This document shows positions 1 through 64,000 of a stretch of DNA of 64,000 bases, in pieces (position 1 is the stretch's first letter; each line of letters starts with the position of its first letter). The notes under the pieces are model-generated. The model did not search any database and was not told where the DNA came from. It worked only from the letters and a program-made list of their open reading frames with translations. Source of the DNA: Halovenus rubra (GTDB lineage: Archaea; Halobacteriota; Halobacteria; Halobacteriales; Haloarculaceae). Made by a program: the position numbers and the translations under genes. The DNA lies in the NCBI RefSeq assembly GCF_026586665.1, contig NZ_JAODIY010000005.1:1-64000 (forward strand), given 5' to 3'.

Positions 1-1
1 G

Positions 2-94
2 TATCGAGAATTCCGTGAACTTGCGCTGATGTGTGCAGTATACAACATCAGGAAGGCCGCAGAACAGGAGATTCCACTCCCTTCAGGTGATTAA
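2..94 (+). mobile_element. C-terminal end of an IS5-type transposase (partial)
   Basis: The first open frame runs in from outside the window and ends at TAA 92-94. Its last 30 residues (core REFRELALMCAVYNIRKA) match what I know of the C-terminus of haloarchaeal IS5-family (ISH1-like) DDE transposases, where a W/Y-x-x-FRE motif carries the catalytic glutamate region. The rest of the element lies upstream of the window. An IS end normally includes some bases after the stop codon to hold the terminal inverted repeat. Here DUF192-like coding sequence starts only a few bases later, so the IS end may be missing. Family assignment is from memory of related sequences. Confidence 0.65.
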
Positions 95-594
95 ACACGG
101 CCCTTGACCCCGGCGAATACGACCGCACTGCTGTCACAGTTCAGGATGAAAATGGGACACAACTGGGCACTGTTGAGGTCAGAGTTGCAGATACGTCTGC
201 AAAGCGACGAATCGGGCTGAGCAGGACAGCGTCTCTTGACACAAACAACGGAATGCTGTTTGTTCATCCAGAAAGCGACAGCCATCGATACAATATGGAC
301 GATATGTCGTTCCCACTGGATATCATCTTCGTTGCCAAGGATGGCACAATTACGAGGATTCATCACGCTCCGGTCAGCGGTGGATTTCTGGGAGAGACGT
401 ACACCGGCAACGGGAAGTACGTCCTTGAACTCAAACGCGGCTGGACAGCCGAACGTGGCGTCGGCCCCGGTGACGTGGTTCAGGTGCCAGAGAACCTGAG
501 CGCCAGCGATTCGTGGCTGTGGTTCACTTCGTCCTCAGAGCGACTGTATGTAAACGATTATTACTGGCGAGTGGATAGACGGTGGCAAGAATGA
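91..594 (+). pseudogene. DUF192 family protein, 5' end lost next to an IS remnant
   Basis: The frame encodes a DUF192 domain: a GLSRTASL element, then GMLFVHPE, then MDDMSFPLDIIFVAKDG, and finally YVLELKRGW. DUF192 is a small extracytoplasmic domain of unknown role, usually behind a signal peptide in haloarchaea. The frame is open from just after an in-frame TGA at 88-90, and the homologous-looking sequence begins near 97, but there is no ATG, GTG or TTG before ATG 253. Starting at 253 would remove the first third of the domain. The N-terminus and its signal peptide were therefore probably removed by the event that left the transposase fragment. It overlaps the next gene by ATGA (591-594), so it was the first gene of a three-gene unit. 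It could still be expressed as a truncated protein. Confidence 0.6.
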
Positions 595-869
595 ACGCTC
601 AGAACAGCCGGGTACTGGTGCCCGGGTTCGCTCTTGTTGCAGTCGTACTGACCACACTTGTCGTCATGGTCGCGGGCGGTGGCATGATGGAGATTGCATA
701 CGCACTCGGGGCCGGGGCCGGAGTCGGCGTCGTCGTTGTTGGTTCGTATACCATTAGTAGCAAGAAGGGACTACCAAACTCCCACAGTGTCGCGATTGCG
801 GGTATCGCGCTTGGTGTGCTTGTGATAATTGCAATATCAGCTCGCCTGTTGACTAAGTTTGGCGCGTAG
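591..869 (+). CDS. small two-helix membrane protein
   Basis: This is a 92-residue hydrophobic protein. The first helix is at about residues 8-30 (VPGFALVAVVLTTLVVMVAG), followed by a glycine-rich second segment, and a last helix (AIAGIALGVLVIIAISARLL) near the C-terminus. I do not recognise the family. ATG 591 is chosen because it forms an ATGA overlap with the stop of the DUF192 frame. An in-frame GTG at 582 would add three residues. The next gene starts on the base after its stop, so the two are almost certainly co-transcribed. Nothing shows a catalytic role, and an assembly or accessory membrane role is only a guess. Confidence 0.65.
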   Translation: MNAQNSRVLVPGFALVAVVLTTLVVMVAGGGMMEIAYALGAGAGVGVVVVGSYTISSKKGLPNSHSVAIAGIALGVLVIIAISARLLTKFGA

Positions 870-1562
870 ATGTCGACCACACCGCTGACAGGACTATTCC
901 GACGGCGTGATCTATATTTCCTAATCGTCGCTGTATGGATCGAGTTGTTCTTGCTTGTGGGGTATTTCATGGTTCGTCCAGAGCGACCGACTCTGCTCCG
1001 GTACACGCTGTACCCGTTCGTCTGGATTAATGTTGCAGTCCTCGCAGCGTTTCGCGTTGATGTTCCCGATGTGCCGCGTCGTCACTCACTGCTTGCGGCC
1101 ACGGTCGCAAGCGTCTATTTTCTGGTGTTGCTGTATCTCACGGGTCTTATCGGCATTCCAAGCGACGACCTGCTCCAATTCTCTGGAACAGTCGATATCC
1201 AAGCTGGCTCTCCCGGCACGGAGCGACTCCGTGTTATCACCGACGTGTTTCATATCTCAGTTATTCCGTACCGGACCGTCGGCTTTCTGGTCCTTGCGTA
1301 TCTAGTCTACGTGACCTTGCTCGATTTCTCCGGCAGTCTCGCAGCGGGCGCACTTGGGCTGTTCAGCTGTGTCGGCTGTGCGTTCCCGATTCTTGTCTCG
1401 CTGTCGACCGGCCTATTTGGAAGCTCTGCTGTCGCAACTGCTGTCTATAGCGCACAGTTCGATATCTCGACAGCCGTGTTTGTCCTCGCTATTGTCATTC
1501 TCTACTGGCAGCCCGGAACAGAAGGCACACTTGGCAGCGTCGGCTCTCAGGGCACCGACTGA
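870..1562 (+). CDS. multi-spanning membrane protein (DUF7546-like)
   Basis: This 230-residue protein has about six or seven hydrophobic helices separated by short polar loops. A periplasm-like loop (residues about 95-130) contains the polar stretch around TVDIQAGSPGTERLR. Near residues 165-175 there is a FSCVGCAFP motif with a CxxC pair inside a helix, suggesting a redox or metal-related role. I recall similar haloarchaeal proteins (DUF7546) found near cytochrome or copper-protein genes, but that is memory rather than something visible here. ATG 870 follows the TAG of the preceding membrane protein directly, which supports an operon and possibly a complex. Confidence 0.7.
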   Translation: MSTTPLTGLFRRRDLYFLIVAVWIELFLLVGYFMVRPERPTLLRYTLYPFVWINVAVLAAFRVDVPDVPRRHSLLAATVASVYFLVLLYLTGLIGIPSDDLLQFSGTVDIQAGSPGTERLRVITDVFHISVIPYRTVGFLVLAYLVYVTLLDFSGSLAAGALGLFSCVGCAFPILVSLSTGLFGSSAVATAVYSAQFDISTAVFVLAIVILYWQPGTEGTLGSVGSQGTD

Positions 1563-1656
1563 CCGTAGTGTGTGTCAGACGCCGCTTCGTCGGCTACTTT
1601 CACTTTCACTCTGCCCGTGGCTCGCCTTCATATACAGAGGCCTCGTCTATATCGGT

Positions 1657-1815
1657 ATGCTCAATCAACTGTCGGCCACCTGCGAAAACAAGAACTGCAA
1701 CCGGGACCTCTGTGAACAGGACTGTATGCTCGTCTATCAGACTGAAGCTGGTGAACGTCGTGCGTATGAGTGTCGCTGTGGCACCGTCACAGTCACTGTT
1801 CACCGGCAAAAATAA
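1657..1815 (+). CDS. 52-aa cysteine-rich small protein (putative zinc-binding)
   Basis: This very small protein has cysteines arranged C-x4-C-x4-C-x3-C in its first half (CENKNCNRDLCEQDC) and a CRC pair near the end, consistent with a metal-binding mini-protein of the kind common in haloarchaea. ATG 1657 is chosen because a box A (TTCATATAC, 1627-1635) lies 26 nt upstream, typical of leaderless transcripts. A longer reading from further upstream would run through the end of the preceding membrane-protein gene. Function is unknown. Confidence 0.6.
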   Translation: MLNQLSATCENKNCNRDLCEQDCMLVYQTEAGERRAYECRCGTVTVTVHRQK

Positions 1816-1880
1816 ACTGTGGCGTCGACCGGCCCGATTCCAACCGTTAGCCGTTTACTTCGTCGCTGAGAATAGCTGCT

Positions 1881-2597
1881 ATGACCGGAGCGTGGGTCAG
1901 CCTGTTTTCGGGGGGCAAAGACTCCTCATGGGCACTCTATCAGGCACTCGAACAAGACCTTCCCGTTGAGCGACTGGTGACTGTCCACCCACCCGACGAT
2001 TCGTACATGTATCATGTCCCGGCGACCGAACTGGCGTCGTTGGCTGCCGAGAGTATTGGTATTCCGCTCGTTGACGTCCACCCTTCGTCGTTCGGTGCCG
2101 ACGATGTTACCGACGCGGGTGCACAAGGTGACAGAGAAATCGAGCCGCTTGAAACTGCACTTACTGAGCTTGATGAGAGTCTCGAGAGTGGTATTGCTGG
2201 GCTCACTGTTGGCGCTGTCGAGAGCGACTTCCAGAACTCCCGTGTTGGGGCGATGGCTGACCGGCTTGGTGCCGACGTGTTTGCGCCACTCTGGCAACGA
2301 GACCCCTGTGAACTCGGCGAAGCGATGCTCGATGCTGGATTCGAGATTACCATTATTCGCGTTGCCGCTGGCGGGCTTGACGAGTCTTGGCTTGGACGGT
2401 CGCTTGATGTTGAGGCTCTCAATGCGCTTGCTGATCTCAACGAGCGGTACGGGGTACACCTGCTCGGAGAGGGCGGTGAGTTCGAGACGCTGGTGACTGA
2501 TGGACCACACATGGAACGACCGCTCCGCCTAGAGTACGAATCTGAGTGGGACGGGACGCGTGGCAAGCTCCGGATTGAGGACGCTTGGCTCGGCTAA
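1881..2597 (+). CDS. dph6: diphthine--ammonia ligase (ATP pyrophosphatase)
   Basis: The enzyme makes the last step of diphthamide synthesis, amidating diphthine on elongation factor 2 with ammonia and ATP. The 238-residue length fits archaeal Dph6 without the RidA-like extensions of eukaryotes. The N-terminal PP-loop SGGKDSS (residues 10-16) is the ATP-pyrophosphatase signature, and GEGGEFETLV (196-205) is the motif typical of the MJ0570/Dph6 family. The gene is separated by only 4 nt from the convergent nikR gene. It has its own upstream spacer and is probably monocistronic. Confidence 0.88.
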   Translation: MTGAWVSLFSGGKDSSWALYQALEQDLPVERLVTVHPPDDSYMYHVPATELASLAAESIGIPLVDVHPSSFGADDVTDAGAQGDREIEPLETALTELDESLESGIAGLTVGAVESDFQNSRVGAMADRLGADVFAPLWQRDPCELGEAMLDAGFEITIIRVAAGGLDESWLGRSLDVEALNALADLNERYGVHLLGEGGEFETLVTDGPHMERPLRLEYESEWDGTRGKLRIEDAWLG

Positions 2598-2601
2598 GAG
2601 G

Positions 2602-3021
2602 TTACACAATCGAATCAATTCGGTCCACAGGCATCACCGAGTAATCAATCGATAGTGTATCCTGTGTCGCCCGAATCTTTCCGACGAACGTGGAGATCTC
2701 GTCAAGGTCACCTTCGAGAATAAACAGCTCCATACAGTAATGATTCCCGACATGGTTGTGGACATGTGACGTGACAATCGACTCGTAGTCGTGCCGAAGT
2801 GTCATCATCTTGTGTTCGACATCAGTCGATTCGTAGTCGAACAGCACTGTTATCACGCCCATCAGCTCGCGGTCTTCGAGTTGCTTATCATTGAACTCGC
2901 TGAGTAGGTTTCGGGACGCTTCCCGGACAACCTCGCTGCGCCCTGTGTAGCCGTGTTCATCCGCAAACCCATCGAGTCGCTCCAGTAGTTCGTCGGGCAT
3001 CGAAACGCTGACGACTGTCAT
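2602..3021 (-). CDS. nikR: nickel-responsive regulator NikR
   Basis: This 139-residue regulator has a ribbon-helix-helix DNA-binding N-terminus ([15 protein letters not shown], then GRSEVVREA) and a C-terminal ACT-like metal domain. Aligned to the known nickel site (His76, His87, His89, Cys95 of the E. coli protein), the residues here are H77, H88, H90 and C96, with identical spacing, so the square-planar Ni(II) site is complete. NikR normally represses nickel uptake genes when nickel is sufficient. No nickel transporter or urease gene is in the window, so its targets lie elsewhere. It is divergent from a small zinc-ribbon gene, and the shared spacer contains palindromes. Confidence 0.9.
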
Positions 3022-3139
3022 ATGTTAAGATACCGTGGTTGTGTTAATGAATCTTTATTATTTTGTAGTTACCCCGAAAGCAGGGGCTGTGGTTGCGGAC
3101 AGATACCAGTGCGGTACGGTCCTGCCCTTGAGACGACTA

Positions 3140-3195
3140 GGAGAGATATATTCTCCTACCAATAGAACTATATGGTGGTGTGGTAAATCATACCA
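3140..3195. promoter_or_regulatory. box A and two inverted repeats between nikR and a zinc-ribbon gene
   Basis: The spacer holds an imperfect palindrome with arms GGAGA and TCTCC (3140-3156), the box A AACTATATGG (3166-3175), and a perfect 5-bp inverted repeat TGGTA-AATCA-TACCA (3181-3195). The second repeat sits over the expected transcription start of the rightward gene. These are plausible operator positions for a regulator such as NikR, but no binding motif for haloarchaeal NikR is known to me, so the assignment is inference. Confidence 0.35.
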
Positions 3196-3198
3196 TGT

Positions 3199-3375
3199 AT
3201 GGCGTCTGCACCGGTCGATGACGACATGTTCGACGAGTTTCTCAACCAGCGCGGTCACGATACGGAAACTGTCGGATGGGAAGAAAGCTATAACAAAAAG
3301 CAATGCCCAGATTGCGGTGGGCTCCACGATTCGGGTGCCACAGAGTGTTCAGTCTGTGGTTGGTCGCCAGTATAA
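3199..3375 (+). CDS. 58-aa CPxCG-type zinc-ribbon protein (HVO_0416-like)
   Basis: The mini-protein has an acidic N-terminus (DDDMFDEFLNQRGHD) followed by WEESYNKKQCPDCGG and CSVCGWSP, giving two CxxC knuckles (C36, C39, C50, C53). This layout matches the haloarchaeal one-domain zinc-finger proteins of the HVO_0416 kind. ATG 3199 is supported by the box A 24-33 nt upstream. The gene is divergent from nikR. No specific function is known; RNA, protein or DNA contact by the zinc ribbon is possible. Confidence 0.75.
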   Translation: MASAPVDDDMFDEFLNQRGHDTETVGWEESYNKKQCPDCGGLHDSGATECSVCGWSPV

Positions 3376-3391
3376 CAGAACAACTCGTCTT

Positions 3392-3826
3392 TCAGTAATT
3401 AATCGGCTGTTGGCTGTCTTGATTTGACGGAGTGACAACGCCGACTGCGTCAGTTACTTGCTCAGCGATGTCCAGAATATCGTCAGGACAGTGCGAACTC
3501 GTCAGTGACTCCCCTTCGAGGAGCACCTCACAGCAGGTATCGTCATCCGGTATCTGCTCGTCGGCACCGTACTTATGTGAGGCACGCATAATAAAATGCG
3601 ATTCTTGGCCACGGCCGACGAACACCCACATCCTGAAATCGAGTGGTGAGGGGTTGCGGGCAACGATGTATGTATCATTGACGTTGTCGGAATGGTCAGC
3701 GTTGAACTGCCAGATGTTGTACTTTCCGTGGACTTCCGAGGGCTGACCACGTGGCTCCCGCGGTGCTGGCTCGTCTGGTGGGAGGTCATGTTCGCGGCCG
3801 TAGCTGGTCATATTGATATCAGTCAT
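3392..3826 (-). CDS. conserved haloarchaeal hypothetical protein (144 aa)
   Basis: I do not recognise this protein. It begins with a proline-rich polar segment (LPPDEPAPREPRG), then a compact domain with NIWQFNADHSDNVNDTYIVARN and FRMWVFVGRG, and ends with a cysteine-containing acidic part (DDDTCCEVLLEGE) and a helix. Box A ACTATATTCG on the minus strand (3851-3860) is about 29 nt before ATG 3826, so this start is preferred over ATG codons further upstream (3964) or the internal one at 3811. There is no signal peptide or membrane segment, so the product is probably cytoplasmic. Confidence 0.65.
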   Translation of the reverse strand: MTDINMTSYGREHDLPPDEPAPREPRGQPSEVHGKYNIWQFNADHSDNVNDTYIVARNPSPLDFRMWVFVGRGQESHFIMRASHKYGADEQIPDDDTCCEVLLEGESLTSSHCPDDILDIAEQVTDAVGVVTPSNQDSQQPINY

Positions 3827-4026
3827 TGCCTGATACGTTGCTTCTGGTCGCGAATATAGTTTGTGACCGCCGAGTGATGTAGCGCTCGGACCGTTTATCT
3901 GTACAGTCAGTATTGACTGTCCCGGTGGGTTTTTATTGAGGTGATTAGAATATCCAGGCATCACCGACCGTTACCGAATCGAGGAGAATGTGTGTATGAC
4001 GACGCTGCATCTAACGGAGAGAACGT

Positions 4027-5091
4027 ATGCGTGAGCGATTTGTAGAGTGGCGGCCACGAATTGACGAGGCAATCGAAGAGTTGGTACCACGAGTCATCGA
4101 CGAGACTTATCTCGGTGACTTTTTTGGCGAAGCAACCTATCAGTACCAGTCTGAGGCAATCCAAGCTGCGCTGGCGGACCCGCTCTGGAATTTGCTTGAC
4201 CGCGGTGGCAAACGCTGGCGTTCGGTTCTGTTTCTCGTCATGATTGAAGCTGTCGGCGAAGACCCCGCTGAATATCTTCCTTTTGCTTGCATTCCGGAAA
4301 TTCTACACAACGGGACAATTATTGTCGACGACGTGGAAGATGGCGCACAGAAGCGTCGTGGGACGACGGCACTACATCATGTTTTCGGGACGGATATCGC
4401 ACTCAACGCGGGTAACGCGATGTATTTCATCCCGCTGAAAGTTATCGACCAGAATGACGATATTCTCGACGACGGACAACGCCTCCAGACCTACGAGATG
4501 TTGACACATGAACTCAACCGGACGCATCTCGGGCAAGGAATGGATATCTACTGGCACAATCAGGAGGCTGTTTCCGTTGACGAGCAGCGCTACTATGAGA
4601 TGTGTGCCTGTAAGACCGGCTGTCTGGCGCGAATTGTCTCCCGGCTCGCAGCTATTGTCACCGACAAGCCCGACCGCGTTGAATACCGGCTTGCGCGCTA
4701 TGCTGAGGAAATGTCTATTGCGTTCCAGATTGGCGACGATATCCTCGATATTGAACACACTCTCGACAAGGCTGGCGAGTTCGGCAAGGAGTTCGGAAAC
4801 GATATTCGTGAGGGTAAAAAGACGCTGATGGTCATTTACACCGTTGAACACGCATCTACAGAGCAGGCTGCCCGACTCGAAGAGATTCTTTGGGCTGACG
4901 ATAACACGGATGAAGAGATTTTAGAAGCTATCGACATTATGCAATCTGTTGACGCCTTGGCATATGCTCGTGAGCGGGCACAAGACCTTGCTGCTAGTGC
5001 ACGAGGCCATCTTGACGAACTTGATCTTGAATCCGAGGCCGAAACTGACCTCCAAGAGTTCACGCGGTTTGTCATCGAGCGCGAGGCGTGA
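4027..5091 (+). CDS. idsA: polyprenyl (geranylgeranyl-type) diphosphate synthase
   Basis: The enzyme condenses isopentenyl diphosphate onto allylic diphosphates to make C20 or C25 chains for archaeal lipids. The 354-residue protein has the first aspartate-rich motif DDVED (residues 101-105) followed by RRG (110-112), and the second motif DDILD (237-241) in a helix with FQIGDD. Product length is set by bulky residues before the first motif and cannot be fixed by eye. An N-terminal extension of about 50 residues precedes the synthase core. Together with fni at 32.3 kb, it shows isoprenoid functions scattered through the window. No operon partner is visible. Confidence 0.88.
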   Translation: MRERFVEWRPRIDEAIEELVPRVIDETYLGDFFGEATYQYQSEAIQAALADPLWNLLDRGGKRWRSVLFLVMIEAVGEDPAEYLPFACIPEILHNGTIIVDDVEDGAQKRRGTTALHHVFGTDIALNAGNAMYFIPLKVIDQNDDILDDGQRLQTYEMLTHELNRTHLGQGMDIYWHNQEAVSVDEQRYYEMCACKTGCLARIVSRLAAIVTDKPDRVEYRLARYAEEMSIAFQIGDDILDIEHTLDKAGEFGKEFGNDIREGKKTLMVIYTVEHASTEQAARLEEILWADDNTDEEILEAIDIMQSVDALAYARERAQDLAASARGHLDELDLESEAETDLQEFTRFVIEREA

Positions 5092-5105
5092 GCGAGCTGT
5101 GACAG

Positions 5106-6203
5106 TTATCCTTTTAATCCACTCCCAGTGAGTGGCACGACAACGTCTTCGTCCGGTCCAATTGCGCCGCGCTCACGGAGTACGTCGAGTCCGGCGGGTG
5201 CGACTGCACACGTTGGCTCGGTATAAAACCCGTTCCGGTGTAGCTTATCAAGCGTCGCAGTCGTCTGGTCGGCACTGACAGCGATTGCAGTTCCGCCGGT
5301 CGAATCGAGTGCGTCGAGAATTTGGCCTTTTCGTGGTGGTTCACTTATCTGGATGCCATCGGCTGCGGTGTTGACGCTCTCACTTTCGCGGTTGTTCTGT
5401 TCAGCAGCAATGGGTGCAATACCTGCTGCCTGTACGCCATAGAGCCGTGGCATCTCGTCTATCCACTCGGCTGCTTTTAGCGCCCGGAAGCCGCGGTACG
5501 CCCCAACGAAGAGCGTGCCGTGTCCTAGCGGTATCACCACCGCATCAGGTGCAGACCAGGACCCACTTTTTGGGTCACGGCTACGCTGTGCACACAACTC
5601 GAAAGCAAACGTTGCTGTGCCAGCGAAGAAAGCGGGCTGATATGCGTGGCTTGCATACCAGCTATCTCCAGCTTCGACGGCTGTGATACAGGCCTCGGTG
5701 ACTGCTTGCCTGTCGCCCGGGACGCGCTGGACTGTTGCCCCTGCCCGTTCTATCGGGCCAATCTTCCCGGGTTTGGCGTCGGCCGGAACATAAATATCAG
5801 CGTCGAGCCCGGCACGGGCGGCGTAGGTTGCGATGGCTGCCCCAGCGTTGCCGGAGGAATCTTCGACGATATGGTCGACGCCTAAACCAACGGCATGGGA
5901 GAGCGTTGTCGCTGCTCCACGGTCCTTAAAGCTGCCTGTCGGAAAGCAAGACTCCAATTTGAACGTGGCGTTCCAGTTTTGGGCGTCGACCAGTGGGGTC
6001 CACCCTTCACCCAACGTGACTCGCTGTGTAACTGGTAAGAACGCGTCGAACGCCCAGAGGCCACGGTCACGGTCGACGGTCGCTGGCGGACCGTTTTCGG
6101 GCAGCGGCGTCCGGTCGAAATCAAGCGGGTGACCACATGAACAGCGCCATGGCGCTGTCGCGCGCTCTTCGTAGCTCCGGTCGCAGGCTTGACAGCGGTA
6201 CAT
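5106..6203 (-). CDS. thrC: threonine synthase-like PLP enzyme
   Basis: The protein carries a small N-terminal zinc-ribbon-like part (C4, C7, C21, C23), then a fold-type II PLP domain with the Schiff-base lysine in PTGSFKDRGA (K93) and an SSGNAGAA substrate-binding loop. The C-terminus ends with VVVPLTGSGLKG, typical of threonine synthase. The expected reaction is O-phosphohomoserine to threonine. ATG 6203 starts exactly at the ribbon; longer readings run into the promoter of the divergent acetyltransferase gene. At 365 residues it is close to normal length. Haloarchaea often have several ThrC paralogues, so the substrate could differ. Confidence 0.85.
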   Translation of the reverse strand: MYRCQACDRSYEERATAPWRCSCGHPLDFDRTPLPENGPPATVDRDRGLWAFDAFLPVTQRVTLGEGWTPLVDAQNWNATFKLESCFPTGSFKDRGAATTLSHAVGLGVDHIVEDSSGNAGAAIATYAARAGLDADIYVPADAKPGKIGPIERAGATVQRVPGDRQAVTEACITAVEAGDSWYASHAYQPAFFAGTATFAFELCAQRSRDPKSGSWSAPDAVVIPLGHGTLFVGAYRGFRALKAAEWIDEMPRLYGVQAAGIAPIAAEQNNRESESVNTAADGIQISEPPRKGQILDALDSTGGTAIAVSADQTTATLDKLHRNGFYTEPTCAVAPAGLDVLRERGAIGPDEDVVVPLTGSGLKG

Positions 6204-6306
6204 AGCTGTGCTCTGGGGTGGCCGCTTTCTGTACCTGTCGACCTGCTCTGTCAGCTTATCACATACCCTGGCAACTGTTTTTATATCAGGATACGTTGAG
6301 AGGAGT

Positions 6307-6909
6307 ATGTCGTTATTCCCCACTGAGATGGAAAGCAAGCGGCTCAGGTACGAACGCCTCCATCCGAAAGACGTTGACCCATTTGAGTTGTATCGGTATG
6401 TCAGACGCGGTGCTCCCCATATCGACGAAATAACTCGATATGTGACGTGGGACCCGTACGACCACCCCAAGGAGGCCGTTGACTGGGTTGAACAGTCCGG
6501 GACAGCCTTCGAAGAAGGAGACAACGCCACGTACGTTATCCGTCCAAAGGAGGGTGAGCACGCAGGCGAGTTTGCCGGACTCGCTGGCCTCGGCCCGGAC
6601 TGGGACCGCCGAAGTGCCGGACTCGGGACGTGGCTTCGAAAGCCGTTTTGGGGGCAGGGATACTCCGGCGAGCGCGCCGCTAGGCTGCTTGAAATGGCAT
6701 TTGATAGACTTGACCTCGACCTAGTCAGGGTGAGCCACGCCCCTGACAACGACCAGTCCCAGCGCGCTATCGAGAAGTACGTCGACCGCTTTGGTGGCCG
6801 AAAACTGGGCCGTGTCAGGAATCACATTGTTATCGACGGTGAACCACGCGATTCAATCCGATACAGTATTTCTCACGAAGAATGGGAACGGAACCGTATG
6901 GAGAACTAA
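6307..6909 (+). CDS. GNAT family N-acetyltransferase (RimJ/RimL type)
   Basis: This 200-residue protein belongs to the ribosomal-protein-acetyltransferase-like GNATs. It has ESKRLRYERLHPKDVD at the N-terminus, an acetyl-CoA loop around LRKPFWGQGYSGE, and the following AARLLEMAFDRLDLDLVRVSHAPDNDQSQRAIEKY, the usual RimJ/L C-terminal half. ATG 6307 is set by a T-rich box A (TTTTTATATC, 6277-6286) 25 nt upstream, giving a leaderless message. The acceptor (protein N-terminus or small molecule) cannot be told from sequence. It is divergent from thrC, with no obvious partner. Confidence 0.85.
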   Translation: MSLFPTEMESKRLRYERLHPKDVDPFELYRYVRRGAPHIDEITRYVTWDPYDHPKEAVDWVEQSGTAFEEGDNATYVIRPKEGEHAGEFAGLAGLGPDWDRRSAGLGTWLRKPFWGQGYSGERAARLLEMAFDRLDLDLVRVSHAPDNDQSQRAIEKYVDRFGGRKLGRVRNHIVIDGEPRDSIRYSISHEEWERNRMEN

Positions 6910-6946
6910 TCGGCGCTGGTGGGTCGCTTTCGGTGTTCGGTGTTCG

Positions 6947-7813
6947 TTACTGGCCGAGTATTGCAGGGAGATCATTAACCGAGTCGACAACTGCTGCTGT
7001 GCCAACCCGCTCAAACTTTTTCCGACCGTGTTCACCGGTTAACCCGCCGGTTAGGACGCCTACACCTCGATAGGTCCGACTGTCGGCTGACGCCGCATTA
7101 ACTGCTGTTTTGACGTCGTCGAGCGTGTCGCCCGCGAACGCGATGCTGTCTGCCGAGAACTGTTCTGCCAGCCTGATGAGCGCATCAGGGTCGGGTTTGC
7201 CGCTATCCCAGTCGTCCATGGTGTACCGATGGGCGTCGGGAACGTCGAGACCAACCCGTTCTAGGGCGATATCGGCTTCTGCCGCTGGGCGCCCGGTGAG
7301 AACGCCGACTGCATACTCCGACTGAAGTTGCTGGAGCGTCGCTTCCGTAGCCAGAACCGGCTCATCGTGAATAAACCCTTCTGTCTCCAGCGAGGGTTCT
7401 TTGTCTTCGAGGTCGCGGTAAAGCGAACTTCCAAGGTAGAGTTGTTGGAACGTGTCGCGGAGATGGTCGTGGTCCCAGGTGGCGAACACACGCTCGCGGT
7501 TGGCTAGCGTGAGTTCCTCGGAAGTGACTGTACGGGCCGCTTCAAGGCCGCCACCCATCGCGGCGATGTCGGTCGTAAACTGATCGAGCGAGAGGTCACA
7601 GCCTTCCCGGCAAGCAAGCAGGTACAACGCTGCCGCGTCGGTCAGTTCCCAATCGTTGTTGAATCCCCCTGCGTCCTTGAACTGCTGGACATCAGAACGA
7701 GCGATGGTTTCGTCGTAGACGTGGTCGAGCGACTCCACAATTGCACGACGGTAAGAGTCTGCTACGTCTACAAGGACGCCGTCGATATCGAGCACAACTG
7801 CGTCGACGTTCAT
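6947..7813 (-). CDS. HAD-superfamily phosphatase (TIGR01548 type)
   Basis: The 288-residue protein begins with the HAD motif [12 protein letters not shown] (nucleophile D9, acid D11). Further on come TGRP (motif II), a KPDP lysine (motif III) and [13 protein letters not shown] (motif IV). A large cap domain fills residues about 20-150. This matches the archaeal TIGR01548 group of phosphatases, which I recall as linked to histidine biosynthesis in some genomes; hisB lies 10 kb away here, not adjacent. ATG 7813 is chosen over the upstream ATG 7846, which adds a histidine-rich tail unlike the family. The substrate is unknown. Confidence 0.8.
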
Positions 7814-7993
7814 TACTGCATGATGATGTGCTCCGGGTTCATGCACGTTGCGGATACCACCAGTATTGGTTGCTGGTTTGACCCGTGTGTCGGAGCTCCG
7901 TGGGTCTCACCGGAGCAAACGGCGGATAGTTGTCTGTCTCCAAGTGGTCTTGTCCCTGACAAAGCCTATGTACCAACAGCACTCAGTATCCGT

Positions 7994-8284
7994 ATGCGCG
8001 AAGCCAGTCGGACAACACGGGAGCGGATAACTGACCGCTTGCGCGAGGAACCGCTGACCGTGAGCGGACTTGCCCGTGAATTTGAACTCAACGCAGCGAC
8101 GACACTCACACACGTTGAGCATATCGCCAAGACGCTCGACCAGACCGACCAAGAACTGCTCGTTGCCCCGCCGGAGTGCCGTGATTGCGGGTTCGACCGC
8201 TTTGACGACCTCATCAACCGACCGAGTCGGTGTCCCGACTGCAAAAGTGAGGCTATCGAAGAGCCTGCATTTCGGGTGAGATAG
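7994..8284 (+). CDS. HTH domain fused to Zn ribbon (COG3357-like regulator)
   Basis: The 96-residue protein starts with a winged-helix segment (TRERITDRLREEPLTVSGLAREFELNAATTLTHVEHIAKTL) and ends with a zinc ribbon using C62, C65, C80 and C83 (ECRDCGF ... SRCPDC). This pairing defines a known archaeal group of predicted transcription regulators. The start at ATG 7994 gives an intact HTH. Its targets are unknown. It is transcribed away from the HAD gene, with which it shares a short spacer. Confidence 0.8.
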   Translation: MREASRTTRERITDRLREEPLTVSGLAREFELNAATTLTHVEHIAKTLDQTDQELLVAPPECRDCGFDRFDDLINRPSRCPDCKSEAIEEPAFRVR

Positions 8285-8708
8285 GCGGACGCCATCCGCT
8301 ACAGGTAATTTCTCTACTTAGACTCAACGATCATAGCAGTACAAAACTATAAGCCTCTGTCTCGACTGAACCGATATCCGACTGCTCAGTGGATAGTGTC
8401 GCGCCGACCCGGTACACCCCAGCGACAGCGACACTGACTTTCTCTTTGGCTCACGATGAGTGCCAACTCTTCACGTGGGAAAGGAGCCGCCACTACTAAA
8501 TGCTAGGTAAACCGGTGCCGTCTAGCACGTTTCTGGCGCAGTTATAATAAATGCTCGTGGCGTCGCTCAGCGTAGACTCCGACAGACTCGTTTTGCGACG
8601 CTTGACAGGGCTTGTTGCCTCTCAGTGAAATCCGCGTCTAGTCATCAAACCTCTTGGGAACGCGGAATCGAAGGGCTTAATCATGGGACCCTCATCTGAG
8701 CAAAGTGC
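8285..8708. other. 424-bp intergenic region before tRNA-Pro
   Basis: No convincing gene is present on either strand. The only identifiable element is the tRNA promoter box A GCTTAATC (8675-8682). A TATA-like patch (TTATAATAAATG near 8544) is followed only by a short frame without family features. Confidence 0.5.
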
Positions 8709-8779
8709 GGGACCGTGGGGTAGCGGTATCCTCGGCGCATGGGGTGCGTCGGACCTGAGTTCGAATCTCGGCGGTCCCA
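8709..8779 (+). tRNA. tRNA-Pro (GGG)
   Basis: The acceptor stem GGGACCG (8709-8715) pairs with CGGTCCC (8772-8778), with discriminator A. The anticodon stem GGCGC/GCGTC encloses loop ATGGGGT, so the anticodon is GGG. The T-arm is CTGAG-TTCGAAT-CTCGG. There is no intron and no encoded CCA. A box A GCTTAATC lies about 30 nt upstream, and an A-run then T4 follow the gene. Confidence 0.95.
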
Positions 8780-8794
8780 TAAAAAATTTTACAA

Positions 8795-8830
8795 GACGCC
8801 CACACCCGGAGCCTTGGGTGTGCGAGCGTC
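8795..8830. other. stem-loop downstream of tRNA-Pro
   Basis: A 7-bp stem CACACCC (8801-8807) / GGGTGTG (8816-8822) is extended by an outer GACG (8795-8798) / CGTC (8827-8830) stem. It lies just past the tRNA and before the 3' end of the convergent kinase gene. It may be part of a bidirectional terminator or a small RNA; the sequence alone does not decide. Confidence 0.35.
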
Positions 8831-8981
8831 CAAATTCCTGACCGCTTCGAGACGGAAATAAGTCGGTCTTTAAATACCGATGACCCGGTTCTCGCGTTCA
8901 AGTAGCTTCGACTTCTCACAGAGCTGTGTCGACGTGACCGCTGGCCGTTCTCACCGACTACGTTCGTCTGGGAACATCATC

Positions 8982-10712
8982 CTACAGCTCTTCTTTGCCG
9001 TCATCTTCGGCCAGCGGAAGTCGGACTTTCACTCGTGTGCCGCCCAGTTCAGTGTCGTGGGAGAACAGTAGTGTTCCACCAGATTTGTCCACCAGCATTC
9101 TGACCATCCAAAGTCCAATGCCGGACACATGCTGTAATGCGGTTTCCTCACCGGCTTCGAGCGTTGCAACTTCCGTATCGTTGATACCTGGCCCATTATC
9201 TTCGATTGTGAGGACCCCCTGCTTTGCTGTCGTCGAGACGCGGACGCGGAGCCGTATCTCATCAAGGGCTCGTTCATTATGAACCACAGCGTTGTCAAGC
9301 AACTCCCGAATCGCACGATGAATATCGATGTGTGCACGGACAGATACATCGTCTTCGAACGCAGCGTCCACGTCGACTGCCGGATACTCGCGGGTGAGAG
9401 ACTTAATTTCACCCTTGACGACGCTTGTCAGACTTCCGGGAGCAGGCTGGGTATCTGAATCGATAATATCTCGCAGATCAGTCGCCTTTTCGCTGTGTTC
9501 AAGGAGTGTGTCTGCTGTTTTGTTAATTTCACTCGTGTGTTCAGCAACCGAACTGTTGTTTTCTTGTCTCTCGATTTCCACGATGTGGCCTTTCAGAATC
9601 GTCAACTGGTTTCTGATATTGTGACGGAGCACGCGTGAGTGAATCTGCTTGAGCAGTTCGAGTTCACGTTCGCGTTCGCGAAGCTCGGTTACTTCCCGGA
9701 ACACGAACACTGACCCAGAAGTTGTTTGCCCCCGGCTGATTGGACGGACATTGAGTGAGAAATGCCGAGGTCCTGTCTCGGTATCCAGTGTCACTTCCTC
9801 GCTGCACCGTTCACCCGGTTCAACAGCAGTGAGCAGTGAGGGAAAGTCACGACAGAACGATTCAAGCGAGATTCCTGCGACGTCGGTCCCCTCAGTCCGA
9901 AAAAGGCGTCGTGCAGCCGGATTCACATCAACCACTGTCCGGTTTCCGTCGACCGCGATGACGGGATCTGCCATCGTCTCGACTGTTGTGTGGCGACTCA
10001 CCGGAACCAGCCCTAGCAGATGGTAGCGAAACAGGGCAACGCCCCACAGGACGGCACTCACCGAGAACGCCAGCGGCGTGAGGTCGACGTACATCGGAAC
10101 TGCGTCGATATTTCTGAAGATGTAGGTCTGGAGCGTTCCCGGGAACCCGATTACCCACCCCCCAAGCAACAAGGTGAGTTGGTTGCGGTGTGCGCCGTCT
10201 GCTGAGAGCATGTCGTTTGCCAGTATGACGGCTGGCGGGATGACAAGCGAGACGGTAAACAGGATAAACAAGAGATACCACGGACCAAGTTCGAATGCCC
10301 CAATTCCAGCAGGGTTTGTCGGCGTCCCCGTGGCCAGCACTAAATGATGGTCTGGGTTTGTGACGGCTAACCCGAGCGTAACAACAGGAAACACGAGCAG
10401 CAGAGCTACGACTGACTTCCGGGGCTGGACACGCCGACTCCTCGTGTATTCCCAAACGAGTAGCGGCCAACCAAATACGACGAGAAACTGGAACAGCATC
10501 CGACCCGCCGTATTCAGGTGAACAGGCATCAGTCGTGTCGGCCACGTGAGTGCTGCAAGCTGAATCGCCCAGCCAAGCGCCCCAATCTGGCAGAGCAAAA
10601 ACCCTCGTGCACCCGGCTTTTCCAGGTTTAGGCTAGCGTAGGCTGCAAGCCCAACGAGCGGTGCGGCACTGACAAGCATCAACATCGACATTGACTGTGC
10701 CGCAGTACTCAT
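8982..10712 (-). CDS. 7TM sensor histidine kinase with PAS domain
   Basis: The 576-residue membrane kinase has an N-terminal seven-helix region (about residues 10-225) of the histidine-kinase 7TM type and a PAS domain (about 230-345, with PVIAVDGNRTVVDVNPAARRLF). The H-box contains RHNIRNQ with phospho-acceptor H364, and the C-terminal HATPase has N (LLDNAVVHN), G1 (IEDNGPGI) and G2 (GIGLWMVRML) boxes. It should sense a membrane or small-molecule cue and phosphorylate a response regulator. No regulator is adjacent, so it is an orphan. Box A TTAATTAA lies upstream on the minus strand. Confidence 0.9.
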   Translation of the reverse strand: MSTAAQSMSMLMLVSAAPLVGLAAYASLNLEKPGARGFLLCQIGALGWAIQLAALTWPTRLMPVHLNTAGRMLFQFLVVFGWPLLVWEYTRSRRVQPRKSVVALLLVFPVVTLGLAVTNPDHHLVLATGTPTNPAGIGAFELGPWYLLFILFTVSLVIPPAVILANDMLSADGAHRNQLTLLLGGWVIGFPGTLQTYIFRNIDAVPMYVDLTPLAFSVSAVLWGVALFRYHLLGLVPVSRHTTVETMADPVIAVDGNRTVVDVNPAARRLFRTEGTDVAGISLESFCRDFPSLLTAVEPGERCSEEVTLDTETGPRHFSLNVRPISRGQTTSGSVFVFREVTELRERERELELLKQIHSRVLRHNIRNQLTILKGHIVEIERQENNSSVAEHTSEINKTADTLLEHSEKATDLRDIIDSDTQPAPGSLTSVVKGEIKSLTREYPAVDVDAAFEDDVSVRAHIDIHRAIRELLDNAVVHNERALDEIRLRVRVSTTAKQGVLTIEDNGPGINDTEVATLEAGEETALQHVSGIGLWMVRMLVDKSGGTLLFSHDTELGGTRVKVRLPLAEDDGKEEL

Positions 10713-11123
10713 TACATTGTTATTTGTTAACGATTAATTAAATCTATCTGTCGGGCAATAACGTGCACACTGGGAACCCACCCTCCTGTCGAATAGGACC
10801 GGACGTTCTGATTTAGGCGATAGCAGGGGCGACACTCCCTTCCTCAAGGCGTCGTTCGGTACTCAGATAGTTTCCTAATGGTTGCCATTCCCGATTTCTG
10901 GACGACACTGCAGTCCACGAAAGCGGACAAGAAGCGCAGTAGGGCGGCTACAGTGCCGTCATTGTGTTACATACATTGTTCCGTTACAGACCCACAGACC
11001 AACGTAGTTGTACCTTCTATTTACTCACTCCACTACCGACTAATACTCTCCACTACGTCTCGGCGTGGGGTACTCACTGAGGAACTGACCCAGCTCAACA
11101 ACGGTGTCGTCTGCCGGCGTCTA
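10713..11123. other. 411-bp intergenic region
   Basis: Apart from the AT-rich kinase promoter (around 10725-10745) I see no gene. Two direct copies of CTCCACTAC occur near 11026 and 11048, too short to interpret. Open frames here lack any family feature. Confidence 0.45.
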
Positions 11124-11786
11124 CTACATGTCGCCTTCGAGAACGGCATCGATGACCTTCGATTCCGCTTTCTGCAGGTGTTCACTCGCAGTCACCGGAG
11201 CACAGTCCAGTTGCGTAGCCACGTCCTCGTGGGTCCCACCCCGTGGCTGGTCGTAGTAGCCCAATTCGTGGGCGACTTTCAGAGCCTCCCGCTGTCGGTC
11301 GCTCAGGCGCGCAAGCGGCTCGTCACTGTGACCGCGAAACCGTCCGACAGATTCAATATGAATGGGGAAATCTTCCTGTGCACCGTCGTGGGTCTGCTGA
11401 AGGGCTTTGGCGGTTCCAACTGCTGTCGTGTGCATCTTCCCATTGCGGTAGATGATTGGCATTCTGAGTACGATACCTGAGGACCCGATGCTGTGAAGCA
11501 TCTCCGAGAGCTGTGTTTTCTCAGGGTTGGTGGTCAGCAACGCGAGGGTCCGGCCAGCGTCGCCATCCGCCGAGAAAATTGATTCCACTTCTGCTGTCTC
11601 TCCTACCGCCGCGACGAACCGCTCAGAGTCTCCCTCAAAGGCTATCAGCACCGTCTCACCGTCCGAATGCGCGCTGTTTACTGCAAGGACACGTACCGGC
11701 CCGACACCGTCGGTGTGGGCGAGCAGTTCGTACAGCTTTGGTGCCGACCCGGGATCGATGTCGACAGTCGCTTGAACTCGTTGCAT
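11124..11786 (-). CDS. HTH-10 (bacterio-opsin activator-like) regulator
   Basis: The 220-residue protein has the Bat-type HTH-10 domain at its C-terminus: LSDRQREALKVAHELGYYDQPRGGTHEDVATQLDCAPVTASEHLQKAE. This domain is the hallmark of a large haloarchaeal regulator family. The N-terminal 150 residues form an uncharacterised sensory region with acidic beta-rich sequence and no membrane helix. ATG 11786 opens directly on the domain. The divergent ABC exporter operon starts about 95 bp away and is a natural candidate target, but this is inference from position. Confidence 0.85.
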   Translation of the reverse strand: MQRVQATVDIDPGSAPKLYELLAHTDGVGPVRVLAVNSAHSDGETVLIAFEGDSERFVAAVGETAEVESIFSADGDAGRTLALLTTNPEKTQLSEMLHSIGSSGIVLRMPIIYRNGKMHTTAVGTAKALQQTHDGAQEDFPIHIESVGRFRGHSDEPLARLSDRQREALKVAHELGYYDQPRGGTHEDVATQLDCAPVTASEHLQKAESKVIDAVLEGDM

Positions 11787-11880
11787 TCTCTCGAAATATA
11801 CAGATTGTCATAATAAACCCTGCTTCTATACCTCACAAAATACAGAGGATGATGGGCGCGGTAGGCTGTGGTACCATCCG

Positions 11881-12921
11881 ATGTCAGACGACTCACTCCA
11901 CAACACCGAGCACGAACGGACAACAACTGAGACCGACAAGGAGGACAGCTCCCGTGCAGTCGCAGTCAAAGACCTATGGCTGACGTACGCCGATGGGACC
12001 GAGGCCGTCCAGGGACTTTCCTTAGCTATCGAGCGCGGCGAGTTTTTCGGGTTCCTCGGCCCGAACGGGGCGGGCAAGACGACGACGATCAAGATTCTGG
12101 CCACGTTGCTTGAACCAACGAGAGGTTCCGTGACCGTCAACGGTTTCGACGTGGCCAAAGAGCGGACCGCCGTTCGCGGGAGCATCGGCTACATGCCACA
12201 GGAAACCAGCGTCGACGAGGAACTTACCGCCCGCGAGAACCTTCGTTTTGCCTGTGGAGCCTATGGCGTCCCCCGTGGGGACCGGGACGACCGCATCGCA
12301 GAACTGCTCGAACTGATTGATTTGGCCGATGTGGCGGACACGCCGGCCGCGCAGTTCTCCGGTGGGATGAAAAAGCGACTCGATGCAGCCACCGCGCTCG
12401 TTCACGACCCACAGTTAGTGTTTCTCGACGAACCGACGACGGGGCTAGACCCGAAGGCACGGAACCGACTCTGGGACTACTTCCAACGTATCAACGATGC
12501 GGGAACAACGATTTTCCTCACGACCCAGTATCTGGAGGAGGCTGACGCGCTCTGTGACCGACTGTCTGTCATACGTGATGGGTCCATTGTCGCCGACGGT
12601 TCGCCCAAAGAACTGAAACGCCGGGTTGGCGGCGAAACCCTGAAACTGGAAATCGAGAGCGGGTCAGATGTGGTCGACCGCGCTTGCAAAATCAGCCGCC
12701 AGAGCGACCTGTTCGAAGCGGACGCGACGGTTGAGACTACCGGCGAGACGGTCAGAATCACGACCCGCCGGGCAAGAGAACAGGGTTCGAAACTACTGGT
12801 CAAGTTACAGGAATCCGATATCACCGTCACTGGCTTCGATATCGAGGAGACCACATTAGACGACGTGTTCCTCGCTATCGCAGACGAGTCGGTTGCGGAG
12901 CTAGAAGGGGGGCACGCGTGA
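11881..12921 (+). CDS. ABC-2 type exporter, ATP-binding protein (DrrA-like)
   Basis: The 346-residue ATPase has the Walker A motif GPNGAGKTT (residues 60-68), ABC signature QFSGGMKKR (from about 158), Walker B LVFLDEPTTGLD, and a C-terminal DUF4162-type extension (about 240-340), as in daunorubicin-resistance ATPases. An acidic 30-residue N-terminal tail precedes the domain. Its stop overlaps the start of the permease gene (12918-12921), so the two form one transport unit. The exported substrate (drug, lipid or other hydrophobic compound) is unknown. The HTH-10 regulator is divergent and may control it. Confidence 0.9.
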   Translation: MSDDSLHNTEHERTTTETDKEDSSRAVAVKDLWLTYADGTEAVQGLSLAIERGEFFGFLGPNGAGKTTTIKILATLLEPTRGSVTVNGFDVAKERTAVRGSIGYMPQETSVDEELTARENLRFACGAYGVPRGDRDDRIAELLELIDLADVADTPAAQFSGGMKKRLDAATALVHDPQLVFLDEPTTGLDPKARNRLWDYFQRINDAGTTIFLTTQYLEEADALCDRLSVIRDGSIVADGSPKELKRRVGGETLKLEIESGSDVVDRACKISRQSDLFEADATVETTGETVRITTRRAREQGSKLLVKLQESDITVTGFDIEETTLDDVFLAIADESVAELEGGHA

Positions 12922-13769
12922 GCACGCCCGAAGCCGGTACCCGGTCGGGCAACTCGTTGGTGAGTGACACCCTCGTCAACTTCACCCGGTGGAACCGAAA
13001 GTTACTCCGGAACCCGACTTCGTTCTTGCTGGAGATTGTCGTCGCCGTCTTCTCACTGTTGTTGTTCTCGGCGGTGTTCGGTGAAGTCGGGGCGTTCGCG
13101 CTCCAGCAGGCCGGATACGTCGGTATTGACTACATCACCTTCCTGTTGCCAGCGGTCCTCATGCAGGCGACAATGGGGTCATCGTTCAACTCAGGTATCG
13201 GTCTCGTCAAGGACCTCGACAGCGGGATGTTCGAGAAAACGGTCGTTACGCCTATGAGTGCAACGGCGGTATTCAGCGGCAAGGCCGTCTCGGAACTGCT
13301 CCGTATCGTGGTTCAACTTGTCATCATCCTCGGCCTCGCAACGGTGCTTGGGGCCTCAATCGATCTGGGCATCAGTGGTGCCCTTGGTATCATCGCTGTC
13401 TGTCTGTTGGTTGGCCTGTTGTTCATGTCTATCGCCAACATCGTTGGTCTACTGGCCCGTGACGAGGAGGCGCTGAACGCCGCCTCGATGTTGTTTATGT
13501 TCCCGTTACTGTTCCTCTCACCGGCGTTTATACCGCTGTCTTCGGACATTGAACTGCTAGCGACTTTCAACCCGGTCACCTATGGCGTCGACGCCATCCG
13601 TGCCCTAATTGTGGGCGAAGATGTAATGACCGTCCTAACGGTGACGCGGTTTGGCGGGCTGTTGAACACACTCGTCCCGGCCGTCGGCATCCTCTTGGCG
13701 ATGAACTTTGTTTTCGGGAGTCTCGCCGTCTGGCTTCTGGGCCGGGCATCCAGTACCGAGGGCCAGTAG
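12918..13769 (+). CDS. ABC-2 type exporter, permease (DrrB-like)
   Basis: The 283-residue protein has six membrane helices in the ABC-2 arrangement: an amphipathic N-terminus (LVNFTRWNRKLLRNPTSF), then helices starting at about 35, 75, 125, 160, 185 and 250. It includes the family-typical FEKTVVTPMSATAVFSGK and FNPVTYGVDAIRALI segments. It starts with GTG inside the stop codon of the ATPase gene (GTGAG context), so translation is likely coupled. Together the two proteins form a homodimeric exporter of unknown substrate. Confidence 0.9.
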   Translation: MSTPEAGTRSGNSLVSDTLVNFTRWNRKLLRNPTSFLLEIVVAVFSLLLFSAVFGEVGAFALQQAGYVGIDYITFLLPAVLMQATMGSSFNSGIGLVKDLDSGMFEKTVVTPMSATAVFSGKAVSELLRIVVQLVIILGLATVLGASIDLGISGALGIIAVCLLVGLLFMSIANIVGLLARDEEALNAASMLFMFPLLFLSPAFIPLSSDIELLATFNPVTYGVDAIRALIVGEDVMTVLTVTRFGGLLNTLVPAVGILLAMNFVFGSLAVWLLGRASSTEGQ

Positions 13770-13870
13770 ACCGACAGTCCGCCGTTTCGGTAGTTCACAA
13801 CTGACTGCCAGCGCTGTATGTGGTTCAACAAAGAGAGTAAATAGAGGGGGTTGAACGCGTGTGGGCAGCG

Positions 13871-14836
13871 TTAGCTGTGGATACCCATCGCCTCAATTTG
13901 CTCTTGATAGCGGTTCCGAATCGTTACTTCGGTAACCTGAGCGACATCGGCGACTTCGCGCTGTGTTTTCTTTTCATTACACAGTAGCGAGGCAGCATAG
14001 ATAGCGGCAGCAGCGTATCCGGTGGGTGATTTTCCGGAAAGAAGCCCTTTTTCGGCGGTTGTTTCGATGATTTCGTTCGCCTTAGACTGTACCTCTTCGG
14101 ACAGATTTAGTTCGGAACAGAAGCGTGGAACGTACTTTTTTGGGTCGACTGGCTCCATCTCCAGGCCCAGTTCCTGTGAGATATACCGGTAGGTTCGGCC
14201 AATCTCTTTTCGCTCGACGCGTGAGACGTCGGAGATTTCTTCGAGGCTTCGAGGAATGCCTTCTTTCCGGCAGGCGGCATACAGCGCACTTGTAGCCACG
14301 CCCTCGATAGAGCGGCCACGGATGAGGTCATCTTTCAACGCACGTCGATAGATGACTGAGGCAACCTCTCGCACTGACCGGGGAACACCGAGGGCAGAGG
14401 CCATCCGGTCAATTTCGGAGAGTGCAAACTGGAGGTTTCGCTCCCCTGCATCTTTCGTCCGGATGCGTTCTTGCCACTTGCGCAGTCGATGCATCTGGCT
14501 TCGCTTTTTCGAGGAGATAGAACGACCGTAGGCGTCCTTGTCTTTCCAATCGATAGTCGTGGTCAACCCCTTATCATGCATCGTCTGGGTCGTCGGTGCG
14601 CCGACTCGCGACTTTTCTTGTCGCTCTTGATGATTGAAGGCTCGCCACTCTGGGCCTGGGTCAATACTGCCTTCCTCCACGACGAGGCCACAGTCATCAC
14701 AGATGAGTTCCCCACGGTCAGAACTCTTGACTAGGCTCTCCGAGCCACACTCCGGACAGTCCTGTACATCTTCGGACTCGTCCTGTTCAGTCGTAGATTC
14801 ACGCTCGCGCTCCCGCTGGCGGCTGGACCGTGTCAT
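13871..14836 (-). CDS. tfb: transcription initiation factor TFB
   Basis: The 321-residue general transcription factor bridges TBP and RNA polymerase. It has a charged Arg/Glu-rich N-terminus, a zinc ribbon (C27, C30, C46, C49), a B-finger/linker ([19 protein letters not shown]), and two cyclin-like repeats (about 130-215 and 225-315). The C-terminal repeat ends with a helix-turn-helix ([23 protein letters not shown]) that reads the BRE. Haloarchaea carry several TFBs, so this may be one of several paralogues. It is divergent from rnhA. The AT-rich spacer contains box-A-like sequence (TTATGATAC on the minus strand) close upstream. Confidence 0.95.
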
Positions 14837-15011
14837 CGCATTTTTATAGTAGTATCATAAGCATACTTAACGCTTGTGCCGGTATCTGTTGTTTCACATA
14901 AAACATGATATATAGATATACTGTGTGTGGTGCCTATTTCGCTTCTTTGAGCGTCTGTGCCAACACAGAACCGAAACGTATACAATCAGTTCGATGCTGA
15001 GGCAAGTGTCA

Positions 15012-15605
15012 ATGGCCGTCATCGAGTGTGACCCAGATAAAGCGCGCCAGCGGCTAGAATCAGCAGGTGTTGAGACAGAACCCGGTAACACCGAACACGA
15101 GCGCTGGCGTGCAGATGTGGACGGGGCGACAGCTGTCGCGTACGACGGTAAAGTTGTTATCCAAGGGGGTGACAGCGCTCGGCTGGAAGGCTTGCTTCGG
15201 GAAGATAGTGGCCGTGTGCATGTCTATTTCGACGGCGCCTCACGGGGGAATCCGGGGCCTGCATCTATTGGTTGGGTTCTCATCACAGGAGATGGAATCG
15301 CCACAGAAGGTAGCAAACGCATCTCCGACACGACAAACAACCAGGCTGAGTACGCTGGGCTCGTTCATTCCCTTGAGGTAGCCGATGCCTACGGATTTGA
15401 GGAGGTCGAAATCCGCAGCGACTCTGAACTCGTTGTCAAGCAAATTCACGGCGAGTACAACGTCAACAGTCCCGACCTCCGAAAGCTACGGGTCCGTGCG
15501 ATAGAACTACTCGACGGTTTCGACTCGTGGTCGCTCACACACGTTCCGCGCGAACTAAACGAACGCGCCGACAAACTCGCAAATGAGGCGTTCGAAGATG
15601 GGTAA
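15012..15605 (+). CDS. rnhA: ribonuclease HI
   Basis: The 197-residue enzyme cleaves RNA in RNA-DNA hybrids. The four catalytic acids are visible: D74 (FDGASRGNPG), E113 (NQAEYAGL), D137 (SDSELVVKQ) and D187 (RADKLANEA). An N-terminal domain of about 65 residues, seen in haloarchaeal versions, precedes the catalytic core and may contact substrate. ATG 15012 begins the conserved N-terminus (MAVIECDPDKARQ). A box-A-like GTATACAAT lies about 30 nt upstream. The next gene starts before the rnhA stop, so the two are translationally coupled. Confidence 0.92.
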   Translation: MAVIECDPDKARQRLESAGVETEPGNTEHERWRADVDGATAVAYDGKVVIQGGDSARLEGLLREDSGRVHVYFDGASRGNPGPASIGWVLITGDGIATEGSKRISDTTNNQAEYAGLVHSLEVADAYGFEEVEIRSDSELVVKQIHGEYNVNSPDLRKLRVRAIELLDGFDSWSLTHVPRELNERADKLANEAFEDG

Positions 15606-16200
15606 TGACCACGACGATGCCGGCACGCGGGACGAACAGCCACTCCCCGAGGATGTCGTCGACCAAGCAGAACAGCTCACACGCTGGGCGCGTGAGGCTG
15701 TCGACGATAAAGAAATTGCTGCCTATCGTGAGGAGCGCGAGAAATTACTCGCCGAACACGAGTACCGAGCGCGAATCCGGGAGGAAGAAAACGACGTGCT
15801 CGTACTGTACCCCGACGAATGGCTCGAAGATGGTGTCGTTCAACTTTCTGTCGTTGAGAACCTCGACCGAGGTATTGAGCGCCCACTCGAAGGCCCCGGC
15901 GACGGTGACCAGTGGGACACAATCGAGAACCATAACCGTGAGATTGCCGAGCGCGTCAAGGCTGAACACGGCGAGGTCCATGGAGCCAATGCTCACGCAC
16001 TCGCTGATTTCGCGAGCAACCACTACGCGAAACGTATCGAGCAGGTGACGGGCAACGAGTTACAGGAGTTTGCCAAAGAGTACTTCCCACGCAATGCATG
16101 GCCGAGTGATGACCAGCAGGCTGTTCTCGATGCCTCTCTCGAATATGTCTTCGAGTGTGTGAATACGGAACCGCCAACGTGGCGGTCAGAATCAGCCTAG
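15598..16200 (+). CDS. rnhA-linked hypothetical protein (DUF7108-like)
   Basis: The 200-residue acidic, helical protein has no recognised catalytic motif. It contains a charged coiled stretch (KEIAAYREEREKLLAEHEYRARIREEE), a central beta part (DVLVLYPDEWLEDGVVQL), and a helical C-terminus ending in NAWPSDDQQAVLDASLEYVFECVN. The ATG at 15598 overlaps the rnhA TAA, which suggests a joint function with RNase HI. I recall such proteins next to rnhA in other haloarchaea. Its stop overlaps the stop of the convergent padR gene by the palindrome CTAG. A role in RNA-DNA hybrid processing is inference. Confidence 0.75.
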   Translation: MGNDHDDAGTRDEQPLPEDVVDQAEQLTRWAREAVDDKEIAAYREEREKLLAEHEYRARIREEENDVLVLYPDEWLEDGVVQLSVVENLDRGIERPLEGPGDGDQWDTIENHNREIAERVKAEHGEVHGANAHALADFASNHYAKRIEQVTGNELQEFAKEYFPRNAWPSDDQQAVLDASLEYVFECVNTEPPTWRSESA

Positions 16201-16556
16201 TTCGACTGCTGGACAATCTCTTCGATATCGCCTGCACGCTCCTCGTCAGTGACAAGGCGTTCGAACGACCATTCGAGCTGGTCGAGAAGTGTCTCGTATC
16301 CTTCGTCAGTCAACGCATACTGGTTCGTCCGCTTGTCGAGCTCGCTCTTTTCGACAAGACCGAGTTCGACGAGGTCGTCGAGGTTTGGGTATAGGCGACC
16401 GTGGTTTACTTCAGAGTCGTAGTACGATTCGAGTTCACGCTTGATAGCCAGTCCGTATCGGGGCTCCTCGGCTAGAATTGTCAAGATATTCTGCTGGAAC
16501 GCAGTCAATTCACTTGCGATACCCGGCGTGTCAGCAACTGCTTGTGCCTCTGACAT
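16197..16556 (-). CDS. PadR family transcriptional regulator
   Basis: The 119-residue protein has the PadR winged helix: LTAFQQNILTILAEEPRYGLAIKRELESYY, followed by the wing GRLYPNLDDLVELGLVEKSE and ALTDEGYETL. A short C-terminal dimerisation helix (LLDQLEWSFERLVTDEE) makes it a small PadR type. PadR proteins are usually autoregulated repressors released by small molecules. A clean inverted repeat (16592-16606) lies just upstream of its box A, which fits autoregulation. The target effector is unknown. Confidence 0.88.
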   Translation of the reverse strand: MSEAQAVADTPGIASELTAFQQNILTILAEEPRYGLAIKRELESYYDSEVNHGRLYPNLDDLVELGLVEKSELDKRTNQYALTDEGYETLLDQLEWSFERLVTDEERAGDIEEIVQQSN

Positions 16557-16577
16557 ACCTGTCCGAAAGGAATGTCT

Positions 16578-16606
16578 ATATTTAACTGTTGGTAAACTAC
16601 GTTTAC
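16578..16606 (-). promoter_or_regulatory. padR promoter with palindromic candidate operator
   Basis: The minus-strand box A (GTTAAATATAG, around 16578-16588) sits about 22-32 nt before the padR ATG. Directly upstream is GTAAAC-TAC-GTTTAC (arms 16592-16597 and 16601-16606), a perfect 6-bp inverted repeat over the expected BRE. A dimeric winged-helix repressor bound there would block TFB/TBP. Confidence 0.5.
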
Positions 16607-16768
16607 GTTGTCAGAAGTTAATCGCAACACAGTAGCACAATAGTGATGCATCTGTTTCGGTGATTACCTGTTCATCACCGAACCGGCTGCGAACCCGGAC
16701 CGTGTGCCTACGCATCGTAACAACTCATACCGAAAGTAGTTTTTGACCGAGGTGCGCACCGACAGGTG

Positions 16769-17302
16769 ATGGTGAACCTCTGGGAAGACCTCGAAACGGG
16801 ACCGAACCCACCTGAGGAGATATACGCAGTGGTTGAGTGCTTGAAAGGCGAGCGGAACAAATACGAATACGACAAGGACATCCCCGGTGTGATGCTGGAC
16901 CGGGTCCTTCACAGTAACGTCCACTACCCATCGGACTACGGGTTTATCCCGCAGTCATACTACGACGACGAGGACCCCTTCGACGTACTCGTTCTCGTTG
17001 AAGACCAGACGTTCCCGGGCTGTGTTATCGAAGCTCGTCCGGTCGCGTTGATGAAGATGGACGACGACGGCGAGCAAGATGACAAAGTTATCGCCGTCCC
17101 GAGCGAGGACCCCCGGTACGACCATATTGAGGACCTCGAAGACATCCCACAACAGACGCTGGACGAGATTGACGAGTTCTTCGCGACATACAAGAACCTC
17201 GAAGAAGGCAAAGAGGTTGAAACATTGGGCTGGGAGGACCGTCAGGCTGCTTTCGACGCAATCGAACATGCCCAAGACCTCTACGAAGAACACTTCGAGT
17301 AA
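16769..17302 (+). CDS. ppa: inorganic pyrophosphatase (family I)
   Basis: The 177-residue soluble enzyme hydrolyses pyrophosphate and so drives biosynthesis. Visible signatures are ECLKGERNKYEYDKDIPG (substrate lysine and glutamate), HYPSDYGFIPQSYYDDEDPFDVLVL (the metal-binding aspartate motif), and EDPRYDHIEDLEDIP. ATG 16769 is chosen; GTG 16766 directly before it would add one residue. A T-run at about 17370-17377 serves as terminator between this gene and convergent hisB. Confidence 0.95.
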   Translation: MVNLWEDLETGPNPPEEIYAVVECLKGERNKYEYDKDIPGVMLDRVLHSNVHYPSDYGFIPQSYYDDEDPFDVLVLVEDQTFPGCVIEARPVALMKMDDDGEQDDKVIAVPSEDPRYDHIEDLEDIPQQTLDEIDEFFATYKNLEEGKEVETLGWEDRQAAFDAIEHAQDLYEEHFE

Positions 17303-17404
17303 ATTGAGTACAGGTCGGCTGTCTATGGGCGGGTACCCGACGCCACCGGCAGCGACCAAATAAGCCAATCGTTTTTTTAGAGGTCAGAAGACGCTCCCGA
17401 GAGC

Positions 17405-17992
17405 CTACAGTTCGCCTTTCGTACTCGGGGCGTCGCTTCGACGCTGGTCGATTCGCGTCGCGTCGTCGAGTGTCCGTGCCAGTGCTTTGAATAGCGCTTC
17501 TATTTCGTGGTGTGCGTTCTCCCCGTCAACGCTTGCATGGAGTGTCAGGCCCGCATTCATCGCCAGCGACCGACAGAAGTGATGAGCCATGTGACTGGTC
17601 ATCCCGCCGACGGAATCGTGTGAGAACGCTCCCTCGAACTCGAAGTGAGGGCGCCCGCTCACGTCGACAACAACAGCCGCCAGCGATTCGTCCATTGGAA
17701 CCCGGCGGTCGGCGAACCGAGAGATGCCGCGTTTATCGCCAAGCGCTTCATCGAAGGCTTGTCCGAGCGTGATTGCAACATCTTCGACGGTGTGGTGGTC
17801 GTCGATGTTTAGGTCGCCATCACAACTGACCGTAAGGTCGAACAGGCCGTGTGTTGTAAACGATTCGAGCATGTGATCGAAAAAGCCGATGCCGGTATCG
17901 ACAGTTGCATCTCCGTCGCCATCAAGCGCCAGCACAACCTCGATATCTGTCTCTGCTGTCTCTCGGGTGACTGCTGCGCTTCGGTCTGTCAT
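17405..17992 (-). CDS. hisB: imidazoleglycerol-phosphate dehydratase
   Basis: This is the histidine biosynthesis enzyme that dehydrates imidazoleglycerol phosphate. The 195-residue protein is the monofunctional form with the paired manganese-binding motifs: [13 protein letters not shown] and [11 protein letters not shown] in the first half, HMAHHF and [14 protein letters not shown] in the second. It lies 37 nt downstream of a small co-directional gene. The other his genes are not in the window. Confidence 0.93.
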
Positions 17993-18029
17993 ACCTTCTC
18001 CGATGGTGGCCGGACACTTGGCGGTTATG

Positions 18030-18263
18030 TCACTCGATGGTCGTCACAAGCTCGTTCATGCGGCCGCCTTCGTACTCAACCGCTTCGATGCGTTTCTCAA
18101 CGTCGTCACCGTCGATGCCCGCAACGTTTTGCATTGGGACAACCTGCTTTCGGTCGCTGTCTGTGGCTTCCGCGAGGAGTACGTCACCGACGAGCTTTGC
18201 CGTCTCACATTCGAGTGTCTGTGTGCCGTCCATCGGGGTGTCGAGGAACACGGTTGCTGTCAT
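18030..18263 (-). CDS. small conserved protein upstream of hisB (77 aa)
   Basis: The acidic protein has a beta-strand pattern: [32 protein letters not shown], then [13 protein letters not shown] and a C-terminal helix-strand. No known domain is recognised. The start at ATG 18263 is supported by a box-A-like TTTATG on the minus strand about 28-33 nt upstream; an earlier ATG at 18293 would extend through that promoter. It sits 37 nt before hisB on the same strand and may share its transcript. Confidence 0.65.
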
Positions 18264-18390
18264 TGCGTTACTATATTCTACGGGCGAACGCATAAATGTA
18301 GAGCCGGCTGCTTGGTAGCTGTGAGCTCACTCTTTTGTCTGCTTGTCGATGACTGCCGGCTTTATTATGCTGTTGTCCGTTCGTTCGTGT

Positions 18391-19125
18391 ATGTGTGGCC
18401 GATATAGCCTGTTTACGCCGGCAGAGAAACTCGCCGAGCGGTTCGATGTCGACGTGTCAGCGTACAAGCCACGGTACAACGCTGCCCCCAGCCAATCGCT
18501 CCCAGTCATCACCGACACCGAGCGTAACACGCTCAAAACAGTCGAGTGGGGACTCGTCCCGCAGTGGGCAGACTCTCGGGATGATGGAGGGCACATCAAC
18601 GCACGTGGCGAATCTCTGACAACCACAGCAAGTTTCCGAGATGCATTCGAACAGCAGTCTGAGGGCGAACTCACGGCCGGGCGCTGTCTCGTCCCTGCGG
18701 ATGGGTTCTATGAGTGGGTCGAGACCGATGGGGGCAAACAACCCTACCGCGTCGCACGAGCGGATGAACGACCATTTGCTATGGCTGGTCTCTGGACACA
18801 GTGGCACCCACCCACCACACAGACCGGCCTCGGCTCGTTCGCCGACGGGTCAGCCAACGTGGAGACTGATATCGTTGAAACGTTTACAATCGTTACAACA
18901 GAGCCAAACGACCTCGTCGAGGATTTACACCACCGAATGGCTGTTATCCTTGAGAAAGAAGACGAACAGCAGTGGCTCAATGGCTCTGTATCTGTGGCAG
19001 AATCACTTCTTGAACCATACCCCCCAGACAGCATGCAGTCCTATCCGGTCTCCAAGGCCGTCAACAACCCAAGTAATGATTCACCAGCACTCGTCGAGCC
19101 AGTCGATGTCGACAGTGGCAGCTAA
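18391..19125 (+). CDS. SRAP/YedK (HMCES) abasic-site DNA-protein crosslinking protein
   Basis: The 244-residue protein belongs to the SRAP family, which forms a thiazolidine crosslink between its N-terminal cysteine (after Met removal) and abasic sites in single-stranded DNA. The invariant start MCGRYSLF exposes C2. YNAAPSQ (N30), NARGES (N70-S75), DGFYEW (E108) and LHHRMAVIL (catalytic histidine) are all present. The start is fixed by C2 and by box A TTTATTAT (18361-18368), about 26 nt upstream, a leaderless arrangement. It stands alone and probably shields abasic sites at replication. Confidence 0.92.
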   Translation: MCGRYSLFTPAEKLAERFDVDVSAYKPRYNAAPSQSLPVITDTERNTLKTVEWGLVPQWADSRDDGGHINARGESLTTTASFRDAFEQQSEGELTAGRCLVPADGFYEWVETDGGKQPYRVARADERPFAMAGLWTQWHPPTTQTGLGSFADGSANVETDIVETFTIVTTEPNDLVEDLHHRMAVILEKEDEQQWLNGSVSVAESLLEPYPPDSMQSYPVSKAVNNPSNDSPALVEPVDVDSGS

Positions 19126-19156
19126 CTGAGCCGACACTGAACCACCGGCACTCGTC

Positions 19157-19999
19157 CTATGTTTCTTCGTCTTTCAGTTCTTCGAGCTCCGATTCGACTT
19201 CCGACTCGTTGACGTTCTCTTCGATATCGTCGAGATTGACATCCTCCGTAGCCGGCTCGGCTGTCTCCTCGGAGACGTCGGGCTCCGCTTCGACGGACTC
19301 GTCTTTGCCCATCTCGGATTTGATGGTATCAAGCTCACTATCAACAGCGCTTTCGGTCGATAAGTCCTCAAGCTCTCGGTCAAGGTCGCTCCTGTCCGAA
19401 ACGGCATTATCGAGTGCGCCACTCTCGCGGAGTTCGTCGAGTGCTGAGGCGCGTGCCTCCATCTCTTCGGTCTGTTCCTCGGCGCGTTCGATTGTCCGGC
19501 TGATATCCTCCATTTCCTCGCCGGCTCCGGTCATCGCCTCGTTAACGCGGGTGCTGGCCTCGGCCGCCTGGTAGCGGGCTTTCATCGTTTCCTTGCGGGT
19601 ACGGAACTCTTCGATTTGCTGTTGAAGCTGGTTTTTCTGCTTGATGAGACCGTCCTGTTTCTTTTCGAGGTCAGATATCTGGCGTTCTAGGCCCTCTATC
19701 TGGTTCATTTTTTGCTTTTTCTTTTCGAGCGCCCGTTTGGCGAGGTCATCTCGGTCCTGTTCGACGGCCTGTCTGGCCTGCTCGTTGTGCTTTTCGACGT
19801 TCTCTTCGAGCCGACGTTTCTGAATCTCCAGTCGCTTTTTCTGTGTGGTCAGGTCGGCGATACCCTGTTTGACGTTTTGCAACTCATCACGGAGCTGTTC
19901 GTAGGAGTAATCCAGCGTCTCTCCCGGGTCTTCTGCCCTGTTAAGCAGGGAGTTGACTTTCGACCGGATGACGTACGACGTGCGCGATAAGATTCCCAT
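19157..19999 (-). CDS. pspA: PspA/IM30-like coiled-coil protein
   Basis: The 280-residue protein is mostly coiled coil. Its N-terminal amphipathic helix (MGILSRTSYVIRSKVNSLLNRAEDPGETLDYSYEQL) and the following heptad-rich rods are those of the PspA/Vipp1 family, which bind stressed membranes and relate to ESCRT-III. The region after residue 190 is unusually acidic and low-complexity (repeated E/D with SEVESELEEL at the end), an adaptation or regulatory tail. ATG 19999 is preferred to the upstream ATG because the helix begins there. The message is probably leaderless, with a TTTTAAG box A. Confidence 0.88.
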   Translation of the reverse strand: MGILSRTSYVIRSKVNSLLNRAEDPGETLDYSYEQLRDELQNVKQGIADLTTQKKRLEIQKRRLEENVEKHNEQARQAVEQDRDDLAKRALEKKKQKMNQIEGLERQISDLEKKQDGLIKQKNQLQQQIEEFRTRKETMKARYQAAEASTRVNEAMTGAGEEMEDISRTIERAEEQTEEMEARASALDELRESGALDNAVSDRSDLDRELEDLSTESAVDSELDTIKSEMGKDESVEAEPDVSEETAEPATEDVNLDDIEENVNESEVESELEELKDEET

Positions 20000-20052
20000 G
20001 CCAAAGAACAAGAACCGACGAAACTTAAAATTCTTACTTCTGTTTATTAGCT

Positions 20053-20667
20053 ATGAACAAACGACTCTCGATTCCAGGCACCCGGTCGCTCGATGCTTCG
20101 CTTGATACAACTGACAGCGAGATGGCCATTGTCGCCTGTCCGCCCCACCCTCAGTTTGACGGTGACAGACACGACAGCCGGCTTGAAGCCGTCAGTGACA
20201 GTCTGCTTGGGGCTGGTGTCGACTGTCTCCGGTTTGACTACGGTCCGTGGGATGAGGGCAACGCCGAGCAGACAGATGTTCACCGGGCGGTTGCGTGGGC
20301 ACGTGACCGCTATGACCGCGTTGGGCTGTTTGGCTTCAGTTTCGGCGCGTCGATGGCGATTCTTGCTGCCTCGTCAGCGGCCGAGGGCTCAACGCCTGAC
20401 GTACTCTCGGCTCTCGCCCCTGCCGCGCAAGTAACTAACGAAAAAGACGTATGTACTAGTCTCGACACGCTTGCAGTTCCGACACAGGTCGTCTACGGCG
20501 AGCGCGACGATACGGCGACATGGAAACCGGTTGTCGACAGAGCACGAGACAACGGTGTTGCAGTTCGGTCGTTCCCGGCCGACCACTTCTTTGTCGGACA
20601 ACAGGCGAAGGTCGCAGGCGTCGTGAGCGAGTTTCTTGTCAACCATCTCAGAGCGGAGAGTCCCTAA
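20053..20667 (+). CDS. alpha/beta hydrolase (dienelactone hydrolase-like)
   Basis: The 204-residue cytoplasmic hydrolase has a nucleophile elbow GFSFGAS (S96), the acid in VVYGERDDTATW and the histidine in PADHFFVGQQ, completing the catalytic triad. The early segment CPPHPQFDGDRHD resembles the dienelactone-hydrolase or KANL3/Tex30-like small hydrolases. The substrate is unknown. It is divergent from pspA with a shared AT-rich promoter region. Confidence 0.83.
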   Translation: MNKRLSIPGTRSLDASLDTTDSEMAIVACPPHPQFDGDRHDSRLEAVSDSLLGAGVDCLRFDYGPWDEGNAEQTDVHRAVAWARDRYDRVGLFGFSFGASMAILAASSAAEGSTPDVLSALAPAAQVTNEKDVCTSLDTLAVPTQVVYGERDDTATWKPVVDRARDNGVAVRSFPADHFFVGQQAKVAGVVSEFLVNHLRAESP

Positions 20668-20808
20668 CCGAAATCACGTGACAGATACCCTCTCAAAGCA
20701 ACTGGTAGCCCATACTTGAACTAGCAACCAGTCAGACGGTGTTGGCGTACCCCGCCTCCCGAAATGGTGGTTCGAAACGGTTTTGCCTGTTGCCAGCGGA
20801 CCGTCGAT

Positions 20809-22443
20809 ATGCCGACTGAATCCGATACAGGCTACGATCCAAGCCTGGGGCGGAAGTTCATTTTCGTCACTGGTGGTGTAATGTCCGGTCTCGGCAAAGG
20901 AATTACTGCCGCGAGCACTGGGCGGCTGCTGGCAAACGCTGGCTTCGATGTCACCGCTGTGAAGATTGACCCGTATCTCAACGTCGATGCGGGGACGATG
21001 AACCCGTTCCAGCACGGAGAGGTGTACGTGCTCAAAGACGGTGGTGAGGTCGACCTCGACTTGGGGAACTACGAACGGTTCCTCGATATCGACATGACTT
21101 CGGACCACAACATCACCACCGGCAAGGTGTACCGAAACGTCATCGAAAAAGAACGAGCTGGCGATTATCTTGGGAAGACGGTCCAGATTATTCCACATAT
21201 CACTGACGACATCAAGCGCCGTGTCCGCGAGGCTGCGGCAGGTAGTGATGTCTGCATTGTTGAGGTTGGGGGCACCGTCGGCGATATTGAAGGGATGCCG
21301 TATCTGGAGGCACTCCGGCAGTTTGCCCACGAGGAAGACGACGACGATCTTCTGTTCACCCACGTTACCCTCGTTCCGTACTCGAAAAACGGCGAACAGA
21401 AGACAAAACCGACACAACACAGCGTCAAGGAACTCCGGAGTATCGGTCTCCAGCCCGATGTTTTGGTTGGACGCGCCACCGAGCCACTCGATGCGCATAC
21501 CCGCGAGAAGATTGCGCTGTTCTGTGATGTACCACAAGATGCAGTGTTCTCTAATCCCGATGTCGACGATATCTATCACGTCCCGCTGATGGTCGAGGAT
21601 GAAGGACTCGACGACTACGTAATGGAATATTTGGGGCTTGCTGACGAAGCACTCCCGCAGAAAGAACGCAACACCGAGTGGCGTGACCGCGTCACCCAAG
21701 AGACAACAGAGACAGTTACCGTTGGACTCGTCGGGAAATACGGCCTCGAAGACGCCTATATCTCTATCCACGAAGCGCTGAAACACGCTGGACTAGAGTG
21801 TAACATCGAAGTCGAACGCAAGTGGATCCATTCAGAGAGCCTCGCCGACGGGCATGCGGATGAACTCACTGACCTCGACGGTATTGTTGTTCCCGGTGGC
21901 TTTGGGTCTCGTGGGACTGAGGGAAAAATCGAAGCAATCCGATATGCCCGCGAAAACAATGTTCCGTTCCTCGGTCTCTGTCTTGGCTTCCAGATGGCTG
22001 TTGTTGAGTTCGCTCGGAACGTGCTCGGACTCGAAGACGCACACTCGGCAGAACTCGAAGAAGAGACCCCAAACCCGGTTATCGACCTGTTGCCCGAACA
22101 GGAAGGCCTTGAGGATATGGGCGGCACAATGCGTCTTGGCAAGCATGTCACGGAACTCAACGAGGGGACGATTGCGGCCGATATCTACGGAGGAACGACG
22201 TGTACAGAGCGCCACCGCCACCGCTACGAAGTAAACCCCGAGTACATTGATGAGCTTGAAGACAACGGCCTTGTTTTCTCGGGAGCATCCGGGCGGCGGA
22301 TGGAAGTACTTGAAATACCCGACCATCCGTACTTCCTTGGGACCCAATTCCATCCGGAGTTCCGCTCTCGGCCGACTCGCGCGAGTCCGCCCTTTGTCGG
22401 GTTCGTCGACACAGTAAGCGGAGCCAACGGAGGTGACCGCTGA
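20809..22443 (+). CDS. pyrG: CTP synthase
   Basis: The 544-residue enzyme makes CTP from UTP, glutamine and ATP. The N-terminal synthase domain starts [21 protein letters not shown] (P-loop), with [19 protein letters not shown]. The C-terminal class I glutamine amidotransferase has the nucleophile in FLGLCLGFQ (C391) and the HPEF end motif. ATG 20809 starts just before the domain; an earlier ATG at 20764 adds an unlikely Cys-rich piece. Its TGA overlaps the ATG of guaAb by one base, so the two nucleotide enzymes are coupled. Confidence 0.96.
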
Positions 22444-23360
22444 TGGTCGATGTCGACCCGTTCATTGACGAGAAAATCGAGGAAATTAGCGAGTCCGTTG
22501 GTGATGCAAACGCTGTCATCGGCCTTTCTGGTGGGGTGGACTCGTCGACGGCGGCCGCGCTGGCTTACGAGGCAATTGGCGACCAACTCACCGCTGTCTA
22601 CGTCGACACCGGTCTCATGCGGAAAGGCGAGACCGACCAGATACGCGAAACGTTCGACTATATGGATAGTCTCCGTATCATCGACGCGAAAGACCGATTC
22701 CTCGACGCGCTCGAAGGTGAGACCGACCCCGAAGAGAAACGACATATCATCGGCGAGCAGTTCATCCGAGAGTTCGAGGAGGTTGCCCGCGACGTTGACG
22801 CCGACTACCTCGTTCAGGGGACTATCTATCCCGACCGCATCGAAAGTGAAGGGACAATCAAATCTCATCACAACGTCGGTGGGCTACCCGAGCGCATCGA
22901 CTTTGCTGGCATCGTTGAGCCGATGCGGGACCTCTACAAGGACGAAGTCCGTGAGGTCGCCCGCAAACTCGACTTGGAGTCGATTATTGCTGAGCGGATG
23001 CCGTTCCCCGGACCGGGGCTTGCCGTCCGGATTCTGGGTGAAGTAACCGAAGAGAAACTGGATGTCGCTCGTGAAGCCAATCACGTCGTCGAAGAAGAAC
23101 TAACGGAGTACGAGCCATGGCAGGCGCTCGCGGCGGTCATCGGTAAGGCGACCGGCGTCAAAGGAGATAACCGTGTTCACGGTTGGGTTGTCGCTGTCCG
23201 CTCGGTCGAATCACGTGATGGGATGACTGCACGGGCACAGGAAATCGACTGGGAGACGCTCCAGCGAATCCAGTCGCGTATTACCGGTGAAAACGAGACC
23301 GTCTCACGTGTGGTCTATGACGTAACCCACAAACCGCCCGCAACCATCGAGTACGAGTAA
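22443..23360 (+). CDS. guaAb: GMP synthase, ATP-pyrophosphatase subunit B
   Basis: The 305-residue protein amidates XMP to GMP, using ammonia from a separate glutaminase subunit. The PP-loop is LSGGVDSS (ending at residue 35). The C-terminal dimerisation domain with [14 protein letters not shown] and [13 protein letters not shown] is complete. As in archaea generally, subunit A is a separate gene, not present in this window. It sits between pyrG (1-nt overlap) and a small conserved gene, forming a pyrG-guaAb operon. Confidence 0.95.
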
Positions 23361-23361
23361 G

Positions 23362-23688
23362 ATGAGTGAACTACACGTGGTCGTCAGCGGAACCGATGCG
23401 TACGATATCGGAGACGCCATCAGTGACGCAGGCCACAAGGTGACGACTGTCGACATCGGTAACCGCCCGTCGCTCGAAGAAGGGGGAATTGTCGAGTCTG
23501 ATGTCTACGTTCTCACGGACGTTTCACAGGCAACCTCTATCCCAGTCGCCAAAGACCTCAACCCAGAACTGAAAGTTGTCGTCTACGCTGACGGCTCACT
23601 TGCCGATTTCGCGCGTGGACAGGCCGACCTCGCTCTCGACCCAGATCTGTTCGACCCCGCAGATGTTGCGGCGGAACTCGACGCGTAG
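23362..23688 (+). CDS. small Rossmann-like protein linked to pyrG-guaAb
   Basis: The 108-residue acidic protein has alternating strands and helices: LHVVVSGTDAYDIGDAISDAGHKVTTVD, VYVLTDVSQATSIPVAKDLNPELKVVVY and ADLALDPDLFDPADVAAEL. It resembles a minimal nucleotide-binding fold (as in TrkA-N proteins) without a full GxGxxG motif. I recall it as a conserved haloarchaeal companion (DUF7126) of the CTP/GMP synthase genes. It begins 1 nt after the guaAb stop. A role in purine or pyrimidine regulation is inferred from position only. Confidence 0.75.
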   Translation: MSELHVVVSGTDAYDIGDAISDAGHKVTTVDIGNRPSLEEGGIVESDVYVLTDVSQATSIPVAKDLNPELKVVVYADGSLADFARGQADLALDPDLFDPADVAAELDA

Positions 23689-23751
23689 TGACGCGCCCTG
23701 AGTGAACACACCGTTGCATATTTATCATACTGAATATGTGTATATAAACAT

Positions 23752-24792
23752 ATGCGAAGACGTCGCTTCCTCGGAACAGTCAGTGGAATTTCTGTTACTG
23801 GTGTTGCCGGTTGTCTTGGCCAAAGTGACGACGGAGACAGCTCCGGCGGTCCCGCGACGCAGGCCACTAACAACCAGAAAAGTACCAACCAGCAGACAAC
23901 ACAGGACGACAACCAGACTGAAGACGGGCTTGGACCAGCCGAGACCGTTGTCGAGTATAGTCGGACTCGTGCTGAACTGCTGTCGACTGAAGAACAGTTC
24001 TACCATAGCCTGTCAATGCGCGAACCAGTTGAAGTCCGTTCGGTCGAGGGCGAGGTCATCGAACGAGATATTGACACCGCGACTATCGTAGAACGAACAT
24101 CGCTCGAGGAGAGCACTCTTAGTCCCGAACTCAGCGCTGCTGAGACTGCACTGGTTGAAATAAATATAGATGTAGTAAGGGGCAGTGAACAGGAACAGAC
24201 CACTACTGAGTGGTTTCTCGCCACTGAGGACGGCGAGTGGCGTATCCTTGAACAGGCCAACCAATTCGAAACCGACACCGGAAGCGAGGGCACGGAACAG
24301 GTTGCAGGCAACATAAAACCCACCAGTCAGGTCGGTACTATTGGTGTCAACGGTGCGGACAGCAACCAAATCGGTGAAATCCGTCTCGTCGTCCAGCCTG
24401 ATGCCGGAAGCGCTGATATTAATCTTGCTGACCTCACCCTGCAGTACGTTTCTGACAAAGATTTTGCTAATATCGTCGTTGGTGCAGTCGACGGGGAGAC
24501 TGCAACGGTGGATGCCACACCCAGCGCTATCGAAATTGACGATACCGACAAACAGCAGTATAACGTCGATGTTGTCACTGCCGAGAGCGAGGACAACCTC
24601 CTGATGACCGACAGCGCCGACCGGTACGAACTCGTTATTCCACTGAGCGACGAACAGGACAGTCTCCCGCCGCTCAACGAAGGGGCGACAGTAGAAATAA
24701 CCATCACGACGGCGGGCGGCGCGCAGACGGTCGTCTTCCTGGAGGTTCCCGACACGCTGAGCGAGGAGGCGGGGACGAACGTGACGCTCTGA
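23752..24792 (+). CDS. Tat lipoprotein with archaellin-like C-terminal domain
   Basis: The 346-residue exported protein begins with a twin-arginine signal (RRRRFLG, residues 2-8) and a lipobox GVAGC with C21, so it should be lipid-anchored outside the membrane. A Q/N/T-rich linker follows (about 25-60), then an alpha+beta domain (about 62-172) resembling NTF2/cystatin-like folds (EWFLATEDGEWRILE). Residues about 185-346 match the C-terminal beta-domain of archaellins: SQVGTIGVNGADSNQIGEI, RLVVQPDAGSADINLADLTL, and PPLNEGATVEITIT with a closing VPDTL element. It lacks the class III signal and hydrophobic N-helix of a real archaellin. No archaellum genes are near. Its function is unknown; surface display or sensing is possible. 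Confidence 0.75.
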   Translation: MRRRRFLGTVSGISVTGVAGCLGQSDDGDSSGGPATQATNNQKSTNQQTTQDDNQTEDGLGPAETVVEYSRTRAELLSTEEQFYHSLSMREPVEVRSVEGEVIERDIDTATIVERTSLEESTLSPELSAAETALVEINIDVVRGSEQEQTTTEWFLATEDGEWRILEQANQFETDTGSEGTEQVAGNIKPTSQVGTIGVNGADSNQIGEIRLVVQPDAGSADINLADLTLQYVSDKDFANIVVGAVDGETATVDATPSAIEIDDTDKQQYNVDVVTAESEDNLLMTDSADRYELVIPLSDEQDSLPPLNEGATVEITITTAGGAQTVVFLEVPDTLSEEAGTNVTL

Positions 24793-24821
24793 GCGAGAGA
24801 AGCGAACGTTTTCCGTCCAGT

Positions 24822-24960
24822 TTAGCGTCGAGACCCAATAGCCTCGGCGACAGTCGCGTACTCTGGGTCGACAATTTCGTCGACGACGACCGACGATGAT
24901 TCGGTGACGCCAATCAACGACGTCCCATCAATCGAAGACAGGTCGAGACATGCCAGGACG
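24822..24960 (-). pseudogene. C-terminal remnant of an unidentified gene
   Basis: On the minus strand a frame ending at TAA (24822-24824) reads like real protein for about 45 codons: SAVLACLDLSSIDGTSLIG, then SSSVVVDEIVDPEYATVAEA. Upstream of it the frame has no ATG or GTG and changes to an unlikely Gln-rich sequence before meeting a stop near 25030. It looks like the surviving end of a decayed haloarchaeal gene whose identity I cannot name. Confidence 0.35.
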
Positions 24961-25160
24961 GCACTGTTTAGATCAGCTGATGGCGGATGAAGAGGACGGT
25001 TTAGAGCTTGTATCTGTTGAATCAGTTGAAAGTGATAAGAAAATCTGAGTTACTGAGTATTACCATATTTTAAACATAATACTGTATTTAACCATCACGT
25101 CAGAGTTATTTTTGATGTGTGACGCTGTCGTTTTCGAGTAAGTAGTGCTGGTACGCCGAG
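24961..25160. other. AT-rich spacer
   Basis: This stretch, especially 25035-25120, is much richer in A and T than its neighbours (for example the TATTTTAAACATAATAC patch). No gene or RNA is evident. Confidence 0.4.
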
Positions 25161-25796
25161 TCAGAGCTGAGATTCGATTGCGTCTGCGATATTCTTGAAG
25201 ATCTCGTCGGGAGGCCCTTCTACAGGGACCGATTTGTCGGCGACGATGGGCGCTGGTGTTGCCCTGACACCCCAGTCTTCGCCCATGCTCCGGTCGCTCT
25301 CGACCTCGTCGCTGTAGCTCTCCTCCTGGGCGGCTTCGCGGGCGGCTGCACCGACGCCCCCGGCCTCGTCGGCGACCATCTCGATGACGTCGTAGGAGTA
25401 CTGCCCTTGGCGGTCGAACATAGCAGTAAAAAACGACCAGAACGCGTCGTTTCCGGCCTCGTCGAAGACTGCCCGCGCCGCGCTGGCGACGGCGGGAGAC
25501 CACGTCTCGTTGACTGGAATCGGGAAGTCCACGTGGAAGTATAGCACGTCACCCGGCACGACGTACTGCTCGAAAATCTGTGGTCTGACCTGTCGCTCGA
25601 ACCGTGCGCAGTGGGGGCAAGAGAAGTCCGAGAAGACAGCCATCCTGACGGGAGCATCTTCATTGCCGCGGGCGGGTCGGTCGTCGGTTGACAGCGAACT
25701 GATGTCCGAGGAACCGCCGCCGATACAGCCCGCAAGCGCCGCTGCGAGTCCGCTGCCAGCGGCTGCAAGATACCGTCTACGACTCGTTGGTGTCAT
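25161..25796 (-). CDS. DsbA-like thioredoxin-fold lipoprotein
   Basis: The 211-residue protein has a Tat signal (RRRYLAAAGSGLAAA) and lipobox LAGC with C24, then a DsbA-type domain with the redox motif CPHC (C60-C63) in VFSDFSCPHCARFE. A helical insert follows, and RATPAPIVADKSV provides the cis-proline loop. It should act outside the membrane in disulfide formation, isomerisation or metalloprotein maturation. The start at ATG 25796 gives the signal peptide; upstream in-frame codons run toward sucD. Its base composition is visibly richer in GC than the flanks, suggesting a different history. Confidence 0.88.
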   Translation of the reverse strand: MTPTSRRRYLAAAGSGLAAALAGCIGGGSSDISSLSTDDRPARGNEDAPVRMAVFSDFSCPHCARFERQVRPQIFEQYVVPGDVLYFHVDFPIPVNETWSPAVASAARAVFDEAGNDAFWSFFTAMFDRQGQYSYDVIEMVADEAGGVGAAAREAAQEESYSDEVESDRSMGEDWGVRATPAPIVADKSVPVEGPPDEIFKNIADAIESQL

Positions 25797-25878
25797 ATCA
25801 AAAGCAAAGGACAGGATTCCTATGAATCCTCTGTTTGTGTCGAGATACGTACGTACTTTTGAGCGTTCGAAGACTGCC

Positions 25879-26748
25879 TTACAGGAGGTCTTCGACGTTC
25901 TCGACGACTTCCTCTGGCGTGTCGCCGACCGGGGCACCTGCGTCTTCGAGCGCAGAGATTTTGCTCTCTGCTGTGCCGGTCCCAGAGCCGGAAACGATTG
26001 CGCCTGCGTGACCCATGCGTTTACCCGGCGGCGCGGTGCGCCCGGCGATGAAGCCAGCGACAGGTGTGGTCATGTTCTCGTCGATGTAGGCAGCGGCTTC
26101 TTCCTCGTCCTCACCGCCAATCTCACCGCACATGACAACAGCGTCCGTGGCCGGATCCGCTTCAAACAGCTCAAGTGCTTGAATGAAGTCAGTCCCGATG
26201 ATTGGGTCGCCGCCGATGCCGATGGCCGTCGACTGGCCGATACCGCGGCTGGTAAGACTATCGACAATCTGGTAGGTGAGTGTGCCAGAGCGGGAGATGA
26301 GGCCGACGTTACCGGAGCTAAAGATGTTACCCGGGAGAATGCCGAGCTTCGCCTCGCCGGGGGTGATGATGCCGGGACAGTTTGGGCCGATGAGATGGGT
26401 ATCAGTATCCTGCAAGCGCCGGTAAACACGGCTCACGTCCTGTGTCGGAATGCCTTCGGTAATCGCGACAACGAGATCAAGCGGTGCGTCGAGCGCCTCG
26501 AACAGTGCATCACCGGCGAATGCAGGCGGGACGAAGACAACCGAAGCATCAGCGTCCTCTTCACGGGCTGCTTGCGTGACAGTGTCGTAGACGGGGACGC
26601 CTGCAACTTCCTGTCCGCCACGGCCGGGAACGGCACCTGCGACGACGTTCGTGCCGTATTCGAGCATTTGCTCGGTGTGGAATTTCCCTTCTCCGCCAGT
26701 GATACCTTGCACAATGACACGCGTGTCGTCATCAACAAGGACACTCAT
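25879..26748 (-). CDS. sucD: succinyl-CoA synthetase, alpha subunit
   Basis: The 289-residue subunit binds CoA and carries the phosphohistidine of this TCA-cycle enzyme. The CoA-binding N-terminal Rossmann part starts SVLVDDDTRVIVQGITGGEGKFHTEQM, and the active histidine is H247 in MGHAGAIVSGSGTGTAESK. Its start overlaps the sucC stop by 4 nt (26745-26748), so the two subunits are made together. Confidence 0.96.
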   Translation of the reverse strand: MSVLVDDDTRVIVQGITGGEGKFHTEQMLEYGTNVVAGAVPGRGGQEVAGVPVYDTVTQAAREEDADASVVFVPPAFAGDALFEALDAPLDLVVAITEGIPTQDVSRVYRRLQDTDTHLIGPNCPGIITPGEAKLGILPGNIFSSGNVGLISRSGTLTYQIVDSLTSRGIGQSTAIGIGGDPIIGTDFIQALELFEADPATDAVVMCGEIGGEDEEEAAAYIDENMTTPVAGFIAGRTAPPGKRMGHAGAIVSGSGTGTAESKISALEDAGAPVGDTPEEVVENVEDLL

Positions 26749-27899
26749 GCTTCCACCTCCTCAGCTGCGGCGACTGCAGCTTGGACGGCATCTTCGAGCG
26801 TCTTTTCGACCTGAACAAGTTCTTCGTTGAGTATCTCCATGCCTTCTTCGGCGTTCGTACCTGCAAGTCGGACGATGACCGGCTTTGGTATCTCGTCAAA
26901 CTGATCAAGGGCGTCGTTGATACCGTTTGCCACCTCGTCACCGCGTGTGATGCCACCAAAGATGTTGAAAACGACGGCGTCGGCGTTCTCGTCGGAGAAG
27001 ACGAGGTCAAGCGCGTTAGCGACCCGTTCGGCCTTGGCGCCGCCCCCGATATCGAGGAAGTTGGCGGGCGAGCCACCGTAGTAATCGACGAGGTCAAGCG
27101 TCGTCATCACGAGCCCGGCACCGTTACCAATGATACCTACGTCACCCGACAGACGGACGTAGTTCGACCCCTCGAAGCCATACTCTTGGGCTTTGGCTTC
27201 AAGATCGTCGTCGGCGGCTGTCTCTTCCATCTCTTCGAGGTCTGGGTGACGGAACAGCGCGTCACCGTCGACGTTGAAGACTGCGTCAGCCGCGATGATG
27301 TCGTCGTCAGCAGTGACCATCAGCGGGTTAATCTCCGCGTCAGAGGCGTCGCTGTCCTCCCAGAGATTGTATAGTGTCTTCAGAATCGAGGCAACGTCGC
27401 CTGCGAGGCCCGCGTCGATGCCAGCTTCATAGACGACTTTCCGTGCTTGGTAGTCGTGCATACCGAAGGCTGGGTCAATGTGTTCGCGGGCAATAGCGTC
27501 GGGGTCTTCCTCGGCAACCTCTTCGATGTTGACGCCGCCACGCGTCGAGACCATGGCAACTGGTTTCCCTTCGCCACGGTCCATTGTGACACCAATGTAG
27601 AGTTCGTTAGTAAAGTCGACGGCCTCTTCGACGAGGACTCTGTCGACATGGTAGCCCTTGAGGTCCATCCCGAGGATATCGTCAGCAGCCTCACGAGCCT
27701 CTTCAGTGTTCTCGACGAGTTTGATACCGCCGGCTTTGCCGCGGCCGCCGACGTGTACCTGTGCTTTGATAGCGACCGGGTAGCTGATGTCGTCGGCTAC
27801 CTCGACCGCCTCGTCAACGGTGCGGGCCAACTCCGACTCCGGCGTCGGGATGCCAGCCTCCGCGAAAAGACCTTTTGCCTGATATTCGTGAATTCTCAT
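26745..27899 (-). CDS. sucC: succinyl-CoA synthetase, beta subunit
   Basis: The 384-residue subunit has the ATP-grasp N-terminal half (RIHEYQAKGLFAEAGIPTP; VKAQVHVGGRGKAGGIKLV written as AIKAQVHVGGRGKAGG here) and a C-terminal ligase domain with NIFGGITRGDEVANGI. It forms the nucleotide-binding partner of SucD and is the first gene of the pair. A divergent promoter region separates it from lsm. Whether ATP or GTP is preferred cannot be seen. Confidence 0.96.
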   Translation of the reverse strand: MRIHEYQAKGLFAEAGIPTPESELARTVDEAVEVADDISYPVAIKAQVHVGGRGKAGGIKLVENTEEAREAADDILGMDLKGYHVDRVLVEEAVDFTNELYIGVTMDRGEGKPVAMVSTRGGVNIEEVAEEDPDAIAREHIDPAFGMHDYQARKVVYEAGIDAGLAGDVASILKTLYNLWEDSDASDAEINPLMVTADDDIIAADAVFNVDGDALFRHPDLEEMEETAADDDLEAKAQEYGFEGSNYVRLSGDVGIIGNGAGLVMTTLDLVDYYGGSPANFLDIGGGAKAERVANALDLVFSDENADAVVFNIFGGITRGDEVANGINDALDQFDEIPKPVIVRLAGTNAEEGMEILNEELVQVEKTLEDAVQAAVAAAEEVEA

Positions 27900-28020
27900 G
27901 CTGAACTCAGCCCCTAATTCCAGCGTCCGACTGTTAGGAGTATCGAATCAAGTTTGAGAGTCACGGACATATCGACTCCGGTTCGGTACGTTTAAGCACT
28001 CGTCGCCACCCCATAGGGGT

Positions 28021-28215
28021 ATGAACGAAACAGGGAACCGACCGCTAGACGTACTCGAGGCAGCCGTCGACGACAAAGTCACAGTCCAACTGAAGGATGG
28101 CGAGTCGTATACCGGCGTCCTCACGGGCTACGACCAGCACATGAATCTCGTGGTTGAGGCGGACGAAGACACAACGATTATACGCGGCGATAACGTCGTT
28201 TCGATACAACCATGA
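28021..28215 (+). CDS. lsm: Sm-like protein Lsm
   Basis: The 64-residue RNA-binding protein forms heptameric rings that bind U-rich RNA. The Sm1 motif ([27 protein letters not shown]) and the short Sm2 motif ([10 protein letters not shown]) are both complete. Box A TTTAAG (27991-27996) is 27 nt upstream, giving a leaderless transcript. Its TGA overlaps the ATG of rpl37e, a coupling well conserved in archaea. Confidence 0.96.
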
Positions 28216-28382
28216 CCAAAGGAACGACTGGGCAAGGTGTGAAAAACAAGAAGAGTCACGTTACGTGCCGCCGCTGCGGTGAAGCGTCCTATCACGTAAA
28301 GAAGAAAGTCTGTTCATCTTGTGGTTTCGGCAAGTCAAGCAAGCGCCGAGATTATGCCTGGCAAAGCAAAGCTGGCGAATAA
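28212..28382 (+). CDS. rpl37e: ribosomal protein L37e
   Basis: This 56-residue zinc-binding large-subunit protein has CRRC (C19, C22) and CSSCG (C34, C37) knuckles and a basic tail ([17 protein letters not shown]), placing it firmly in the L37e family. It starts in the lsm stop context (ATGA, 28212-28215), and its own 3' end overlaps the purF start by 29 nt, so lsm, rpl37e and purF form one tightly packed operon. Confidence 0.96.
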
Positions 28383-29823
28383 GCCCCGAGAGAAGTGCGG
28401 AGTCGTCGGCATCTCGCTCGAAGACCGAGATGCTGCACGCTCGCTCTACTACTCGTTATATGCACTCCAGCATCGTGGGCAGGAGTCTGCGGGTATCGTC
28501 ACACATGACGGGTTCCAACAACACGAACACGTCGAGATGGGACTTGTCGGCGATGCATTCGACGAGAGTGACATCGAACAGCTTCCCGGCACGCAAGGTA
28601 TTGGTCACGTCAGGTATCCGACGGCCGGGGGTGTCAACGAGTGCTGTGCACAGCCGTTTTCGGTCTCGTTCAAGAGTGGCTCGCTTGGCCTCGCGCACAA
28701 CGGCAACCTCGTCAACGACGGTGAGGTTCGAGACCAACTTGAAGCGAGAGGCCACGCGTTTACCTCTAACGGTGACACCGAAGTTATCGCACACGACTTG
28801 GCGCGAAACCTGCTAGACGAAGGACTCGTCAGCGCTGTCCGGGAAACCGTCCAGCGGATTCATGGGTCGTACTCACTGACGGTCATGCACGGTGAGAAAG
28901 TACTCGGTGTCAGAGACCCACAAGGCAACCGCCCGCTGGTTCTTGGCAAAGTCGATGACGGGTATGTTCTTGCTTCAGAATCGTCCGCTATCGACACGCT
29001 TGGTGGCGAACGTATCCGTGATGTCGAACCCGGCGAACTCGTCATCTTGGAACCAAACGGTGCGGGTTACGAGAGCTATCAAGTCGCCGATAAACCACAG
29101 ACAGCACACTGCTTTTTCGAACACGTCTACTTTGCACGGCCGGACTCAGTTCTTGATGACCACCTCGTCTACGAGGTTCGTCGCGAACTGGGCCGCAAGC
29201 TCTGGGAAGAGTCCGGTATCGAAACAGATGTCGTCATGCCGGTCCCTGACTCCGGGCGAGCCTTTGCATCCGGGTATGCTGAGGCCGCAAACGATGTTGG
29301 CGCGAAAACTGAGTTCGCCGAAGGGCTGATGAAAAATCGCTATGTCGGCCGGACGTTTATCATGCCAACACAGGGCGAGCGCGAACAAGCTGTCCGACTG
29401 AAGCTCAACCCCATCAAGTCGACAATCGATGGGCGGACGGTGACGCTTATTGACGACTCAATTGTGCGTGGGACAACCTCCTCACAACTTATCGAACTGC
29501 TCTATGAAGCCGGTGCAGAGGAGGTCCATGTCCGCATCGGGTCCCCATCGATTATCGCGCCGTGTTACATGGGTATCGATATGAAGACCAGAGAAGAACT
29601 TATCGCCGCCAACCGGTCAGTTGAGGACGTGCGCGACGAAATCGGTGCTGACTCTCTGCAGTACATTTCTATCGACGCCATTACGAAGGCTCTCGATAGT
29701 TCGTCTGATGACCTTTGTCTTGGCTGTGTGACTGGCGAGTACCCCTACGATATCGAGGGCGAAGACCTAGACCGAGATATCTCTCGGCCAACCTTCGGTA
29801 GCGCTGATAACACAGCCGATTGA
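28354..29823 (+). CDS. purF: amidophosphoribosyltransferase
   Basis: The 489-residue enzyme commits PRPP to purine synthesis using glutamine. The N-terminal nucleophile hydrolase domain begins at C15 ([11 protein letters not shown]) after a short propeptide-like segment. [11 protein letters not shown] and AHNGNLVN follow. The PRPP-binding motif [14 protein letters not shown] lies in the C-terminal domain. The only in-frame start before the catalytic Cys is ATG 28354, inside rpl37e. The far C-terminus ([20 protein letters not shown]) is typical of PurF. Confidence 0.94.
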
Positions 29824-29876
29824 CCGGTTGCTCTGTTTGCTTTCGTTGTATTCTCTCAGAACAGCAAAACAGTGCT

Positions 29877-30326
29877 CTATCTGTGTTTCCGAACCATCTG
29901 GACCGTTCGATAGGAGACAGCGTAGCTGACGATGGCAATTCCAAACGCGAGCAGGAGGTTCCCGAGAACGAGCCGAATAAGGACATCTCTCCCAGTATCT
30001 AGACTGAGTTCGAGCGTCGTCATTTCGGGTACCGGGCCGAGAAGTGTAACGCCAATAACGAAGCTCAGGCTATAGATACCTCCTTTTACTACTGGGTTCA
30101 GAATTGCTACTGCCGCAACGAACGCGAGGTTGCTTGTCCACGCGACTTTCTTTCCAATCCACATCAGGGCCAGCACCGCAGCCCCAAAGTTCGGAAGCGC
30201 AATAGCGAACATTCCGAACGCAAAACTTGATGCGACTGCATGTGGCGACCGGTCCTCTGAGAACGCCCCCCTGAGCGTTGTTTGGACACCCTCGACGTAT
30301 CCAGTCACCCGACTGGCACTCATCAC
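29877..30326 (-). CDS. DUF2062 membrane protein
   Basis: The 149-residue protein has three hydrophobic helices and the DUF2062 signature: SPHAVASSFAFGMFAIALPNFG, then WIGKKVAWTSNLAFVAAVAILNP and a third helix near the end. The family is widespread in bacteria and haloarchaea but its function is not known. ATG 30326 is directly followed by a second ATG (30323), and either could start. It is convergent with purF and lies downstream of the sensor-kinase gene on the same strand. Confidence 0.85.
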   Translation of the reverse strand: MMSASRVTGYVEGVQTTLRGAFSEDRSPHAVASSFAFGMFAIALPNFGAAVLALMWIGKKVAWTSNLAFVAAVAILNPVVKGGIYSLSFVIGVTLLGPVPEMTTLELSLDTGRDVLIRLVLGNLLLAFGIAIVSYAVSYRTVQMVRKHR

Positions 30327-30383
30327 TCTCTGTTATACACTGCCAACATAAAATATCCCTGACCGGTGACTCCGGCTCTTTTT

Positions 30384-31496
30384 TTATTCATTTTCACGTA
30401 TATGGTCGTGTGTCGGTACCGTTATTTTGACTGTCGTGCCGTCGTCGGCCTCAGTAATCTGGACATCGCCGTCGTATCTGCTGACGATGAGGTCGACGAG
30501 AAACAGACCAAGCCCTTCTCCGTCGCTGTCGGGACCGCGATTGCTTGCATCAAATGCCGCTTCTGGTGGTGAGGAAGCCAAACCGGGACCGGTATCAGAC
30601 ACCTCGATGACAACCTCTTGGCCGATGTCATTGGTTGTCACCGTCGCCGTTTCAGACCCGTGTTTGGCGACGTTGACGAAGAGTTCGGTGAGGGCATTCG
30701 AGAGTAGCTCATCGGCACGGACCGTTGTGTCCGTGCTTCCCTTCCACTGGATTGATAGGTTCGATGTACACTCCTGTGCGTCATTACGTGCCGTCTCAAT
30801 TACGTCGGCGACCGGAATATCTGTCCGGGTCTGGACAGTCGTCAATACCTCCATTATCGGTTCGAACCGGTCAACTGTCGACTCCATCTCTCTTGCGTGT
30901 CTGGTTATTGACTCGGTCGCAGTTGCGGTCTCGACTTTGTCGGCAGCGAGCAGTTCCGACTGGCCACTAATAGCACTCAGGTCGTTCAGAAGCTGGTGGC
31001 GAAAAATCCGGTTGAGCGAGTAAAGGGCCTCCTGTTGCTCCTCGAGAAACGGCCGCTGGGTGGGTTTGTCACTGTGTTGCTTGACGACTGTGCGCGCTTG
31101 GACGCTGTAGTATCCGATAGTTGCACCGAACAATGCGCCGATTGTAAGTACGGAGAGGCCACCAACACCCGTTTGCAAGCCAATTTCGATGGCGTTCTCG
31201 CTACTAATCATCAGCCAGCCTCCAAATGCTACCGCAGTAATACTTCCGAGGCCTGTCCAGCCAAGAACACGGGCGAGCTCTGAACCATTGCGTACCGTTG
31301 TTGCGAGACGAGAGCCAAGCCCCAACAGAGCAACAGCGGGTACCCCTACTCCGATAAGTCGGACTCCTTCGACGGCCGTTAGCTGCCTGTCAATAAGTGT
31401 CAAGATGACACCGATGGTCAACAGCAACGCCCCGATGATACTCACGCTGTAATGCGACCAGTCACCGACTTGCACACCATCGAGTCTTGTCGCCAT
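30384..31496 (-). CDS. membrane sensor histidine kinase
   Basis: The 370-residue kinase has four helices in residues 15-135, a cytoplasmic dimerisation helix with FRHQLLND (phospho-acceptor H167), and a C-terminal HATPase with the N-box (LTELFVNVAKHG), G1 (VSDTGPGL) and G2 (GEGLGLFLVDLI). There is no PAS or other sensory domain, so the signal is probably read in the membrane. No response regulator is adjacent. Such short 4-TM kinases are common in haloarchaea. Confidence 0.88.
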   Translation of the reverse strand: MATRLDGVQVGDWSHYSVSIIGALLLTIGVILTLIDRQLTAVEGVRLIGVGVPAVALLGLGSRLATTVRNGSELARVLGWTGLGSITAVAFGGWLMISSENAIEIGLQTGVGGLSVLTIGALFGATIGYYSVQARTVVKQHSDKPTQRPFLEEQQEALYSLNRIFRHQLLNDLSAISGQSELLAADKVETATATESITRHAREMESTVDRFEPIMEVLTTVQTRTDIPVADVIETARNDAQECTSNLSIQWKGSTDTTVRADELLSNALTELFVNVAKHGSETATVTTNDIGQEVVIEVSDTGPGLASSPPEAAFDASNRGPDSDGEGLGLFLVDLIVSRYDGDVQITEADDGTTVKITVPTHDHIRENE

Positions 31497-31602
31497 CGTG
31501 GTGCGCGTAACAGGGGTTTGGTGATAAGTGTGCTGGCAGCCTCCTTTTTATACAATCTACAAATCCGGACCTTTGAGTTACCCGGCCACAAACGGTACGA
31601 CG

Positions 31603-32238
31603 ATGACACTGGTTGCGTTTGACTTCGATGGCACGCTTTCGGATTCCGAGATGACGGTGCTCCTTGGCCAGCAGTGTGGGGTGGCTGATGAGATGGACCG
31701 CATCACGGAAGCAGCGATGAACGACGAAATAGCGTACGCCGAGAGCCTCCGCAAACGGTGTGCGCTCCTTGACGGGTTGGACAACGAGCAGGCCGAACAG
31801 GCGTTCAAACAGGTACAACTCAGGCCAGACACGGGAGACGTGCTCGGCTCACTCACTGCTGAGGGGGTTGATACTGCTATTCTCACCGGTGGGTTCGAGC
31901 GCGGCGTCAATGCAGCGCTTACAGAGGCAGACACGATGGTTGACACGGTCGTTGCAAACCGACTGCCTGTCGGAGACGGCGAACTGACTGGTGAGGTTGC
32001 AGGACCACTTATCGAGGGAACAAAAGATGACGCACTACATGTCCTCTGTGCAGCTATCGGTGTTGACCGCTCCGAGACTGTCGCGGTCGGCGACGGCGCG
32101 AATGACCTCCCGATGCTGGAGGCAGCTGGCTTGGCAGTTGGCTTCTCTCCAAAGCCCGCCGTCGAACCGGCGTGTGACGTAGTTGTCGAGTCGATGGACG
32201 AACTAGAGACATTCCTCACGTCTGAAGGGATTCTTTGA
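31603..32238 (+). CDS. serB: phosphoserine phosphatase
   Basis: The 211-residue HAD phosphatase makes serine from phosphoserine. Motif I is DFDGTLSDSE (D7, D9), motif II is ILTGGF, and motif IV is AVGDGANDLPML, with the SerB-like helical cap between. ATG 31603 starts at motif I. The box A (TTTTTATAC near 31547-31555) is about 50 nt upstream, so this transcript likely has a short leader, unlike most neighbours. It precedes fni by 27 nt and may be co-transcribed with it. Confidence 0.88.
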   Translation: MTLVAFDFDGTLSDSEMTVLLGQQCGVADEMDRITEAAMNDEIAYAESLRKRCALLDGLDNEQAEQAFKQVQLRPDTGDVLGSLTAEGVDTAILTGGFERGVNAALTEADTMVDTVVANRLPVGDGELTGEVAGPLIEGTKDDALHVLCAAIGVDRSETVAVGDGANDLPMLEAAGLAVGFSPKPAVEPACDVVVESMDELETFLTSEGIL

Positions 32239-32265
32239 ATAGGGGTGGCTCCCTCACTCCGATAG

Positions 32266-33339
32266 ATGAGCGAACCGCCTACTGAAGATGAGCAGACCAT
32301 TGACCGAAAAGACGACCATATCCGTATTGTCCAAGAAGAAAATGTCGAAACGGGTGGAAGTGGCTTCGGTGACATTCAACTCATTCACGAGGCACTTCCG
32401 GAGATAGACCGGGCAGAGATAGAAACAAGCGTCGAGTTTTTGGGACACGAACTTGCGGCCCCGTTTGTTATCGAGAGCATGACCGGAGGGCACCCAAATA
32501 CGACAACGCTCAACCGGGCACTGGCAACGGCCGCCGAAGAGACCGGTATTGCGATGGGTGTCGGAAGTCAACGCGCGGGCCTCGAAGAGACTGACGAGGA
32601 CCTGCTCGAATCCTACACCGTTGTTCGCGATGTCGCCCCGAACGCCTTTCTCTATGGAAACATTGGGGCGGCACAGCTCGGCGAGTACGGTGTCGAGGGT
32701 GCTGAGCGAGCGGTCGAGATGATTGACGCCGATGCGCTCGCAATCCACCTCAACTTCCTTCAGGAGGCCGCACAGCCTGAGGGAGATGTCGACGCACGCG
32801 GCTGCCTCGCGGCTATCGAAACCGTCGCAAGCGACCTCTCAGTTCCTGTTATCGTCAAGGAAACCGGAAACGGCCTCTCCAGAGAGACAGCAGCACGGCT
32901 CGCTGACGCCGGCGTTGCCTGTCTCGATGTAGCCGGAAAAGGCGGTACAACCTGGTCTGGCGTCGAGGCCTACAGAGCGGCGGCCGTCGGCGACCGTCGT
33001 CACGAACAGGTTGGCGAACTGTTCCGGACCTGGGGGATGCCAACTGCGGTCAGCACGGTCGAAGCGACCGAGCACCACGACTGTGTCGTCGCAAGCGGTG
33101 GTGTCCGCTCCGGGTTGGATGTTGCAAAGGCCATTGCACTCGGTGCACGTGCTGGAGGATTAGCGAAACCATTCCTCACGCCTGCTGGACAGGGTAGCGA
33201 GGCTGTCGTTGAGTTTATCGAAGACCTCACCGCCGAACTGAAGACAGCGATGTTTGTCACTGGCTCAGCATCTGTCGCCGAGCTACAGAAGACCGATGCC
33301 GTTGTGCTCGGTCGGACGCAGACATTTCTCGACCGATAA
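32266..33339 (+). CDS. fni: isopentenyl-diphosphate delta-isomerase, type 2 (FMN-dependent)
   Basis: The 357-residue flavoenzyme interconverts IPP and DMAPP in the mevalonate pathway of archaeal lipids. RKDDHIRIV at the N-terminus, [36 protein letters not shown] and the FMN-binding end ([21 protein letters not shown]) are all family signatures. It lies 27 nt after serB. Fni is the usual isomerase in Archaea and works with prenyl synthases such as the one at 4.0 kb. Confidence 0.95.
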
Positions 33340-33423
33340 ACGGCAGCCGGCGTAGACGGTTATCTCTCAAGAGTTACTCCGAGAAAAACAGTAGCAGTGG
33401 TCTAACAGAAGCCGCTGACCGCT

Positions 33424-33912
33424 TTACGCGTGTGCTTCGTCGGCGAACAGGTCGTCGTACTCGCCGTCGTCAATTTTCTGCTTGAACTCGCGGGGGTTTT
33501 CGCCATCGATAGTAACTCCCAGCGAGGTGCAGGTGCCGACGACTTCCTTAGCGGCGTTTTCCAAGTCGTACGAGAGCAGGTCCGGATGTTTCTGCTCGGC
33601 AATCTGCTGAATCTGGTCAACCGAGAGGTCGGCGACGAACTCGTCTGCGGGTTCGCCACTGCCCGTGTCGAAGCCTGCCTCGTCTTTGATGAGTTCGGCC
33701 GTCGGTGGGACACCAACTTCAATCTCGAAGGAGCCATCCTCCTCGTAACTTATCGTGACGGGGACTTCGGTTCCGTCGAACGCAGCGGTCTGGTCGTTAA
33801 TTTCCTGGACGACAGCCTGCACGTCCACCGGTGTCGGGCCAAGCTCCGGTCCGAGGGGCGGGCCGGGCGTGGCCTCACCGCCGGGGACGAGTGCCTCGAT
33901 AGTGTCAGCCAT
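33424..33912 (-). CDS. rpl11: ribosomal protein L11
   Basis: The 162-residue protein of the GTPase-associated centre has the N-terminal GGEATPGPPLGPELGPTPVDVQAVVQEIND segment and the C-terminal rRNA-binding domain. The expected linker PPTAELIKDEAGFDTGSGEP lies in the middle. The acidic C-terminal tail (DDGEYDDLFADEAHA) is haloarchaeal. L1, L10 and L12 genes are not adjacent here. Confidence 0.95.
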   Translation of the reverse strand: MADTIEALVPGGEATPGPPLGPELGPTPVDVQAVVQEINDQTAAFDGTEVPVTISYEEDGSFEIEVGVPPTAELIKDEAGFDTGSGEPADEFVADLSVDQIQQIAEQKHPDLLSYDLENAAKEVVGTCTSLGVTIDGENPREFKQKIDDGEYDDLFADEAHA

Positions 33913-33996
33913 ATCCGATACTCAGTCGGGACAGGTTTAAGAATTCCTTTTTGCCCGCGGAGTGAGAGGTCCTACCAGGCGATGACTTGACCCTGT

Positions 33997-34197
33997 TTAG
34001 GCGACAGTTATCCCGTTTCGAGTGAGAAAGTTGCTGACGCTCTTTATCTCGACCGGGCTTCCGATAATACGGACACTCCCGTCTTCGCTCCGAACAGTGA
34101 CAGTAAACTCTTCTTCGATGTCAGCACTGAGGCCAGCAAGCGCGTCGCTTGGCAACAGAATTTGCGTGCTATCACGCAACCGGGCGACATCGCTCAT
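33997..34197 (-). CDS. small AbrB-like/VNG_1110C family protein (66 aa)
   Basis: The protein begins MSDVARLRDSTQILLPSDALAG and ends with RIIGSPVEIKSVSNFLTRNGI, a pattern I recall from the VNG_1110C family, a conserved haloarchaeal small protein. The TQILLPSDAL part resembles a swapped-hairpin edge, but DNA binding is not established. ATG 34197 is chosen over ATG 34212, which adds five residues. Confidence 0.7.
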   Translation of the reverse strand: MSDVARLRDSTQILLPSDALAGLSADIEEEFTVTVRSEDGSVRIIGSPVEIKSVSNFLTRNGITVA

Positions 34198-34305
34198 TAC
34201 TCGGTAATTCACCCGCTCATTGTATTAGTGTGTCGAAATAAATCCGTCACTGTTATCAATACTCATGGGTTTGTACCGACCGCTGACACCCGGACTGACA
34301 AGCAG

Positions 34306-35373
34306 TTAGGCAACCCCGACTAGCCTGAGGAACGCAAAGAGAATATCGCCATACGTGAACGCGAGCACCAACCCGAAAAACATTGGAACAATAAATGGAA
34401 GACCGGGCGATATCCAAACCTCGTCCTCGTCGGCGAGCATTTCCAACCCGTCACGAAGCATCTCGGGTGTTGTTCCGAAGGCGTTGCCGTCAATATCGTC
34501 GAGAAACGCCGCTGCGCCCCATGGGTCGTCTTCGGGCACGTCACCGACGTCGCCTCTCGTCTTCTTGGGAGAGTCGGTTGCTGTCACATCAGTATTTGCT
34601 ATCGAGCCGTTTCCGGGTGGATTTGGTTCTGCGGGCAGCGATGCGGGGTCACAGTAACGTTCGGGGTTGTCGCGAAGTTCCGCAAGCGTGAGGTCTCGCC
34701 ACTGAAGATACATCCGCAACGCGTCAAGGTCCAACCGTCGCCACGAAAACTGCGCTCGCAGGCCTGACAGTGAGCGAACATCCCTGAGTCGCCCCTCCAC
34801 AAATTCGAGCAGGACGCCGTACTTCTGGGTAGCTTTGCCGGCCTGAATCGGTGTCGCAACGAACATTCCGGGGGAAATATACCCAGAGACACCGTTTTTT
34901 GCTGCCAACGCAACTGGGTAGAGTGCGCCGATAAGGACCGTATTCGCCAGCACGGTCAGAGAGAATACGCCAACCTCAGTATCTACCACTGGCAACGTCG
35001 AGAGTGTCCCTTGAATATCGAACACCCAGAGATTGAATTCGGGATAGGTCGGTAAGAGCAAGGCGATGGTCATAAACGCCTTTGTGTCGGCTCCCCCGAA
35101 CCCACCGAGCAACCAGAACCCGTAGGCAAGCGGGATGAGAAAGAACACAGAAATCGCGGTCTGTATCACAAACAGCCGCTGGTCGTATGCTGTCGTATCG
35201 CCGGTAAACAACACGTACGTGTCCCAGACGAGTAACACGAGTGCGAGTGCGATAAGGGGATACCACGTCCGTCTGGGAACACGCCGGGTCTTGATGTCCC
35301 GCCATGCGAGATAGCCAAAGACCGGTAACACGACCAGACGGAGCATATCCGGAATAGTTGCGAAGTCAGGCAC
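34306..35373 (-). CDS. A24 family prepilin/prearchaellin peptidase (PibD-like)
   Basis: The 355-residue membrane aspartic peptidase cleaves class III signal peptides of pilins and archaellins. The two catalytic aspartates are D26 (LAWRDIKTRRVP) and D96 (GGFGGADTKA), each next to a helix. A large cytoplasmic insert (about 190-310, polar and partly Asp-rich) separates the last helix, making it longer than typical PibD (about 230-260). GTG 35373 is favoured because a box A (TTAATTACG on the minus strand near 35390-35400) lies about 25 nt upstream; ATG 35346 is an alternative. It is divergent from the helicase gene. Confidence 0.85.
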   Translation of the reverse strand: MPDFATIPDMLRLVVLPVFGYLAWRDIKTRRVPRRTWYPLIALALVLLVWDTYVLFTGDTTAYDQRLFVIQTAISVFFLIPLAYGFWLLGGFGGADTKAFMTIALLLPTYPEFNLWVFDIQGTLSTLPVVDTEVGVFSLTVLANTVLIGALYPVALAAKNGVSGYISPGMFVATPIQAGKATQKYGVLLEFVEGRLRDVRSLSGLRAQFSWRRLDLDALRMYLQWRDLTLAELRDNPERYCDPASLPAEPNPPGNGSIANTDVTATDSPKKTRGDVGDVPEDDPWGAAAFLDDIDGNAFGTTPEMLRDGLEMLADEDEVWISPGLPFIVPMFFGLVLAFTYGDILFAFLRLVGVA

Positions 35374-35476
35374 AGTAGCCGATGTGTCGCCTTCGTAATT
35401 AAGCGTTTGTACGTGTCTCGTTAGTCGGCCCTGACAATGGACACTGCTCTTGTATCCCGAGGGCATTTGTTCGACT

Positions 35477-36832
35477 GTGCCGACCGTTCGACTCACCTAC
35501 GAAGAGGGAACAATACGAGTCGAGGGCGTCGAGACGGCAGGAGAGACACTCGCGTCGGTCGACGGTATCGAGTACGACTCACGAACCGAGTGCTATCGTG
35601 CCCCTGCGTTCCGCTACGTCGATATCCGTGAGATACTTGTGGGTGCTGAGGCCACTATCGTCGACGAAGGACTCGATGTATCAGCGCTGTCGCTTGAATC
35701 GAGTTATCGCCTCCGCGAGTATCAGCAAGATGCCCTTGAGGCATGGGAAGGGGCCAACTCGTGTGGCGTCCTCGAACTACCGACAGGCAGCGGTAAGACC
35801 GTTATCGGCCTTGGCGCAATCGAGGCCTGTGATACCCCGACGCTGGTAGTTGTGCCGACAATTGATTTACTGACTCAGTGGCAACACGAACTGGAGTCAG
35901 AGTTTGCGGTCCCTATTGGTCGGCTTGGGGGTGGTAAACAGCGAGTCGAAGACATCACCGTCGCTACCTACGACTCAGCGCATCTACGGGCGGATGAACT
36001 TGGTGACCGATTTGGGTTGGTCATCTTCGATGAGGTCCACCATCTTGGTGGCAAAAGCTACCGTGATATTGCCCGCTTGTTTGTCGCCCCCGCTCGTCTC
36101 GGGTTGACAGCGACGTTTGAGCGGCCTGACGGCGAACATACCATTATCGAGGAGGTGCTTGGCCCGCTCGTGTATCGGGCGACAGTCGACGAGCTATCTG
36201 GCGAGCATCTGGCTCCTTACGATATCAAACGTATCGAGGTCAGTTTGACGCCCGAGGAGCGGGACATGTACGAACGCCACCAGACGGTGTTCACTGAGTA
36301 TCTCGCCAGCTCGAACATCACGCTCCGGAGCGGGAGCGACTATCAGGAACTCGTCAAGCGCTCGGGGACCGACCCGAGAGCGCGCGAGGCGCTTCTGGCG
36401 AAACAACAGGCCCGAGAGGTAATGATGAACGCCGAGCGGAAAGTCAAGCGCCTCGCCGATATCCTCGATCGACACACCGATGACCGTGTTATCATCTTCA
36501 CCGCACATACGGACCTCGTCTATCAACTCTCCGAACGGTTCCTGATTCCGGCTATTACCCACGAAACCACAGCGGGTGAGCGCCGCGATATTTTGAAGCG
36601 GTTCCGCGAAGGTGAGTACACACGTGTTGTCACGGCGAACGTCCTGGATGAGGGTGTCGATGTGCCCGATGCAAACGTTGCAGTCGTTCTATCAGGGAGC
36701 GGGAGCGAACGGGAGTTTACACAACGCCTCGGTCGGATTCTCCGTCCGAATGCTGACGGAGAGCGTGCGCTGCTCTATGAACTCGTCACCGAAGAAACGG
36801 CAGAAGAGCAGGTCGCACGACGGCGGCGCTAG
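35477..36832 (+). CDS. XPB/Rad25-like DNA helicase (superfamily 2)
   Basis: The 451-residue helicase has an N-terminal damage-recognition-like domain (about 1-75), Walker A PTGSGKT (residues 102-108), the DEVHH box (185-189), LTATFERPDGEH (motif III), and a C-terminal domain with VVTANVLDEGVDVPDANVAVVLSG and QRLGRILRP (motif VI). It lacks the full-length eukaryotic extensions. It should act in DNA repair or transcription-linked remodelling, with the archaeal Bax1 nuclease as possible partner elsewhere. GTG 35477 gives the family-typical N-terminus (MPTVRLTYEEGTIRVEG). Confidence 0.9.
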   Translation: MPTVRLTYEEGTIRVEGVETAGETLASVDGIEYDSRTECYRAPAFRYVDIREILVGAEATIVDEGLDVSALSLESSYRLREYQQDALEAWEGANSCGVLELPTGSGKTVIGLGAIEACDTPTLVVVPTIDLLTQWQHELESEFAVPIGRLGGGKQRVEDITVATYDSAHLRADELGDRFGLVIFDEVHHLGGKSYRDIARLFVAPARLGLTATFERPDGEHTIIEEVLGPLVYRATVDELSGEHLAPYDIKRIEVSLTPEERDMYERHQTVFTEYLASSNITLRSGSDYQELVKRSGTDPRAREALLAKQQAREVMMNAERKVKRLADILDRHTDDRVIIFTAHTDLVYQLSERFLIPAITHETTAGERRDILKRFREGEYTRVVTANVLDEGVDVPDANVAVVLSGSGSEREFTQRLGRILRPNADGERALLYELVTEETAEEQVARRRR

Positions 36833-36838
36833 ACTAAC

Positions 36839-37771
36839 TCAGGCGTCGCCGTTTAGTTCAGTTTTCAACTGACCGAACTCGGCAACACGCTCAGCGTGAG
36901 CGTTGTGTTGGTGAATCGACTCGTCGTTCGACTGTTTCATCGTGACAACAGCATCCTCAGAGAGGTCTGGAAACTCTTTGACAACGCCTTTGGCCATCGA
37001 GCGAACGCAGTCCTCGACGAATTTGGCGTCGCTGTGGGCATCGTAGGTCATATGATCTTCGTCGGGTCGCTTGGCGAGGTTGTATATACGCGCGCTCATC
37101 GAATCCCGAGCCACCTCAATGAGGTCGCGCAGGTCAACTTCGGGCGCGCCCGAACTTTCAATCGTGACGGTGGCGTGACCGCGCTGGGAATGGCCCGGCT
37201 GTGGGACCTCGTCGAGGAACTCTTCGACAGTATCTTCCTCGACTCCGAGGTTGGCAAGCGTTTCGCGTGCACGGCTTGCTGACATCCCTTGTGAGCATGG
37301 ACACACTGTCATACCGGTAACAGTAACACCGATTTTCTCGTTGGTTCCGTCTTCAGTCGCGGTTGCGGCTGCGATAATATCGGCAGAGAACTGTGTTTCT
37401 CGATCACTTGCCGGTGTTTTCTCACGGACAATATACTCGGCTTCCATCTGAACTTCTGCTTTCGTCGTATACTGGTGTTTTTCGAGAAGGCGCTCGGCAA
37501 CATCACCACAGACATCTTCGGCGCGATAGGTCGGCTCACTGACTGCGTCTTCGAGTGTTTCGTCGACGACTTCCATATTCCGACTCATATCCGCCCCTTT
37601 CCGCCAGGACGGCAAGTCGACGTACACGTCGAACTCTGCCATCAGAATGATGGGGCGTTTCTCCGGCCGGGCAACCTTTACGAGTTTTTCGACACCCGTA
37701 ACGCCGACCCGGTTCAGACCGACAGTTACATCTGGGCTGTCGGCTTGCACGTCTGGCAATTGCTGACTCAT
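36839..37771 (-). CDS. mptA: GTP cyclohydrolase MptA (type IV)
   Basis: The 310-residue iron-dependent enzyme opens GTP to 7,8-dihydroneopterin 2',3'-cyclic phosphate, the first step of archaeal pterin (tetrahydrofolate or methanopterin-like) synthesis. [31 protein letters not shown] matches the family N-terminus, and the metal/active-site region [12 protein letters not shown] contains the key cysteines. The C-terminal HQHNAHA motif is also present. It is convergent with the helicase gene, 6 nt apart. Confidence 0.94.
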
Positions 37772-37836
37772 TGACCGCGCCTAGGGAAAACTGTGGGTTA
37801 GTGTTTTCGGTACCGGGGAAATAGGGCTAAAACAAC

Positions 37837-38433
37837 TTATTCGTCCGCTGTGTCGAGAAGAGACTCGTCATCGAGGTCACGGAACGCCGCCTCGAAGTCG
37901 TCCTCATCGAACGATGAGATCGTCTCGTCGAGGTTGCCCTGAATCTCGTCCATTTGTTCTTCGAGTTCGTCAAAAGCATCACTCTCGGCCAGCTCGGACT
38001 CAGGTTTGTTGGCCACAAGTGTCGCGTGTTTGGCTGTCAGTGCGTAATACTGACGGAGACGACTCTCATACTCGGCGGTCGTGAGCAACCGTTCGATAGT
38101 ATCGAAGAGGTCCTCACGTGAAACTGGCTTGATAACATAATCGTCAAAGGGCATCTCGATAATATCGAAATCAGGGTCGACAGCAGTTACCATTGCGACG
38201 CGGATTTGGAGATCACGCTCTCGTATCCTCTCGAGAACTTCGTCACCCGAGATTCCTGGCATCCGGCGGTCAAGCAGGACAATATCGACCACCTCGTCTA
38301 GCTTATCGAGCGCTTCCTGGCCACCGTAGGCGGTCGAGACGGTGAACTCGCCCTGAAGTTGTGCCGCGTACGCATCCGCCACGTCGGGCTCGTCGTCCAC
38401 GACGAGCACTGTCGCAGGCTCGGAGCTACTCAT
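37837..38433 (-). CDS. HalX-type response regulator
   Basis: The 198-residue protein has a receiver domain with the acid pair D13-D14, phospho-acceptor D55 (IVLLDRRMPG) and the conserved lysine in YVIKPVS. It is followed by the HalX domain (about 130-198: YYALTAKHATLVANKPESELAESDAFDELEEQMDEI). HalX is a haloarchaeal C-terminal domain of unknown output. No kinase is next to it; kinases at 10.7 and 31.5 kb are possible but unproven partners. Confidence 0.92.
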   Translation of the reverse strand: MSSSEPATVLVVDDEPDVADAYAAQLQGEFTVSTAYGGQEALDKLDEVVDIVLLDRRMPGISGDEVLERIRERDLQIRVAMVTAVDPDFDIIEMPFDDYVIKPVSREDLFDTIERLLTTAEYESRLRQYYALTAKHATLVANKPESELAESDAFDELEEQMDEIQGNLDETISSFDEDDFEAAFRDLDDESLLDTADE

Positions 38434-38457
38434 TCGTTAACTCCTAAAGTCGACTGG

Positions 38458-38559
38458 ATGCAAAAGGTTTCCGGGTGGTTGCTTGATACGTTTGTTATGC
38501 TGTCAGTTCTAGCCGGAAATGTTGGCGTTCTTTTGTATCTGGGCCACGAACACAGATAG
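38458..38559 (+). CDS. possible 33-aa single-helix membrane peptide
   Basis: In the spacer between the HalX gene and the hydrolase gene, ATG 38458 opens a 34-codon frame with a hydrophobic core (WLLDTFVMLSVLAGNVGVLLYLG) and a charged end (HEHR). It could be a small membrane protein, but there is no clear promoter and no family match that I know. Chance hydrophobicity is possible. Confidence 0.3.
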   Translation: MQKVSGWLLDTFVMLSVLAGNVGVLLYLGHEHR

Positions 38560-38591
38560 AAAGGAACTGTGCCAATCAAGCAACAAGTAGT

Positions 38592-39590
38592 ATGACAAAT
38601 AACTCTTCACCTTCCAATAGAAATCGTCGCCAGCCCGCACCGGGTTCCACTGATGACCCCGCTGAGTGGCACCACGAGACAGCATATCTCAACAACATTG
38701 CTGTCCATTACGTTACAGTCACACCAAATCTGGACGCGGTCGACCACCCGACTGGGGCTGCGCCGCTGGTTGTGCTCTTACATGGGTTCCCCGAGCACTG
38801 GTATACGTGGCATCACCAACTGTCGAGCCTCGCTAACGCGGGGTACCGAGTCGTCGCGCCGGACCTGCGTGGGTACAACCGTTCGTCCGCCCCTGCTGGG
38901 GTCGAGAGCTATCGAACGGCCGAACTCGTCGCAGACGTCCGTGGACTCGTTCATCACCACGGTTCGTCACGGGCAACGCTGATTGGACACGATATCGGTG
39001 GACTCATCGCGTGGGAGACTGCCATCCGCGAACCAGAACTCGTCGACCAGCTCGCGATACTCAACGCACCGCACCCGGACCTGTACCGTCGCCATCTGGG
39101 CAGGTCACCGACACAGCTGTTCCGGTCGCTGTACGTTTTTGCCGCGCAACTGCCGTGGGTACCTGAACGCATCCTCGAAGCGGATGGATACCGGGTTGTC
39201 GCTGAGACACTGACTCATCTTCCCGGGACCGAGGCGTTCACCGAAACAGACATCCGGCGCTTTCGTGCAGCGATGGAACAGAGTGAATCACCTGCTGGTC
39301 CGCTGAACTACTACCGTGCAGTCGGGCGTGACACTGTCGAGACCGGCCTCCGGATGCTTTTGGGGCGCGAAGAACAGACCCAGCGTGCAGTCGACGTGCC
39401 GACACTCGTGTTCTGGGGAGAGCACGACCCGGCACTCGAGGTGACACTACTCGATGGATTACATCGGCTGGTCCCAGACCTACAGGTCAGCCGGCTCCCG
39501 GAGACCGGGCACTGGCCTCATATTGAGCATCCACAGCGGGTCACCGACGAGATACGGTCGTTTCTTGCTAACGCACAGACAGGCGGCTGA
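38592..39590 (+). CDS. alpha/beta hydrolase (epoxide hydrolase-like)
   Basis: The 332-residue enzyme has the oxyanion motif HGFPE (64-68), nucleophile aspartate D134 in GHDIGG, a lid domain (about 155-250) and the acid/base in FWGEHDPAL and GHWPHIEHP. An Asp nucleophile is typical of epoxide hydrolases and haloalkane dehalogenases. The HGxPE-W-W pattern favours an epoxide hydrolase. A disordered polar N-terminus of about 30 residues precedes the domain. The substrate is unknown. Confidence 0.85.
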   Translation: MTNNSSPSNRNRRQPAPGSTDDPAEWHHETAYLNNIAVHYVTVTPNLDAVDHPTGAAPLVVLLHGFPEHWYTWHHQLSSLANAGYRVVAPDLRGYNRSSAPAGVESYRTAELVADVRGLVHHHGSSRATLIGHDIGGLIAWETAIREPELVDQLAILNAPHPDLYRRHLGRSPTQLFRSLYVFAAQLPWVPERILEADGYRVVAETLTHLPGTEAFTETDIRRFRAAMEQSESPAGPLNYYRAVGRDTVETGLRMLLGREEQTQRAVDVPTLVFWGEHDPALEVTLLDGLHRLVPDLQVSRLPETGHWPHIEHPQRVTDEIRSFLANAQTGG

Positions 39591-39602
39591 GACGCCTAAA
39601 CT

Positions 39603-40532
39603 TCACACGAGGGTGAACCAGTCGGCGTACTCTTCGGGTTGAGAGTCGACAATCTCGAAGAAACGCGCCTGAATATCTTCTGTCACGGGGCCTCTGGTTC
39701 CCTCGCCGATAGTACGGTCATCAACCGTCCGAATCGGCGTCACTTCGGCAGCGGTACCGGTAAAGAATAGCTCATCGGCCGTATACAACTCTCCGCGGGA
39801 AATTGTCGCATCGTCGTGGACAGTGTATCCCTGATCGCGGGCAATCTCGATAACGGACCGGCGCGTGATGCCGTCAAGAACGCCCTCGGCAAGTCCCGGT
39901 GTGAGCACTTCACCGTCACGGACAACGAACAGATTTTCGCCGGGTCCTTCCGCAACGTTCCCCTCTTTGTTGAGGATAATCCCTTCGACGTAATCGTGGG
40001 ATTTGGCCTCTAATGAAGCGAGGACACTGTTTGCGTACGGCCCGGTCATTTTCGCGTTCGTCGGAATCTGACTGGATGCATGCTTGCGCCACGACGAAAT
40101 ACCCACGTCAACTCCCTGTTCGAGCGCGTCCTCTCCAAGGTAGGTCCCCCACGGCCAGACTGCGATTGCTGTCTCAACCGGACAGCCACTTGGGTTCAGA
40201 CCGAGCATTTCGTATCCGTAGAATGCGACTGGCCGAATGTAACAGGAGGCCAACTCCTCGCGGCGAATAAGTTCAAGCGTCGCCTCGGTCAACTCGTCGG
40301 GTTCGAACGGAATCTCCATCTCGAATGGTTTGGCCGATTGATAGAACCGTTCGAGGTGTTCTTCCCAGCGGAACACTGCGGGGCCGTCGTCAGTCTCATA
40401 ACAGCGAACCCCCTCAAAAATCCCAGTTCCGTAGTGAAGTCCGTGCGTCAGGACGTGCACCGTTGCGTCGTCCCAGTCGACAAACTCACCGTCCATCCAG
40501 ATGGTTCCCACGTCCATCTCATCGAAGCTCAT
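39603..40532 (-). CDS. ilvE: branched-chain amino-acid aminotransferase
   Basis: The 309-residue PLP enzyme (fold type IV) transaminates leucine, isoleucine and valine. Landmarks are HVLTHGLHYGTGIFEGVR (residues about 26-43), catalytic lysine K161 (NAKMTGPYANS), EGPGENLFVV, and FFTGTAAEVTPIR near the end. ATG 40532 begins the family-like N-terminus MSFDEMDVGTIWMDGE; upstream codons encode unrelated sequence. ATG 40517 is a possible second start. Confidence 0.93.
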   Translation of the reverse strand: MSFDEMDVGTIWMDGEFVDWDDATVHVLTHGLHYGTGIFEGVRCYETDDGPAVFRWEEHLERFYQSAKPFEMEIPFEPDELTEATLELIRREELASCYIRPVAFYGYEMLGLNPSGCPVETAIAVWPWGTYLGEDALEQGVDVGISSWRKHASSQIPTNAKMTGPYANSVLASLEAKSHDYVEGIILNKEGNVAEGPGENLFVVRDGEVLTPGLAEGVLDGITRRSVIEIARDQGYTVHDDATISRGELYTADELFFTGTAAEVTPIRTVDDRTIGEGTRGPVTEDIQARFFEIVDSQPEEYADWFTLV

Positions 40533-40714
40533 ACTCACTCCATTTACCCCGATGGTTAAGAGTGTTTGCGCTCCGGCGACGTTCAGATAGGTGACTGTAA
40601 CGAAATCAACCTCGCGGAGACCCCACAGTCGTGTATGCTGCCTGCTTTTCGGGCGTGAACTCGCTCTCTGTTCAGTGTGTCGCTGAACGTACCGTGAAAC
40701 CAAACACCAGCCGT

Positions 40715-41164
40715 TCAGGCCGACGAACTGCAGTCTGTATTCACAGTGAAGACGGGGACTGGCGACGACCGAATAACGGCTTCGGTAACGCTCCCGACAA
40801 TTTCACGCGCGTCCCCGGTTCGCCCGCTTGTCGCCATCACAACCACATCAATATCGTGCTGGTCGGTGTATTCGAGAATCGCTTCTGCGGGGATGCCGGT
40901 GATAACCGCTGTCTCGACGTTATCGACGCCGTTCGAACGCGCTTGCTCAGCAATTGTCTCGGCAGCCTCTTGACCGGCACGCTCGATCCGTTCAACTGCC
41001 GTCTCAAACTCTCCATCGTCAAGAGCGTCGGTAGCTCCCGTCTGTTGCACAACGTGGACCGCATGGAGGGTCGCATTATACTGCTGCACGAGGCTGGCTG
41101 CGTGTTCTAGAGCTTCGTGCATCCGCTCTGAACCATCCGTCGGAACCAGCACATGATCGTACAT
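40715..41164 (-). CDS. universal stress protein (UspA family)
   Basis: The 149-residue protein has the Usp fold: HVLVPTDGSERMHEALEHA at the start, and the ATP-binding element ATSGRTGDAREIVGSVTEAVIRSSPVPVFTV (G-2x-G-9x-G-S/T type) at the end, so nucleotide binding is likely. It lies between ilvE and ribB on the same strand, with separate spacers on either side. Confidence 0.9.
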   Translation of the reverse strand: MYDHVLVPTDGSERMHEALEHAASLVQQYNATLHAVHVVQQTGATDALDDGEFETAVERIERAGQEAAETIAEQARSNGVDNVETAVITGIPAEAILEYTDQHDIDVVVMATSGRTGDAREIVGSVTEAVIRSSPVPVFTVNTDCSSSA

Positions 41165-41205
41165 AGTTCACCATTCTATGGCAACCAGAAAAGAGTTGCT
41201 GTCAG

Positions 41206-41880
41206 TCAGACAAACCGTTCGACAAGTTGGGCACCTTCTATGAACGGGATACCCTGTGCTTCGGCGTAGGTCGCTGCATCCTCGGGAGCGACCGCCTTTC
41301 CTGTTTCGTCATCGAGCATCTCACAGACGACAACCGCGGGTGACTGGTCAGCCGCGTGTGCGAGCGTGAGGCCTAATTCAGTGTGACCCCGCCTGTCTGC
41401 GAGCAGGTTCGTCGCGCCTCGGAGGATGTGGACGTGGCCCGGCGTGCGAAACGACGAAGCGAACGCTGTCTCTTCTGGTGTGTCCGCCGCTGTGGCAAGT
41501 TCACGAATCGTTAGCGACCGGTCCTCGTCGGTGATGCCGGTGTCGGTTTTCCGGTGGTTCACCGGCAGCGAGAACGACGAGCGGTCGTCGTAGGTGAGAT
41601 CGTGATCGCCGGCAGCCGGGTGGTCCAGCACATCTTGCAGGAATGGGAGTCCGAAGGCATCTGCGACCTCGCCATCGACAGCGACACAGATAAGACCGCC
41701 AGCGTCGTTGCGAAGCCGTGAAACTGCGTTCGGTGTCACTGCTGTGGCAGGGTAGATAATATCTGTTTCGCCCTCACGGTCGTCAGCATCGTGAATACAG
41801 ACCGGATCACCACGACGGAACGTATCGATGGCACGGTCAACAGCTGTTGGTTCACCAGATGACCTACTACTGCGTGACAT
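41206..41880 (-). CDS. ribB: 3,4-dihydroxy-2-butanone 4-phosphate synthase
   Basis: The 224-residue enzyme turns ribulose 5-phosphate into the four-carbon precursor of riboflavin. [25 protein letters not shown] and the C-terminal [28 protein letters not shown] are diagnostic. ATG 41880 lies inside the 3' end of rbkR (14-nt overlap), so the kinase/regulator and the synthase are made from one message. RbkR is a known archaeal regulator of this pathway. Confidence 0.94.
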
Positions 41881-42562
41881 GAATCGCCACCTCCGTTCCA
41901 TCTTCGAGTGCAAGTGTATCACGCAGTCGTTCGGGCGCGATGAGTTCGAGGTGGTCATCCCCATGGTGTGTCCGTTCGGGCGTGATTACGTGTGCTTTCT
42001 CGTAATGTTCCTCTTCGAGTGTCACAGCTGCCGGATAGCAGTAAGCGGGGCCATAGGTTCGGTCGTCGCTCTCCCAGCCTTCGATGACAACGGGTTCAAC
42101 GGCATCTAGCCGAGTGCGGGCTCGGATACTCTCATCGGTGAGATCGACATTTAGCGTCCCCGGAAACGGCTCGTAGCCGAGCTTATTCTGGAACTGGCGC
42201 ATATATCCTGGAAGCGTGATGTAATGGCGTCCTTCACCCATTCCGCTTGTTACCTCGCCCGCAAGGACAAGCTCATCATCGTACTCGAAGATACGCCGGT
42301 AGCTTTCGTACTCACATCGGAGTCGCCGTGCCCCGTCGTCAGTAATCGTTATCCATTGGCCGTCACTGACGACCTCTCTGGTAATGAATCCACCCTCCTC
42401 CAGTTGCTGGAGCCGGCGTGATGCTGTCTGTGTTGAGGCGTCCAGCCGGTCTGCGAGCGCGGCACACGAGAGTTTCTGCTCGCCGTCGATTGCTCCGACC
42501 AGTGCCAGATGTTTTAGCGTCAACACCTCTGCACTGTCGAGTACTCGCCGTGTCTCTGCCAT
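41867..42562 (-). CDS. rbkR: CTP-dependent riboflavin kinase fused to HTH regulator (RbkR)
   Basis: The 231-residue bifunctional protein combines an N-terminal winged HTH (about 1-85: [36 protein letters not shown]) with a C-terminal DUF120 kinase domain ([27 protein letters not shown]). The kinase makes FMN using CTP. The HTH half of this family represses or activates riboflavin genes. The ATG 42562 start gives the whole HTH. A palindrome over its own promoter (42584-42600) is a likely target. It forms an operon with ribB. Confidence 0.93.
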
Positions 42563-42583
42563 GGCTAGAACTGATGGTCTGTG

Positions 42584-42600
42584 CCGTATAAGTATAACGG
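42584..42600 (-). promoter_or_regulatory. palindrome over rbkR promoter (candidate RbkR operator)
   Basis: CCGTATAAGTATAACGG is an imperfect inverted repeat (outer arms CCGT/ACGG, with paired inner A and T) lying 22-38 nt before the rbkR ATG, directly over the expected box A. RbkR is known to regulate riboflavin genes in archaea, so the rbkR-ribB promoter is a natural site. I do not know the haloarchaeal RbkR motif, so the assignment is inference. Confidence 0.45.
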
Positions 42601-42801
42601 AGTCGTTACCCATCTCAAAATTGTTATGGGCCGAGTACTTATCTGAGTCGAATAGTTTGTATGGAAGTTGTATAACTGCGTCGCTTCCGAGAAAGTTGGG
42701 CATAACACGACCACAGGCTCTTCTTTCAGCTGGTGACGATTCCAGCGGTAGTGACCATTTCAGTCCTGTCTGTCAGAGGACGAACCACCGTCTGACTCGA
42801 C

Positions 42802-43506
42802 CTATGTGTCGTTTGACACCGAACCCTCGTCAGATACCGCATCCGAGGACCTAGTAGAGTCACTGAGCGAGTCCATACTGACCTGCGCCGGTTCCCCCTG
42901 CTCACTGTTGCCGACGTATTCGGCGACGTTTTGTTCCGTTGCATCACCGAATCCTGCGCTCAACATCCGCGTCAGCGCGTCCTCAACGCTATCGTCGATT
43001 TCGTAATACCGGTCTGGCTCTACCTCAACGACGAAGCCGGTCGTAATGTTCGGTGCGGTTGGTAAGAAGAGAATCTCACGCCCGTCGGCCGTCCGGTTAC
43101 CCGTCTTAAACGCTGTCATCCGCAACCCGTCCCAGACCTCTAGACGGACGGGAGCCTGAAGCCCACTTGTCCCACCGACGGCAGTCTCGACTGCCATTTT
43201 CGATGCGTTGTAGACCACTCGCAAGCCAGGCAGAGAGTTCATCAGGTCGTCAAGGGCGCTTTCGGCAACAGCACCGACTGCTGTTCGCATTAGGTATCCA
43301 ATCGAAAACACGACGAGGATAAATATGATGATGGTGAGTGTGACCTGAAGGGGCTCTTCCGGGAGATTATATGCATCAGCCAACTTCTCGACAGGTATTG
43401 GGACCCGCGTGAGATAGCCATACAGCCAAGCGAGCACGATTACCGTCACGAGGATAGGGATGAGAATGATGAGCCCACTCGCAAAGTCACGTTTCCATGA
43501 CGCCAT
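42802..43506 (-). CDS. DUF502 membrane protein
   Basis: The 234-residue protein has two transmembrane helices near residues 10-30 and 58-80 (FASGLIILIPILVTVIVLAWLYGYLT; TLTIIIFILVVFSIGYLM). These are followed by the DUF502 cytoplasmic domain (SLPGLRVVYNASKMAVE, RLEVWDGLRMTAFKTG, FLPTAPNITTGFVVEV) and an acidic Ser-rich tail. The family is widespread but of unknown function. The start at ATG 43506 removes a basic leader that reads through the spacer. Confidence 0.85.
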   Translation of the reverse strand: MASWKRDFASGLIILIPILVTVIVLAWLYGYLTRVPIPVEKLADAYNLPEEPLQVTLTIIIFILVVFSIGYLMRTAVGAVAESALDDLMNSLPGLRVVYNASKMAVETAVGGTSGLQAPVRLEVWDGLRMTAFKTGNRTADGREILFLPTAPNITTGFVVEVEPDRYYEIDDSVEDALTRMLSAGFGDATEQNVAEYVGNSEQGEPAQVSMDSLSDSTRSSDAVSDEGSVSNDT

Positions 43507-43704
43507 TGATTGAAGTACGTGACGGCCAACTAATGAGTCCTTTTGTTTCTTTTCGATAGCTTGTTTATCAGTTCCTCTTTGCAGTTTGCGAGCTATCCTG
43601 TCTTCTTTTTTGAGCCCTTCTTGTTGCCGCTGATACTGGTCTGACCGACGAAAACGAGAGAAGCGGGCTTGATTATAAAAAGGATTAGGCCGTATCCAGA
43701 TGTG

Positions 43705-44100
43705 ATGGCAGAGTCGCAGTTTGCGATTCAGGTTCGCCCCACACGACGCTACCCCCACAGCGGCGGCGTCGAATACGAGGGAAAAATGCTGTTCAGACTG
43801 GTTCCGGCGACAGAGCGGCCGACCGAGACACTGGAAGCCACACTTGCATCTGTTCTCGATACTGGGCCGTACCGGTATGGCGACTTTTTCTCGCTCCCGA
43901 TGCCACTATATCTCGTCCGCGACGAGGATACTTGTGACGTGTTTCGTGTCTCCATCCGAGACGGCGTTATCCGGCTCCATGTGCTACCCGAGACCGAATC
44001 CGCTGGGCTCCGAGCGATGTATGAGCGACTCACAGAGCGAACAGATACTAACTGGCACATCGAACGAGAGATGGACCGCTCAGACCACAGTCACGCTTAA
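43705..44100 (+). CDS. conserved haloarchaeal hypothetical protein (131 aa)
   Basis: I do not recognise this protein. It is a compact alpha+beta domain (FAIQVRPTRRYP; GEKMLFRLVPATERPTETLEATL written here as KMLFRLVPATE; FFSLPMPLYLVRDEDT; VFRVSIRDGVIRLHVLPE) with a helical end. Box A TTATAAAA (43673-43680), about 28 nt upstream, sets ATG 43705. Its TAA overlaps the stop of the convergent MFS gene within a shared TTAA. No membrane segment or signal is present. Confidence 0.68.
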   Translation: MAESQFAIQVRPTRRYPHSGGVEYEGKMLFRLVPATERPTETLEATLASVLDTGPYRYGDFFSLPMPLYLVRDEDTCDVFRVSIRDGVIRLHVLPETESAGLRAMYERLTERTDTNWHIEREMDRSDHSHA

Positions 44101-45380
44101 TCCTCGGCGCACGCTCCCTGCCTACCCGATGAAGACATCGTTGTCGGCGTAAGCGGTGTCGTTATCGCAAACAGAATACCAGCGCCCACAACGAACAGCA
44201 CGCCGAGCACGGCCACGGCAGTAACCGGTGTCGAAACGTCGGCAACAAGTCCCGCAAGCGGCTTCAGTGGTGCGCGAACGACGGCGTAGCTCATTGATGC
44301 TGCACTCAGTACGGTTGCCCGCTCGGTCTCAGCAGTTCTATCATTAAGATACTGGCCGACAAGCGGTTTCGAGAGCGCTTCACCCCCTTTCATAACGAAA
44401 AATACCGGGATAGCGACCACCGGTAACAGAACTGGAAGCACGAACACGGTTGCGACACCGACGGGGACCGCTATCAGTGCAGTTCGAAGGCCAACCCAAT
44501 CACGGACCGCCTCAGCGTGATAACTCGCCACCGCAGCAACGATTGCGAACCCAGCATAGACGAACCCGAGGGTCGCCTCTTCAGGGACTGCCAGTGGTGA
44601 GAGGTTGGCCGGCAGTATCGCACCCTCTCCGAGTGCTGCCCCCGATAGAATATCGATGATAATTGGCTGGATATAGGTATCTGCTCCGGCGACGATACCG
44701 AAAAACAGCGCAACGAATGCGACGAAAGCGCGAAGCGGCGGTCGGAGGAATTGTGTTTGGAGCACGCGCAGTGACCGTCTGGGATGTGTCGTCGATTCGA
44801 CAGCAGACTCGAACTGTGTGTTCTGTGGCATCGACAACACGACAGCGACTCCCCCAAAGTTGAGCAGCGCCGATGCAATAAACGGGTAGGTGGGGTGTAC
44901 AACGTAGAGGAAGCCCCCAGCAATCATCGTCCCCGCCGAACCAAGCTGATACACTGCGCCGCCACGGCCTTTAATGCGCGTAAATGTCGTCTCGTCTGCA
45001 GTCGCTTGTAACGTCGCGTACAGCCATGCATCGTCAGTTCCGTGGTGTAACGCCAACGACACTGACCAGATACTGTACAACACTACAAACGCCAAGAACG
45101 TGTCCGCGATAGCGAACCCTGCAAGCGAGAGACTCATTGCTGCCATCCCGGCAGCAAGTGTATTTCGTCGACCGAGACGGTCGGCGACGTAGCCTGTCGG
45201 CAACTCAAACACGACCACAAGCACCGCTGAGATGGCGCTTAGGGTTCCAATCTGTGTGTATGTGAGGTCATTCCAGAGCAAGAAGAGTGTAAAAACCGGC
45301 CAGATAAAGCCGACTGAGTCGCTAAGCTTGTACAGATAGTATTTAAGAACAGCTGAACTGTGATACCACTCCGATAGCAT
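44097..45380 (-). CDS. MFS transporter
   Basis: The 427-residue protein has twelve predicted helices in the major facilitator arrangement, with the loop motif ADRLGRRNT after helix 2 and a mid-protein gap. The segment RADTYIQ (read GADTYIQPIIIDILSG) lies in the second half. The substrate is unknown. ATG 45380 (MLSEWYHSSAVLKYYLYK) is favoured because it precedes the first helix; the ATG at 45416 adds a hydrophobic tail that could extend helix 1. Its stop overlaps the stop of the hypothetical gene on the opposite strand. Confidence 0.82.
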   Translation of the reverse strand: MLSEWYHSSAVLKYYLYKLSDSVGFIWPVFTLFLLWNDLTYTQIGTLSAISAVLVVVFELPTGYVADRLGRRNTLAAGMAAMSLSLAGFAIADTFLAFVVLYSIWSVSLALHHGTDDAWLYATLQATADETTFTRIKGRGGAVYQLGSAGTMIAGGFLYVVHPTYPFIASALLNFGGVAVVLSMPQNTQFESAVESTTHPRRSLRVLQTQFLRPPLRAFVAFVALFFGIVAGADTYIQPIIIDILSGAALGEGAILPANLSPLAVPEEATLGFVYAGFAIVAAVASYHAEAVRDWVGLRTALIAVPVGVATVFVLPVLLPVVAIPVFFVMKGGEALSKPLVGQYLNDRTAETERATVLSAASMSYAVVRAPLKPLAGLVADVSTPVTAVAVLGVLFVVGAGILFAITTPLTPTTMSSSGRQGACAED

Positions 45381-45515
45381 GTGTGATACAACAGATAACA
45401 GCACTGCCGGGAGCAAATATGCTTGCTAATGCGCGTTTTAGCAACAAATATGATATGACAGGTAACGTCCACGGGAAGACACAACAGTAATCAGAGAGCC
45501 ACCCTAGCCAGAGCT

Positions 45516-46385
45516 ATGGACAGCGGGGATTCCACGGGAGTCTCTCCTGCAACTGCGTTTGCGTTGCTCGGGCATGAGCATCGTGTCGACATTCTTCATG
45601 CGCTGCTGGACGCGAACCAGCACTCCGTGGAGACACCGATTCCCTTTTCAAAACTGTTTGCTCGGACTGAGATAGCGGTCAGCTCACAGTTCAGCTACCA
45701 TCTCGAAGAACTGACCGGCCAGTTCATCAGAGATACTGGGGACGGCTATGAACTCCGCTATGCTGGATGGAAAGTGGCGACGGCGATTCTTGCAGGAACG
45801 TACAACGAACACGCTTCGTTTGGCCCCACATCTGTTACAGGAACCTGTCCCAACTGTGGGATGGAGATGCTTGTGGCAGTCTATGAGTCGGAATGGCTTG
45901 CTATTTCTTGTCGAGACTGTGACACCAGACACATTAGATACCCGATTCCGCCGGGAGCCGTGCAGTCCCGGTCAGTCCCTGCGCTGTTGGAGGCGTTTGA
46001 CCGGTATGTCAGGTCACACATGGCCCGCGCGAGAGACGGCGTCTGTCCCGCATGTCTGGGCGTCATGGAAATCAAAACAGACCCGGACGATAACGACACC
46101 CTCGCAACTGGTGTCTGTCAGCGCTGTGGGAACCGGCTGTATCCGCCAGTCGGGCTATTCTTCCGCGACCACGAACGAGTAACCTGGTTCCGTCACGAAT
46201 ACGAGACCGACCGGTTGACAGTGCCGTTCTGGGAACTTAACTGGTGTGTGACTGACGACGCCGTTGAGGTGACCGGCACCGACCCTTGGCAGTGCCGACT
46301 GGAGATTGCGGCGGAGGAGGCCTCGCTTGTACTGTTGCTTGGTGACGGACTGGCTGTTCACTCGACAACCATTGAAAACGCATAG
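45516..46385 (+). CDS. ArsR-like HTH regulator with zinc ribbons (DUF7351-like)
   Basis: The 289-residue protein begins with a winged helix (ATAFALLGHEHRVDILHALLD, then ISSQFSYHLEELTGQFI) like ArsR regulators. Two zinc-ribbon parts follow: TCPNCGMEMLVAVYESEWLAISCRDCDTRHI and CPACLGVMEIKTD with a later CQRCGNRL. The last 90 residues are beta-rich. It appears to be a haloarchaeal regulator type (I recall DUF7351). It is divergent from the MFS gene, which is a plausible target. Confidence 0.8.
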   Translation: MDSGDSTGVSPATAFALLGHEHRVDILHALLDANQHSVETPIPFSKLFARTEIAVSSQFSYHLEELTGQFIRDTGDGYELRYAGWKVATAILAGTYNEHASFGPTSVTGTCPNCGMEMLVAVYESEWLAISCRDCDTRHIRYPIPPGAVQSRSVPALLEAFDRYVRSHMARARDGVCPACLGVMEIKTDPDDNDTLATGVCQRCGNRLYPPVGLFFRDHERVTWFRHEYETDRLTVPFWELNWCVTDDAVEVTGTDPWQCRLEIAAEEASLVLLLGDGLAVHSTTIENA

Positions 46386-46430
46386 ACCGATGGGACGGGA
46401 ATTAAGTTTGTCTCGCTCCGACAGTCGTAT

Positions 46431-46967
46431 ATGAAGATTTACACCGGGCGTGGCGACGAGGGACAGACTGACCTTCGAACAATGGACCGGGTCTCGAAAG
46501 CCAGCGAACGCATCGAGGCCTACGGCAGCGCCGACGAGGTCAACTCACTTGTTGGACTCACCCGACCGACCGGATACGACGACCTTGATGATGACCTCGC
46601 GATGGTCCAGAACCACCTCCATATCGTGCAAGCAGATTTTGCCAACCCTGAGCCCGACGAAGACGACCCTGTTGTTCGTGAGGAACACGTCGCGGAACTC
46701 GAAGCAACGATTGACCGCTACGACGAGGAACTCGACCCCCTAGAGAGTTTCATTCTCCCGGGCGGGTCAGACAGCGGTGCCCACCTCCACCATGCCCGTT
46801 CTGTCTGCCGTCGCGCCGAGCGCCGCGCGGTTGCGCTCGTCGCTGCCGAAGACGAAGTCAACGAGACGGCGGTTGTCTATCTTAACCGTCTCTCTGATGC
46901 GTTGTTTACACTCGCACGCTTGCTCAACCAGCGCGATGGCGTGCCCGAGGAGAGCCCAACGTACTGA
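46431..46967 (+). CDS. pduO: cob(I)alamin adenosyltransferase (PduO type)
   Basis: The 178-residue enzyme adds the adenosyl group of coenzyme B12. KIYTGRGDEGQTDLRT and ERIEAYGSADEVNSLVGL bind ATP, and FILPGGSDSGAHLHHARSVCRRAERR, followed by YLNRLSDALFTLAR, is the C-terminal signature. Its length and motifs fit the PduO/MMAB family. The TnpB element begins a few tens of bases downstream but leaves the gene intact. Confidence 0.94.
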   Translation: MKIYTGRGDEGQTDLRTMDRVSKASERIEAYGSADEVNSLVGLTRPTGYDDLDDDLAMVQNHLHIVQADFANPEPDEDDPVVREEHVAELEATIDRYDEELDPLESFILPGGSDSGAHLHHARSVCRRAERRAVALVAAEDEVNETAVVYLNRLSDALFTLARLLNQRDGVPEESPTY

Positions 46968-47012
46968 CCTCTGCTTTAGTGTCGGTTTATGAGCGGTTTC
47001 ACAGCGGCAACA

Positions 47013-48396
47013 GCGCGGAAGCCCACGCTTTAGCCGTGGGAGGAAGCGCGTAAACTCTCTGACCCAACCACTAGCTATGGCAAGCCTGACTCCCCCAACG
47101 CTGGCACAGAATATATAAAAAAAGTGGTTCGTATGTGAATTTGAGATGGAGGTCACACGCACCGTCCCGGTCAAACTCGACGTACCCGGCGAGCGGCGCG
47201 ACGACCTCCATCAGACCATCGAACAGTTCAACACCGCCGCCAACTACACTATCGACCACGGCAGCGACGACAACGGCGACCTGATTCTCAACAAGTCCAC
47301 CATCCACGACGAAGTGTACCACGACCTCCGGGACGAAACCGACCTCCCCGCCAACCTCGTGGTGCGGGCCTACTCGAAAGCCGTCGAAGCGATGAAAAGT
47401 ACCGTCGCGGAGTGGGAGAAGGGTAACAACCGCCCACTCCCGTCATTCGATGAACCCTCTGCCGTCTACGACAAGCGCACGCTGACCATCAACGACGAGT
47501 ACGCCACGCTCTCTACCGTCAACGGGCGCGTCAAAGCCGACTTCGTACTCGGAGAGTACCAGCGGTCGTACCTCAACGATGACGACTACGAGAAACGGAT
47601 GGGAACGCTCCACTACCGTCCCGACGAGGATGCGTTCTACCTCCACATCGTCATCCAGAAAGAGGTTGACCAGCGTGACGGCGACCGGGTGCTTGGCGTG
47701 GACTTGAACCTGAAGAACGTCGCCGTGACCAGCACGGGACGGTTTTTCGACGGTGGCGAACTGCTGTGGGGGCAGAACCACTACTTCCGCGTCAGATGGA
47801 GCCTTCAGGACAAAGGCACCCGTTCCGCTCGGCAGGCGTTACGGCGACTGTCGGGACGGGAAAACCGCTTCGTCCTGAACCGCCTGCACACCATCTCGCG
47901 TGGAATCGTGGAGGAAGCCCTACAACACGATTGTTCGTATATCGCCGTCGAGAATTTGACCCACATCCGCGACCGAATGGACGCCCACGACGACCAGTTG
48001 AAACGACAGATGCACAACTGGGCGTTCCGCGAACTCCAAGAGCAAATCGCGTACAAGGCCGCCGAGTACGGCATCCAAGTTGAGTCGGTCAACCCTGCCT
48101 TTTCTTCGCAGACCTGCTCGAAGTGCGGCCACCAGTCCAGCACAAACCGAGATTCGGATGGCTGGTTTGGTTGTAACGAGTGTGGGTACGAAGTTGACGG
48201 CGACTACAACGCGGCGAAGAACGTCGGACTGCGACTTTTAGCTTTACCAGAGGGCAAACGTCCCTCTGGGTTGGGCAACAGTCAGCTTGCCCTGAAGTCG
48301 GGGACATTGAACGTGAGCGACGTGTCCAACGTCCACTCCAGCATAGAGTTTGAACGGGAGTCCACCGACAAGCCCACCCCTTCAGGGGTGGGTAGC
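47013..48396 (+). mobile_element. solo TnpB (IS200/IS605-group, IS1341-type) element
   Basis: A tnpB gene is bracketed by hairpin-bearing ends and has no tnpA beside it, the IS1341-type layout. The left hairpin has stem CCCACG (47022-47027) / CGTGGG (47035-47040) and is enclosed by GCGC repeats. The right hairpin has the perfect stem CCCACCCC (48373-48380) / GGGGTGGG (48385-48392) with loop TTCA. The exact ends are not known to me, so the bounds are approximate. Insertion is between pduO and tRNA-Val. Confidence 0.7.
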
Positions 48397-48399
48397 TGA
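47146..48399 (+). CDS. tnpB: TnpB RNA-guided nuclease (IS1341-type)
   Basis: The 417-residue nuclease appears complete. The RuvC acids are D186 (VLGVDLNLKNVAV), E269 (YIAVENLTHI) and D353 (DGDYNAAKN). The zinc finger in RuvC-III is C324, C327, C343 and C346. The N-terminal wedge-type segment (MEVTRTVPVKLDVPG) and the tail fit haloarchaeal TnpB. TnpB uses an omega RNA from the right end to cut at a target marked by a short adjacent motif. A strong box A (TATATAAA, 47112-47119) precedes ATG 47146. Its 3' end overlaps the right-end hairpin, as expected when the guide RNA derives from the gene's 3' end. Confidence 0.93.
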   Translation: MEVTRTVPVKLDVPGERRDDLHQTIEQFNTAANYTIDHGSDDNGDLILNKSTIHDEVYHDLRDETDLPANLVVRAYSKAVEAMKSTVAEWEKGNNRPLPSFDEPSAVYDKRTLTINDEYATLSTVNGRVKADFVLGEYQRSYLNDDDYEKRMGTLHYRPDEDAFYLHIVIQKEVDQRDGDRVLGVDLNLKNVAVTSTGRFFDGGELLWGQNHYFRVRWSLQDKGTRSARQALRRLSGRENRFVLNRLHTISRGIVEEALQHDCSYIAVENLTHIRDRMDAHDDQLKRQMHNWAFRELQEQIAYKAAEYGIQVESVNPAFSSQTCSKCGHQSSTNRDSDGWFGCNECGYEVDGDYNAAKNVGLRLLALPEGKRPSGLGNSQLALKSGTLNVSDVSNVHSSIEFERESTDKPTPSGVGS

Positions 48400-48400
48400 C
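48290..48400 (+). ncRNA. candidate omega (guide) RNA of TnpB
   Basis: The 3' end of tnpB and the right end contain a perfect 8-bp hairpin (48373-48392) just before the stop codon. In studied TnpB systems the omega RNA starts inside the tnpB 3' region and extends into flanking DNA, which then serves as guide. By that analogy the guide here would begin just after the right end, near 48396-48400. Ends and processing are not visible. Confidence 0.4.
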
Positions 48401-48477
48401 TGGAGGTAAAGCATTACAGCTGCATCGACATCTGGAAGATAATTCTTAAGTCCGGTGGCATAGAAATTGGGTATACT

Positions 48478-48552
48478 GGGTTGGTGGTCTAGCCCGGTTA
48501 TGACGGCTCCTTCACACGGAGCAGGCCGGCGGTTCGAATCCGCCCTAACCCA
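48478..48552 (+). tRNA. tRNA-Val (CAC)
   Basis: The acceptor stem GGGTTGG (48478-48484) pairs with CTAACCC (48545-48551), one pair being a G-U, with discriminator A. The anticodon stem GCTCC/GGAGC holds loop TTCACAC, so the anticodon is CAC. The T-arm is of the GGCGG-TTCGAAT-CCGCC type. Box A TTCTTAAG (48443-48450) is about 31 nt upstream and T5 follows. No intron and no encoded CCA. Confidence 0.95.
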
Positions 48553-48955
48553 TTTTTGCCACGAATACCCGATAAGTGATACATCGGTATTGGAGTCGAA
48601 CCATACAAATCGTGCACAACAAAGTGAGCACGTCTGATTTCGGTGCACGTCCGTTCGACCCACTCGTTTTCTGGCATTCCTGCAGAAACTGGCGTAGGTC
48701 GGCATTCCCGCCGGACAAAGCAAGATGGGAACCAGCGGAGACTATAAAGAGTATGCCGGCGTTCAAATCTATTGTTCTCACTTTGTCGAGTGCTACCCAA
48801 CTGACAGCAGAATATCTCATTCCGTTCTGACGGTGTAGTAAGCTATCACAAACCAACAACGAGACTCCAGTCACTCAGCTACAGTAAGGTACATTATTAA
48901 TTTTAATCTTCTAATACACAAGGGATTTATTAGTCACTTTCTAAGCCGCCCGGCA
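48553..48955. other. 403-bp intergenic region
   Basis: A T-run after tRNA-Val and an AT-rich promoter stretch (48890-48940) before the transporter gene are the only clear elements. Several overlapping open frames lack family features, and I do not call any of them. Confidence 0.45.
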
Positions 48956-50077
48956 ATGGGTATGACACAGCGGGCGAGTTGGATACAGCGACGACTGCTT
49001 GAGTATCAACATATTCTGGTCTTTATCGCGCCAGCGGTCTTTGTGGCAGTGGTGTTAACCGGTGCACCATTACCAGCACAAGCCGGTGATGGATACTGGC
49101 TCGAATTCTGGTGGTTATTCCCGTTCTTTTTGCTTGGCGCAACAATCGTCAACACTGTTGGGATTAGCGGCTCAGCGCTGTTCGTTCCGTATCTCATCTT
49201 TATCTTTCCGGTGTTGATGCCAGTGCTCGCGCCGGATGCAATTATCTCGGCCAATCTGTCACCATCGACAATTGTCAAGATTGGACTAATTAGCGAGTCA
49301 TTTGGCTTGTCCAGTTCGGCGTTTGCGTTCATCAGGTATGGACTGGTTGATCGACGGCTGGCAGTAGCTCTCGTCGGCGGATCGGTCCCGTTTGTTATCG
49401 GTGGGGCACTGCTTTCGTTTATTATTCCAGAACCGGTGTTCCATGCCTTGCTTGGTATCGCGTTGACTGCCGCGGCATATATGCTGTTCAAAGCTGACCT
49501 CAGCCACGAGGAACCAAGTACGGTTGGGAGTGAAGACACCCATCACGTCGAAGCTGATGGCGGACGTCCTCTCCCTGACGACCGCGGTAAGCCTGGCTCG
49601 GCAGGCGTCAGGACCGACGATGGAGAAGTAACTCGTGTTGACCGTCACGGTGACGACTACCGATATGAGCGAACGGGGTATCTAGAACGGTTTGCCAACT
49701 ACAGTATCGGTGGCATCTTTCAAGGACTCGCCGGCTTTGGCATTGGCGAGTTAGGCATCATCTCGATGATTCGGACGAAAGTCCCAGTCAGAGTTGCAAT
49801 TGGAACAAACCACATTGTGGTCGCAATGACTGCTGTGCTCGCGTCGCTCGTCCACGTTTTTGGTGGTGGACTCGTTCCCGGTGGCCACTCACTTGACCTC
49901 GCGACGACACCGTGGAATATTGTCGTCTGGACGGTCCCGGCAACGGTACTTGGCGGTCAGGTTGCACCTTACGTCTCCGATACGTTGGATACTGAAATCC
50001 TCAAACACGGTGTCGGTGTGCTGTTTACGATTATTGCGACCGCGCTGTTCATTATGGCAAGCAGCGGCTTCTTTTAA
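48956..50077 (+). CDS. TauE/SafE family membrane transporter
   Basis: The 373-residue protein has about nine helices and belongs to the sulfite exporter TauE/SafE group: GGLSGSALFVPYLIF-like ISGSALFVPYLIFIF, a first half ending near residue 180, then a second half with GGIFQGLAGFGIGELGII. Between the halves is a long hydrophilic insert (about 182-235) rich in Asp, Gly, Arg and His, unusual for this family. The ion transported (sulfite, sulfonate or another anion) cannot be told. It is not in an obvious operon. Confidence 0.85.
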   Translation: MGMTQRASWIQRRLLEYQHILVFIAPAVFVAVVLTGAPLPAQAGDGYWLEFWWLFPFFLLGATIVNTVGISGSALFVPYLIFIFPVLMPVLAPDAIISANLSPSTIVKIGLISESFGLSSSAFAFIRYGLVDRRLAVALVGGSVPFVIGGALLSFIIPEPVFHALLGIALTAAAYMLFKADLSHEEPSTVGSEDTHHVEADGGRPLPDDRGKPGSAGVRTDDGEVTRVDRHGDDYRYERTGYLERFANYSIGGIFQGLAGFGIGELGIISMIRTKVPVRVAIGTNHIVVAMTAVLASLVHVFGGGLVPGGHSLDLATTPWNIVVWTVPATVLGGQVAPYVSDTLDTEILKHGVGVLFTIIATALFIMASSGFF

Positions 50078-50453
50078 GACTGGCTGCTGTCATCGCCTTT
50101 GACAGCGCGTTGTCATCACTGCCAGTTCGGCGTTGTCTTGACAACCTGCGATTCTATTATTTGTGTCTCCTGATGGGGCCGTCCTGTTGGTAAGTCCTGT
50201 TTACCTCCGAACGGAAAATCCACGGTTGCTTATCCAACTTTTGTTGTGTCTGTGTGTGGTTTAGGGACGGTTCGAGGCGACCGGCTTGCTATTGACAGCG
50301 GAGTTGAAGCCGGCCACGGCGTATTGTTTTGCTCGCAACGTCGAAGTGACTACTCAAGTTTGCTTACACTCGGTACCGGGTACCGACGTAGCGAACACAA
50401 AACAAAGCTCGGATACGCCGTCCAGAACGTTTTAGTCTGCACCCCTATTGCAG
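50078..50453. other. intergenic region before the pheS leader
   Basis: No gene or RNA is recognised in this stretch. It ends at the pheS-direction box A. A rightward open frame crosses it without a likely start or family feature. Confidence 0.4.
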
Positions 50454-50463
50454 TAATATATGG
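50454..50463 (+). promoter_or_regulatory. box A of the pheST transcript
   Basis: TAATATATGG is the clearest TATA-like element in the whole spacer. The expected start of transcription is about 26 nt later (near 50484), leaving a leader of about 155 nt before the pheS ATG. No box A is evident 25-30 nt before the pheS start itself. Confidence 0.55.
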
Positions 50464-50482
50464 TATCCGACCCCCACAGCAG

Positions 50483-50638
50483 GTGTTTCGCACGCGAAGT
50501 AGCGATAACCCGAGGGTTCGGATTTTTTGTTTTCTGAGCCGTGGCGCGTGGAGCCGCTCATCAGGTGAGCCGGTGAAACCCGCCAGTTGGAACGGGAACC
50601 GTTAACTAACCGACCCCCGGTGTATCCACCAACAATCA
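50483..50638 (+). ncRNA. structured leader of pheST (candidate attenuator)
   Basis: The leader contains several hairpins: AACC-CGAG-GGTT (50508-50519), followed closely by a T6 and T4 run (50523-50533); TGAGC/GCTCA (near 50535-50560) with inner GGC/GCC; and a nested CGGT+CCCG / CGGG+ACCG stem with a G-A-rich internal loop (about 50571-50600). A GTG at 50483, exactly at the predicted transcription start, opens a 40-aa frame (stop TAA 50603-50605) with Phe at position 2 and an IFCF patch in the T-run. Both terminator-type and leader-peptide readings are inference. Confidence 0.45.
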
Positions 50639-52147
50639 ATGCAACTGCCACCAACACAAGCCGCGGTCCTAAAAGCGGCGGACGCACAGACGAAACGAGA
50701 CGTAACCGAGATTGCAGCTGAAACCGATGAGAAACCCGAATCGGTCACACGAGCCGCGTTTGAACTCGAAGACCGTGACCTCATTACAGTCAGCGAGCAC
50801 GTTGAGGTGAGTGTCGAACTCACTGAGGAGGGCGAACGATACGCCACAGAGAGTCTGCCCGAAATTGCGCTCTATGAGGCCGCCGTTGACGCTGGCGCGG
50901 CCGACGACCCTGTCGCACTTGGTCGCCTCATCGGAGACGCAGGACTTGACGGCGATGCGGTCGATATCGCACTCGCAAACTTCGCGCGCAAGGGGTACGG
51001 TGAAGTCGACAGCGGTGAGGTGACTGTCAACCCCGCCGTCACATCCACAGAGGATGCCGAAATGGCAGCACTCGACACGCTCGTCGAGGGCGGAAGTATC
51101 GAAGACGAATCGATATTAGAAGAGATTGACCGCCGAGGTCTGGTCGAACGCTCCGAGCGGACGGTTCGTGCAGTCACCTTGACCGACGAGGGTATTACAA
51201 CGCTGATGGAAGGCATCGAGACAACCGAGACAATCGACCGGCTCACGCCTGACCTGCTGACCAGCGGCGAGTGGGAAGATGTCGAGTTCACCGACTACAA
51301 CGTCGAGGCAGAAGCCTCGGAAAAACAATCCGGTCGGAAACATCCCCTCCGGCAGACGGCTGACCGTGTAAAAGACGTGCTCGTCGGCATGGGTTTTCAG
51401 GAGATGCAGGGGCCAACTGTCGATGCGGATTTCTGGATTCACGATTGTCTGTTTATGCCCCAGGACCATCCTGCCCGCACGCACTGGGACCGGTTTTCCA
51501 TTGAGAACCCTGGAAAAATAGACGATATCCCGTCGGACCTCGTCGAGCGCGTCGAAACCGCCCACCACGAGGGCGTTGGTCAAGACAGCGAGGGGTACCA
51601 CTCGCCGTGGGACGAAGACTTTGCCCGACAACTTGCACTTCGTGGACACACGACATCACTGACCTCGCGGCATCTAGCTGGGGAATCACTTGGCGACCTT
51701 GAACCGCCACAGCGCTTTTTCAGCGTCGAGAAGGCCTATCGGAATGACGAACTTGATGAAACACATCTGCTTGAGTTCTACCAGATTGAGGGCTGGGTGA
51801 TGGCAGAGGAACTGTCAGTCCGTGACCTCATGGGAACGTTCACCGAGTTCTACGAGCAGTTCGGTATCACCGACCTACGGTTCAAACCGACGTACAACCC
51901 CTATACAGAGCCGAGCTTCGAACTATTTGGCCGCCATCCCGAGACAGACGAACTCATCGAAATTGGCAACTCCGGACTCTTCCGACCAGAAATGCTCGAA
52001 CCGCTTGAGGTCGACTGCGATGTGATGGCGTGGGGACTCGCACTCGAACGTTTGATGATGCTCGCGTCGGGCGCTGAGGATATCCGTGATGTTCATGGAA
52101 CGCTTGTCGATCTTGAATTCTTGCGGACCGAGGAGGTGACATACTGA
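50639..52147 (+). CDS. pheS: phenylalanyl-tRNA synthetase, alpha subunit
   Basis: The 502-residue subunit is the archaeal/eukaryal type with winged-helix tRNA-binding repeats in the first 200 residues (TQAAVLKAADAQTKRDVTEI; VEVSVELTEEGERYATESL) and the class II catalytic domain after about 230. Motif 2/3 regions include HPARTHWDRF, FYQIEGWVMAEEL and the end AWGLALERLMML. It shares the four bases of its stop with the ATG of pheT (TGATG), so alpha and beta are coupled. It has a long structured leader. Confidence 0.95.
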   Translation: MQLPPTQAAVLKAADAQTKRDVTEIAAETDEKPESVTRAAFELEDRDLITVSEHVEVSVELTEEGERYATESLPEIALYEAAVDAGAADDPVALGRLIGDAGLDGDAVDIALANFARKGYGEVDSGEVTVNPAVTSTEDAEMAALDTLVEGGSIEDESILEEIDRRGLVERSERTVRAVTLTDEGITTLMEGIETTETIDRLTPDLLTSGEWEDVEFTDYNVEAEASEKQSGRKHPLRQTADRVKDVLVGMGFQEMQGPTVDADFWIHDCLFMPQDHPARTHWDRFSIENPGKIDDIPSDLVERVETAHHEGVGQDSEGYHSPWDEDFARQLALRGHTTSLTSRHLAGESLGDLEPPQRFFSVEKAYRNDELDETHLLEFYQIEGWVMAEELSVRDLMGTFTEFYEQFGITDLRFKPTYNPYTEPSFELFGRHPETDELIEIGNSGLFRPEMLEPLEVDCDVMAWGLALERLMMLASGAEDIRDVHGTLVDLEFLRTEEVTY

Positions 52148-53916
52148 TGCCAGTTATCAACGTCGACGCCGATGAACTCCGTCGGCTGACCGGTCAGGAG
52201 AACAAATCAGAAGAAGAACTGCTCGACGATGTTTTCGAGCTAGGTATCGAGTACGAGGGCGAAACAGAGGAAGGCGATCTTAAACTTGAGTTCGAACCTG
52301 ACCGCCTCGACTGGCTCTCAGTCGAGGGAATGGCGCGTTCGCTCCGCTACCACTACGGCGAGGACCGCGGCCTCGATGTGCTCTCGATGAACGACCCCGA
52401 GTGGACGATCGAAGTCGATAACACACCGGAGGAACGCCCCTACGTCACAGGTGCAGTCGTCCGTGGTGTCGACCTCTCGGATGGTGTACTTGACTCGCTT
52501 ATCCAGCTTCAGGAAAAACTCCACGCTACGATGGGACGTGGCCGTGCCAAGGGTGCAATCGGTGTCCACGACCTGACGATGCTCAAGGGCGCGCCACTCA
52601 CCGACGGTGCCGAAAAGTCTATTCGCTACACGTCGATGAGTCCCGACGAACGGTTTGTCCCTCTAGAGAGCAACGAAGAGATGACTCCACAGACAGTCAT
52701 CGAGGAACACCACATGGGTTCGGAGTACGCTGACCTCGTTTCTGGCATGGACCAGTATCCAGCCATTTACGACGACATCGGCTTGTTCTCGTTCCCGCCG
52801 GTTATCAACGGCCAACGAACCGAAGTCACCGCAGAGTCCCGGGACCTCTTTATCGAGATGACTGGCACCGACCAGTGGACTATCGACCGTATGCTCAACA
52901 TCGTCTGCTATGCGCTTTCGGCCCGTGGTGGACATCTCGAAGGAGTTAGGGTTTCGTACTCGGACGATGCACCCGGCGAGTACGCCGGCGCACAGGTCGA
53001 ACGGCCAGACTTTTCGACGAAAATAAAGACTGTCTCACACGACCGTATCGAGACGACACTTGGTGTCGGTCTCGACCGCGAGACAGTTGTCGACTGCCTC
53101 GAACGGACAGGGCTGGCCCAGACCGTCAAAGAGGACGACGAGACCGGCGCTGTCGAATACGAAGTCGAAGTCCCACCGTACCGTGTCGACGTGCTCCATC
53201 CGGTCGACATCATCGACGACATCGGGCGTGCGTACGGTTTCAACGAGTTGGAGCCACGCTATCCGGACGTCGCAACTGTCGGGAAGCGCCACGAACGCTC
53301 TCGGCTGGAAGATGCCGTGCGAGAGACACTTGTCGGCCTTGGCTTCGAGGACCTGTTGAACTTCTACATGACAAACGAAGCCGAAAACTACGAGCGGATG
53401 AACCTTACGGTGCCTTCGACTGACGACGCGAGCGCCGAGAGCAACGAGAATGCTGTCGTCGGCGACGACGAGCCCGTCACCATCTTGGAGACGTACAGCG
53501 AGGAGTACACCATCATGCGGACATGGGCGCTCCCGTCTATCATGCAGGTCTTGGAGAGTAACACGCACCGTGCGTATCCACAACACCTCGCTGAGGTTGG
53601 CCTCGCGATGACGGTCGACGAGAGCGAAAACACGAACGTTGCGGAATATCGCACGGTTGCGCTCGCAATGGCTGATACCGAGGTCTCTTATGAGGATATC
53701 CGCGGGCGGCTACAGGCACTGACCCGACAGTTCGACGCTACCCTCGAAACACCACCCACGGACCACCCTTCGTTCATCTCTGGACGGTGTGCCGAACTCG
53801 TCATCAACGGAACTGCTGTCGGCGTAGTGGGTGAAATTCACCCCGGAGTCATTGTTGACCACGACATCGAGGTCCCTATCGTAGCTGCAGAGTTTCGGCT
53901 CGACGCGTTACAGTAA
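52147..53916 (+). CDS. pheT: phenylalanyl-tRNA synthetase, beta subunit
   Basis: The 589-residue subunit has the archaeal-size B1/B3/B4 editing part (MPVINVDADELRRLTGQ; AVVRGVDLSD; ITFPPVI-like LFSFPPVINGQRTEV), the B5 domain and a catalytic-like module (RPYVTG; YGFNELEPRYPDVATVG). The C-terminal segment with SFISGRCAELVINGTAVGVVGEIHPGVI is also typical. It completes the heterotetramer with PheS. It is the last gene of the operon; ribE follows 59 nt later with its own start context. Confidence 0.95.
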   Translation: MPVINVDADELRRLTGQENKSEEELLDDVFELGIEYEGETEEGDLKLEFEPDRLDWLSVEGMARSLRYHYGEDRGLDVLSMNDPEWTIEVDNTPEERPYVTGAVVRGVDLSDGVLDSLIQLQEKLHATMGRGRAKGAIGVHDLTMLKGAPLTDGAEKSIRYTSMSPDERFVPLESNEEMTPQTVIEEHHMGSEYADLVSGMDQYPAIYDDIGLFSFPPVINGQRTEVTAESRDLFIEMTGTDQWTIDRMLNIVCYALSARGGHLEGVRVSYSDDAPGEYAGAQVERPDFSTKIKTVSHDRIETTLGVGLDRETVVDCLERTGLAQTVKEDDETGAVEYEVEVPPYRVDVLHPVDIIDDIGRAYGFNELEPRYPDVATVGKRHERSRLEDAVRETLVGLGFEDLLNFYMTNEAENYERMNLTVPSTDDASAESNENAVVGDDEPVTILETYSEEYTIMRTWALPSIMQVLESNTHRAYPQHLAEVGLAMTVDESENTNVAEYRTVALAMADTEVSYEDIRGRLQALTRQFDATLETPPTDHPSFISGRCAELVINGTAVGVVGEIHPGVIVDHDIEVPIVAAEFRLDALQ

Positions 53917-53975
53917 CCATCTCACTTTTGAGAACCATAACAGTATTAGTATAGTATGGCGACCAATAAGACGCG

Positions 53976-54599
53976 ATGTACACAGGCGTTGTCGAAGCCA
54001 CAGGGCGGATTGAGTCGAACACACAGGTTGAGGACGGGTGCCGACTCCGTATTGAGACCGAGACCGCGGAACTGGAACCGGACAACAGCATCAACATTAG
54101 CGGGGTCTGTCTAACCGCAGAGGCGGTCGGTGACGGCTGGTTCGATGCGTTCCTCTCGGCTGAAACTGTCAGTCGGACATATCTCGCCAACGCAGCAGTC
54201 GGTGAGCAGGTAAATATCGAACGGCCACTGGAAACTGACGGACAACTCGATGGTCACGTTGTCAAGGGAACAGTCGATACGGTGGTCAACGTTGCCGATA
54301 TCACGTCTCTTGGTGAGGACTGGCAGTTCACGTTTACCGTTCCGGACGGCTACGAACAGTACCTCGTCAACAAGGGAGCAGTCGCGCTTGATGGGGCTAG
54401 CCTCACAGTAACTGACCTTACTGAGGAGACGTTTACCGTTGCTATTGTTCCCCAGACCTACGAGATAACGACCTTTTCGGATAAGCAGGTCGGCGACCCG
54501 ATACACTTCGAAGCAGACATCCTAGCGAAATATATCGAACGACAGCAAGCCCTGGCTGGTCACTCGGAGTCTTGCCGAGCCAGCGAGTCGTCAGGATAG
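53976..54599 (+). CDS. ribE: riboflavin synthase
   Basis: The 207-residue enzyme has the duplicated barrel of bacterial-type riboflavin synthase: MYTGVVEATGRI with CLTAEAVGDGWFDAFLSAETVSRTYL, and the second copy GHVVKGTVDTVV with GAVALDGASLTVTDLTEETFTVAIVPQTYEITTF. Haloarchaea use this type rather than the archaeal RibC. With rbkR and ribB at 41-42.6 kb it gives three flavin genes in the window, at two loci. Its 3' end overlaps the convergent trpS by 40 nt. Confidence 0.93.
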   Translation: MYTGVVEATGRIESNTQVEDGCRLRIETETAELEPDNSINISGVCLTAEAVGDGWFDAFLSAETVSRTYLANAAVGEQVNIERPLETDGQLDGHVVKGTVDTVVNVADITSLGEDWQFTFTVPDGYEQYLVNKGAVALDGASLTVTDLTEETFTVAIVPQTYEITTFSDKQVGDPIHFEADILAKYIERQQALAGHSESCRASESSG

Positions 54600-55750
54600 C
54601 CGATTGTCTGAAGTGCTTGCCGTCGTTCCTCGTCGGTCAGTCGATACGGTTGGAGTTCCGTGTGTAGTGGACCTAACTGTTCGCGGCGTTGCTGGTGACC
54701 CTCAAGGAAGTCGGCTATTGTCGCCGCGGCTAGTTGCTTGAGTTCACCGGTCAGTAAAGAGCCGTCGCGATACTCCTGGGCCAGGCGCTGGACCCGCTGG
54801 TCGTCTTTTTCGAAGAAGTAGTATAAGAGTAAGTAGGCAACATCCACATCAGGGTTGCCACCCTGTTCGCGGTGTTTCGCAACGCTGGTTTGCCCACCAG
54901 AGTAAGCGTGTGTCTGTATTTTCTCACGAATAGTTTCGCGGTCGTCTGACAGGAGGATACTCGGCGTGTCGTCAGAAGAACTCATCTTGCCGGGGCCATC
55001 CAAGCTTGGGAGGAACTTCGAGAGCAGTGCGCCGGGTTTTTCGACGTCGTGGCGCTCCTTGCCAGCAACGTCCCGACAAACCCGGACATGGGGGTCTTGG
55101 TCAACTGCGATGGGAACCAGTGTCGGCTGTCGACCCTCAACCAGTTGCGGAAGCAAGAGGTGTGTCGCCTGAACTGCCGGATAAAACGAGAGGCCGACGT
55201 TCTCAGGGTCGCCGTAGGTTGCATCGACTGTTGCCTGTGTAATCTCTTTGCCCAGCGCCGATGCAACTGGGTAGACAACATCTGCGTCCGCACTGTCGAC
55301 GACGATACGTGTCCGTTTGGGGTCAAATCCGACGGCAAGCAAATCCCTGAGATTCTCGCGCGTGTGGTCACTTATCGACTCTATTGACTGGTCTTTTAAC
55401 AGATACTTCTCGTCGTCAGAGAATGGAATGTACACCGTTGTCCCTGCTGCCCTTTGGAGATAGCGAGCAAAATAAAACGGAAAAATGTGGCCGATATGCA
55501 TCGGCCCTGATGGGCCTCGCCCGGTGACGAGAGCGTGGTCATCCCCGCTGTTCGCAGCAGCGAGGAACGGGTCAAGATTACGCTCTGCGTAGAATACTTC
55601 CCGGCGGACGAGCGGGTGAGTTGGGTCTGGGAACCGTTTGCGTTGGTCCGCTGTTAGTTTGTCTGCGCCAAACTGGTTGAGTAACTGTTCGTAGTCGACG
55701 TTCCCGTCGACGCTGTACGGCGTTACGGTGAATTCAGATTCTGCTGGCAT
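54560..55750 (-). CDS. trpS: tryptophanyl-tRNA synthetase
   Basis: The 396-residue class I synthetase has the HIGH motif as GRGPSGPMHIGHIFPF and the KMSKS motif as GPGKMSSSDDTPS. The N-terminal GxDxL (VDYEQLLNQFG) segment belongs to the archaeal type. ATG 55750 has no good box A 25-30 nt upstream; the likely promoter lies beyond a structured leader of about 170 nt (55751-55920). Its stop lies inside the 3' end of ribE, a 40-nt convergent overlap that may let the two genes form antisense RNA. Confidence 0.94.
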   Translation of the reverse strand: MPAESEFTVTPYSVDGNVDYEQLLNQFGADKLTADQRKRFPDPTHPLVRREVFYAERNLDPFLAAANSGDDHALVTGRGPSGPMHIGHIFPFYFARYLQRAAGTTVYIPFSDDEKYLLKDQSIESISDHTRENLRDLLAVGFDPKRTRIVVDSADADVVYPVASALGKEITQATVDATYGDPENVGLSFYPAVQATHLLLPQLVEGRQPTLVPIAVDQDPHVRVCRDVAGKERHDVEKPGALLSKFLPSLDGPGKMSSSDDTPSILLSDDRETIREKIQTHAYSGGQTSVAKHREQGGNPDVDVAYLLLYYFFEKDDQRVQRLAQEYRDGSLLTGELKQLAAATIADFLEGHQQRREQLGPLHTELQPYRLTDEERRQALQTIGYPDDSLARQDSE

Positions 55751-55920
55751 TGTTTCTGGTGACTGTGGTGCTCAGTTGATGAGCGATACACGAAAGAAAG
55801 TGAGTGAGCACCGCGCCCAAAACGTCGGGTGAGGCCCGACGATTCAGGTGGCGATACTATCCACTCCCTGGCGGAAGCGCCAACGCCAGCTGTCTGCGAC
55901 GGGAGTAGATAGCACGTCTA
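55751..55920 (-). ncRNA. structured leader of trpS (candidate attenuator or small RNA)
   Basis: Read on the minus strand, a 12-bp stem is formed by CTATCTACTCCC (55901-55912) with GGGAGTGGATAG (55857-55868). It encloses a TGGCG/CGCCA hairpin (55869-55882). Downstream comes a 7-bp GC-rich hairpin CGTCGGG/CCCGACG (55823-55841) followed by TTTT (55819-55822), resembling an intrinsic terminator. The 12-bp stem pairs fully only on this strand, where one pair is G-U; on the other strand that position would be A-C. This supports a minus-strand RNA. Box A CAATTATCTG lies at 55944-55953. Confidence 0.5.
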
Positions 55921-55943
55921 CATCGGTAGCAAACACACAGTAA

Positions 55944-55953
55944 CAGATAATTG
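55944..55953 (-). promoter_or_regulatory. box A of the trpS leader transcript
   Basis: CAATTATCTG (minus strand) would place transcription start near 55920, just before the 12-bp stem, so the leader of trpS would be about 170 nt. Confidence 0.4.
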
Positions 55954-56044
55954 CTTCGGGATTCGACGAGCTGGCAGCTTGGTTCGTCTGGCACCCTCTG
56001 AACTGCTCCGTTCGGATACTGCTTTGCCGCTCGTGGTTCGAAGC

Positions 56045-56062
56045 CCTTAATTACGGGCTCAT
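56045..56062 (+). promoter_or_regulatory. palindromic promoter of the L10e gene
   Basis: The box A TTAATTA sits at the centre of an inverted repeat GCCC-TTAATTAC-GGGC just upstream of the ribosomal protein gene, about 30-35 nt from its ATG. A palindrome over box A is a possible repressor site, though short GC arms can occur by chance. Confidence 0.4.
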
Positions 56063-56085
56063 CCTTCAACGCATAAGAACGACCT

Positions 56086-56616
56086 ATGTCGGACAAACCA
56101 GCCTCGATGTACCGGGATATTGACAAGCCCGCCTACTCGCGACGCGAGTATATCACGGGCATCCCCGGTTCCAAGATTGCACAGCACGAGATGGGTGACA
56201 AGCAGACTGAGCCCGAAGATTACGCCGTCCAGATTTCGCTTGTTGTCGAGGAGTCCGTCCAGATTCGCCACGGCTCCCTTGAAGCAGCACGCCTATCGGC
56301 CAACCGCCATCTCATCAAAGAGTTTGGTGAAGGCAACTACCGGATGATTCTCCGGAAGTTCCCCCATCAGGTCATCAGGGAGAACAAACAGGCAACTGGT
56401 GCCGGTGCGGACCGTGTTTCTGACGGAATGCGCCAAGCCTTCGGTAAGATTGTTGGCACTGCTGCACGCATCCAGAGTGGTGAGCGACTGTTCACCGCAT
56501 GGTGTACGGTCGACCAAGCCAAGGAAGTCAAAGAGGCCTACCGCCGTGCCTACAACAAGATTACGCCTCCTTGTCGCATCAAGGTCGAACGCGGCGAAGA
56601 ACAGCTCGTCTCCTAA
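56086..56616 (+). CDS. rpl10e: ribosomal protein L10e (uL16)
   Basis: The 176-residue large-subunit protein starts [31 protein letters not shown], a hallmark of archaeal L10e, and continues with [33 protein letters not shown]. It sits near the peptidyl-transferase centre and tRNA sites. It is divergent from trpS across a 335-bp spacer. A T-run (CTCATTTTTC) follows its stop and can terminate transcription. Confidence 0.95.
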
Positions 56617-56698
56617 TATCGCCTCATTTTTCGCCCTGAAAAACGACGGAAAGAATAATAACAGACAACGGAAAGTCCCTCACACCGGTTGATCTCAG

Positions 56699-57415
56699 AT
56701 GCTTGTAACTGCACTCGGTGTGTTATCTCTTGTGCTTGGTACAGTCATCGCTTGGTACGCGCTTCGGTCGCTCGTTGTCGTCCCGAAACTGCTTCGGGCG
56801 GACGTAACCCCACCAGCCGATATCGAACCTGACAACTCCTTCGTTGTCTGTCGTGGGACCGCCACTGCCACGGACGACGCTGTCGCCAGCCCCTTTACTG
56901 GGACACGATGTGTCGGCTTCGAGTTCGCTGTGTCCGAACGCCAGCCCGGACCTCTCCCTCCTTGGTTTGTTGCGTCGATTGACGATGGCGTCTCGTCGAT
57001 TCCGTTTCGACTCTCGGGCCAAGCGGGAGATATCGACGTTAATCCACCCTCGCGTCGTTTCTCGCTCGATACCAACGCGACAGTTATCAAAGCCGGCTCG
57101 AACGAGACACCTCCAAAACGAACCCAACAGTTCGTTGAGAAACACGACCGTCTCAACCCGGTAGCTGGATGGATTTCGATGATACCTGGAATGGGGACAC
57201 GTCGGTACGTTGAGCGCCGTATTGACCCCAACGAGGAGTACCTGATTGCTGGCCAGACAGCACAGCGAAACGGCAAAACCGAGCTTACCGGGAACCTTGT
57301 TATTACCAATAAATCGCTGCGACAGTTTGTGCTTTCCCGTCTGAAACGTGCCGCGTTCCCCGCTCTTGTCGCCACTTTCTTTGTGGCTGTTGGTGGTGCA
57401 CTACTCTTGGTCTAA
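56699..57415 (+). CDS. membrane protein with GIDE/BAM-like domain
   Basis: The 238-residue protein has an N-terminal helix (LVTALGVLSLVLGTVIAWYALRSLVV), a central domain, and a C-terminal helix (AALVATFFVAVGGALLLV-like FPALVATFFVAVGGALLL). The domain has FVVCRGTATATDDAVASPFTGTRCVGFEF, typical of the GIDE domain family found in mitochondrial MULAN-type proteins, without the RING finger. Its role is unknown. It is convergent with a decayed permease gene. Confidence 0.75.
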   Translation: MLVTALGVLSLVLGTVIAWYALRSLVVVPKLLRADVTPPADIEPDNSFVVCRGTATATDDAVASPFTGTRCVGFEFAVSERQPGPLPPWFVASIDDGVSSIPFRLSGQAGDIDVNPPSRRFSLDTNATVIKAGSNETPPKRTQQFVEKHDRLNPVAGWISMIPGMGTRRYVERRIDPNEEYLIAGQTAQRNGKTELTGNLVITNKSLRQFVLSRLKRAAFPALVATFFVAVGGALLLV

Positions 57416-57455
57416 CCCAGAGGGCAGACACTCGATACTTTTGGACAACCCAACG

Positions 57456-58159
57456 CTATGGCTGCCGTAACTCTGACAGCCCATCAGGGTAGAACACACT
57501 GTTGCAGATAAGCCCGCCGGTAATGGCAATGGATTTGTACGGTGTCGAGAATCGGGAGTGGACCTCGTTGAGGCTCGGGGTGATGATTTTGTCCCGGCCC
57601 ATGGCAAAGTTGATCCGCGACGACGCGAGGATTGAGGCGTTCGCTGAGGACGCTGTCGCCAGCAGGCCACCGAACAACATGGCGACGGCACCGACCGGTC
57701 CAAGAAGGCTGTCCGCAACCTCAACGACGGCAATCTCGTCGCCACCGATCCCGGCGATGAAGCCGGGTTCGAGGGACGCACTCATTACGGCTGACCGCGC
57801 CCGAGACACCGAGGATGAGCTGAATATACTCATCAAATCCGACCATGTAGAACGCCGAGGCGAACGCCAGCCCGAGCCAGTTCGCCCACCCGGCGACTGA
57901 GCCAAAGAGCGGACCAAGCGCATGGTTGACCTAAAAGTATGCCCCGCCAGATTTCGGCATTGCCGTCCCGAGTTCACTGGCAGACAACGCCGTCAGCAGT
58001 GCGATGACGCCGACGACGACGAACGCGGTCACCGCCCGATACGGCGGTCGTGACAGCTTCGCCTGGCAGGACGAAGATTCCCGCCCCGATCATGGTGCCG
58101 ACTCCAATAGTCAGCGCCGCGAGTGGGCCCAGGTCTTTGGCGAGTTCTTGTTCACTCAT
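57456..58159 (-). pseudogene. decayed APC-family amino-acid permease
   Basis: The gene starts [33 protein letters not shown] at 58159, the usual N-terminus of haloarchaeal APC permeases. Near 58040 the frame shifts; the next frame reads [22 protein letters not shown] and AYF, then meets an in-frame TAG at 57931-57933 where homologues have Tyr. Reading resumes ([10 protein letters not shown]) and then changes frame again near 57785 to [24 protein letters not shown] and LASSRINFAMGRDKIITP. The middle helices are missing and the C-terminal third is gone. At least two frameshifts, one nonsense codon, an internal deletion and truncation make it non-functional. Confidence 0.85.
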
Positions 58160-58596
58160 TCGTTCGAGTCAGCACGTGGCAGGGCAATTACGGGCCGATC
58201 CGTGTCCGTGACAAGTTTAATCGAGATGTCGCCAGAGAGGAATCGTGTGAGTCGATTCCCCCCGCGGGGGCGGTACGCGATAGCGCTCGCTCCGACTTCG
58301 TCGGCGGCCTCGAAAATCGCTTTGGCGACATTTCGGCCGTAGGCCGTGTGATCGTCAGCGTTTGGAAACACGCTCTTGACGGCAGCATACGACTCTTCGG
58401 CGATTGATTCCGACTGCTCGACGGGTGTTTTGTCCGGCACACCGTCACCTTTTTCGATGACGTGCAAGGCGGTCACTCGAGCGGGCTGATACGGTTCGAG
58501 TGCAGTAGCCGTTGCCACTGCGTCTTCTTCGGTAGCAACTGGCAACAGAACGTGAGCAAGTATATCCTGGCCAGTGTTGGCGTCTGTACTGTTCAT
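58156..58596 (-). CDS. universal stress protein next to the broken permease
   Basis: The 146-residue Usp-family protein ([84 protein letters not shown]) is intact. Haloarchaea often place Usp proteins with, or fused to, APC permeases as regulatory partners. Its stop overlaps the permease ATG by 4 nt, so this pair was an operon whose second gene has died. ATG 58596 is chosen as the start; ATG 58611 would add five residues. It may be on its way to loss. Confidence 0.85.
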
Positions 58597-58611
58597 ATCT
58601 GGCAGTGACAC

Positions 58612-58946
58612 TCCGGTCTGTTAAGATTGGGTGTTCTGTGGGTTCGGCGGTAATCGCAATGTCATTTGGAACGATCATACCGTTGTCATTAATTGCTTTG
58701 TATATGTGGTCTTAGAAGACCGTTATTCCGATGGTGTCTTGCGATTTTGCTATGGTGAAATCGACTTCGCTTCTGGCATGTTGGTCACCTCAGGCTAGTG
58801 TAGACATTCTTATCCGATTTATCCGAAGTACGCGTGATGCAGACACAGCCAGCATGGATGGCCCTTCGCTGCTGAAAAAGCGTGTAAAATTCGCCGACCA
58901 TAAATGATGAATTCTCTGAGCGGAGCGAAGACGTCGAAGAAGTAAG
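58612..58946. other. intergenic region left of the tRNA-Arg repeat
   Basis: It contains a GGTCTT-AGAAGACC inverted repeat near 58705-58718 but no recognisable gene. It may be what is left of a decayed integrated element, since a tRNA 3'-end copy lies at its right end. Confidence 0.4.
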
Positions 58947-58969
58947 CGTCCTGGCGGAGATTTGAACTC
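58947..58969. repeat. copy of tRNA-Arg 3' end (putative att scar)
   Basis: These 23 bp are identical to 59083-59105, the T-arm half and acceptor 3' strand of the tRNA-Arg gene plus the adjoining base, in direct orientation. Such a duplicate is the mark left by site-specific integration at a tRNA 3' end. It is not part of a second tRNA: the sequence beyond the repeat does not fold as one. Confidence 0.7.
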
Positions 58970-59082
58970 GTGAAGACGGTCGGCCTTGCTCCGCCGCTGT
59001 GACTTCCCTGCTCAAATCTCCACGCGGCGTTACCTGCAGTATAGACTCCTCGCTACGCTCGTCGTATTGTGCTGCAAAGAAA

Positions 59083-59105
59083 CGTCCTGGCGGAGATTTG
59101 AACTC
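59083..59105. repeat. tRNA-Arg 3' end, second copy of the att repeat
   Basis: This copy is inside the functional tRNA gene; the other copy is 136 bp to the left. The two together bound a short leftover segment. Confidence 0.7.
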
Positions 59106-59155
59106 CGGTCCCTGGCTCCGCAAGCCAAGAGGATAGTCCACTACCCTACCAGGAC
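59083..59155 (-). tRNA. tRNA-Arg (GCG)
   Basis: On the minus strand the acceptor GTCCTGG (59149-59155) pairs with CCAGGAC (59084-59090), with discriminator G at 59083. The anticodon stem TTGGC/GCCAG encloses TTGCGGA, so the anticodon is GCG. The T-arm is CGGAG-TTCAAAT-CTCCG. Box A with GATTAAAG (59179-59186) lies about 27 nt before the 5' end. The last 23 bp of the gene are duplicated at 58947. Confidence 0.95.
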
Positions 59156-59257
59156 TCACTCATCCGTAATGTGCTACTGATTAAAGGGGTTACGATTCTC
59201 TTATCAGATGGTGCCACAATCAGCATTCTTATACGCGCCCGATACACAGTATCTTGT

Positions 59258-59872
59258 ATGGCTGAGCGGGCAGGGCGGGACAATAATATCGATCTTTCGG
59301 AACTCGATAATGCATCCAACGTGTTACTATTGGTCCCGTCGTTGGGGAACCAGGGGCGAGAAGCTTCCCTGACGCTTCTTACACGAACACCGCCGGGTGA
59401 AACGAACGTTCTTTCGGTCACGTATACAGACACCGCTCAGGAGTGGGTAGATTTCTGGGACGACTTCGTGAACACAGAGCCAATCCGGGGTGGCGTCGTC
59501 GATATCGGTCAGCAAGATGGTGGCGTCGACGACCCTGTATGGGCGGTCAAGACTGTCGAAAACCCATCCGACCTAACTGGCATCGGTATCGAACTGAGTG
59601 AATTGCTCCAAACGATGGCCAGAGCCGCTCCCGATAGCGAGGAAATAGCGTTCTCTTTCGACTCAATCACGTCTCTCTTGCAGTACGCCGACCTCCAGCG
59701 TGCGTTTCGGTTTCTCCATGTTGTCACCGGGCGCGTCAAAACCGTTGACGGCACCGGATATTACCGGATCGACCCCGACGCCCACGACCGACAGACGCTG
59801 GCAACGCTGAAAGGACTATTTGATGCGGTCGTAGATGTCGACGAAGACGACAACTGGGAGATTCAGCAGTAA
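59258..59872 (+). CDS. DUF7504-like RecA-fold haloarchaeal protein
   Basis: The 204-residue protein resembles the DUF7504 group (a RecA/KaiC-like fold that I recall from haloarchaea): SNVLLLVPSLGNQGREASLTLL occupies the P-loop position but lacks a GKT motif. TNVLSVTYTDTAQEWVDFWDD follows, then a helix and IAFSFDSITSLLQYADLQRAFRFLHVVTGRVKT (Walker-B-like). Without a P-loop lysine it probably does not hydrolyse ATP. Box A TTATAC (59229-59234) 27 nt upstream fixes ATG 59258. It is next to tRNA-Arg. Confidence 0.72.
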   Translation: MAERAGRDNNIDLSELDNASNVLLLVPSLGNQGREASLTLLTRTPPGETNVLSVTYTDTAQEWVDFWDDFVNTEPIRGGVVDIGQQDGGVDDPVWAVKTVENPSDLTGIGIELSELLQTMARAAPDSEEIAFSFDSITSLLQYADLQRAFRFLHVVTGRVKTVDGTGYYRIDPDAHDRQTLATLKGLFDAVVDVDEDDNWEIQQ

Positions 59873-59918
59873 ATAGCGAGCCAACGTCTTATATACGAAG
59901 CCGAACCATCCCCCGGTG

Positions 59919-60023
59919 ATGCGACATTTACTGGAACCGTACAACAGCAAATGGCAACAGGGCAGTACAACAATTCCAACGACAACGCTTAAGCGGCGAC
60001 CACTCCTGTATCCCGTACAGTAA
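59919..60023 (+). CDS. leaderless 34-aa upstream ORF of rpa
   Basis: ATG 59919 is 27 nt after box A CTTATATAC (59888-59896), exactly where a leaderless start would be. The 34-codon frame (MRHLLEPYNSKWQQG ... LLYPVQ) ends with TAA at 60021-60023, whose last A is the first base of the rpa ATG (TAATG). A second box A (GCTTAAGC, 59987-59994) could serve rpa directly. Whether the peptide is made is unknown; its role may be to couple or tune rpa translation. Confidence 0.45.
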   Translation: MRHLLEPYNSKWQQGSTTIPTTTLKRRPLLYPVQ

Positions 60024-61450
60024 TGGGCGCGATTGAGGACATCTACGCAGATATCGATACGGACGTTCCTGAAGAGGAGTTCCGGGAGGCAATCGACGAG
60101 AAAGTCGAACAGATGGATGGGCTGGTCGACGAAGAAACAGCAGCTCAACTACTCGCACACGAACTTGCCGACAACGAAGTCGACACTATCGCAGACATCG
60201 AGCCAGCGATGGACGAGGTAAAATTCCTCGCCAAGGTGCGATCTGTTGGCGAGCTACGGACGTTCGACCGCGATGACGGAGAAGGACGAGTCATCAATGT
60301 CGAGGCTGCAGACGAGACGGGAAGTGTGCGTCTCGCGTTCTGGGACAAACAGGCTGAGGCAATCAGCTCTGGAGAACTTGATGAAGGGGTCGTGTTGCGT
60401 GTGATGGGGCGTCCCAAAGAAGGATACAATGGGCTGGAAGTAAGTGTCACCAAAGCTGAACCAGACGACAGCGTCGATATCGACGTTGCACTGGGTGGCG
60501 ACAGCATCGACGCACTTAGGCTTGGACAGTCTGATGTCGCGCTCCGTGGGTTGGTTTTGGGGACCGACTCTGTGCGGACGTTCGACCGTGACGACGGCTC
60601 TGAAGGCCGTGTATCGAACCTTACACTCGGTGACGAGAGTGGTCGGATTCGCGTGACCCTGTGGGATGAACAGGCAGATCGTGCAAACGAACTCGACCCA
60701 GGAACAGCAGTCGAAGTCGTTGACGGATACGTCAAGGAGCGCGATGGCGACCTAGAGCTCCACGTCGGTGACAGGGGTGCGGTTGACGAAATCGACGAAG
60801 CTGTCGACTACGAACCCGAGACAACAGCAATCGAGCATGTGGCTATTGACGAGACAGTTGACATTGCAGGCGTTGTCCGCTCGACAGACCCCAAACGGAC
60901 GTTCGACAGAGACGATGGCTCTGAGGGACAAGTTCGAAACGTCCGTCTGCAAGACGATACGGGTGATATCAGGGTTGCACTATGGGGTGAGAAAGCTGAC
61001 CTCGATGTCGCCCCGGGTGACGAAATCCTCACTGCAGACGTCGAAATACAGGACGGCTGGCAAGACGACCTCGAAGCATCGGCCGGCTGGCAGTCGACGG
61101 TCGTTGTACTCGAAGACGCGGATACTGGTGTCGGTGATGGCCCAGTTGGTGCCACGGAACAGACTGCTACCGCGGCAAGCGATGATACGGCTGTTTCCGA
61201 CGGCGGAGATGCTGGGCTTGACGCGTTTGCGGGCGATGAAACGCCCACTACGAGCGAGGCGACAAGCGAGGCCGACGGCGACACAGTCGAGTTTACCGGC
61301 ACTGTCGTCCAGACGGGCGAGCCGGTCATTCTTGACGATGGAACAGAGACAATGAGTGTTGAGACTGATGCAACTGTTCGTCTCGGAGAAGAAATCACGG
61401 CCCGTGGAATGTACGACGGAGAAGTTCTTAATGCAGAGGATATTTTGTAA
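60023..61450 (+). CDS. rpa: replication protein A (three to four OB folds)
   Basis: The 475-residue single-stranded DNA-binding protein has an N-terminal helical part (1-65), then three OB-fold units each opening with a near-identical RTFDRDDG element (about residues 79, 186 and 293). A linker rich in Ala, Thr and Asp (about 375-420) and a small OB-like C-terminal piece (DTVEFTGTVVQTGEPVILDDGTETM) follow. It protects ssDNA in replication and repair. It lies just before the histone and deacetylase genes; I recall the same order (rpa, histone, deacetylase) in other haloarchaea. See also the upstream uORF. Confidence 0.93.
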   Translation: MGAIEDIYADIDTDVPEEEFREAIDEKVEQMDGLVDEETAAQLLAHELADNEVDTIADIEPAMDEVKFLAKVRSVGELRTFDRDDGEGRVINVEAADETGSVRLAFWDKQAEAISSGELDEGVVLRVMGRPKEGYNGLEVSVTKAEPDDSVDIDVALGGDSIDALRLGQSDVALRGLVLGTDSVRTFDRDDGSEGRVSNLTLGDESGRIRVTLWDEQADRANELDPGTAVEVVDGYVKERDGDLELHVGDRGAVDEIDEAVDYEPETTAIEHVAIDETVDIAGVVRSTDPKRTFDRDDGSEGQVRNVRLQDDTGDIRVALWGEKADLDVAPGDEILTADVEIQDGWQDDLEASAGWQSTVVVLEDADTGVGDGPVGATEQTATAASDDTAVSDGGDAGLDAFAGDETPTTSEATSEADGDTVEFTGTVVQTGEPVILDDGTETMSVETDATVRLGEEITARGMYDGEVLNAEDIL

Positions 61451-61504
61451 CAGTTGTGTCATCGTTACACAACGCTTAAGATTACCACACCCCCGATGTG
61501 GCGT

Positions 61505-61945
61505 ATGAGCGTTGAGTTACCGTTCGCCCCGGTTGACGACATCATCCGACGCAACGCCGACGGCTTGCGGGTCAGCGCCGGTGCGGCAGAAGAACTCGCA
61601 CATCGTATCCAGGGTGAAGGGACTGAACGAGCCATTGTTGCGGCCGACCGCGCCGATGCAGATGGACGCAAGACGTTGATGGAGGCGGATTTTGGTGTCT
61701 CCTCCCTTCCTGATAAAGACACACTCAAACTCCCGATTGCGCCGGTCGACCGTGTAGCACGGCTGGACATTGACGACCGTTTTCGTGTCTCCATGGACGC
61801 TCGTATCGCCCTCACAGCCGAGCTAGAAGCATGGGCAGACACCGTCGCAACCGCGGCGGCAGCCCTTGCACGGCACGGTGACAGACGAACCGTCAAAGCT
61901 GAAGATATCCAAATGTACTTCGAACTCCACCAGTACTTCAAATGA
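61505..61945 (+). CDS. hpyA: archaeal histone (doublet)
   Basis: The 146-residue protein contains two histone folds in one chain, as in haloarchaea: ELPFAPVDDIIRRNADGLRVSAGAAEELA and LKLPIAPVDRVARLDIDDRFRVSMDARIAL. The second ends RRTVKAEDIQMYFELHQYF. The usual basic DNA-contact residues are reduced and the protein is acidic, so its role may be more regulatory than packaging. Box A GCTTAAG (61474-61480), 28 nt upstream, gives a leaderless start at 61505. The 3' end overlaps the deacetylase start by ATGA. Confidence 0.94.
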   Translation: MSVELPFAPVDDIIRRNADGLRVSAGAAEELAHRIQGEGTERAIVAADRADADGRKTLMEADFGVSSLPDKDTLKLPIAPVDRVARLDIDDRFRVSMDARIALTAELEAWADTVATAAAALARHGDRRTVKAEDIQMYFELHQYFK

Positions 61946-62958
61946 ACTTTGGCTACTGTGAGAGCTGCCTCCAACACGAGACAGGAAAGCGCCATCCTGA
62001 GAGCCCCGACCGCTTGCGAGCCATTCGTCAGGCGCTTGCAGAGAAACACGCAGTCGAGTATGTCGTCCCTGACTCGGTCAATCTTGAACGAGTCCACGCA
62101 GTCCACGATAAAGAGTACGTCGCGGAGTTTGAGGAGTTCTGTCAACAAGGTGGCGGTGACTGGGACGCAGATACGGTCGCCAGCGAGGAATCGTGGAAAG
62201 CTGCACTTGCAAGCGCTGGCATCGCCGAATGGGCCGCGATGGCTGCACTTGACGGAAAAGACGGTCGAGAGACGCCGTTTGCACTCGGTCGGCCACCAGG
62301 ACACCACGCGGTCGAGGACGACGCCATGGGCTTTTGCTTTTTCAACAACGCCGCTATCGCCGCACGCTCGGTCATTGACCGAGGACGTGCCGACCGCGTC
62401 GCAATTCTTGACTGGGATGTCCACCACGGCAACGGCATCCAAGACATCTTTTATGATGATGAGTCGATTTTTTATGCTTCTATCCACGAGGACGGGCTCT
62501 ATCCGGCTACCGGTACAATCGACGAAACCGGTACTGGAGAAGGCGAGGGCACGACGATGAACATCCCGTTCTCGCCCGGGACGACACAAAGTGCGTATCT
62601 TGCCGCGCTAACCGAACTTTTCGGCCCCGCCTTAGACGCGTTCGACCCGGACCTGTTGTTGATTAGTGCTGGCTTTGATGCCCATGAACATGACCCAATC
62701 TCCAGAATGCGCGTCTCCACCGAAGGGTACGGACTGCTAACCAAGCGTGTCCGACAAATTGCTGACGATACGGGGGCCGCTCTTGGGTTCGTGCTCGAAG
62801 GAGGGTATGGGCTCGATACACTCACAGCCAGCATCGGGATGGTCCACGAGGTATTCAGCGGCTATCAACCCGCACCCGACGATGGTGAAGTCTCAGACCC
62901 TGCGCGGGATGTTATCGACCAGGTTAAAGCGCAGGGATTCATCGGCGTTCCCGAGTAG
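61942..62958 (+). CDS. histone-deacetylase-like zinc hydrolase
   Basis: The 338-residue protein has the class II HDAC fold and catalytic residues: GHHAVED (H121-H122), DWDVHHGNG (D159 and H161 as zinc ligands), SAGFDAHEHDP (third ligand D) and LEGGYGLDTL. Related archaeal enzymes can act on protein lysines, polyamines or other acetyl groups, so 'histone' deacetylase is a family name. The ATG lies in the histone stop, so histone and deacetylase are coupled. The pairing suggests, but does not prove, an acetylation cycle on chromatin. Confidence 0.92.
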   Translation: MNFGYCESCLQHETGKRHPESPDRLRAIRQALAEKHAVEYVVPDSVNLERVHAVHDKEYVAEFEEFCQQGGGDWDADTVASEESWKAALASAGIAEWAAMAALDGKDGRETPFALGRPPGHHAVEDDAMGFCFFNNAAIAARSVIDRGRADRVAILDWDVHHGNGIQDIFYDDESIFYASIHEDGLYPATGTIDETGTGEGEGTTMNIPFSPGTTQSAYLAALTELFGPALDAFDPDLLLISAGFDAHEHDPISRMRVSTEGYGLLTKRVRQIADDTGAALGFVLEGGYGLDTLTASIGMVHEVFSGYQPAPDDGEVSDPARDVIDQVKAQGFIGVPE

Positions 62959-63042
62959 CGCTGGACGGGGCCACCGCAACCACTTTTTTTATGAATAACC
63001 GAAGTCGTCAATGGTATACCCGATGACCCACAAGCGAGAACG

Positions 63043-64000
63043 ATGACCGACGGAGGGTCCGGCGATGTCCTTGATACCAACGAGACGCCGTCCACGCCGC
63101 GCCAAAGCGACGGTGACGGGTCAGTCACGGTCGTCGGGACGGCACACGTCTCACACGAAAGCGTCGAGGAAGTCGAGCAGACAATTGCACAACGACAACC
63201 CGATGTTGTGGCAGTAGAGCTCGATGAGACGCGCTACAGACGGCTTAAAGGAGAATCGCCGGAAGATATCGACGCCGGAGAATTAATATCCGGCAAAACT
63301 GTGTATCAGTTCCTCGCCTACTGGATGTTATCGTACGTACAGGCTCGCTTGGGTGACCGGTTCGATATTGAACCCGGCGCGGATATGATGGCAGCTGTTG
63401 AATCCGCGGAGGAACACGGGAGCGGTGTCGCGTTGGTCGACCGGGATATCCAGCTGACGGTGCGTCGGCTCTGGTCCCGGATGCGCCTGCGCGAGAAGCT
63501 TGGTATTGTTGCTGCCTTGCTTGCCGAAATGGGTGGTCCCTGGACAGCCGGCCTTACTGTCGGCTTTTTCATCGGGACCATTGTGTCGATTATTGCCGGT
63601 GCGCTCGGTGGTCCGTTCTTTATCCCATCTGGGATTGAACTGGGCGTCCCGCTCATTGGCGGGATACTCAGTTCGTTACTTGGCCTTGCAGACGGACTCA
63701 TCGTCGCAGGACTGGTCGCGTTCGCGATTGGACTGCCGATTGCAGCCCTCATCTCACGGTCGACCGAAGACCTCGAGGATGCAGAACTCGATATCGACCG
63801 GCTCACTGATGCCGATGTCGTAACGGCGATGATGGAAGAGTTTCGTCGGTTCTCGCCGGGAGGTGCAGAAGCACTTATCGACGAACGTGACGCATACATC
63901 GCCCACAAACTGGTTGCCCTGCGTGAAGCAGGCTACGATGTTGTTGCCATTGTCGGGGCGGGACACCGTGCGGGAATTGAGCAGTATCTCGAACACCCAG
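63043..64000 (+). CDS. TraB/PrgY family membrane protein (cut by window end)
   Basis: The frame runs past the window end (319 codons visible). After an acidic disordered N-terminus of about 30 residues comes the TraB domain: VTVVGTAHVSHESVEEVEQTI, VVAVELDETRYRRLKGE, AYWMLSYVQARLGDRFDIEPGADMMAA and VALVDRDIQLTVRRLW. Two or more helices follow (AGLTVGFFIGTIVSIIAGALG; IVAGLVAFAIGLPIAALI). Conserved GTAHVS, ELDETR and VGAGH motifs suggest a metal-dependent hydrolase fold. Function is not established in archaea. ATG 63043 is the first start in frame. Confidence 0.85.
   Translation, partial: MTDGGSGDVLDTNETPSTPRQSDGDGSVTVVGTAHVSHESVEEVEQTIAQRQPDVVAVELDETRYRRLKGESPEDIDAGELISGKTVYQFLAYWMLSYVQARLGDRFDIEPGADMMAAVESAEEHGSGVALVDRDIQLTVRRLWSRMRLREKLGIVAALLAEMGGPWTAGLTVGFFIGTIVSIIAGALGGPFFIPSGIELGVPLIGGILSSLLGLADGLIVAGLVAFAIGLPIAALISRSTEDLEDAELDIDRLTDADVVTAMMEEFRRFSPGGAEALIDERDAYIAHKLVALREAGYDVVAIVGAGHRAGIEQYLEHP

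Follow-up and report, generated by a model that had tools for sequence, protein, structure and literature searches.

The region upstream of trpS2, the second tryptophanyl-tRNA synthetase gene of Halovenus rubra, looks, from its sequence, like a case of leader-peptide (ribosome-mediated) attenuation in an archaeon, a kind of control known from bacterial tryptophan genes. It is very probably a cis-acting leader that would sense charged tRNA-Trp by the translation of a short ORF and set the expression of trpS2. Sensing through the codons of this ORF is strongly supported, and modelling suggests that an antitermination step may follow it. The original prediction had pointed to an attenuation-like control; this idea is borne out by leader ORFs with cognate codons, the leader ORF itself having been overlooked.

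A short reading frame with tryptophan codons upstream of trpS2

The window analysed here is the whole 64,000-nucleotide stretch of H. rubra DNA. The genome also has trpS1 besides trpS2. The gene and the coding and promoter elements of its leader are:

54560..55750, minus strand: trpS2, second tryptophanyl-tRNA synthetase (NF008927)
55844..55915, minus strand: leader ORF of 23 codons with a GTG start, VLSTPVADSWRWRFRQGVDSIAT and a stop codon (sequence and orthologue scan)
55880..55888, minus strand: regulatory codons TGG CGT TGG (Trp-Arg-Trp), enclosed by the loop of stem P1, with the Trp codons conserved in orthologues
55947..55952, minus strand: box A-like AATTAT, putative promoter of the leader transcript (sequence and AT-rich peak in 39 orthologues)

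The leader ORF reads, from 55915 to 55844, GTG CTA TCT ACT CCC GTC GCA GAC AGC TGG CGT TGG and, after these, CGC TTC CGC CAG GGA GTG GAT AGT ATC GCC ACC TGA, and both of its Trp codons are located inside the loop of a 12-bp stem (P1). A box A had been said to fit a start just upstream; the box A-like sequence is AATTAT at 55952-55947. The AT content of the orthologues is highest, at 0.72, some 24-29 nt upstream of the ORF against a background of about 0.40, and a box-like sequence at -40 to -22 is present in 28 of 39 of them, whereas a control stretch has one in 1 of 39. Because the AT-rich stretch lies about 24-38 nt upstream of the leader ORF start, this ORF should begin at the 5' end of the transcript or within about 10 nt of it. 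The starts of some ORFs are uncertain; the leader ORF of the window begins with GTG.

The conservation of the ORF was analysed in 40 non-redundant haloarchaeal trpS2 orthologues from varied neighbourhoods. When scanned for a short upstream ORF that contains Trp-x-Trp, 39 of these 40 related species were positive, compared with none of 30 regions upstream of pheS and 1.45% of shuffled sequences; a scan for Phe codons gave the opposite result, with 24/30 pheS and 0/40 trpS2 regions. The Trp codons are constant and the codon between them differs (CGC, CGT, CGG, CAG, CCG, TCA or CAT). The reading frame of the leader ORF is kept across orthologues: the length of the P1 loop has the same remainder modulo 3 in 33 of 40, and the distance from the first Trp codon to P1 in 36 of 40, compared with a 15/10/15 distribution for the non-coding span of P2. 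The common design consists of M..STP/SAP.. WRW .. GVDS/GADS.., P1, P2, an apical hairpin GGGCCUMACCC and a pyrimidine-rich tail. It was also found in Haloferax prahovense, H. mucosum, H. elongans, Natrinema zhouii, Natronococcus jeotgali, Halogeometricum pallidum, Halosimplex pelagicum and a Halobacterium, and trpS2 keeps this leader beside different neighbours.

Covarying stems and a pyrimidine-rich tail

The RNA elements of the leader, all on the strand of trpS2, are:

55901..55912, minus strand: P1 5' strand (region 1), within the leader ORF, CUAUCUACUCCC (covariation on alignment A1)
55857..55868, minus strand: P1 3' strand (region 2), GGGAGUGGAUAG (covariation on A1)
55850..55858, minus strand: P2 5' strand, AGUAUCGCC (with 8 of 9 pairs formed in the window; covariation)
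55823..55841, minus strand: apical hairpin of P2, loop CCUCA (four pairs with two-sided changes)
55807..55815, minus strand: P2 3' strand, CGCGGUGCU (covariation)
55789..55806, minus strand: pyrimidine/U-rich tail (region 4), CACUCACUUUCUUUCGUG (conserved position after P2)

The strand-specific stem described from the letters of the window, 55901-55912 with 55857-55868, was confirmed. P1 forms 12 consecutive pairs on the minus strand, one of them U-G, and the opposite strand would have an A-C mismatch at that position. RNA folding of the trpS strand gave z = -3.36, with none of 200 shuffles equally stable, compared with z = -2.48 for the opposite strand. In alignment A1, which comprises 35 sequences of related species, 94.4% of cells are paired for P1, P2 and the apical hairpin together. 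Two-sided changes were observed at 14 of 23 pairs compared with 7.1 in shuffles, and no shuffle of 500 was as good; compensatory changes in relatives, the lack of which had been named beforehand as counting against the stem, are thus present. When strands were swapped between species, the pairing of own strands was reached by none of 20,000 permutations, which leave the relatedness of the species in place, for P1 and P2 alike.

P1 is a covarying helix that encloses the Trp codons, and one that a stalled ribosome would prevent. The GC-rich 7-bp hairpin with four T residues, which had been taken as terminator-like, has a different place in the structure. CGUCGGG/CCCGACG followed by UUUU at 55841-55819 is the apical part of the longer, conserved P2 hairpin, and the UUUU after it is not conserved among orthologues; the conserved tail is the one at 55806-55789, after P2.

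Two other explanations of this region were considered. One of them takes the ORF to encode a functional small protein and the RNA structure to be secondary. The ORF does have a conserved end (..VDSIA or ADS..), but these C-terminal residues are encoded by the strands of P1 and P2, the pairs are maintained while residues change, and in some orthologues the ORF ends before reaching them (L019: MVTSRDIDCWRWRWQ and a stop codon), so this explanation is very improbable. The other is an independent small RNA, as raised with the original prediction, or a structured non-coding RNA that adjoins trpS. A stable fold, an own promoter and the lack of an Rfam family as another explanation would agree with it; the element, however, stays directly 5' of trpS2, trpS1 or serS in differing neighbourhoods, which in nearly all examined genomes places it directly upstream of a synthetase gene, and its frame is conserved with codons cognate to that synthetase. 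A small RNA is therefore disfavoured to the point of being hardly credible. The Rfam search, which included the T-box and the Trp leader among others, gave no match above the gathering score, and the best chance match scored 13 bits where the cut-off was 80. An H/ACA or C/D guide RNA, considered by eye, was also rejected, as there was no Rfam match for it.

A possible antitermination switch

The mechanism proposed for the leader is as follows. Transcription would start at the leader ORF or a few nucleotides before it, as the position of the promoter suggests, and translation would thus be nearly leaderless. With ample Trp-tRNA, the ribosome would clear the Trp codons and reach the stop codon within the 5' arm of P2. 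After its departure P1 and P2 would fold, the U-rich tail would be single-stranded and transcription would presumably stop there. When Trp-tRNA is scarce, the ribosome would stall at the Trp codons and P1 could not close, because its loop, which in most species measures about 23-35 nt, is close to a ribosome footprint in size. The freed 3' strand of P1 is predicted by folding to reach around P2 and pair with the tail; the U-rich stop signal would then be hidden and trpS2 transcribed. In the window, the switch is predicted to involve 55803-55796 of the tail and 55868-55861 of the P1 3' strand. A first register of this pairing, GAGUG:CACUC, was seen by eye and rejected, as it fails where P1 has GAGCG; UCGCUUUC is the better register. 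The stop codon of the leader ORF is upstream of the P1 3' strand in orthologues L019 and L020 and about at the end of that strand in L023 and L031, which speaks against this mechanism.

The stall was simulated by masking the RNA that a ribosome on the Trp codons would cover. The expected number of pairs that region 2 makes with the tail rose from 1.05 to 8.48, and at least five such pairs were predicted in 39 of 40 species, compared with 4 of 40 for naked RNA. The unpaired proportion of the tail decreased from 0.65 in naked RNA to 0.28 in stalled RNA; with the ribosome at the stop codon it was 0.54. Shuffled tails paired almost equally (7.06 compared with 8.48 pairs), and the pyrimidine content therefore explains most of the pairing between region 2 and the tail. 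On the alignment, this helix has one-sided changes only. Since shuffled tails pair nearly equally and two-sided changes are absent, we infer the hiding of the tail from the folding model.

The intergenic terminators of Haloferax volcanii consist of T stretches that end at C (PMC7237163), and in some species the U-rich tail after P2 resembles these signals: several tails read TTTTTC. Many tails, however, have only U3 runs, which are weak terminators for an archaeon: the aCPSF1 protein of Methanococcus requires U4 tracts for efficient binding (PMC8716108). As a refinement of the attenuation model, it is conceivable, and proposed here with considerable reserve, that antitermination occurs via aCPSF1/FttA, region 2 pairing with the tail and so shielding the U-tract from the termination nuclease after the passage of RNA polymerase. 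This would agree with the tail being the predicted decision element with its partner upstream, and with the binding of terminator U-tracts by aCPSF1 (PMC8716108); on the other hand, the U-tracts are weak and the specificity of the pairing beyond pyrimidine content is small.

The moderate U-richness of the tail would also fit a model in which the leader ORF senses Trp-tRNA and the control is exerted at the translation of trpS2 or the stability of its mRNA, not at termination, with the stalled ribosome remodelling the RNA around the beginning of trpS2. A further hairpin (GUGCUCA..UGAGCAC), present just upstream of trpS2 in close relatives of the window, would agree with this model. This hairpin was, however, seen by eye and only in these relatives, and the tail is separated from the conserved part of trpS2 by very different lengths, from about 30 to more than 200 nt. 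We regard this model as rather unlikely.

Related leaders and known systems

The claim that the window contains a second synthetase gene with such a leader was also correct: pheST is preceded by an ORF with Phe codons.

50460..50537, plus strand: pheST leader ORF, MVSDPHSRCFAREVAITRGFGFFVF and a stop codon, Phe-rich, ending GFGFFVF
50639..52147, plus strand: pheS, downstream of the Phe leader

Phe-rich leader ORFs recur before haloarchaeal pheS genes (24 of 30 by a strict scan), and those of relatives end GFGFFFA. The RNA scaffold of the pheST leader looks different from that of the Trp leader. Its Phe codons UUU UUU GUU UUC are at the same time a U-tract after a short CCGA/UCGG hairpin. A conserved GGUGGAGCCG...CCGGUGAAAC is present 3' of the ORF of the pheST leader (for example at 50540-50590 of the window and in L045 and L051) and could be a kink-turn-like element. 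Elsewhere in the window, an ORF at 47146-48399 (plus strand) with a likeness, by eye, to TnpB-type transposon proteins adjoins tRNA-Val, and tRNA-Pro (ggg) at 8709-8779 (plus strand) was called by ARAGORN and not reached by the tRNA model of Rfam.

The distribution of the Trp leader was followed with covariance models. Among 293 genomes of the order, the first (R1) detected it in 136, in most cases before trpS2, before trpS1 where no trpS2 was found, or before serS; 29 of the best 30 loci could be placed, and trpS2 is the next gene in all 29. A second model (R2), with the codon loop masked, gave 191 of 392 genomes at a loose cut-off of 0.01, some of these matches being weak or doubtful. In a phylum-wide sample there were 14 positive genomes, all of the one order. 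The leader precedes the main trpS1 in genomes that lack trpS2 at the threshold used; for the trpS1 of the window's own genome no leader was seen, and R2 matches only trpS2 there. Second, weak matches in other genomes are mostly partial and noise-like.

Upstream of serS (TIGR00414) the same scaffold carries MESTSRSRSQSSFWEVDS.., with Ser codons replacing Trp. The serS leaders L177, L178 and L185 contain the Ser codons SRSRSQSS and SHSRSR, with SRSRSQSS at the place where trpS2 leaders have WRW. The presence of Ser codons on the same scaffold before serS and of a different Phe leader before pheST indicates that the codons are the sensor. A few rare copies of the scaffold (L162, L164, L167, L166 and L170) precede genes that, judged by eye, encode an ABC transporter and a GNAT acetyltransferase or are methyltransferase-like; obvious matching codons are absent from L162, L164 and L167, which counts against the codon-sensing model. 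No Trp leader was found upstream of trpC; what is conserved there is a stretch at the start of the gene. Its motif CAAGTCTTATGTACATCTCTGTCCATTAGTGTTCAATA, immediately before the trpC start in loci L090-L116, may be the operator of a repressor on a leaderless transcript.

In bacteria, ribosome-mediated attenuation is a textbook mechanism. No archaeal case is known to us, and the open full-text literature, the coverage of which was incomplete, yielded no report of a leader-peptide attenuator in archaea. The nearest known parallels are bacterial. In the E. coli trpL and pheM (pheST) attenuators, a short leader ORF has cognate codons and a stalled ribosome blocks region 1. The haloarchaeal leader shares the first property and is proposed to share the second, and pheST of the window also has a Phe leader; the haloarchaeal RNA architecture differs in lacking a conserved GC hairpin with a long U run and in reusing one scaffold with Trp or Ser codons. 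T-box leaders also control synthetase genes by tRNA charging, but they sense the tRNA directly, with no translated ORF, whereas the haloarchaeal leader would use one and has no Rfam T-box match. A close parallel may be drawn with Streptomyces, where an attenuator of the auxiliary TrpRS gene has reportedly been studied experimentally by Vecchione and Sello. A ribosome-mediated trpS attenuator was predicted for this gene (PMC1262725). Both systems combine a second TrpRS gene and a leader peptide with Trp codons, and the mutually exclusive RNA folds of the Streptomyces one are predicted for the haloarchaeal leader too; the Streptomyces one has a bacterial intrinsic terminator, in contrast to the pyrimidine/U-rich tail, long intervening P2 and probably near-leaderless ORF described here.

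A broader proposal, which we put forward tentatively and with more doubt than confidence, is that these leaders represent a haloarchaeal family of leader-peptide attenuators (Trp, Ser and Phe), in which Trp and Ser codons are swapped on one scaffold and the switch consists in hiding or exposing a U-tract for the archaeal termination nuclease, and not in a terminator hairpin of the bacterial type. If the attenuation model is correct, coupled transcription-translation would serve gene control in archaea, the leader would be a natural reporter of this coupling and of archaeal termination, and haloarchaeal synthetase genes would have a specific regulator.
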